In this document: piece by piece, positions 1-37,288 of the stretch | How positions within the stretch are numbered: the stretch's first letter is position 1 | Layout of the letters: the number at the start of each line of letters is the position of its first letter | NCBI GenBank assembly: GCA_001914785.1 | Contig: MNDE01000082.1 | Location: 1 to 37,288 of the forward strand | DNA length: 37,288 nucleotides | Reading direction: 5' to 3' | Source: Acidobacteria bacterium 13_2_20CM_57_17 | Lineage (GTDB): Bacteria > Acidobacteriota > Terriglobia > Acidiferrales > UBA7541 | Program-made: the position numbers and the translations under genes | The notes under the pieces: model-generated | Databases searched by the model: none | What the model saw: the letters and a program-made list of their open reading frames with translations, nothing else | Told to the model about the DNA's origin: nothing

Positions 1-67
1 TTAACTCGTGGGACGCCCTGACCGCAGCTCCATTCCGGAGCGCTCCCCCGCACTGTGCTGAAAAGAC

Positions 68-727
68 ATGGCCCAGATTTTCCATCGCAGTACAAATTTC
101 ATCGCACGATTCAGTGTGTTTTCGGCGCTTTTTCTGATCGGAATCGCGCTTGTGGCCGTGCTCGCGGTGGCGCGGTCGCCCTATATGACGCGGCAGAACA
201 TCACGCGTGAGCAGCCGGTGCAATTCAGCCACAAACATCACGTCGGCGACGACGGCATTGACTGCCGCTACTGTCATACCGGCGTGGAAACTTCCGCCGT
301 GGCCGGCATCCCTCCGACAAAAACCTGCATGAACTGCCATTCGGTGCTGTTCAACAACGCTTCCTACCTCGAGCCGGTTCGCGAAAGCTATCGCAGCGAT
401 AAATCCATCCAATGGGTCAAAGTTCACCGCTTGGCTGATTTCGTCTACTTCAATCACAGCATTCATATCAACAAGGGCGTGGGCTGCTCGACGTGCCACG
501 GGCAAATCAACCAGATGCCGCTGGTATTCCAAGCCAACACGTTGCTCATGCAATGGTGCCTGGACTGCCATCGCAATCCGGAGCAAGTTTTGCGTCCGAA
601 AGATCAGGTTTTCAACATGGACTGGAAAGCTCCGGATAATCAGGCGGAAATCGGCGCAGAGCTGAGAAAGTCGTATAACCTTCGGACCACGGCCGAGCTA
701 ACGAGCTGCTCGACCTGCCATCGCTAA
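68..727 (+). CDS. actA: Alternative complex III subunit ActA, pentaheme cytochrome c
   Basis: 219 aa; five CxxCH motifs (CRYCH, CMNCH, CSTCH, CLDCH, CSTCH), N-terminal TM/signal anchor; first gene of an ActABCDEF-like order. Confidence 0.93.
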   Translation: MAQIFHRSTNFIARFSVFSALFLIGIALVAVLAVARSPYMTRQNITREQPVQFSHKHHVGDDGIDCRYCHTGVETSAVAGIPPTKTCMNCHSVLFNNASYLEPVRESYRSDKSIQWVKVHRLADFVYFNHSIHINKGVGCSTCHGQINQMPLVFQANTLLMQWCLDCHRNPEQVLRPKDQVFNMDWKAPDNQAEIGAELRKSYNLRTTAELTSCSTCHR

Positions 728-3700
728 TGGAACGTATGCGCGAACACGAGCAACACGAACACGCCGGCGGCCAGCACGATCATAACGATTCGACCGGGGT
801 GAAGTTGCATGAAGGTCCCATGGATTTAGCCGCTGTCCGCGCGAAGCTCCAATCGAAAACCGATAAACAGTATTGGCGCACACTCGAGGAACTCGCCGGT
901 GATTCGCAATTCGAGGAACTACTGCATCGTGAATTTCCCCGCCAGGCGCCTTCGGAATGGGACGACTCCGTCGACCGCCGCGATTTCCTGAAGTTGATGG
1001 CGGCTTCGCTGGCGTTTGCCGGTCTTTCCGGTTGCGGCCGCACTCCTGAACAGATTGTCGTACCGTACGTCAAGCAGCCCGATGGGATGACTCTCGGCAA
1101 GCCGCAGTTTTATGCCACGGCGATGCCGTTTGGCGCCGATGCCATCGGCTTGCTGGTGGAAAGCCACGAAGGGCGCCCAACGAAAATCGAAGGCAACCCT
1201 GATCATCCTTCGAGCCTAGGCGCGACGAATGTGTTCGCGCAGGCTTCCGTCCTGAATCTTTACGATCCGGATCGCGCTCAGACGGTGACGAAATTTGGTG
1301 AAATTCAGACTTGGTCCTTGTTTGTAGAAAGCGCGCAGGCGATTGCGGCGTCGATGAAAGGCTCGAACGGGGCGGGGTTCCGCATCCTGACCGGTATTGT
1401 CACTTCACCGACGCTCGCCGCACAGATTCAATCGCTGCTGACGCTTTTTCCGAAAGCCAAGTGGCACCAGTGGGAGCCTGCCGTCGGCGACAGCGCGCGC
1501 GAAGGCGCGAAGCTCGCCTTCGGCAGTTACCTCAACACGGTTTACCGCGTGGAGAAGGCCGACGTCATTCTCTCGCTCGACTCCGATTTTTTGGGTAGCG
1601 GCCCGGGACACATCCGTTACGCCAGAGAATTCTCGCGCCGCCGCAACTTGGATCAATTCTTCGAAAGGGATCGCAGCGGTCCTGAGATGAACCGGCTGTA
1701 TGTAGTCGAGCCGACACCCAGCGTCACTGGCGCGACTGCAGATCATCGCTTGCCACTGCGCGCTTCGGATATAGAAGTTTTTGCGCGGGCGCTGGCGGCA
1801 AAGCTGGGGTTCGGCGGGTCCGCCGCGCTTCCTCCTGGCGCGGAAAAATGGTTCGACGCGGTCGCTAAAGATCTTCAAAACAATAAAAGTAGGTCACTGG
1901 TCGTCGCGGGAGAACAGCAGCCCGCTGCGGTCCACGCGCTGGCGCATGCGATCAACGCGGCGCTCGGGAACGTTGGAACAACGGTGTACTACACCCAGCC
2001 GGTAGAAGGGCGTCCGGTGAATCACCTGGAATCGCTGCGCGAATTGTGCGGCGACATCTACGATGGGAAGGTCGAGACACTGCTGATCCTGGGCGTTAAT
2101 CCGGTGTACACTGCGCCGCACGATTTCGACTTCGCATCCAAGATCAAATTCGACGAAAAGAGAAAACGCAAGCCCGTTAAGAACACCGTCTACGTCGGAT
2201 CGCATTTTGACGAGACTGCGGAACTCTGCGACTGGCACGTTGCCGAATCCCATTACCTTGAAACCTGGGGCGACGCGCGCGCTTTCGACGGCACGCTCAG
2301 CGTGATTCAGCCCCTGATCGCGCCGCTCTACCACACTCACTCCGCGCGTGAAGCTCTTGGCGCTTTCAGCGACAAGCCGGGTGTCTCCGATTACGATGCG
2401 TTGCGCGATCGCCTGAAGGCCGCGAATCCCTCCGCCGATTTCGAAAAGTTCTGGCGAAAAACATTGAACGACGGCCTCGTAGCCGGTTCAGCGTTCGCGC
2501 CAGTTAGCGCCGTTTCGAAGCTCGGTGGTTATGATCTGCCCGCCATCAAAACCACCTCTGCGGGCGACATCGAATTCATCTTCCGTCCCGATCCTTGCGT
2601 TTACGACGGTCGCTTCGCCAATAACGGCTGGCTGCAGGAATTGCCGAAACCGGTCACCAAGCTCACATGGGATAACGCCGCGTTGGTCAGCCCCAAGACC
2701 GCGGAGAGGCTGCAATTGGCTCACAATGTCGCTTGGCGCGGCGGCGAGCACGGCAAGGTTTATTCGAACGTTATTGACATCGCACTTTCGAGCAGTAAAG
2801 TCACAGCGGCGGCGTGGGTCGTGCCCGGTCAGGCCGATGGTGTTGTCGTTCTTCCTCTAGGATACGGCCGCAAACGCGCCGGCTACACCGGCACGAACAA
2901 GGGTTTCAACGCTTACGCCGTGCGCACTTCCGATGCCCTTTGGACCGCCTCAGCCCCGGGCAGCGCGATCAAGAAAACCGGGGAAGACTATCCACTCGCA
3001 TGTACCCAGTATCATTTCAACATGGAAGGCCGGCAGATTCTCGCGACCGGCACGCTCGCCGAATATCACAAGAATCCGAATTTCGCCAACGAGCTTGCGC
3101 CATTGCCGCCAAAGGAACTCTCGCTTTACAAAGGCGAAGCCGAGTTTCCTTACAACCGCGACAAGTGGGCGATGGCCATCGACCTGAACAAATGCAACGG
3201 CTGCAACGCTTGCGTGGTCGCCTGCCAGTCGGAGAACAACATTCCCGTGGTCGGCAAGGATCAGGTAATGCGCGGCCGCGAAATGCACTGGATCCGCATT
3301 GACCGCTATTACGAAAAGCTCAAGCCGACCGTCGGCGACGCTGCCGCGTACGACGAGTCACTCGACAATCCGCCGACATTCTTCCAGCCGGTGCCTTGCC
3401 AGCAATGCGAGAACGCCCCCTGCGAACAGGTTTGCCCTGTTGGGGCCACCGTGCACAGCGCCGAAGGCCTGAACGACATGACTTACAACCGGTGCATCGG
3501 CACGCGCTACTGCTCCAACAACTGCCCTTATAAAGTGCGCCGCTTCAACTTTCTGCGCTTTCAGGATTGGGAAACGCCGCAACTCAAACTCTTGCGCAAT
3601 CCGGAAGTCACGGTGCGCAGCCGCGGCGTCATGGAAAAGTGCACCTATTGCGTGCAACGCATCAACAACGCGCGCATTGAATCGGAGAAAGCCAACGCTC

Positions 3701-3912
3701 CAATTCCCGACGGCGCGATCGTCACGGCGTGCGAACAGGCTTGCCCAACGCAAGCCATTATCTTCGGTAACGCCAATGACAAGAACAGTCGTGTCGCGAA
3801 GTTGAAAGCGCAGCAGCGCAATTATTCATTGCTCGGAGAACTCAACGCGCGTCCCCGCACCACGTATCTAGCGGCCGTGCGCAATCCGAACCCGGAATTG
3901 GAGTCGGCATGA
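727..3912 (+). CDS. actB: Alternative complex III subunit ActB, molybdopterin-oxidoreductase-like/ferredoxin fusion with extended Tat region
   Basis: 1061 aa; DRRDFLKLMAASLAFAGLSGCG (Tat motif followed by lipobox-like LSGC); 4Fe-4S motifs CNGCNACVVAC, CQQCENAPCEQVCP, CIGTRYCSNNCP, CTYC...CEQACP; start overlaps the actA stop by 1 nt. Confidence 0.95.
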   Translation: MERMREHEQHEHAGGQHDHNDSTGVKLHEGPMDLAAVRAKLQSKTDKQYWRTLEELAGDSQFEELLHREFPRQAPSEWDDSVDRRDFLKLMAASLAFAGLSGCGRTPEQIVVPYVKQPDGMTLGKPQFYATAMPFGADAIGLLVESHEGRPTKIEGNPDHPSSLGATNVFAQASVLNLYDPDRAQTVTKFGEIQTWSLFVESAQAIAASMKGSNGAGFRILTGIVTSPTLAAQIQSLLTLFPKAKWHQWEPAVGDSAREGAKLAFGSYLNTVYRVEKADVILSLDSDFLGSGPGHIRYAREFSRRRNLDQFFERDRSGPEMNRLYVVEPTPSVTGATADHRLPLRASDIEVFARALAAKLGFGGSAALPPGAEKWFDAVAKDLQNNKSRSLVVAGEQQPAAVHALAHAINAALGNVGTTVYYTQPVEGRPVNHLESLRELCGDIYDGKVETLLILGVNPVYTAPHDFDFASKIKFDEKRKRKPVKNTVYVGSHFDETAELCDWHVAESHYLETWGDARAFDGTLSVIQPLIAPLYHTHSAREALGAFSDKPGVSDYDALRDRLKAANPSADFEKFWRKTLNDGLVAGSAFAPVSAVSKLGGYDLPAIKTTSAGDIEFIFRPDPCVYDGRFANNGWLQELPKPVTKLTWDNAALVSPKTAERLQLAHNVAWRGGEHGKVYSNVIDIALSSSKVTAAAWVVPGQADGVVVLPLGYGRKRAGYTGTNKGFNAYAVRTSDALWTASAPGSAIKKTGEDYPLACTQYHFNMEGRQILATGTLAEYHKNPNFANELAPLPPKELSLYKGEAEFPYNRDKWAMAIDLNKCNGCNACVVACQSENNIPVVGKDQVMRGREMHWIRIDRYYEKLKPTVGDAAAYDESLDNPPTFFQPVPCQQCENAPCEQVCPVGATVHSAEGLNDMTYNRCIGTRYCSNNCPYKVRRFNFLRFQDWETPQLKLLRNPEVTVRSRGVMEKCTYCVQRINNARIESEKANAPIPDGAIVTACEQACPTQAIIFGNANDKNSRVAKLKAQQRNYSLLGELNARPRTTYLAAVRNPNPELESA

Positions 3913-5294
3913 GCGATGGGAAACCACCGGTCGACTCTCCCGAAATCCGCCGGCTGACTCCGGTGATCGGCCCGGGGCACACCTTTGGGTCTGTCACAGA
4001 CAAGATCAGCTCGATCGTTCTGACCCGCCCGACTTCCTTAGGCTGGTACATTGGATTTTTGATCGCCTTCAGCCTTATGGGCATGATGACGATCGCGATC
4101 GGCTGGCTGGTCATCAAGGGCGTCGGCATCTGGGGCATCAACATCCCCATCGGCTGGGGATTTGCGATTGTTAATTTCGTCTGGTGGATCGGTATCGGCC
4201 ACGCCGGCACACTCATTTCCGCGATTTTGTTTCTGTTAAAACAAAAATGGCGCACCTCCATCAATCGCTTCGCGGAAGCGATGACGCTTTTTGCCGTAGC
4301 CTGCGCCGGCATTTTCCCGCTCATCCACACTGGCCGCCCGTGGATGGCGTTTTATATGTTTCCTTATCCCAGCACCATGGGACTCTGGCCGCAGTTCCGC
4401 AGCCCGCTGATCTGGGACGTCTTTGCGGTTTCCACCTATGGAACTGTTTCTCTGATGTTCTGGTTCGTGGGTCTCATTCCGGACTTGGCGACACTGAGGG
4501 ACCGCGCTGTCAAGAAGCCCCTGAAAATCATTTACGGCATGCTGTCGATGGGCTGGCGCGGCTCGGCGCGCCACTGGCATCGCTACCAGTCGGCGTATTT
4601 GCTGCTCGCCGGACTCGCCACGCCGCTGGTTCTCTCCGTGCACACCGTGGTGAGCTTTGACTTCGCGATTGCCATCGTTCCCGGTTGGCATACCACTATC
4701 TTTCCCCCCTACTTCGTCGCCGGCGCTATCTATTCCGGATTCGCCATGGTTCTGACCATCGCGATTCCGCTGCGCAAAGTCTATGGCCTCGAGGACTTCA
4801 TCACCATGCGTCACCTGGACAACATGGCCAAGGTGATGCTGGCCACGGGGCTTATCGTGGCCTATGGCTACTTCTTTGAATTTTTCATGTCCTCTTACAG
4901 CGGCAACAAGTTTGACGTTTTCCTGGTCCAGCAACGGCTCCACGGTCCGTACGCGCCGTTTTACTACGCGCTGATTCTCTGCAACATCCTGACGCCCCAG
5001 CTGCTGTGGTCTTACAAGATGCGGCACAACGTCACCGTGCTCTTCATTATGTCCATCGTCGTGAATATCGGAATGTGGCTGGAGCGCTTCGTGATTGTGG
5101 TCATCAGCCTGACGCGGGACTTCGTGCCTTCGGCCTGGGGCCGTTATAGCCCGACGTTTTGGGATTGGGCCACCTTTATCGGCACCATCGGCATGTTCGT
5201 TACGCTCCTCTTCCTCTTCGTCCGCGTTCTCCCCGCGATTTCCATCGCGGAGATGCGCGAACTGGTCGCGGAGACGTCCGAGGAAAAGAAATGA
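3909..5294 (+). CDS. actC: Alternative complex III subunit ActC (NrfD/PsrC-like quinol-binding membrane protein)
   Basis: 461 aa polytopic protein; ATGA overlap with actB; NrfD-like segments (GIGHAGTLISAILFLLKQKWRTSINRFAEAMTLFA). Confidence 0.94.
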   Translation: MSDGKPPVDSPEIRRLTPVIGPGHTFGSVTDKISSIVLTRPTSLGWYIGFLIAFSLMGMMTIAIGWLVIKGVGIWGINIPIGWGFAIVNFVWWIGIGHAGTLISAILFLLKQKWRTSINRFAEAMTLFAVACAGIFPLIHTGRPWMAFYMFPYPSTMGLWPQFRSPLIWDVFAVSTYGTVSLMFWFVGLIPDLATLRDRAVKKPLKIIYGMLSMGWRGSARHWHRYQSAYLLLAGLATPLVLSVHTVVSFDFAIAIVPGWHTTIFPPYFVAGAIYSGFAMVLTIAIPLRKVYGLEDFITMRHLDNMAKVMLATGLIVAYGYFFEFFMSSYSGNKFDVFLVQQRLHGPYAPFYYALILCNILTPQLLWSYKMRHNVTVLFIMSIVVNIGMWLERFVIVVISLTRDFVPSAWGRYSPTFWDWATFIGTIGMFVTLLFLFVRVLPAISIAEMRELVAETSEEKK

Positions 5295-5836
5295 TGCAGC
5301 ACCGTTCACACATATATGGTGTGATAGGCGAGTTCGGCACGCCTGAAGAACTCCTCCACGCCGTGGAGAAAGTCCGCGAGGCGGGCTACCGTCGCTTCGA
5401 TGCCTTTGCTCCCTTCCCTGTCGAAGGTCTTTCGGAAGCTCTTGGCCTGAAGCGCAACCTGGTGCCTGCGATCACCCTTTTCGGTGGCCTAGCGGGGGGC
5501 ATCGGAGGGTTTTTCTTTCAATACTGGGCCATGGCGATCACCTACCCGTTGAACATCGGCGGCCGTCCCCTCAATAGCTGGCCTGCTTTTATTCCCGTCA
5601 CCTTTGAGCTGGCCATTCTCGGAGCGTCGCTCGCTGCGGTTTTCGGTATGCTCGCCCTCAACAAACTGCCCCAGCCGAATCATCCGGTTTTCAACGTGCA
5701 TCGTTTCACGCATGCATCGTCAGACCGTTTTTTTGTTTGCATCGAATCCAAGGATCGGAAATTCGATCTTGCGGAATGCGCGCGCCTTCTCCAGGAAGTT
5801 CACGCGCACCATATCACCGAGGTGGCCCTTGACTAA
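5291..5836 (+). CDS. actD: Alternative complex III subunit ActD (DUF3341-like)
   Basis: Starts ATGATG at 5291 inside the longer 5159 ORF; MMQHRSHIYGVIGEFGTPEELLHAVEKVREAGYRRFDAFAPFPVEGL is typical of ActD; overlaps the actC stop. Confidence 0.9.
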   Translation: MMQHRSHIYGVIGEFGTPEELLHAVEKVREAGYRRFDAFAPFPVEGLSEALGLKRNLVPAITLFGGLAGGIGGFFFQYWAMAITYPLNIGGRPLNSWPAFIPVTFELAILGASLAAVFGMLALNKLPQPNHPVFNVHRFTHASSDRFFVCIESKDRKFDLAECARLLQEVHAHHITEVALD

Positions 5837-6479
5837 CGCCTCGCGCTGCTTCGCTGCTGCTTGCGCCGTTGCTTCCTTGATTTTCGGTGGCGGTTGCGAA
5901 TACATGCGGCAGGACATGGCCAACCAGCCGAAGAACGGGCCGCTTTCGCCCTCCGAATTCTTTGGCGATGGCCGCTCAGAGCGACCGCCGGTCGAAAACA
6001 CCGTCGCGCGCGGTTCCCTTGCCGACGACGAACTCTTTGTGCCGAAGAATTCGAACAATTTTCCTCTGACCGTGGACCTCAAACTTCTCGAGCGCGGGGA
6101 AGAGCGCTACAAGATTTTCTGCTCTCCCTGCCACGGTTTGCAGGGCGACGGTAATGGCTTCGTGGTCATGCGCGGCATGAAGGCGCCGCCTAGCTATCAT
6201 CAAGACCGCCTTCGCCAGGCACCCAATGGCTATATTTACGACGTCACAACCAATGGTTTCGGACAGATGCTGGGCTACTCGGCGCAGATTCCTCCACGTG
6301 ACCGCTGGGCCATCATCGCGTATCTCCGCGCGCTGCAGCTCAGCCGCAATGCGAAAGCTGCCGATCTGCCGGCCGAGCTTCGCGATAAGCTGAATCAAAG
6401 CGGCTCGTCTGTCACGAAACCTGGCGGCGAGCCCAAGCCAGAAACAGGCAGCAAGGACTCGACAGGAGGCGGCTTCTAA
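5829..6479 (+). CDS. actE: Alternative complex III subunit ActE, monoheme cytochrome c lipoprotein
   Basis: Probable TTG start at 5829 (M)TNASRCFAAACAVASLIFGGGC with lipobox GGGC; one heme motif CSPCH; overlaps the actD end. The ORF-track start at 5604 lies inside actD and is unlikely. Confidence 0.85.
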   Translation: MTNASRCFAAACAVASLIFGGGCEYMRQDMANQPKNGPLSPSEFFGDGRSERPPVENTVARGSLADDELFVPKNSNNFPLTVDLKLLERGEERYKIFCSPCHGLQGDGNGFVVMRGMKAPPSYHQDRLRQAPNGYIYDVTTNGFGQMLGYSAQIPPRDRWAIIAYLRALQLSRNAKAADLPAELRDKLNQSGSSVTKPGGEPKPETGSKDSTGGGF

Positions 6480-7684
6480 TGGCTGCGCAGGAATACCAAG
6501 CGCCGGAAAGCGTCAGCCGCGTACAGCAACGCGCGCTAACCATCGGTGGCGTCGCTTTGCTGGTGTCCATTCTCGGGGCCGTGCGCAGCCCTAGAGATTT
6601 CTATCAGTCCTACCTGATGAGTTTCCTGCTGATTCTAGGCTTGACCGTCGGCTCGCTAGGTTTGGTCATGTTGCAGCATCTCACCAGCGGCCACTGGGGT
6701 ATCATTATTCGTCGTCCGCTCGAATCCGCCACCCGCGTGCTTCCACTGATGGTCGTAGCTTTCCTGCCCATCGCAATTTTCGGAATGAAGCATCTCTATT
6801 CCGGTCATGGAGACGAGAAAGGCTGGCTCAACGCGCCGCCAACCGGCGAGGGCGCTCTCTCGGACTTTCAAAAGAACTACCTTACGACCAGTGGTTTTTA
6901 CACTCGCGCAGCCATCTATTTCGTTGTCTGGCTTGCGCTGATGTTCATCTTTAATATTTTGTCGAAGCAGCAGGACGCCAATCCCGAAGACCGCGCTTTG
7001 CGTCTCCGCTTCAAAATGCTGGCCGGTCCTGGCATCATTCTTTATGTTTTTGCGATGAGCTTCGCAGCTATCGACTGGGCCATGTCTCTTTCGCCCCACT
7101 GGGCTTCCACCATCTACGGCTTCCTGTTCGTCGCCGGACAGTTGATCTCCTCGATGTCGTTTATGATTGCGGTCGTCGTGCTCCTGGCGCGGAGCGAACC
7201 TTTCGCCAGCGTACTGCAGAAGCGCCATCTCCACGATTTAGGAAAACTACTCCTCGCTTTCGTGATGCTCTGGGCGTATTTCGATTTCTCGCAGCTGCTT
7301 ATCATCTGGTCGGGCAACCAGCCCGAGGAAATCAGTTTCTATCGCACGCGCCTCTATGGTGGCTGGGGCGTCGTCGCTGTGATTGTTCTGGTGTTCCATT
7401 TCTTCGTGCCCTTTTTCCTGCTCCTTTCGCAGGATGTGAAACGCAATTCCAAGGTGCTTCCGAGGATCGCTATCTGGCTCATCTTCATGCGCCTTGTGGA
7501 TCTATACTGGATGACACGCCCTGAATTCACTTCCCGCGCTATGCCCACGTGGCTGGATATTGTTTTGCCCCTCGCCCTCGGCGGATTGTGGCTTGGTTTT
7601 TTTGCATTCAACTTGAAGCAGTGCCCGCTGCTGCCGCTCGGAGACCCGGACCTTGCGGAGGCCATTGAGCACCATGAGCACTGA
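6479..7684 (+). CDS. actF: Alternative complex III subunit ActF (polytopic membrane protein)
   Basis: 401 aa, many TM helices, start overlaps the actE stop; position and sequence (GHWGIIIRRPLESATRVLPLM) match the ActF family. Confidence 0.92.
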   Translation: MAAQEYQAPESVSRVQQRALTIGGVALLVSILGAVRSPRDFYQSYLMSFLLILGLTVGSLGLVMLQHLTSGHWGIIIRRPLESATRVLPLMVVAFLPIAIFGMKHLYSGHGDEKGWLNAPPTGEGALSDFQKNYLTTSGFYTRAAIYFVVWLALMFIFNILSKQQDANPEDRALRLRFKMLAGPGIILYVFAMSFAAIDWAMSLSPHWASTIYGFLFVAGQLISSMSFMIAVVVLLARSEPFASVLQKRHLHDLGKLLLAFVMLWAYFDFSQLLIIWSGNQPEEISFYRTRLYGGWGVVAVIVLVFHFFVPFFLLLSQDVKRNSKVLPRIAIWLIFMRLVDLYWMTRPEFTSRAMPTWLDIVLPLALGGLWLGFFAFNLKQCPLLPLGDPDLAEAIEHHEH

Positions 7685-8126
7685 GTCTCACAACTCGGGT
7701 CACGAGCCGCGCCACGCGGACGTTTCGTTCGAAGAGCGCGACATCCAGGCTGGCGTGATCTATAAATATCTTTTTGCCTTGGGCTTAGCTGTCGTTGCCT
7801 CTGCATTTATCTGTATTTTTGTCCTGCGCTATACCACAGCCTTTACGGCTTCGATCGATTCGCCTCCGCCGCCATCGCGCGTGACTCATCGACGGGAATT
7901 GCCGCCTGAGCCCCGGCTACAAGGCTTTGGTTTTCCTGGCCAGAAAGCCGATCCGCAGGCCGATCTGCGCAAAAAGATACAAGACGACACCGAGGGCAAT
8001 GAAAAGCTGGAGTGGATTGATCGGTCCAGCGGCATCGTGCAGATTCCTGTCAAGGATGCGATGAAGATCGTCGCGGAAAAGGGTTTGTCCCCCGCGCCCG
8101 CAGCTTCGACGGAGAAGAAGAAATAG
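7674..8126 (+). CDS. Uncharacterised single-TM protein within the ACIII/caa3 operon
   Basis: ATG 7674 (MSTESHNSGHEPRHADVSFEERDIQAG) overlapping the actF end; one TM (YKYLFALGLAVVASAFICIFVLRY), Pro-rich linker, C-terminal LEWIDRSSGIVQIPVKDAMKIVAEKGL. Confidence 0.8.
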   Translation: MSTESHNSGHEPRHADVSFEERDIQAGVIYKYLFALGLAVVASAFICIFVLRYTTAFTASIDSPPPPSRVTHRRELPPEPRLQGFGFPGQKADPQADLRKKIQDDTEGNEKLEWIDRSSGIVQIPVKDAMKIVAEKGLSPAPAASTEKKK

Positions 8127-8130
8127 CGCC

Positions 8131-9012
8131 ATGAAGGAAGTTCACCATATCGTCGCGACTGCCGCGCTCCTGCTCGCCGCTGGCACCACGCTGCGCGCGC
8201 AGTCGGTTCCTGCCAGTGCCGGCCCCGCGGCTTCGGCCATGCCCGCGGTTTTGCAAAACGTGGGGTTCGAACCGCCGCTTAACGGGCAAATGCCGCTGGA
8301 CCTGCCCTTCCGTGACGAAACCGGCCGCAGTGTTCAGCTCCGCGACTACTTCGGCCAAAAACCGGTAGTTCTCGCCTTCGTCTATTACCGTTGCCCTATG
8401 CTTTGCGATCAGGTCGAACAAGGCGTTGTTGGCGCGCTACGCATGCTCTCCTTCAATCCGGGACGAGATTACGAAGTTGTTTTCGTCAGCTTCGATGCCC
8501 GCGAGACACCGGGGATGGCCGCCGAAAAGAAAAAGAAGGCCGTGGCTCATTTCCGCCGCCCGGAAACGGATTCCGGATGGCATTTCCTAACCGGTTCGGA
8601 AGAATCCATCGGGACCGCGACCAAAGCCGCGAACTTCCGTTTCTCTTTTGACGCGAAAAATAATCTTTTCTCCCACGCCAGCGGCGTGATGATTCTCACT
8701 CCGGACGGCCGCATCTCCCGCTACTTCTACGGCGTCGAATTTCCCGGCCGCGACATGCGCCTCGGACTCGTGGACGCCTCCGCGGGAAAGATCGGCTCGC
8801 CCATCGACCATGTTTTGCTTTTTTGCTATCACTACGATCCCTCAACGGCCAGATACAGCGCTTCGATTCTCAAGATTATCCGCCTGGGCGGCGTACTGAC
8901 GATTCTCTGTATTGTCGGAGGTATTTTGATTTACCGCCGCCGCGAATCGCTGGCGGCAGCCAGGAATTTGCGCCAGCCGCTTGCCGGTGGCCTGGAACGA
9001 GGAGCTCACTAG
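8131..9012 (+). CDS. SCO1/SenC family copper chaperone for cytochrome oxidase assembly
   Basis: 293 aa; thioredoxin-like fold with CPMLC (CxxxC) motif in YYRCPMLCDQVEQGV, conserved His region; adjacent to cox genes. Confidence 0.9.
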   Translation: MKEVHHIVATAALLLAAGTTLRAQSVPASAGPAASAMPAVLQNVGFEPPLNGQMPLDLPFRDETGRSVQLRDYFGQKPVVLAFVYYRCPMLCDQVEQGVVGALRMLSFNPGRDYEVVFVSFDARETPGMAAEKKKKAVAHFRRPETDSGWHFLTGSEESIGTATKAANFRFSFDAKNNLFSHASGVMILTPDGRISRYFYGVEFPGRDMRLGLVDASAGKIGSPIDHVLLFCYHYDPSTARYSASILKIIRLGGVLTILCIVGGILIYRRRESLAAARNLRQPLAGGLERGAH

Positions 9013-9014
9013 CC

Positions 9015-9998
9015 GTGCAGTCGCAATTGCCAATCTATCCCGAGCAAGCTTCCAACTTCGCGCCGCAAGTGGACGCGCTGATGATCTTTATCACCGGGGT
9101 TTGTGTGTTCTTTGCAGCCGCCATTACCATTGCCATTGTCTTTTTCTTCTTCAAGTACCATCGCAAGGAATCGACCGCCGTCGGTATTGTCACCCACGAA
9201 GATTCGCGGCTCGAAGCTGTGTGGATGATCGTTCCCCTCATTCTGGCCATGGCCATGTTCGGCTCGGGCGCCGTTGTCTACGTGGACTATCGCAACACAC
9301 CGCACGACACTCTCGACGTCTACGTGGTCGGCAAGCAGTGGATGTGGAAAGCGCAACAACCCAACGGATTGAAGGAAATCAATGAATTGCACGTTCCCGT
9401 CGGCCGCAATATTCGCCTCATCCTCGCCAGCGAAGACGTCATACACGATTTTTTCGTTCCCGCATTCCGTGTGAAGATGGATGTCGTTCCTGGGCATTAC
9501 AACACCATGTGGTTCCGCCCCACCAAGCCCGGCCGCTATCACTTTTTCTGCTCGCAGTATTGCGGCACCAACCACGCCCTGATGGGCGGATGGGTTACCG
9601 TCATGGAACCGTCGGACTACTCCGCATGGCTTTCCGGCTCCTCCGGCGGGAGCACCAATCCCGCCGTTGCCGGCGAAAAACTTTTTGCCGAAAAGGCCTG
9701 CATCACTTGTCACGTCGCCAATGGCACGGGACCTTCTCCCTCGCTTAACGGCGTATATGGCGCGCAAGTTCTCCTGGCGGATGGCTCCACCGTTACCGCC
9801 GAAGAAGCCTATATCCGCGAATCTATTCTTCAACCAAACGCAAAAATTGTGGCCGGGTATCCGCCGTTGATGCCCACGTTCCAGGGACAGTTGACGGAGG
9901 AGCAGATTTTCGCTCTGACCGCCTATATCAAGTCTCTGCAGTCGCAGCCGGTGCCCGCGAAGGGCTATGGAATTGCGCCGCCCACGGGGAAGAAATAA
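9015..9998 (+). CDS. coxB: Cytochrome c oxidase subunit II with C-terminal cytochrome c domain (caa3 type)
   Basis: GTG start at 9015 two nt after the SCO stop; CuA motif CSQYCGTNHALMGG; C-terminal CITCH heme motif. Confidence 0.93.
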   Translation: MQSQLPIYPEQASNFAPQVDALMIFITGVCVFFAAAITIAIVFFFFKYHRKESTAVGIVTHEDSRLEAVWMIVPLILAMAMFGSGAVVYVDYRNTPHDTLDVYVVGKQWMWKAQQPNGLKEINELHVPVGRNIRLILASEDVIHDFFVPAFRVKMDVVPGHYNTMWFRPTKPGRYHFFCSQYCGTNHALMGGWVTVMEPSDYSAWLSGSSGGSTNPAVAGEKLFAEKACITCHVANGTGPSPSLNGVYGAQVLLADGSTVTAEEAYIRESILQPNAKIVAGYPPLMPTFQGQLTEEQIFALTAYIKSLQSQPVPAKGYGIAPPTGKK

Positions 9999-10001
9999 GT
10001 T

Positions 10002-11681
10002 ATGAGCAACACGCCTCTAACGCCAGACCTCGAATTGCCGGACGAACATTATTTGAACGCCACCTACGGCTCCGGCATCCGTTCGTGGCTGTTGACCACC
10101 GATCACAAGCGCATCGCCTTGCTTTATCTCGCCTCTGTCACTGTTTTCTTTTTCATCGGGGGCGTCCTCGCCACCATGATTCGCATCCATCTTTTGACCC
10201 CCGGCGGAGCGCTGGTCACGCCGGAGACCTACAACAAACTCTTCACCATGCACGGCGTGGCGATGATTTTCTTCTTTCTGATCCCCTCGATCCCCGCGGT
10301 CTTCGGGAATTTCCTCATTCCCCTCATGATTGGCGCTAAGGATTTGGCCTTCCCGAAGATCAATCTCTTGAGCTGGTATATCTACCTCATCGGTGGTGGC
10401 TTCGTTCTGTATTCTTTCAGCACCGGCGGCCTGGATACCGGATGGACGTTTTACACGCCGCTCAGCAGTGTGTATTCGAATTCCGCAGTCACCCCGGCGG
10501 TTATCGGCATTTTCATCAACGGCTTCTCGTCGATTCTCACGGGACTCAACTTCATTGTCACCATCCACACCATGCGTGCCCCAGGCATGACCTGGTTCCG
10601 TCTTCCGCTGTTCGCCTGGGCGCATTACGCTACCAGCCTCGTCATGATTCTGGGCACGCCCGTTGTCGCCATCACACTGTTGCTTGCCGGCCTCGAACGC
10701 ATGTTCCATCTGGGTTTCTTCAATCCGGCGCTGGGCGGCGACCCGATTCTCTTCCAGCACCTCTTCTGGTTCTATTCGCACCCGGCCGTCTACATCATGA
10801 TTCTTCCGGCCATGGGCGTGGTCAGCGAGATCATCCCGACTTTTGCGCGCAAGCCCATCTTCGGCTATTCCTTCATCGCCGGCTCGAGCATCGCCATCGC
10901 TGTCATCGGGTTTCTCGTTTGGGCGCACCACATGTTCGTTACCGGCGAATCCACCTACGCCGCGCTCACCTTTTCGTTCCTCAGCTACCTTGTGGCGATC
11001 CCTTCAGCGGTAAAAGTTTTTAACTGGACTTCAACGCTCTACAAAGGCTCGATCTCCTGGGACCCGCCGATGGTATATGCCCTCGGCTTCATTGGCTTGT
11101 TCGTGATCGGTGGCCTCACGGGGCTTTTCCTCGCGTGCCTCGGTCTGGACATTCATATTCACGACACCTACTTTGTCGTCGCCCACTTCCACTACATCAT
11201 GGTCGGCGGCGCGGTCATGGGTTATGTGGGCGGCTTGCACTTCTGGTGGCCAAAGATTACTGGCCGGCTCTATCCGAAATCGCTCTCGCAGTTTGCCGCG
11301 ATTATTCTCTTTGTTGGCTTCAATCTGACGTTCTTTCCGCAGTTCATCCTCGGCTATCTCGGCATGCCGCGCCGCTATCACACCTATCCGCCGGAATTCC
11401 AGGTCCTCAACGTGTTGTCCACTGCCGGTGCATCGATCCTTGCGCTCGGCTATCTGCTGCCTATGAGTTATCTGATTTGGTCTATGCGTTATGGCAAAGT
11501 CGCCGGGCCGAATCCCTGGCCTGCCACCGGCCTGGAATGGAAAACGGATTCGCCGCCACTGACGGAAAATTTCCACGTCACCCCGGAAGTTACGTGGGAA
11601 CCTTACGACTTTCAGAACCGCCCTGATCTAGGCTTGGCTGCAGGCGCGCGGCCCCTCGCGCCCGCTCATGGAGACGATTAG
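10002..11681 (+). CDS. coxA: Cytochrome c oxidase subunit I
   Basis: 559 aa; [31 protein letters not shown] and other heme-copper oxidase signatures. Confidence 0.97.
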
Positions 11682-11697
11682 TGAGTTTGATCTTTAT

Positions 11698-11724
11698 GTA
11701 GGGGGCGGACTTCAGTCCGTCCCG
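11698..11724 (+). repeat. REP-like palindrome with GTAG foot between coxA and coxC
   Basis: GTAG (11698-11701) followed by GGGGCGGACTTCAGTCCGTCCCG; CGGACT/AGTCCG perfect stem extended by a G.T wobble and GGG/CCC. Confidence 0.5.
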
Positions 11725-11773
11725 CGGTTGGACCGAGCCAGGCCCTGCATTGGCTTAGGAAGAGGAGTACCGA

Positions 11774-12505
11774 GTGCACCGCACCGGCGATCTGTACGGG
11801 CATTTTCAAACGCTCGAGCAGCAGAAAGAAACTGCCACGCTCGGGATGTGGATTTTCCTGGTCACCGAAGTCCTGTTCTTCGGCGGCCTCTTCCTCACTT
11901 ACACCATCAATCGCAGCGCGTTCAGCACCGCCTTCGGTATCGGTAGCAATACTCTGGACATCACTTTGGGCGCCGGCAACACCGTTGTGCTGATTATGAG
12001 CAGTCTGACTATGGCCATGGCCGTCTGGTCTGCCCAGGTCGGCAAAAAGAAATTGGTCAGTATTTTCCTGATCGCCACACTCGGTCTCGGTACCGTCTTT
12101 CTTGGCGTCAAAGCCGTCGAATACAAGCAGAAGTTCGACCACCACCTCATTCCCGGCCACGGTTTTGACATGAAGTATCACCCAGCGCATCCCATGGCGC
12201 GCGATGACCTTAAGGAATTGGCCCTGGAGAAGAAGGAAGTGGATGAGGCTTTCGCCGTCGATCCCGACATCAACTTTCATGGCCAACTCTATTTCTCCCT
12301 CTACTTCGGCATGACCGGCCTGCACGCCCTCCATATGATCGTGGGCGTCGGCCTCCTCATATGGCTCATCACGGGCTCTTTCGCCGGGCGCTTCACCCCG
12401 CAGTACAACACGCCCGTCGAAATCGTCGGCTTGTACTGGCACTTCGTCGATATTGTGTGGATCTATCTGTTCCCGTTGTTATATCTGATTGACAGGCACC
12501 GGTAG
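11774..12505 (+). CDS. coxC: Cytochrome c oxidase subunit III
   Basis: 243 aa, GTG start with upstream [28 protein letters not shown] and [15 protein letters not shown] signatures. Confidence 0.93.
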
Positions 12506-12516
12506 GAGGGTCGCGC

Positions 12517-12837
12517 GTGTCCGAGCACATTGTTTCGCCAAAAGTTTATATCGTCATTTTCGCGTCCTTGATGCTTGGCACAGGCCTTACTGTTTGGGCC
12601 GCATTCCAGAACTTTCATCAATACAACATCGTCATCGCACTGGGCATCGCCACGATCAAAGCCACGCTCGTTGTTCTCTATTTCATGCATGCCCGCTATA
12701 GCCCCGGGCGCACTCAGTTGGTCATTGTTTGCTCTATCTTCTGGCTGGCGATTATGCTGGCTCTCACGCTCGCCGATTACGATACGCGGCCCCACGACAT
12801 AACGCTTGCCGCGCCTCAGGTCTTTTACTGCGTCTGA
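12517..12837 (+). CDS. coxD: Cytochrome c oxidase subunit IV (caa3-type small subunit)
   Basis: 106 aa; GTG start after GGAGGG; three predicted TM, IKATLVVLYFMHARYS motif typical of COX4/CtaF. Confidence 0.85.
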   Translation: MSEHIVSPKVYIVIFASLMLGTGLTVWAAFQNFHQYNIVIALGIATIKATLVVLYFMHARYSPGRTQLVIVCSIFWLAIMLALTLADYDTRPHDITLAAPQVFYCV

Positions 12838-12877
12838 TCACGATATACATTTTTGACCCCGAACTCGCGTTCAAGCA

Positions 12878-12960
12878 CACTTTCGCTGAGTATCGAATCC
12901 GGGGTGTTTGGGGTGTCGGCAACCCTGGGGAAGATCTTGGGTCACCTTTCGGCGAAAGTG
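12878..12960. repeat. Inverted repeat CACTTTCGC/GCGAAAGTG in the intergenic region after coxD
   Basis: CACTTTCGC (12878-12886) is the exact reverse complement of GCGAAAGTG (12952-12960). Confidence 0.4.
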
Positions 12961-13197
12961 TAAGGGGGGAGTAGCGAACCGGCCCAGCCCTCAATCCCCT
13001 AAAGGGATCCTCGGCTCGCCTCCCCCACTTGGCTAAGAAGTGCAAGCCCCAGGCCACTCTTAACATGTTTATTTTCAACGAACTGCCGTGCGAATTCCAA
13101 GTAAAAAAGCTCTACCGCCCCCGAAAATTTACCTGCCTTAGTACTCCGCAAGCGACAGTTCAATGAACCCCGAATTTGCTGGCAGCAGAATCCTGGA

Positions 13198-14730
13198 TTA
13201 CTCGTGCAATTTACTCGATATTCCGGCCATTTGAGCGGCATCCGCTGCTCCCTTCAAAGCATTTCGTCTTCCCGGCGCTGTAATTAATACCTGCCGGTAT
13301 GCGGTCAGCGCCTCCTTCGGTCGGTTCATTTCCATGAGCAAATCACCAAACAATTCCCGCGCGGGCCGGATTGCTCCGGGCGTGACGGCATGTTTTTCCG
13401 CGGCATCCTCGTGATCCGCCGCCATTCTTAGCAGACGAAAAGCGTCATACGTTCGATGCTCAGCGAACGCCACCCATCCGCCGGCTTCCTTGCCTTGAAT
13501 AGCCACTTGCTCCGCCCAGTAAGCGTCGCCTTTTCCCTCTAATTCTCCCGAAAGTCTGCGCACCTGCTCTGTGTGTTGCCTCGCGGCTTGCAGATCTCCC
13601 GCGTGCACGGCTCCCAGCGCCGCCGCCCAATGCGAAATCGCCGCCACTTGCGGCTCCACCTCTGAATCGGGCTCCAGGTTTTCGGCTTCCTTCCATTGAT
13701 GCTGTTCCAGCACGCACCGCGCGCGAATGGCAGCTTTTGCATAGTGGATCTTGAACAGGGACGAAGGGTTTTCCTTTCCCACGGCAGGCAGGTTGTCCCT
13801 GATCTTTTCCGCCTCGTCATTCCGTCCCAATTGCAGGTAAGCGTAGACCAGATAATCCAGGGCATGAAACTCGTCGCCCCGATCTCCGTGCTTTCGTGCT
13901 GCTGTTACCGCGGCCACGTTCGAAGAAATCGACTCCTCCCACAATCCGAGCCGCGTGTAGATATGCGACGGCATGTGCAGCGCGTGTGGCAAGTCGGGAG
14001 CGATCTTGGAGTAGGCCCGTGCCACTGTCACACCCTGTGATGCGAGCGCCGGATTGTCATACGCATGGATCAGATAGTGCGCCGCTCCGGGATGATCGGG
14101 ATGCGACGCAAACAGAGGGTCGAGAATTGCCGCTGCTTTCCGCTGATTGTCATACGTCTTGTCCTCCGGCGCAGCGGTCGCCACCAGCGCCAGCGCATAG
14201 AAAATCGCCGCTTCCTGATCTTTTGGATTTCGCTCGTATACTCCTCCCATCGCATCGCGATAGGTTTTGGCGCGAGCCGCGTGGCCTTGCTTCTCCCAGC
14301 CGTCATAGAATTTGCCGAGCGCCTCGACGAATTCTTTTTCCCGCGGTGTCGCCGGCTTCAATTCGCGCGCCTTCTGAATCTCAGCGAAGCCGCGTTGCAA
14401 TTCCGCCGGCCCTGGCCAGGGGTCCCACAGTTGATGGTATTCCGTCATCGCCAGGCCCCAATGCGCCATGGCGCAGCGAGGATCTATCACGGCCGCATCG
14501 CGAAATGCCTCGGCGGACTCTTCATAGGTGAATGAATGCAGGAGCGCGATGCCGCGCGTGAACGATTCTTGCGCTTTGGCCGTGCACGACACCCGAAATT
14601 CCACGGTTCCGAGGGATCCCGCTGCTCCGTGCGCCCCATGCTCTTGTCCGCACGCGGCTTTGCTACTCAAAAGCAATAAGAGTCCGAGGGCGCACAACCG
14701 CTTGATTGTCTCTTTGCTCGTTCTTCCCAA
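13198..14730 (-). CDS. Secreted TPR-repeat protein
   Basis: 510 aa; N-terminal signal sequence (RLCALGLLLLLSSKAACG); TPR-like helices and LPHALHMPSHIYTRLGLWEESI segment. Confidence 0.8.
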   Translation of the reverse strand: MGRTSKETIKRLCALGLLLLLSSKAACGQEHGAHGAAGSLGTVEFRVSCTAKAQESFTRGIALLHSFTYEESAEAFRDAAVIDPRCAMAHWGLAMTEYHQLWDPWPGPAELQRGFAEIQKARELKPATPREKEFVEALGKFYDGWEKQGHAARAKTYRDAMGGVYERNPKDQEAAIFYALALVATAAPEDKTYDNQRKAAAILDPLFASHPDHPGAAHYLIHAYDNPALASQGVTVARAYSKIAPDLPHALHMPSHIYTRLGLWEESISSNVAAVTAARKHGDRGDEFHALDYLVYAYLQLGRNDEAEKIRDNLPAVGKENPSSLFKIHYAKAAIRARCVLEQHQWKEAENLEPDSEVEPQVAAISHWAAALGAVHAGDLQAARQHTEQVRRLSGELEGKGDAYWAEQVAIQGKEAGGWVAFAEHRTYDAFRLLRMAADHEDAAEKHAVTPGAIRPARELFGDLLMEMNRPKEALTAYRQVLITAPGRRNALKGAADAAQMAGISSKLHE

Positions 14731-14897
14731 GTCAGGACTCCTGCTGGAAAATCATTTGCCCTCGATGGTAGTTCTCATGGTCTAAAGCGTCAATCCAACC
14801 CTGATTTGTTGCATTCATTCCACCGCTTGCCGAAAACTTGTCGCACACCCTCGCACAGAGTAGACTTTTCGCCTGCATTAGCTTGGGAGGTATCTCC

Positions 14898-15797
14898 ATG
14901 CCCCGCACGGTTCGCTGTGGCCTGATTCAGGCACGATGTGAATGGTCTCCGGAAAGGTTTTCGCTCGCCGACATCAAGAAGAAAATGATCGCCAAGCACG
15001 AGCGCTTGATCGCCAACGCCGCCAAGAAAAAAGTGCAAATCCTCGGTCTCCAGGAACTCTTCTATGGCCCGTACTTTTGTGCCGAGCAGCAGACTCGCTG
15101 GTACGAATTGACTGAGCGCATCCCTGACGGACCTACCATCTCGCTGATGCAAAAACTCGCCAAGAAATATCAGATGGTCCTCGTCGTCCCAGTCTACGAA
15201 GTGGAGATGACCGGCGTTTACTTCAACACCGCTGCCGTCATTGACGCTGACGGCCGCTACCTCGGCAAATACCGCAAGCACCACATTCCGCATTGTCACC
15301 CGGGCTTTTGGGAGAAGTTTTATTTCACGCCCGGAAACGCCGGCTATCCCGTCTTCCAGACTCGCTACGCTCGCGTCGGCGTGTACATTTGCTACGATCG
15401 CCATTTCCCCGAGGGCGCGCGCATCCTCGGCCTCAACGGCGCGGAAATCGTCTACAACCCCTCCGCCACCGTTGCCGGCCTCTCCGAATATCTTTGGGAA
15501 CTCGAGCAGCCCGCCCACGCCGTCGCCAACGCCTATTTCGTCGCCGCCATCAATCGCGTCGGCACGGAAGCTCCCTGGAAAATCGGCGAGTTTTACGGCA
15601 AGAGCTACTTTTGCGACCCGCGCGGGAAAATCGTCGCCCAGGCCAGCCGCGATAAGGACGAACTGCTCGTCGCGGAATTGAATCTCGACGAGATTCAGAA
15701 AGTCCGCGACACCTGGCAGTTCTACCGCGATCGCCGCCCGGAATCGTATGGCGAAATCGTGCGCACGCAAGCCGCGACCAGCGCCGCAGCCAGCTAG
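14898..15797 (+). CDS. Beta-ureidopropionase / N-carbamoyl-beta-alanine amidohydrolase-like nitrilase-superfamily protein
   Basis: ATG 14898 after GGGAGG; E-K-C nitrilase triad context (LQELF, KYRKHHIPH, VYICYDRHFPEGAR); next to NCS1 permease and hydantoinase. Confidence 0.87.
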   Translation: MPRTVRCGLIQARCEWSPERFSLADIKKKMIAKHERLIANAAKKKVQILGLQELFYGPYFCAEQQTRWYELTERIPDGPTISLMQKLAKKYQMVLVVPVYEVEMTGVYFNTAAVIDADGRYLGKYRKHHIPHCHPGFWEKFYFTPGNAGYPVFQTRYARVGVYICYDRHFPEGARILGLNGAEIVYNPSATVAGLSEYLWELEQPAHAVANAYFVAAINRVGTEAPWKIGEFYGKSYFCDPRGKIVAQASRDKDELLVAELNLDEIQKVRDTWQFYRDRRPESYGEIVRTQAATSAAAS

Positions 15798-15864
15798 GTT
15801 ATGTTCCGCCTCCCGGCAAACGCAGTTGCGATTCGCGATAAGGAGATGGGAGCAGACCTTCACG

Positions 15865-17301
15865 ATGAGTGAAATTCACAGCGCCGCGCTTCGCGCCGAA
15901 ACCATTCAGAACAGTTCGCTCTACAACAAGGACCTCGCTCCCGTCCCCAGCGAACACCGCGTCTGGCGCACCTACAATTACGCCGCCCTGTGGATTTCCA
16001 TGAGCGTGAACATTCCCACGTACATGCTCGCCAGCGGCATGATTGCCGGCGGCATGAACTGGAGACAGGCGCTCTTCACCGTGTTTCTCGGCAACGTGCT
16101 GGTGCTGATTCCTATGCTGCTCAACGCCCACGCCGGTGCGCAGTACGGCATCCCCTTCCCGGTTTTTGCGCGCGCTTCGTTCGGCGTTCTCGGCGCCAAC
16201 GTCCCCGCCATTCTGCGCGCTCTTGTCGCCTGCGGCTGGTTCGGCATCCAAACCTGGATCGGCGGCGAAGCCATCAACGCCATGATCGTAGCGCTTGCGC
16301 CTTCTTGGGCGCGCTTTTCGTCCGGCCCGGCCATCTGCTTCGTTTTCTTCTGGTTCCTCAACGTTCTTGTAATTCTTCGAGGAATCGAAACCATCCGCTT
16401 CTTGCAGGGCATCTCCGCTCCGTTCCTGCTGCTCATCGGACTTGCTCTTCTTCTTTGGGCCCGCAGCAAGGCTGGCGGCTTCGGCCCCATGCTGGCCACG
16501 CCGTCGAAATTCCAGAGCTTCAATGAGTTTTTCCGCTTCTTCATCCCTTCGCTCACCGGCGTCGTCGGTTTCTGGGCCACTGTTTCATTGAACATTCCCG
16601 ACTTCACGCGTTACGCCCGTGGCCAGCGCGATCAAATCGTCGGCCAGGCCCTCGGTCTTCCCGCCACGATGACTTTTTATTCCTTCATCGGCATCGCCGT
16701 CACGTCCGCCACTATGATCATTTTTGGCCAGGCGCTCTGGGATCCCGTCGCCGTTCTCTCGCGCCTCGGCAATCCTTTCGCTGTCGTTCTGGCGATGATC
16801 GCCTTGCTGATGGCCACTCTCAACGTCAACGTCGCCGCCAACGTTGTCTCTCCGGCCAACGATTTCTCGAATCTTTCTCCTCGCCGCATCAGTTTTCGCA
16901 CCGGTGGACTCATCACCTGCGCCATGGGCATCGTCATGCAGCCCTGGAAATTGATGGCCGATTACGGCAGCTACATTTTCGGCTGGCTCGTCGGCTATTC
17001 CGGCTTTCTCGGCCCCATCGCGGGCGTCCTCATTTGTGATTACTTCATCGTGCGCAAGAAATTCCTCGTCCTCGAAGATCTTTATCAACGCAATGGCGTC
17101 TACGAATACTCACGCGGCTTTAACTGGACCGCCGTTGCGGCGCTGGCTGCTGGCGCGGCCGTCGCTTTTGTCGGCCTGGTGTTTCCGCCCTTGCGCGTCC
17201 TCTACAACTACGCTTGGTTCGTCGGCTTCCTGGTCAGCTTCTTTATCTATTTCGCCCTGATGAACCGCGTCGCGCCGGTTACGCAGCCGGCCGACGGGTA
17301 G
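15865..17301 (+). CDS. NCS1 family nucleobase:cation symporter (uracil/allantoin/hydantoin permease-like)
   Basis: Start at 15865 MSEIHSAAL; NYAALWISMSVNIPTYMLASGMI, GIPFPVFARASFGVLGANVPAILRALVACGWFGIQTWIGG signatures. Confidence 0.9.
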   Translation: MSEIHSAALRAETIQNSSLYNKDLAPVPSEHRVWRTYNYAALWISMSVNIPTYMLASGMIAGGMNWRQALFTVFLGNVLVLIPMLLNAHAGAQYGIPFPVFARASFGVLGANVPAILRALVACGWFGIQTWIGGEAINAMIVALAPSWARFSSGPAICFVFFWFLNVLVILRGIETIRFLQGISAPFLLLIGLALLLWARSKAGGFGPMLATPSKFQSFNEFFRFFIPSLTGVVGFWATVSLNIPDFTRYARGQRDQIVGQALGLPATMTFYSFIGIAVTSATMIIFGQALWDPVAVLSRLGNPFAVVLAMIALLMATLNVNVAANVVSPANDFSNLSPRRISFRTGGLITCAMGIVMQPWKLMADYGSYIFGWLVGYSGFLGPIAGVLICDYFIVRKKFLVLEDLYQRNGVYEYSRGFNWTAVAALAAGAAVAFVGLVFPPLRVLYNYAWFVGFLVSFFIYFALMNRVAPVTQPADG

Positions 17302-17322
17302 CACAGGCATTCCTGCCTGTGC
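17298..17322 (+). repeat. REP-like perfect palindrome with GTAG foot at the NCS1 stop codon
   Basis: GTAG + GCACAGGCA-TTCC-TGCCTGTGC (17301-17322), 9-bp perfect stem; TAG of the foot is the NCS1 stop codon. Confidence 0.6.
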
Positions 17323-17341
17323 TCTTACGGCCTAAAGCGTA

Positions 17342-17363
17342 TCTTCGAGGTTCAAATCGAAGA
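17342..17363. other. Short hairpin between the NCS1 permease and the LLM oxidoreductase
   Basis: TCTTCGA-GGTTCAAA-TCGAAGA, 7-bp perfect stem with 8-nt loop. Confidence 0.45.
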
Positions 17364-17401
17364 CAGATTCAGGGTTGCTACTGGGAGGAGGCTCAATTCT
17401 T

Positions 17402-18397
17402 ATGGACTTCGGCATCACCATTAAGCCCGATATCTCAATAGACCGCATCCTCAGCCTCACGCGCCATGCCGAATCCTCCGGCTTCTCTTTCGGCTGGATT
17501 TTCGATTCTCACGTCATCTGGAAGGAGCCCTTCCCGCTCCTCACTCTGATGGCCTCCAACACCCAAAAAATGCGCCTCGGTACTTGCGTAACAAATCCAG
17601 CCGTCCGCGACGTCACCGTTTCCGCCAGCCTCTTCGCCACTTTGAATCTTGCCTCCCAAGGCCGAATGGAGCTAGGCATTGGCCGCGGCGACAGTTCCCG
17701 TCGCGTTCTCGGCAAGAAGCCCACCACGCTCGAAAACCTCGAGGAATTCGTCCGCATCTTCCGCAACTTGAATGCTGGCAAGACAGTTGACCTCGACGGC
17801 GTCTCCACAAAATTCCCTTGGGCCAGCGGCGAAATTCCCCGCGTCTGGGTTGCCGGCTATGGCCCCAAAGCCTTGCGCACTGCCGGTCGCATGGGCGACG
17901 GCGTGATTCTCCAGTTTGCCGATCCCGACCTGATCGACTGGTGTCTCGGCTTTGTTCGCGAAGGCGCCAAGGAAGCCGGCCGCGACTTCAGCAAAATCGA
18001 AGTGATGGCCGCCGCCCCCGTTTGGCCCTCGGGCGATCTGAAAACCGCGCGCGAACACGTTCGCTGGTTTCCCGCCCTCGTTTCCAATCACGTATTGGAC
18101 CTCATCTCCAAATACAAGCCGGAAGAACTGCCCCCGGCGCTGACCTCTTTCGTCAAAGACCGTGGCAAGTATGACTATCTGCACCACTGCGAAGTCGGCA
18201 GCGATAACGCCGAATTCGTCAGCGACGAAGTCGTCGACCGTTTCTGCATCATCGGCCCCATCGACGAGCACCGCAAAAAGCTCGACCGCCTCCGCAAAGT
18301 CGGCGTCACCCAATTCAACATCTACCTCATGTGTGGCGACGAAGAAAAAACTTTGGACGTGTATAAACGCGAAATCGTGCCCCACTACAACCACTGA
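17402..18397 (+). CDS. LLM class flavin/F420-dependent oxidoreductase
   Basis: ATG 17402 MDFGITIKPDISIDRILSLTRHAESSGFSFGWIFDSH; luciferase-like (GRMELGIGRGDS, RVWVAGYGPKALRTAGRMGDGVIL). Confidence 0.87.
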   Translation: MDFGITIKPDISIDRILSLTRHAESSGFSFGWIFDSHVIWKEPFPLLTLMASNTQKMRLGTCVTNPAVRDVTVSASLFATLNLASQGRMELGIGRGDSSRRVLGKKPTTLENLEEFVRIFRNLNAGKTVDLDGVSTKFPWASGEIPRVWVAGYGPKALRTAGRMGDGVILQFADPDLIDWCLGFVREGAKEAGRDFSKIEVMAAAPVWPSGDLKTAREHVRWFPALVSNHVLDLISKYKPEELPPALTSFVKDRGKYDYLHHCEVGSDNAEFVSDEVVDRFCIIGPIDEHRKKLDRLRKVGVTQFNIYLMCGDEEKTLDVYKREIVPHYNH

Positions 18398-18430
18398 CTA
18401 CTCCAGCGCCTCATTCCCTTAACTTTTTTC

Positions 18431-18458
18431 TTGACATTTTCTCAATTTTAGATATACT
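18431..18458 (+). promoter_or_regulatory. Sigma70-like promoter upstream of the dihydropyrimidinase
   Basis: TTGACA (18431-18436), 16-nt spacer, TATACT (18453-18458) in a locally AT-rich segment. Confidence 0.6.
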
Positions 18459-18718
18459 GCATTTGTAGATTACTAGCTATGGACTGCGGAAGCCTGCTCC
18501 CGCTTTTCCTTTTTGAGCCGCAATTTCCGCTCGTGTGCTCTGAAACAACCAAAAACCCGTCCTTTAGAATCAATCACTTACGAATTGCTTTTTCTGTAAG
18601 TCTTTTCTTTTGATATTCATGCAAAATGATGGGGGGTGGGGGGATGCATGGTTTCATCCCTTCCCATTTGCTTCCGAGTTAATCAGAATCTGTTCCCGCT
18701 TCAGCAGAGGACTTGCAC

Positions 18719-20110
18719 ATGCGCTTTGACACCGTAATTCGCAACGGCACGGTCGTGACTGCCACAGACACCTCCCTCGCTGACGTCGGCATCGCGGGCG
18801 ACAAGGTCACTGCCATCGCCGCTCAGCTTCCAGCGGAAAACGCCACGCGCATCGTTGATGCCTCCGGCTGCCTCGTCATTCCCGGCGGCATCGACGTGCA
18901 CACGCACCTCGACATGCCCTTCGGCGGCACGACCAGCGCCGACGATTTCCAGACTGGCACCATCGCCGCCGCGTTCGGCGGTACCACCACGCTCATCGAT
19001 TTCGCCATCCAGTACAAAGGCCAAACCCTCCGCCAGGCCTTTGACACTTGGATGAAAAAGGCCTATGACAAAGCCGTCACCGACTACGCTTTCCACTGCA
19101 TCATCACCGACCTCGGCTCCGCCCAGCTTGAGGAAATGGGCCAGCTTATTCGCGAAGGCATTACCAGCTTCAAGCTCTTCATGGCCTACCCGGGCGTCTT
19201 CATGCTCGATGACGCCACCATCTTCAAGGCCATGCGTCAGGCAGCAAAACACAGCGGCCTCATTTGCATGCACGCAGAAAACGGCGGCGCCATCGACGTC
19301 ATCGTTCAGCAAGCCCTCGCCGAAGGGAAACGCGCGCCGAAGTATCACGCGCTCACCCGCCCCACCACCGCTGAAGCCGAAGCCACTTCCCGCGCCATCG
19401 CCCTCGCGGAAATGGCCGGAGCGCCCGTTTACATCGTCCATCTCTCCTGCAACGACGCACTCGAAAAAGTCCGCGAAGCCCGCGACCGCGGCCTTCCCGC
19501 CTACGCCGAAACCTGTCCGCAATACTTGTATCTCTCTCTCGAAAATATGGACGCGCCCGGATTTGAAAGCGCCAAATACGTTTTCACTCCGCCGCTCCGC
19601 GAAAAGTGGAATCAGGAAAAACTCTGGCAGGGCCTCGCCAAAGACACGTTGCAAGTCGTCTCCACCGACCACTGTCCCTTCTGCTTCAAGGAGCAGAAGG
19701 AACTCGGGAAGGACGACTTCACCAAAATTCCCAACGGCGGCCCTGGCATCGAGCACCGCTTAAGCCTCGTCTATACCGGCGGCGTCCACGGCAAGCATTT
19801 TTCGCCCAATCGTTTTGTCCAGCTCGTTGCAACCGCACCGGCAAAACTCTTCGGCCTCTACCCGCGCAAAGGCACCATCGCCGTCGGCTCCGATGCCGAC
19901 CTGGTCATCTTCGATCCCAATCACGAGGAAGTCATCAGCGCCAAGACCCACCACATGCGCGTGGATTATTCCATGTTCGAGGGCATCAAGATCAAAGGCG
20001 CGCCCAAAACCGTTTTCTCCCGCGGCCGCACCGTCATCGAGTCCGGCAAATTCGTCGGCCGCCCCGGCGCAGGCCAATTCCTCCGCCGCCAAACCTACGC
20101 TGGCTTATAG
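18719..20110 (+). CDS. hydA: Dihydropyrimidinase / D-hydantoinase
   Basis: GIDVHTHLDMPFGG metal-binding motif, SFKLFMAYPG (carbamylated Lys context), VSTDHCPFCF; ATG 18719 preceded by GCAGAGGA. Confidence 0.93.
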   Translation: MRFDTVIRNGTVVTATDTSLADVGIAGDKVTAIAAQLPAENATRIVDASGCLVIPGGIDVHTHLDMPFGGTTSADDFQTGTIAAAFGGTTTLIDFAIQYKGQTLRQAFDTWMKKAYDKAVTDYAFHCIITDLGSAQLEEMGQLIREGITSFKLFMAYPGVFMLDDATIFKAMRQAAKHSGLICMHAENGGAIDVIVQQALAEGKRAPKYHALTRPTTAEAEATSRAIALAEMAGAPVYIVHLSCNDALEKVREARDRGLPAYAETCPQYLYLSLENMDAPGFESAKYVFTPPLREKWNQEKLWQGLAKDTLQVVSTDHCPFCFKEQKELGKDDFTKIPNGGPGIEHRLSLVYTGGVHGKHFSPNRFVQLVATAPAKLFGLYPRKGTIAVGSDADLVIFDPNHEEVISAKTHHMRVDYSMFEGIKIKGAPKTVFSRGRTVIESGKFVGRPGAGQFLRRQTYAGL

Positions 20111-20116
20111 CGATGT

Positions 20117-21019
20117 TTAGTGCTTGTTCTCGACAGCTTGTGAGTACGTCTGGTTATTCGGATCCAGCTCATGTGCTCTCTGGTAGGCGGCCATCGCCGC
20201 AGGCATGTTGCCCATCCGGTGGTAGGCGATTCCCAAGTCGAACCAGTAGGAGGATTCCTTCGGCTGAAGTCTGGCTGCATCACGCAACCATCGAGCGGCT
20301 TCCTCATTTTTGTCGGCGAGCAGGGCGTCGTAACCCCATTTCCCTTCCTCGAAACCAACCTTGCCTGAAAGGTTGATAGTCGGTCGGCCAAGCGTGGCCC
20401 CCCATAACCCGAATATATCGATTACAGCGATGGTGCCGCCTATTAGCAAGCGGCGACTGGGTTGCGTGATGGCAAAACCAACTAGGGCACCAAGGACAGC
20501 GCCTGCGCCATGTGCAACGTTTGCGACGGCAAAGGTGTGCGTGATAGTCGTAATAATGCAAATCACAAACCATCCAATGAAGAGGTTCACCGTCCTTCGG
20601 TCAATTGCCCCGCGAAAGCGCTCGTCACGGTCGGAAACGACGCACAATAGGCCAAAAAGGCCGTATCCCACTCCGGACAGCCCAACGCCGCCTCGATCGA
20701 ATGCAAAATCCAAAGAGTTGCTTCCCACCGCAAGGAATAAGAAGAGTAAAAGGGTCTTCCCATGTCCGTAGGTTCGCTCAACGGGAGTTCCAAGAACCCA
20801 CAGCCAATAAAGGTTGAACGTAAGATGCAGAATATCAAGATGGGGAAGGATGCTGGTCACAAGCCGCCAAAGCTGCCCGCGACGAATCTCAGCATTCTCG
20901 AAGAATGGCGTGATGTCTACCTTGGCCCACCAAGCAATGGTTACGACAACCGCCAAAGCTCCAAAGCCAACAACAACGGGGTATTTTGGAATTTCGGTCC
21001 ATTTGGGGATAGTGGCCAT
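20117..21019 (-). CDS. Rhomboid family intramembrane serine protease with C-terminal TPR region
   Basis: GLSGVGYGLFG (GxSx catalytic motif) and NVAHGAGAVLGALVG (catalytic His); C-terminal TPR helices (SSYWFDLGIAYHRMGNMPAAMAAYQRAHELDPNN); ATG at 21019 has upstream GGAGTG. Confidence 0.85.
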   Translation of the reverse strand: MATIPKWTEIPKYPVVVGFGALAVVVTIAWWAKVDITPFFENAEIRRGQLWRLVTSILPHLDILHLTFNLYWLWVLGTPVERTYGHGKTLLLFLFLAVGSNSLDFAFDRGGVGLSGVGYGLFGLLCVVSDRDERFRGAIDRRTVNLFIGWFVICIITTITHTFAVANVAHGAGAVLGALVGFAITQPSRRLLIGGTIAVIDIFGLWGATLGRPTINLSGKVGFEEGKWGYDALLADKNEEAARWLRDAARLQPKESSYWFDLGIAYHRMGNMPAAMAAYQRAHELDPNNQTYSQAVENKH

Positions 21020-21162
21020 AATCACTCCGACTTTTGCTTGTCTTGCAAGGAACGCGGACACCTTCTTTCAGCAGAGTATTTTTTGAGATTATCAGGCTAG
21101 TCCCCTGAGACAACTGACAGAACTTCCATGAATTCGTAACAGTAATTGCTAAACGGCTGTTC

Positions 21163-21192
21163 TTGACGCTTTTCTTTCCCTCCTGCTATTGT
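21163..21192 (+). promoter_or_regulatory. Candidate uvrA promoter
   Basis: TTGACG (21163-21168), 18-nt spacer, TATTGT (21187-21192) upstream of uvrA. Confidence 0.4.
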
Positions 21193-21261
21193 GAGAAGTT
21201 ATCTTGGGCTTAGTGTACCTACTGAGCGCCGGGGCTCCTGTGGAGGGAGCGTTTCTGACTC

Positions 21262-24112
<2,851 letters not shown>

Positions 24113-24129
<17 letters not shown>

Positions 24130-24238
24130 CTGGCGCGCCGTAGCATCGGTCCTCTTTTCCTCGATCGTGGCGTGTCTACTGGGACTGGGAGGATTTCTTG
24201 GAGGCTCGTACGTCCGGAGCCATTGCGGCCCGCCATGA
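24113..24238 (+). CDS. Candidate microprotein (41 aa, single TM)
   Basis: ORF not in the track: [41 protein letters not shown]; overlaps the uvrA 3' end by 17 nt, hydrophobic segment with GxxxG-type glycines. Confidence 0.4.
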
Positions 24239-24248
24239 GGTGACCCTG

Positions 24249-24392
24249 ATGAAAGTGATGCTTACTCTTGCGGGCTTCTGGTTGGCGGGGCTATTGCGAT
24301 TGCCGGGAGTACATTGTCCTTGTGGAAATTTTGGCCCGGGGCCTCGCTCGCGGAAATCATCATTAACCGGCGGTGAAATTGGCGGAGCATGA
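24249..24392 (+). CDS. Candidate microprotein (47 aa, N-terminal hydrophobic segment, CPC motif)
   Basis: GAGGTGA Shine-Dalgarno-like sequence (24237-24243) 5 nt before ATG 24249; [47 protein letters not shown]. Confidence 0.45.
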
Positions 24393-24457
24393 TCCACTCC
24401 TCAGTCTCGCCTTCGCTTGGTATTACGAACCGTGCGGGTTAGAGTATCCCCTACTCC

Positions 24458-25462
24458 ATGAGCAACTATTCCATCCAGCCTCTGTCTCTTGGCGCGGTGC
24501 GTACCTATCCGCTCGCTTCGCGCAAAAGCAAAGTCAGTGTCCGCGATTTCGCGAAACCGTCCGGCACGAACAGCTCCCTCACAAAATTTCTCGATTCACT
24601 GCCGGACATTCTTACGGGAGAAGATCTACGCAATCTCCTCAGCGCGATTCATATTGCACGCAAACAGCGGAAAGCCATTCTCTGGGGGATCGGCGGGCAC
24701 GTCATCAAAGTCGGCCTCGGCCCTGTCCTGATCGATCTGATGAAACGCGGATTCGTCTCCGGAATCGCCATGAACGGCGCGGCGCTTATCCATGATTTTG
24801 AAATTGCGCTCGCCGGAAACACTTCCGAAGATGTAGAAGCCGGTCTTGGCGACGGCCAATTCGGCATGGCCGAAGAAACAGGAGAATATCTGAACGAAAT
24901 CGCCAAACTTGCTCACCGCATTCGGATTGGCTACGGGGAAGCTGCCGGGCAATTTCTTTCCAGCGGCGTCATCGAAGTGAAACACGCCGATTTCAGCGTC
25001 CTCGCCGTGGCGTACAAACACCGCATCCCCGTGACGATTCACCTGGCCATCGGCACGGACATCCCGCACATGCATCCAGCGGCTAACGGCGCGGCGCTGG
25101 GCGATGCCACGCATCACGATTTCCGTTTGTTCTGCGCGCTTTTGCAGCTGATGCATCCTGGAGGCGTTTATCTAAATTGGGGTTCCGCGGTTCTTCTGCC
25201 CGAGGTTTTTCTGAAAGCGATTTCCGTGGTGCGCAATCTCGGCATTCCACTCCGCCCTATTACCACTGCGAACTTCGACTTTATCCAGCACTACCGTCCG
25301 TTGCAGAATGTAGTGAAGCGCCCCACCGCGGCGGCCGGCGGACGCAGCGGACCTGAATCGCACGGCTACGCCATTACCGGCCACCACGAGTTGCTTATGC
25401 CGCTCGTCGCCGCCGCGTTGGCTGCCGGCTGGCCCAAGAAACGCAGAACGGGGAAACGATGA
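24458..25462 (+). CDS. Deoxyhypusine synthase-like family protein
   Basis: 334 aa; GGHVIKVGLGPVLIDL, MNGAALIHDFEIALAG, KHRIPVTIHLAIGTDIPHMHP, GYAITGHHELLMPLVAAAL; motif order resembles the DHS fold by eye, including a C-terminal Lys-containing segment. No alignment run. Confidence 0.55.
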   Translation: MSNYSIQPLSLGAVRTYPLASRKSKVSVRDFAKPSGTNSSLTKFLDSLPDILTGEDLRNLLSAIHIARKQRKAILWGIGGHVIKVGLGPVLIDLMKRGFVSGIAMNGAALIHDFEIALAGNTSEDVEAGLGDGQFGMAEETGEYLNEIAKLAHRIRIGYGEAAGQFLSSGVIEVKHADFSVLAVAYKHRIPVTIHLAIGTDIPHMHPAANGAALGDATHHDFRLFCALLQLMHPGGVYLNWGSAVLLPEVFLKAISVVRNLGIPLRPITTANFDFIQHYRPLQNVVKRPTAAAGGRSGPESHGYAITGHHELLMPLVAAALAAGWPKKRRTGKR

Positions 25463-26445
25463 GCCACTCTGAAGACGATCCGCCGAAGCCGCTAGAGCCG
25501 AATTTCGACTCGGAGCCCTTGAGCAGCGATAGGTCCGCATCATCTTCCGCAGAGCCCGTCTCTGAATTTCTTGGTGGCGACCCCATCTCTTTTGCGGCCG
25601 CCACTCCTTGTAAAGCAAAGCCTCTTCTGCCTGAAGACCTGTGCATCTCTTGGTCCTGGGCACATCTCATTGTGTTCTTGGTTTTCGGCTTTGGCAGCCT
25701 GCTGATTGTGCAAGTCGGCGCCGTATTGCTGCTCTCCGCTAACAAGCACCTCACGCAAAAACAACTGCAGCAGATGATCGAGTCCAAGCCGCAATTCCTG
25801 GTCGGCACAAACGTTCTCTGGTACGCATTGCTTTTTCTTTTTCTCTACATGACTCTCGCGGTCCTGCGCGGCCTTCCCTTTTGGCGTTCTCTCGGCTGGA
25901 AGAGACTCAGGTCCGATCCCTCTACTGGCAAGGGCAACCCGTGGATGTATTTCCTTTCCGGCTGCGGCTTGGCCATTTTCGTGGCCTTAGCCAGCTCGCG
26001 CGTCAAGAACGTGGATCACGTTCCCATTCAGCAGCTCTTCAAGAGCCGCACCGGCGCCATGCTGCTCATGGCCATGGCGGTTTTCGTCGCTCCACTGGTC
26101 GAAGAAACGGTTTTCCGCGGTTACCTGTACCCGCTTTTCGCCAGTAAATTTTCGGGCCTTGCGCAAAATGCTGGGGCCGATCCTCCCGGCGCCATCCGGT
26201 TCGGCACTTTTGTCGGCATTGTTATCACTGGAACCTTGTTTGGCCTCATGCACGGCGCACAACTCGGATGGACCTGGGGCCTTGTGGGCCTCCTGACTCT
26301 CGTCGGCATTATCTTCACGTTTGCACGGGCCTGGACCGGAACGGTTCTCGCGAGTTTTCTCCTTCACCTCGGCTACAATTCTATGATCGCCATCACCTCG
26401 ATCATCGCGACCAAGGGCTTCACGCAGATGCCTCCGAGCCCCTGA
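25459..26445 (+). CDS. CPBP family intramembrane metalloprotease
   Basis: EETVFRGYLYPLF (EExxxR), FGLMHGAQLG, HLGYNSM; polytopic; ATGA overlap with the upstream gene. Confidence 0.87.
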   Translation: MSHSEDDPPKPLEPNFDSEPLSSDRSASSSAEPVSEFLGGDPISFAAATPCKAKPLLPEDLCISWSWAHLIVFLVFGFGSLLIVQVGAVLLLSANKHLTQKQLQQMIESKPQFLVGTNVLWYALLFLFLYMTLAVLRGLPFWRSLGWKRLRSDPSTGKGNPWMYFLSGCGLAIFVALASSRVKNVDHVPIQQLFKSRTGAMLLMAMAVFVAPLVEETVFRGYLYPLFASKFSGLAQNAGADPPGAIRFGTFVGIVITGTLFGLMHGAQLGWTWGLVGLLTLVGIIFTFARAWTGTVLASFLLHLGYNSMIAITSIIATKGFTQMPPSP

Positions 26446-26524
26446 ATTTGCACGATGGCGCAATTCGTTTTCGGCCCCGGCCTCCGCTACAATTGGAATT
26501 CGTGAGAACATCGAGCGCAAGCGC

Positions 26525-27598
26525 ATGTACGTAGCACAACCCATCAAATGGACGGAGCACGGCGTGGTCATGCTTGACCAGCGCCGCCTTCCCGCTGAAG
26601 AGATTAGCTACACCTACACGGATTACCGTGAAGTCGCCAAAGCTATTCGCGAAATGGTCATTCGCGGCGCTCCGGCGATTGGGGTGGCCGCCGCGATGGG
26701 CGTCGCCCTCGGCGTTCTGCATTCTTCGGCAAAATCCAAAGAAACACTGCAGAGAGAACTTGCAGAAGTCTGTGCGGCGCTCGCAGAAACTCGACCCACT
26801 GCTGTCGATCTCACCTGGGCGCTCGAGCGCATGTGTGTCCGCTTTGCTGAGCTCAGCAATGAAACCCCCGACATCGAAAAAATCAAAAAGGGCATGGTTG
26901 AAGAAGCAAAGCTAATCCATCACGAGAAAAAGTCCACGGATGAGGCAATCGGGCGCTTTGGAGCGGAATTCATGCCGCGCGAAGGCCAGGTGATGACGCA
27001 ATGCAACGCCGGCGCGCTCGCCACCGCTGGCATCGGCACGGCGCTCGGAGTGATTCGCGTGGCGTTCGAGCAGGGAAGAAAGCTCCACGTGCTTGTGCCT
27101 GAGACGCGGCCGTATCTTCAGGGCGCCCGCCTTACAGCGTGGGAATTACACAAAGGCGGAATTCCGCTCACGCTCATCACCGACAATATGGCAGGCCACT
27201 TTTTGAAATCAGGAAAAGTCGGCGCGATCGTTACTGGCGCGGACCGCATCGCCGCCAACGGCGATACCGCCAATAAGATCGGCACCTACCAGATCGCCGT
27301 ACTCGCCAAAGAAAATAATGTGCCGTTTTATATTGCCGCGCCCGTTTCTACTTTCGATTTATCCATACCGGATGGCGAGCATATTCCGATCGAAGAGCGT
27401 TCCGCCGATGAAGTCACGCATCTCCAGGGCGTTCGCATCGCGCCGGATGTTCACGCCGCGCATCCCGCCTTCGACGTTACTCCCGCCCGGTACATCGCGG
27501 CGATCTTTACGGAACGCGGTGTCGCCCGCGCGCCTTATATCGACTCGCTTCGCTCTCTCGCCGCTTCCCGCGACACTGTTGCCACCGCTCGCAGCTAA
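26525..27598 (+). CDS. mtnA: S-methyl-5-thioribose-1-phosphate isomerase
   Basis: 357 aa; VIRGAPAIGVAAAMGVALG, MTQCNAGALATAGIGTALGVIR, GADRIAANGDTANKIGTY signatures. Confidence 0.94.
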   Translation: MYVAQPIKWTEHGVVMLDQRRLPAEEISYTYTDYREVAKAIREMVIRGAPAIGVAAAMGVALGVLHSSAKSKETLQRELAEVCAALAETRPTAVDLTWALERMCVRFAELSNETPDIEKIKKGMVEEAKLIHHEKKSTDEAIGRFGAEFMPREGQVMTQCNAGALATAGIGTALGVIRVAFEQGRKLHVLVPETRPYLQGARLTAWELHKGGIPLTLITDNMAGHFLKSGKVGAIVTGADRIAANGDTANKIGTYQIAVLAKENNVPFYIAAPVSTFDLSIPDGEHIPIEERSADEVTHLQGVRIAPDVHAAHPAFDVTPARYIAAIFTERGVARAPYIDSLRSLAASRDTVATARS

Positions 27599-27602
27599 TA
27601 GA

Positions 27603-27620
27603 GTCGCGATCCGTCGTGAC
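27603..27620 (+). terminator. Possible mtnA terminator hairpin
   Basis: GTCGCGA-TCCG-TCGTGAC (7 bp including one G.T) followed by a moderately T-rich stretch, in the 31-nt gap between convergent genes. Confidence 0.35.
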
Positions 27621-27629
27621 TGGATTTTC

Positions 27630-28241
27630 CTACTCTTGTTTTATCGAAGCTCCGGCCTGCGTGATGCTTCCCTGCAGCAAGTCAGTTTTGATGGTCATTT
27701 TCTGATGCGCAAGCAGATTGACCTCTGTTTCGAAAGCTTGGTATCCGGCAAGAGCAATCTTGATGCGGTGTTTCCCGGGGCTGACGAGCATGCCGTGCCC
27801 CACGCCGCTGAATTCAGTGACGGTTCCGGCGAAAGCGTCATCCACAAAAACCGCAGCCCGGTCTGGAGTGACTTTTAGTTTGATGAGAGAAGTAACAGTT
27901 GGCAGGCGAGTCCGAGGGTCCTTCAGCATCACAACTTGCACCTCGGTTTTCTTGTGCGGTTCCACGACGACCTTCTTCGTGAAATCCGTATACCCTGCCT
28001 GACGAATGGCGATCTCGTGTTCGCCGGGCATAAGCAAGAGTTTCTTCTCAGCCTTCAGCTCATCGACGTAGCCTAGATATTGTCCATCGACCCAGACTCC
28101 GGATGTTTTATCGGCTTTAGTCTTTCCGACCAATTTCACCTCGCCCAGGACCTGGCTCTGAGCGTGGGCTGTGAAAGGGACAATCAGGAGGGACAACGCA
28201 AGGCAGAAAACCGCATTGCGCACTACGAATTGAATATTCAT
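27630..28241 (-). CDS. Secreted PEGA-domain protein
   Basis: 203 aa; signal peptide (FCLALSLLIVPFTAHA); PEGA-like repeats (LLMPGEHEIAIRQAGYTDFTKKVVV, LVSPGKHRIKIALAGYQAFETEV). Confidence 0.82.
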   Translation of the reverse strand: MNIQFVVRNAVFCLALSLLIVPFTAHAQSQVLGEVKLVGKTKADKTSGVWVDGQYLGYVDELKAEKKLLLMPGEHEIAIRQAGYTDFTKKVVVEPHKKTEVQVVMLKDPRTRLPTVTSLIKLKVTPDRAAVFVDDAFAGTVTEFSGVGHGMLVSPGKHRIKIALAGYQAFETEVNLLAHQKMTIKTDLLQGSITQAGASIKQE

Positions 28242-28387
28242 CCGCTACCCCCAGGAACGCGCTATCTGGAATTCTGAATCGCCTGGGTACGATTCAACTC
28301 CCCCTCGAACAGGGTGTAACCAGTATTCTAACCGCAAACCTGCGCAATCGGCGCGTTGTTTTATGCCTGGGGACTGACCGGCGGCAG

Positions 28388-30535
28388 TCAGTTCTGAATG
28401 CCCATCTGAATCAGAAAGTACGTATAATCAAACGCCGTCTCATGCAGGCGATCATATCGGCCGGAGGCGCCGCCGTGCCCGGCTGGATTCATGTTGGTCT
28501 TCAGGATCATCGTATTGTGGTCCGTTCGAATCGCGCGCATCTTGGCGACATATTTGGCTGGCTCCCAGTACATCACCTGGCTGTCATTGAAGGACGTTCT
28601 CACCAGCATGTTGGGATAGCTTTTCGGCTCAATGTTGTCGTACGGCGAGTAGGTAATCATGTAATCGAAAGCGGGCTTTTGCTTGGGATTACCCCACTCC
28701 TCGAATTCGCTGACGGTGAGAGGCAGAGACTCGTCGAGCATGGTGTTCATGACGTCCACGAACGGAACGCCCACCAGGGCGGCGTGAAATAAGTCCGGCC
28801 GCATATTCAGGACGGCGCCCATCAAGAGGCCCCCGGCGCTTCTTCCTTCGATCACCAAGCGGTCCTTCGAACCATATCCTTGGGCCGCGAGATATTCGGC
28901 AGAGGAGATGAAATCGGTGAAGGTGTTCTTCTTGTGCATCATGCGGCCGTTGTCGTGCCAGGCTTTGCCCATTTCGCCGCCGCCGCGAATGTGCGCGACC
29001 GCTGCTACGACCCCGCGATCGACCATGCTGAAGAGGTTGGAGTTAAAACTGATGTCGTAAGGATATCCGTAGGAACCATAGCCGGTTAGATAAAGCGGAC
29101 CCTTTCCATCCAGCTTGGCGCCTTTGAGATGTACGACGGTGATGGGAATCTTCACGCCATCGGATGCCGTCGCAAAAATGCGCTCCACTTGATAGCGCGT
29201 GCGGTCATAGCCTCCGGGTACTTCTTTCTGCTTGAGCAAGGTGGTGCTGCCGCTCGCCATGTCGTATTCGAACACCGACTGCGGAGTGATGAACGACTGG
29301 TAGCCGTAGCGGAACTTGGCCGTATCGTATTCACGATTGAGGTAGGGATAGTCGACATAAGCCGGCTCCGGAAATTCGAGGCGGCGGGACTCTCCGCTTT
29401 GCAGGTTGGTGACGCGAATTTGCGGCAAGCCCTTCTCCCGTTCGTAAGAAATGTAATAGTTCTTGAAGAAATCCGTATCATCGAGCATCACATCGGCGCG
29501 ATGCGGCACGACCTCCTGCCAATTCTTGCTGCCGGGATCGGAAACGGGGACCTTCACCAGGCGGAAATTACGCCCTGTATCGTTGACGCGGATGTAGAAG
29601 AAATTGCCATTGTGGTCCGGGTAGTACTCAACGTCCTGTTTGCGAGGTTCCATGAGTTTCCATTCCGCCATGGGTTGATCGGCAGGGATGTAGCGCGCTT
29701 CGCTGGTGGTGTGACTGCCGGAGATCAGCAATAAGTAGGCCTTGCTGCGCGTTTTGCCGGTGCCAATGTCGAACCTTTCGTCCTTTTCTTCGTAGAGGAG
29801 CGTGTCCGGACCGGCGGTGCCGACATTGTGACGATAGAACTGATTCGAGCGTTTCGATACCGCGTCCTCCGTGGTGTAGAAGATGGTTTTGTTGTCGTTG
29901 GCCCAGGCGACGGAGTCGACGCGCTCGGCGTGGTCCGGTAGCAGTTTGCCGGTGCGCAAATCCTTTACGGCCAGGGTGAACTGGCGAAATCCGGTGTTGT
30001 CGGTGGTGTAGGCCAGCAGGTTGCCGTCGTCGCTGACGTTGTATGCTCCGAGCGACATGAACTTCTGCCCTTTGGCCAGTTCATTTACGTCCAGCACAAT
30101 TTCTTCGGAAGCGTCCATGCTGCCCTTTTTCCGGCAGCGGATGGCGTATTGCTTCCCGGCCTCCGTCCGCGTGTAGTAGAAGTAGCCGCCGTCCTTATAG
30201 GGCACCTCGACGTCCGTTTCCTTGATGCGGCTCAGCATTTCGTCGTACAGTTTTTTTTGTAAAGCTTCGGTGGGCTTCATCACCGCATCGGTGTAAGCGT
30301 TCTCGGCTTCCAGATAAGCTTTTACGTCGGGATTCTTCTTTTCGCGCAGCCAATAGTAGTTGTCCACCAAGGTGTGCCCGTTGATCTCCGTCGTCTTCGG
30401 AATTTTCTTCGCCACTGGCGGTGCTGGAAGCGAGGAGGAAGAATCGTCCGTCACAATCGCGTAGCCGGACGAAAGGATCAATGAGGCGAGGACAAGCGAA
30501 CTCATTCGAAGGTAAGGCAAAGCAGGCTTTTTCAT
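28388..30535 (-). CDS. Prolyl oligopeptidase family (S9), oligopeptidase B-like, exported
   Basis: 715 aa; GRSAGGLLMGAVLNMRPDLF nucleophile motif, HIRGGGEMGKAWHDNGR, MNPAGHGGASGRYDRLHETAF; N-terminal signal-like segment. Confidence 0.92.
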   Translation of the reverse strand: MKKPALPYLRMSSLVLASLILSSGYAIVTDDSSSSLPAPPVAKKIPKTTEINGHTLVDNYYWLREKKNPDVKAYLEAENAYTDAVMKPTEALQKKLYDEMLSRIKETDVEVPYKDGGYFYYTRTEAGKQYAIRCRKKGSMDASEEIVLDVNELAKGQKFMSLGAYNVSDDGNLLAYTTDNTGFRQFTLAVKDLRTGKLLPDHAERVDSVAWANDNKTIFYTTEDAVSKRSNQFYRHNVGTAGPDTLLYEEKDERFDIGTGKTRSKAYLLLISGSHTTSEARYIPADQPMAEWKLMEPRKQDVEYYPDHNGNFFYIRVNDTGRNFRLVKVPVSDPGSKNWQEVVPHRADVMLDDTDFFKNYYISYEREKGLPQIRVTNLQSGESRRLEFPEPAYVDYPYLNREYDTAKFRYGYQSFITPQSVFEYDMASGSTTLLKQKEVPGGYDRTRYQVERIFATASDGVKIPITVVHLKGAKLDGKGPLYLTGYGSYGYPYDISFNSNLFSMVDRGVVAAVAHIRGGGEMGKAWHDNGRMMHKKNTFTDFISSAEYLAAQGYGSKDRLVIEGRSAGGLLMGAVLNMRPDLFHAALVGVPFVDVMNTMLDESLPLTVSEFEEWGNPKQKPAFDYMITYSPYDNIEPKSYPNMLVRTSFNDSQVMYWEPAKYVAKMRAIRTDHNTMILKTNMNPAGHGGASGRYDRLHETAFDYTYFLIQMGIQN

Positions 30536-30546
30536 TGGATTTCCTT

Positions 30547-30571
30547 AATGAGACTGCAAAACTGTCTCATT
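30547..30571. promoter_or_regulatory. Palindromic operator-like site in the divergent intergenic region
   Basis: AATGAGAC-N9-GTCTCATT, 8-bp perfect inverted repeat, 12-36 bp upstream of the S9 peptidase ATG. Confidence 0.5.
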
Positions 30572-30642
30572 CTATACCAACATCCGCGCAGCCGCGATAG
30601 CTTCCGGGCCCGAGCCAATATCGTGCACAAAATAAACCTGCG

Positions 30643-30648
30643 TATAAT
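30643..30648 (+). promoter_or_regulatory. Candidate -10 element of the TonB-receptor-like gene
   Basis: Perfect TATAAT 9 nt before the first ATG (30657); implies a leaderless start or the downstream ATG at 30678. No convincing -35. Confidence 0.35.
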
Positions 30649-30656
30649 GTTTCGCG

Positions 30657-33600
30657 ATGCCCTCTTGGTTCCGTGAAATGTCTCGTGCCTTCTTTCTCTT
30701 TCTGGTATTTCTGCCCATTCCTTCGTTGTACTCGGCTCCTTTGCCTTCTTTGAGTGGCGTGCTGCGCGACGCTGGAGGAAATCCAGTTGGCAAGGCCACG
30801 GTCAAGTTGATTGCAGCAGACAGCAAACAGGAGTACTCCGCGACGACTTCTGCGAGTGGCCAGTTTTCGTTCACTGGAATCGCGGCGGGCAGCCACACGC
30901 TCACGGTAAACCCGGGGAACAGAATATGGACTGCAGTCGATCCGGTAACTATCAAAGAGGAAACAACAGTCACTGCGGAAGTTCGACTGCCGGTAGAGGG
31001 GCAAATACTTCGCGTGACGCTCGCTCAGAACACAGCTTCTCCCCAGGCGAGTGGAGGCGAACATCTCTCGACGGGCGAGGTCTCCAGTTTGCCGCTGAAT
31101 GAGCGGGACTTCAGCAAGCTCCTGCTGCTGGCCGCCGGCACCATGACGGACACCAACGGCGCGGCCAATTTCACGCAACAATTTGCGGTGAACGGTCAGC
31201 GAGGATCGGCTGCCGTGTTTGCCATGGATGGGGCAGACACCACCGATCCGGAACTCGGCGGGGCGACGTTCTCAAACTTTAACGTCGATGCCATTCAGGA
31301 AGTGCAATCCAGTTCCGGCGTCATGCCGGCGGACACAGGACACGGCGCGGCGGGATTCACGAACGTGATCACCAAGTCCGGAAGCGAACAAGTGCATGGA
31401 AGCGTGTTTGAGTTTGTGCGCAATGCTTCTTTCGACGCGCGAAATTTCTTCGATCACAAGAGCGACTTGGACACACGGCGCCTCCCGCCGTTTGCGCGAA
31501 ATGAATTTGGCGTGACCAACGGCGGGCCGCTCTTCGTTCCGCACATTTACGACGGACGCGACAAGACATTTTACTTTGCGGAGTATCAGGGGTTCCGGCA
31601 AGTTCTGGGGACAACGCAGGTATTCCCTGTGCCGACGCTGGCGGAGAAGCAGGGAATCGACACAACCACTTTTCCCGGCGACACGCTAACGGTTCCGGTC
31701 AGCAGCAAGGTCGCGGCATTGCTGGCGAGCTATCCCTTGCCGAACGATCCTCAAGGGGCATTCGGGGCGCGCACCTATGCCACGTCTTCCAAGGTTGCCA
31801 CCCGAACGGATCAAGCCTCGCTGCGGGTCGACCATCGCCTCTCGGAAAAAGCCACGCTATTTCTGCGTGCAAGCCGCAACCAGGTCACCGGGCCGACAAC
31901 AAACCCGGATCAAACCGCGCTTGATCCCGATTTTGGCGTGAAGTTCCTCGATCACCAACGAAACGCGGCAATAAAATATTCCCGCGCGGCGACTCCACGC
32001 TTCAGCTATCAAACGACTATTGGCTACATTAGGAGCACTCCTCTTTTCCTCACCAGCAACCAGACGCAGCCCGCCATCGCCTTTGGCGACGGTCTTTTTC
32101 AGGGTTTCAATTCCGCGGACGGATCCGTATTCGGTTCCTATGGAAACGTTTATCAGTTCAAAGAAGACATGGTTTACGGGCGCGGCTCGCATTCCTTCAA
32201 ATGGGGCGCGGAGCTGCGCTTCAACCGCGATACCACGATTTTTGGAACGAATCCCGACGGGCAGTACACCTTTGGGGGAGGCGCCGCGTATTCTCCCGCC
32301 CTGATTCCGTCGGCCAGCGGCCAGAATGATATTCATCCAGGAGACAAGTTGCCGGATTCATTGACCGGGCTACTGACTGCGACGCCTTATTCCTTCACGG
32401 TGACTGCGGCCGCGAGCCGGACCCCCAAAGGAAATAAGTTTGACGAAGCGGCTGTCCGCCGCGAAGCCTACAATTTTTATTTCCAGGATACGTGGAAAGC
32501 CACGGCGCAAATAAGCATCAATTATGGATTTCGCTACGAAACGAACAGCCGGATCCATGAAGCGAAACACCGCACGTCGCTGGCACTCCCTGTCGGGCCC
32601 AACGGAGAGCCAGCAGGATATTTGACTCCCGGCGCGACGCAGATCTACGTGTACAATCCGCAGCCTGCTTATGCCATGGACTGGAGCGGATGGGGCCCGC
32701 GGCTGTCTGTGGATTTCGGACTGACCAAACACACGACGCTCCACGCCGGCGGCGCGGTCACCACCATTCTTCCCAACCTCTGGCTGCAGAACTATGTCAC
32801 CGGCGCATTTCCCTTCGTGTTTCAGCCCTTGCTGATAGCGCAGCCCGGCTCTCCGCTGAATTTTCAGGATTCTGTTGCTACCCTCAGCCTTCCTCCGGTC
32901 TATACCACGCAGGGTGGGCTGCTGTTTGCGTCTGGAAGCAGCAGCAATGTTCCCGCGAACACGCCGATGGACGTGCAGCGATTTCAAAACGATTTGGCGG
33001 CGCTCACTCCCGGCAATCAGGTGCAATTATTCACGGCGATCAGCTTCGATGCACGTTTTCACAACGGGTATATCGCCACGCAAACGCTGGGGATCGATCA
33101 TGAAATCGGTAGCGTCAAGCTGAGCGCTTCGTATGTGGGCACCGCTGGAGTCCACCTTGCCAGCGTGCTCTCACCGAATGGTTACGGAGGAGCGGAGCCG
33201 GCCTTCGCGCCTTACACGCAATTCAATTCAGCCGGGCAAGCTATCGGAGGATTCGGTCCTGAATCGGTGATGAGCTCTGGAGCGCATTCCAGCTATCACG
33301 CGCTCCAAACGAGCGCCAGCCAGAACAATTCCCGCGCAGGCCTCAGCTTCCAGGCCAGCTACACGTTTTCCAAGAGTATTGATGACACCAGCGCAGTGCC
33401 GGGGGGGATTTCCGGAAGTCCCGGCGTGATTTTGCAGACCTTGCCACAGGATCCCTTAAATCCAAGCGTCGACAAGGGGCCTTCCACTTTCGACGTGACG
33501 CACGTTTTCACGCTGAGCCTGATCCAATCCTTGCCGTTGGAACGCGTGCGCTTTCTTCAGGCGCTGGGTAAGAAATTTACCAGAGGCTGGCAGGTCTTGA

Positions 33601-34085
33601 ACATTACGACGCTGACGAGCGGGTCTCCCTTCACGGTGTATTCCGGAGTCCAGCAAACCGGAATAGGCTTGGGCGGGACGGATCGCCCCGATCCTCTTGC
33701 CATGCCGATATTTTCCACGAGCCGCGCGGTTCGAGAGGACTACTTCGGCTTGGGCAAAGCAAACAGCTCGCTTTTCTCAATCCCAATCAACGTCCCTGGC
33801 GGGACCGGGCCATTCCATGGCCGCTTCGGCATTCTCGGCCGCGACACGTTTCGCGGTCCAGGCTTCCGCGATTTTGACCTGGCGCTGATCAAAGACACCG
33901 CGTTTGGTCACCGAGGAAAAGGGGAGTTCGCTGTGTTGCAATTTCGGGCAGAGTTGTTCAATATTTTCAACGAAGTGAATTTTGGTTTACCTTCCAACAT
34001 CGTGCTGGGGAGCGGCTTTGGTGTCATCAGCAGGACGGCTGGGCCTTCGCGCCAGATTCAGTTCTCTCTCAAACTGAACTATTGA
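30657..34085 (+). CDS. TonB-dependent receptor-like outer-membrane protein with carboxypeptidase-regulatory-like N-terminal domain (Oar-like)
   Basis: 1142 aa; signal peptide MSRAFFLFLVFLPIPSLYSA (possible start 30678), CarboxypepD_reg-like domain, plug-like region and beta-rich C-terminus ending in QIQFSLKLNY. Confidence 0.88.
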   Translation: MPSWFREMSRAFFLFLVFLPIPSLYSAPLPSLSGVLRDAGGNPVGKATVKLIAADSKQEYSATTSASGQFSFTGIAAGSHTLTVNPGNRIWTAVDPVTIKEETTVTAEVRLPVEGQILRVTLAQNTASPQASGGEHLSTGEVSSLPLNERDFSKLLLLAAGTMTDTNGAANFTQQFAVNGQRGSAAVFAMDGADTTDPELGGATFSNFNVDAIQEVQSSSGVMPADTGHGAAGFTNVITKSGSEQVHGSVFEFVRNASFDARNFFDHKSDLDTRRLPPFARNEFGVTNGGPLFVPHIYDGRDKTFYFAEYQGFRQVLGTTQVFPVPTLAEKQGIDTTTFPGDTLTVPVSSKVAALLASYPLPNDPQGAFGARTYATSSKVATRTDQASLRVDHRLSEKATLFLRASRNQVTGPTTNPDQTALDPDFGVKFLDHQRNAAIKYSRAATPRFSYQTTIGYIRSTPLFLTSNQTQPAIAFGDGLFQGFNSADGSVFGSYGNVYQFKEDMVYGRGSHSFKWGAELRFNRDTTIFGTNPDGQYTFGGGAAYSPALIPSASGQNDIHPGDKLPDSLTGLLTATPYSFTVTAAASRTPKGNKFDEAAVRREAYNFYFQDTWKATAQISINYGFRYETNSRIHEAKHRTSLALPVGPNGEPAGYLTPGATQIYVYNPQPAYAMDWSGWGPRLSVDFGLTKHTTLHAGGAVTTILPNLWLQNYVTGAFPFVFQPLLIAQPGSPLNFQDSVATLSLPPVYTTQGGLLFASGSSSNVPANTPMDVQRFQNDLAALTPGNQVQLFTAISFDARFHNGYIATQTLGIDHEIGSVKLSASYVGTAGVHLASVLSPNGYGGAEPAFAPYTQFNSAGQAIGGFGPESVMSSGAHSSYHALQTSASQNNSRAGLSFQASYTFSKSIDDTSAVPGGISGSPGVILQTLPQDPLNPSVDKGPSTFDVTHVFTLSLIQSLPLERVRFLQALGKKFTRGWQVLNITTLTSGSPFTVYSGVQQTGIGLGGTDRPDPLAMPIFSTSRAVREDYFGLGKANSSLFSIPINVPGGTGPFHGRFGILGRDTFRGPGFRDFDLALIKDTAFGHRGKGEFAVLQFRAELFNIFNEVNFGLPSNIVLGSGFGVISRTAGPSRQIQFSLKLNY

Positions 34086-34182
34086 CCTTCAAATGGAGTT
34101 AGGGTCTTGACCGCGGCCTCCTTTTGGGGGTAGCTTCACGCGTAAATTCCCGCATTCCTGTTTTGCTGTAAGGAGGCAACGC

Positions 34183-34740
34183 ATGGTTTCTCTCACGGCA
34201 CTTTTGCTGCCCATCCTGCTTTCGGCCGTCGTCGTGTTCGTGGCCAGTTCGATCATTCATATGGTGCTGAAGTATCACGTTAGCGACTACCGGCAGCTTC
34301 CCGCGGAGGACAAACTTCTTGCCACTTTGCGACCGGCCGGTTTGACTCCGGGCCTCTATCATTTCCCTTTTTGCTCCCATAAGGACATGAGTTCGCCCGC
34401 CATGCAGGAAAAATTCAAGCAAGGGCCAGTCGGGTTTCTAACCCTGTATCCCAATGGCCCAGTGGCCATGCCCAAGTTCCTCGGCATGTGGTTCGCCTAT
34501 TGCCTACTCGTCGGCGTCTTTGTCGCCTATCTCACGGGACGCACAGTGATGCCGAGCGCGCCGTATCTGGCGGTGTTTCGCGTCGCCGGCACTGCCGCGT
34601 TTTTAGCCTTCGGGTTGGGACCTTTGGTCAACAGCATCTGGAAAGGGCAGTCCTGGAGCATGACGCTCAAGGAAGCGTTTGATGGGCTCGTCTACAGTTT
34701 GCTGACGGCGGGCACGTTCGGCTGGCTCTGGCCGCGGTAG
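34183..34740 (+). CDS. Conserved hypothetical membrane protein
   Basis: 185 aa; about four TM helices; ATG after AAGGAGG (gtaaggaggcaacgcATG). Confidence 0.75.
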   Translation: MVSLTALLLPILLSAVVVFVASSIIHMVLKYHVSDYRQLPAEDKLLATLRPAGLTPGLYHFPFCSHKDMSSPAMQEKFKQGPVGFLTLYPNGPVAMPKFLGMWFAYCLLVGVFVAYLTGRTVMPSAPYLAVFRVAGTAAFLAFGLGPLVNSIWKGQSWSMTLKEAFDGLVYSLLTAGTFGWLWPR

Positions 34741-34788
34741 GGCCGTCTAACGTGGTCCTGGACTGTTACTCGCGAGTCGTTTCCTTCT

Positions 34789-35181
34789 TCACGCCGATCG
34801 GAGCACGAATACGGTGTGCTGGCGATTCCGGAACTTCGCGAAGAAATCCAGCAACTGTTTCCACGGGAAATATTTTTTGTTGAGCAGTCGCACTCCGCGC
34901 GCGTCTTCTTCGCCGGTTACGATTTGCGCCTGCGCATCGACCCAGTCACCGAGCACTTTGCCGCGCATGTCGCACGGCGCGATCTTTACGCGCGGATTGT
35001 TGCGAATGCGTTTGACTTTTCCGGAAACGCCGATCGTGTAGACATATAGCCTGGCATCATTCGAATCGAGGCTCGACGACGAATCGGCCGCAAACCATAC
35101 CGGCGTTTTCACGCCCGTGCCATCCTTCTTGAAAGTTTCGAGGTTGAGATACTTGTGCCCGGCAAATGCCGCAAACCCCAT
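34789..35181 (-). CDS. PPOX-class (pyridoxamine 5'-phosphate oxidase-fold) F420/flavin-dependent family protein
   Basis: 130 aa; KKDGTGVKTPVWFAAD, LYVYTIGVSGKVKRIRNNPRVKIAPCDMRGKVLG is typical of the family; start uncertain. Confidence 0.78.
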   Translation of the reverse strand: MGFAAFAGHKYLNLETFKKDGTGVKTPVWFAADSSSSLDSNDARLYVYTIGVSGKVKRIRNNPRVKIAPCDMRGKVLGDWVDAQAQIVTGEEDARGVRLLNKKYFPWKQLLDFFAKFRNRQHTVFVLRSA

Positions 35182-35251
35182 CGCCTTGCTCCCGCTCTCG
35201 CAGACCCTCGCGACAGCTATTCGATGCGTGCCATTTTACACGGGTCACAAA

Positions 35252-35290
35252 CGCAAAGGGCGCTCCGATGCTGCCGGAACGCCCTTTGCG
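35252..35290 (-). terminator. Strong hairpin downstream of the VOC gene, probable terminator
   Basis: On the minus strand CGCAAAGGGCG-T-TCCG-GCAGCAT-CGGA-G-CGCCCTTTGCG then TTTGTG; 11 bp + wobble + 4 bp stem, 7-nt loop. Confidence 0.6.
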
Positions 35291-35306
35291 CCGCGTCGCC
35301 CAAGTT

Positions 35307-35672
35307 TCATTTTGCGTTCTTGTCTGCTTGCATCACCCCGAAAAGATTTCCCTCGGTATCCTCGAGATATGCGAAATAGCCAACCGTGGGGATCGGAGTT
35401 TTCGGCATGACTAGCTTGCCGCCCGCGCTCTGCACCGTTTTCACAGCGGCGTCGACAGAGTCCACGCCGATCGTGTTGGTGGTTGTCTTTACCTCCGTAT
35501 TTTTCATGAGGCCGCCGTTGATTCCAGGGGTTCCTTCCGCTCCGGTGTTCACCAGCCAATAGTCCGTCGGACCGGGCCATTTCTCAATCTTCCAGCCGAA
35601 GGCTTTGCGGTAAAAATCGGCAGCGCGTTCGGGATTACTCGCCGGTATTTCAAAATGGACGACTCGAGACAT
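35307..35672 (-). CDS. VOC family (glyoxalase/bleomycin-resistance fold) protein
   Basis: ATG at 35672 with upstream AGGAGG; MSRVVHFEIPASNPERAADFYRKAFGWKIEKW...GYFAYLEDTEGNLFGVMQ. Confidence 0.88.
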   Translation of the reverse strand: MSRVVHFEIPASNPERAADFYRKAFGWKIEKWPGPTDYWLVNTGAEGTPGINGGLMKNTEVKTTTNTIGVDSVDAAVKTVQSAGGKLVMPKTPIPTVGYFAYLEDTEGNLFGVMQADKNAK

Positions 35673-35727
35673 AGTTTTCCTCCTAAAATTGATCGAACGA
35701 AGTTCTTGTACTATTTTCCTGGCTCGT

Positions 35728-36081
35728 CTAGTGGGTTGCCGCCGGAGTTGGCACCGCGCCGTAACGCTGCGTGGCGTAACCCACAATCAATCCGACGATG
35801 CTGCCAGGCAAAATGATTTCGAAATAGTAGCCGTGCTGCAAATAGGCGACGATGAACGCGAGCACAAATCCCACAGCCAGACCGAACAGAATGCCGAGCG
35901 GCACGGAATTCACCTTGCGCGCGAAAATGCCGGCCGCTACTCCAGCAATCAATCCCTTGATCGTCGAGCCGAAGATGATGCCCACCAATTGCGCTCGCAC
36001 AGCGGGAGTGAACCAGGCTGACCCGCCGTCAATAGCGCCGAGCACGGCACCGAGCAGGAGCCCCAGGAGCACTTTGTTCAT
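35728..36081 (-). CDS. Small Gly-rich membrane protein of unknown function
   Basis: 117 aa; upstream GGAGG; repeated hydrophobic glycine-zipper-like segments. Confidence 0.75.
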   Translation of the reverse strand: MNKVLLGLLLGAVLGAIDGGSAWFTPAVRAQLVGIIFGSTIKGLIAGVAAGIFARKVNSVPLGILFGLAVGFVLAFIVAYLQHGYYFEIILPGSIVGLIVGYATQRYGAVPTPAATH

Positions 36082-36150
36082 CGCGATCCTCCGATCGAAT
36101 TCCCATTGCTTCTATGGTTCTATACAACAAACTCTGGATTTCCTTTAAGC

Positions 36151-37188
36151 CTATCTGTGAAGAAAAAGCAGAATCAGGACGCGCATCGCCAAGTACGCTG
36201 CAACCAACAAGATAAAGAAGCGATAGCGCCGGTAAGAGCGCCCGGCCTTCTCCAGAAGGGTCTCTTTGTGGGCGCCGACAGCGAGCCCGTCCAGGTAGCG
36301 CGAAATGTCCAGAGCCATCTCTTGAACATCGGGATAGCGCTCTGCCGGAGACGCGGCGGTTGCCTTTGCACAGATGGCTGACAGTGATTTGTCGATGCGG
36401 ACTGCTCCTGGCGTAGAGCCTCTTTCCCGGTTGCCGGTAAGAATGAATCGCAGCAGGGCGCCGAGGGAAAAAATGTCGCTCCGAGCGTCCACGAGTTCCA
36501 CGTCACCGCGAGCTTGTTCGGGGGACATGTAACCAGGCGTGCCCAGGATGGTGCCATGTCCGGTCACGACGGAGACTTCCGTGGAATCGCCCGAAAGTGC
36601 AGATTGTTTTGGTTTCTCGAAAATTGTCGCATCGGGATCGGCGGCGCGAGTGGTCTTCGAGTCGCCGGAACGCAGAATTTTTGCCAGGCCCCAGTCCATC
36701 ACCAGGACTTCGCCGAATGGACCGACCATGATATTCGCGGGCTTCAGGTCGCGGTGAAGAACGCCGCGCGCATGGGCGAATGCAACCGCATCGCAAATGC
36801 GAAGGAACAGACGCAAGCGGTCAGGAATCGAAGTTACGCTCACGATGTACTTGTCGAGGCGCTGGCCTTCGACAAATTTCATGGTGTAGAAGACGCGGCC
36901 ATCGGCGAGCGTTCCCACATCGTGAACGGGGACAATGCCAGGATGCTCGAGAGCAGCCAGTACGCGAGCTTCGCGGACAAGACGATTGGCGAGGTCGCCG
37001 TCTGTTCCCGGAACGTCGAGTACCTTCAAGGCCACGCGCCGCTGAAGATTCTCGTCTTCCGCGGCGTACACAACGCCCATGCCACCGCGCGCAATGCGTT
37101 CCAGCAAGCGATACCGCGTGCCGGCGAGATCGGGGGCCTCTGTGCCTTCGCGTAAACGTTCGAGAGCGCTGTCGGAAAGGAACTTCAT
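36151..37188 (-). CDS. Serine/threonine protein kinase with C-terminal TM helix
   Basis: MKFLSDSALERL...RYRLLERIARGGMGVVYAAEDENLQRRVALKVL; GVLHRDLKPANIMVG; DWGLAKI; GTPGYMSPEQARG; C-terminal FFILLVAAYLAMRVLILLF. Confidence 0.92.
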   Translation of the reverse strand: MKFLSDSALERLREGTEAPDLAGTRYRLLERIARGGMGVVYAAEDENLQRRVALKVLDVPGTDGDLANRLVREARVLAALEHPGIVPVHDVGTLADGRVFYTMKFVEGQRLDKYIVSVTSIPDRLRLFLRICDAVAFAHARGVLHRDLKPANIMVGPFGEVLVMDWGLAKILRSGDSKTTRAADPDATIFEKPKQSALSGDSTEVSVVTGHGTILGTPGYMSPEQARGDVELVDARSDIFSLGALLRFILTGNRERGSTPGAVRIDKSLSAICAKATAASPAERYPDVQEMALDISRYLDGLAVGAHKETLLEKAGRSYRRYRFFILLVAAYLAMRVLILLFLHR

Positions 37189-37288
37189 TGCGCGTCCCAG
37201 CCAAAAGCGGCGCGCGCTTCGCGCTGGAATTCCTCTTCGCTGCCGCAAAGTTCGCGCAGACGGTCGAGAGCGATCTTTCGAAATTCGC
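37185..37288 (-). CDS. 3' end of an unidentified CDS upstream of and overlapping the kinase gene (partial)
   Basis: Open frame to the window edge: EFRKIALDRLRELCGSEEEFQREARAAFGWDAQ*, stop overlapping the kinase start as ATGA. Confidence 0.55.
   Translation of the reverse strand, partial: EFRKIALDRLRELCGSEEEFQREARAAFGWDAQ

Follow-up and report, generated by a model that had tools for sequence, protein, structure and literature searches.

A genus-restricted family of dispersed, promoter-bearing intergenic elements in Acidobacteriota, with one copy upstream of hydA

The BOX, RUP and SPRITE repeats of pneumococcus are short, intergenic and built from modules that form hairpins. They are present in tens to a hundred copies, occur in a few related species and largely occupy old insertion sites; SPRITE resembles an intrinsic terminator, some copies of BOX are expressed, and BOX, RUP and (short) SPRITE have terminal inverted repeats (PMC3049150). 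REP/REPtron and TIR/TIRtron repeats were described also in Acidobacteria (PMC3733652). The Pxr paralogues are multi-copy, paralogous small-RNA genes (PMC5568312).

In our study, intergenic elements were found in a single Gp2 genus of Acidobacteriota. They resemble BOX, RUP and SPRITE in plan, copy number, narrow host range and old sites, with no relation expected in sequence, but they are without terminal inverted repeats and are defined by a promoter of fixed sense and an end at a G-run. With REP/REPtron and TIR/TIRtron they have in common that palindromic repeats lie between the genes of an acidobacterium which also codes for Y1 (IS200/IS605-like) tyrosine transposases, whereas the Gp2 element is about 221 bp long, has a promoter, contains no GTAG/CGTC tag at the foot of its palindrome and is not flanked by transposase genes, save for one type-B copy several hundred bp away from one. 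As in Pxr, a promoter and a hairpin resembling a terminator belong to each copy, with divergence in the stretches between and constraint at key parts; the Gp2 family differs in its far larger number of copies, in a conserved block past the terminator, in the exchange of types at fixed loci and in having transcripts that are predicted. A literature search returned nothing specific on a described repeat like this in Acidobacteria.

The copy upstream of hydA

The window, i.e., the whole stretch of 37,288 nucleotides that was analysed (contig MNDE01000082.1 of Acidobacteria bacterium 13_2_20CM_57_17), belongs to a genome that is 78% complete (G000). The G+C content was 41–44% across 18400–18699 and 53–66% on either side, so that the AT-rich block placed at 18420–18713 by the first-pass annotation was real, whereas the element itself was found to be about 221 bp long (18423–18643). 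The near-consensus promoter reported there was also borne out. TTGACA and TATACT, separated by 16 nucleotides, match the consensus at 11 of 12 positions, and no second promoter-like site was found in 17500–19500, where shuffled sequences yielded 0.6 ± 0.8 sites. Transcription is predicted to start near 18465, and the ATG of hydA is about 254 nt further on, close to the 250 nt given before. The features of the locus are as follows.

18423–18643, + strand: the whole copy of the type-A element, from its homology to 20 copies in the same genome and 13 or more in relatives; it begins about 8 nt before the −35 hexamer and ends at the G-run.
18431–18436, + strand: −35 hexamer TTGACA; mean column identity 97%, against 63% in the spacer (27 copies with a full 5′ half), and 0/54 substitutions between orthologues.
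18453–18458, + strand: −10 hexamer TATACT; mean column identity 94%, and 2/54 substitutions between orthologues.
18486–18503, + strand: hairpin H1, GCGGAAG-CCTG-CTCCCGC (consensus GCGGGAG-CTTG-CTCCCGC); 96% of cells paired, with an A-C mismatch in this copy.
18504–18514, + strand: T-tract 3′ of H1, resembling that of an intrinsic terminator; TTTTCTTTTT in most copies.
18515–18549, + strand: variable inner part; about 10% substitutions between orthologues and low identity between paralogues.
18550–18580, + strand: CCAAAA...CCTTTAGAATCAATCACTTA box; about 90% column identity, with a related unit recurring in type B.
18578–18599, + strand: core of hairpin 2, TTAC...GTAA; inner pairs kept in 29–34 of 34 copies, with zero double changes.
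18609–18630, + strand: TTTGATATTCATGCAAAATGAT block; 1.3% substitutions between orthologues against 7% in the flanks, and no covariation.
18631–18643, + strand: terminal G-run GGGGGGTGGGGGG; the 3′ end of type A and of most type-B copies, where homology stops.
18719–20110, + strand: hydA, a dihydropyrimidinase-like amidohydrolase (Pfam Amidohydro_1) with its own AGAGGA at 18706–18711; a neighbour outside the element.

The coordinates reported earlier for the inverted repeats and for the G-run were all correct; the pairing itself was partly revised. The GCGGAA/TTCCGC repeat enclosing GCTC/GAGC is present, but the conserved hairpin pairs the same left arm with CTCCCGC at 18497–18503. The inner TTAC/GTAA of ACTTAC/GTAAGT was kept across copies, whereas pairing at its outer positions was lost in 13 and 18 of the 34 copies. 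The GGGATG/CATCCC repeat lies at and past the end of homology, and the orthologue was without a conserved form of it. The TTTG/ATTC of the 18609–18630 block can pair with GAATCAA at 18567–18573. Taken as a whole, 18465–18719 folded no better than shuffled sequence (z = +0.5), and no Rfam family matched the window at the gathering threshold. In the window hydA stands in series with a cytosine/purine/allantoin-type permease and a luciferase-like monooxygenase (15748–20110), and the three look like a pyrimidine or hydantoin utilisation cluster.

Two types of element in one genus

A homology search of the same genome with 18400–18730 found about 20 diverged places at unrelated loci, mostly 72–83% identical, and the dispersed intergenic element that had been listed as one option for this block was thus borne out. 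In the alignment of these type-A copies the 5′ part consisted of TTTTCC, TTGACT-N16/17-TATACT, about 27 nt and GCGGGAG-cttg-CTCCCGC-TTTTCTTTTT, with H1 beginning about 21 nt past the predicted start. The 3′ part contained a variable stretch followed by CCAAAA...CCTTTAGAATCAATCACTTACGAAATGC...TGTAAGTCCTTTCTTTTGATATTCATGCAAATTGATG and GGGGGGTGGGGGG, and the homology ended at the G-run. With a covariance model, full copies numbered 16 in G000 and 20 in G027, a close relative whose genome is 97% complete; the total for type A in G000 was 16–21, depending on the search. The model matched 13 of 121 genomes, all of one Gp2 genus, the copy numbers per genome in this survey being lower bounds. Decayed and 5′-truncated members were also present (L021, L023, L024, and L027).

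No match to the element was found among 50,697 phage and 72,556 plasmid records. A single IMG/VR contig contained a type-A copy, which adjoins a host gene, and a phage or plasmid element was rejected on these grounds. This predicted viral contig (IMGVR_UViG_3300011270_000016; L100, 1–800) opens with the host gene and the copy. The same gap in G000 and G027 (L009/L070) holds the type-A copy in the opposite orientation. Four copies (L018, L070, L101, and L102) are directly preceded, in their upstream flanks, by an extra module, an inverted repeat of the form GGTTTGAATTTT...AAAATTCAAACT with CCGCTACCAAA at its end. The H1 sequence is not limited to type-A elements: it was also found beside one of them, within type-B copies and in further genera of the same class (G000:C117:52112, C8:10494, and C177:12379), and the hairpin may be a separate, widespread terminator-like repeat.

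A search for CCTTTAGAATCAACACTTACGAA brought up further places, which were named type B. In these a promoter usually stands at the start, TAAGTCCTTTAGATGCAACACTTA alternates with a unit that is nearly its reverse complement, and the end is a similar G-run. A model of the 3′ module found 48 copies in G000 and 35–50 in five other genomes, confined to the same Gp2 genus as type A; the E-values of the covariance and module models are rough. Rfam searches of the type-B loci matched an unrelated tRNA and nothing else. The family in this genome thus comes to about 60–70 elements (type A 16–20, type B about 48). Because the type-B model was built from the 3′ module alone and contains no promoter, a promoter upstream of its matches is an independent observation. 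Using a simple, home-made promoter score on the upstream 300 bp (cut-off ≥ 15), a strong sense promoter was found upstream of 71% of the type-B copies, against 5% and 13% in the downstream and reverse-strand controls, respectively (p = 2e-9). In a second species the values were 50% against 0% and 0% (p = 4e-4). Terminator-like hairpins of varied sequence followed the promoter in 14 of 58 type-B copies and in 1 of 58 control windows, by a home-made terminator score. As read from their sequences, types A and B share one plan of putative promoter, predicted terminator (in type B only in some copies), hairpin units and G-run.

H1 was found to fit an intrinsic terminator, with a 7-bp GC-rich stem, the TTTTCTTTTT T-tract after it and compensatory changes (double changes from G-C to C-G in three cases and from A-U to G-C in one), although the copy in the window is imperfect. 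H1 was damaged differently at the hydA locus of G000 (the A-C mismatch) and of G027 (one base lost; L069, about 5342–5359), and most other copies were perfect. In the type-B stem AATCAACAC/GTGTTGATT the pairing was kept by double changes in 5 of 16 sequences. The covariation that the first-pass annotation had proposed as a check was therefore seen in H1 and in the type-B stem, not in the whole proposed type-A structure, whose score was not above that of shuffles. The other type-A arms were conserved in sequence and gave little information on pairing. Since the whole-structure score did not exceed shuffles, a folded RNA in the 3′ block is no more than a possibility.

Constraint, shared loci and type switching

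Nearly all copies had a counterpart at the orthologous place in G027. In nine clean orthologous pairs the conserved parts contained 32 substitutions in 1012 positions (3.2%), against 162 in 2331 (7.0%) in the flanks (p = 8e-6); the pre-35 and G-run rows were left out of these counts, as the labels of some pairs spill into the flanks. The variable inner parts had 8.2% substitutions in the same pairs, and in the block that surrounds and follows hairpin 2 the value between orthologues was 1.5%. The promoter hexamers were conserved across paralogous copies and the spacer between them was not; between orthologues the difference between hexamers and spacer was not significant (p = 0.19).

In a distant species, 6 of 20 type-B loci lay in the same gap and in the same orientation as an element of G000 (L176/L023, L177/L135, L179/L123, L181/L027, L183/L132, and L185/L119). 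This was judged by hand from tblastn and model coordinates, and three further pairs (L173/L213, L180/L015, and L186/L209) were dropped, as gap or orientation differs. If about 65 elements were spread by chance over a few thousand gaps, less than one shared gap would be expected. By a cruder count, a neighbour gene of any kind was shared at 9 of 20 loci and at 3 of 20 control stretches, a difference that is not significant alone (p = 0.08).

The type of the element was found to differ between species at L176/L023, at L181/L027 and at hydA, and in the close relative at L028/L116. At L120/L072 and L032/L081, A and B/C types were present within the same intergenic region, and at L010/L079 and L022/L102 the swap was confined to one half of the element, the other half and its flank being orthologous. 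Such half-swaps and type switches are what recombination between copies would leave. Gene conversion may be the cause of the type switching, and it may mimic part of the constraint signal.

Possible roles of the family

We consider it slightly better than an even chance (a probability of about 0.52) that 18423–18643 belongs to a family of self-promoted, non-coding transcription units that are dispersed within a single genus and have been partly homogenised by recombination, and whose copies are old, lie at inherited loci and are under purifying selection at the promoter and the 3′ block. Each copy would be a short, self-contained unit starting at a sigma-70 promoter, with an intrinsic terminator soon after the start in type A and in some B copies, followed by a module of hairpin-forming repeats that closes at the G-run. 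Judging from sequence, the most likely product of each copy is a short RNA of its own, made independently of the neighbouring genes; in type A this would be a terminated RNA of about 45–50 nt, with some read-through to the 3′ block and G-run. The copies would swap parts and types by recombination at the loci they inherited. An independent small RNA, also an option in the first-pass annotation, is possible and is the function we prefer; any action in trans would be conjectural. The promoter is conserved across copies, as expected of a small-RNA gene family. Several points count against RNA units: 60–70 copies with decayed and truncated members are more usual for repeats than for RNA genes, at one locus the element is flipped in another organism, the covariation score of the whole type-A structure is not above shuffles, the hexamers do not differ significantly from the spacer between orthologues, and a terminator so near the start would leave the conserved 3′ block mostly untranscribed. 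We think it rather doubtful that dozens of non-coding RNA genes, each with its own promoter, lie at inherited intergenic loci of the genus and exchange their bodies between loci by gene conversion, such that position, promoter and G-run would stay while the type of RNA changes and the G-run may form the 3′ end.

The main rival is a selfish or domesticated interspersed repeat. It would be a non-autonomous, MITE-, REP- or BOX-like element moved by a transposase in trans, with a promoter and hairpins that serve its spread or are remnants of the parent and with no gain for the host; in its selfish form we regard this as possible, though distinctly less probable than the transcription units. Like a MITE, the element is short (about 221 bp), non-coding and multi-copy (16–21 of type A, 48 of type B). 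The high copy number in intergenic places and in both orientations, the decayed and truncated copies, the restriction to one genus and the flip at the L009/L100 locus favour such a repeat, as do the Y1 transposases of G000 and G027, one with a type-B copy nearby. However, most copies are constrained and lie at shared orthologous loci, the orientation is constant in all carriers at hydA, and the 5′ end TTTTCCTTGACT and the 3′ end ATTGATGGGGGGTGGGGGG are not mutual inverted copies, so that terminal inverted repeats are absent. No target duplication was evident in the flank alignments, which include no clean empty site. Among eight Y1 transposase loci in the two genomes, seven were without an element nearby; at L229 (G027:C34, 775–888 and about 1501–1758) a type-B copy was found at a distance of about 600 bp from the transposase gene. 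At H1 there was no GTAG or CGTC (its flanks are AGT/TTTT), and the unit of about 221 bp exceeds the 20–40 bp of a REP palindrome; a REP/RAYT system, being without the tag and without a consistent link to a transposase, was rejected. A SINE-like retro-element, suggested by the 5′-truncated copies, was also rejected, as reverse transcriptase (PF00078) had no match in G000 or G027, whereas control genomes matched.

The same features could act at the level of DNA, which we consider improbable: the G-run and hairpin units would be a site of binding, pausing, R-loop formation or recombination, and the promoter would supply nascent RNA. With a terminator this close to the start, few transcripts would reach the 3′ block, so the 3′ block may work as DNA, and despite its place past the terminator no other part is as constrained. 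The G-run as the 3′ end common to types A and B and the recombination breakpoints inside elements also favour this, whereas the sequence of the G-run differs between copies. Mitochondrial CSB II has two G-runs one base apart on the sense strand downstream of a promoter and is known for its quadruplex. The G6-T-G6 of the element likewise lies downstream of its promoter; there is no homology, and the likeness is an analogy only.

The block upstream of hydA belongs to the repeat family, not to hydA. The first-pass suggestion of a structured leader RNA controlling hydA was rejected, together with a riboswitch, since the downstream gene shares the strand of the copy in 9 cases and lies on the other strand in 10, with unrelated genes following the other copies, and since at least eight members of the genus have a hydA, about 90–94% identical, without the element upstream. 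Across the genus the hydA locus contained type A in G000, G027, and G026, B-like elements in G028, G011, G013, G008, and G006, and degenerate remnants in G014, G016, and G031. The sense orientation in every carrier, whether A or B-like, and the end of the element about 75 nt before the start codon would suit a leader or attenuator acting in cis, and H1, weakened in both G000 and G027, might favour read-through towards hydA. Nevertheless hydA has its own ribosome-binding site 3′ of the element, and we regard such control as very improbable.

The usual view of small interspersed repeats is that they are parasitic debris. In these genomes a promoter-like block ahead of a gene may be part of the repeat and not of the gene. 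The present family joins a conserved promoter, shared loci, purifying selection and the swapping of types, so that RNA-seq could directly test, in an uncultured soil lineage, whether it is a parasite or a family of RNA genes.
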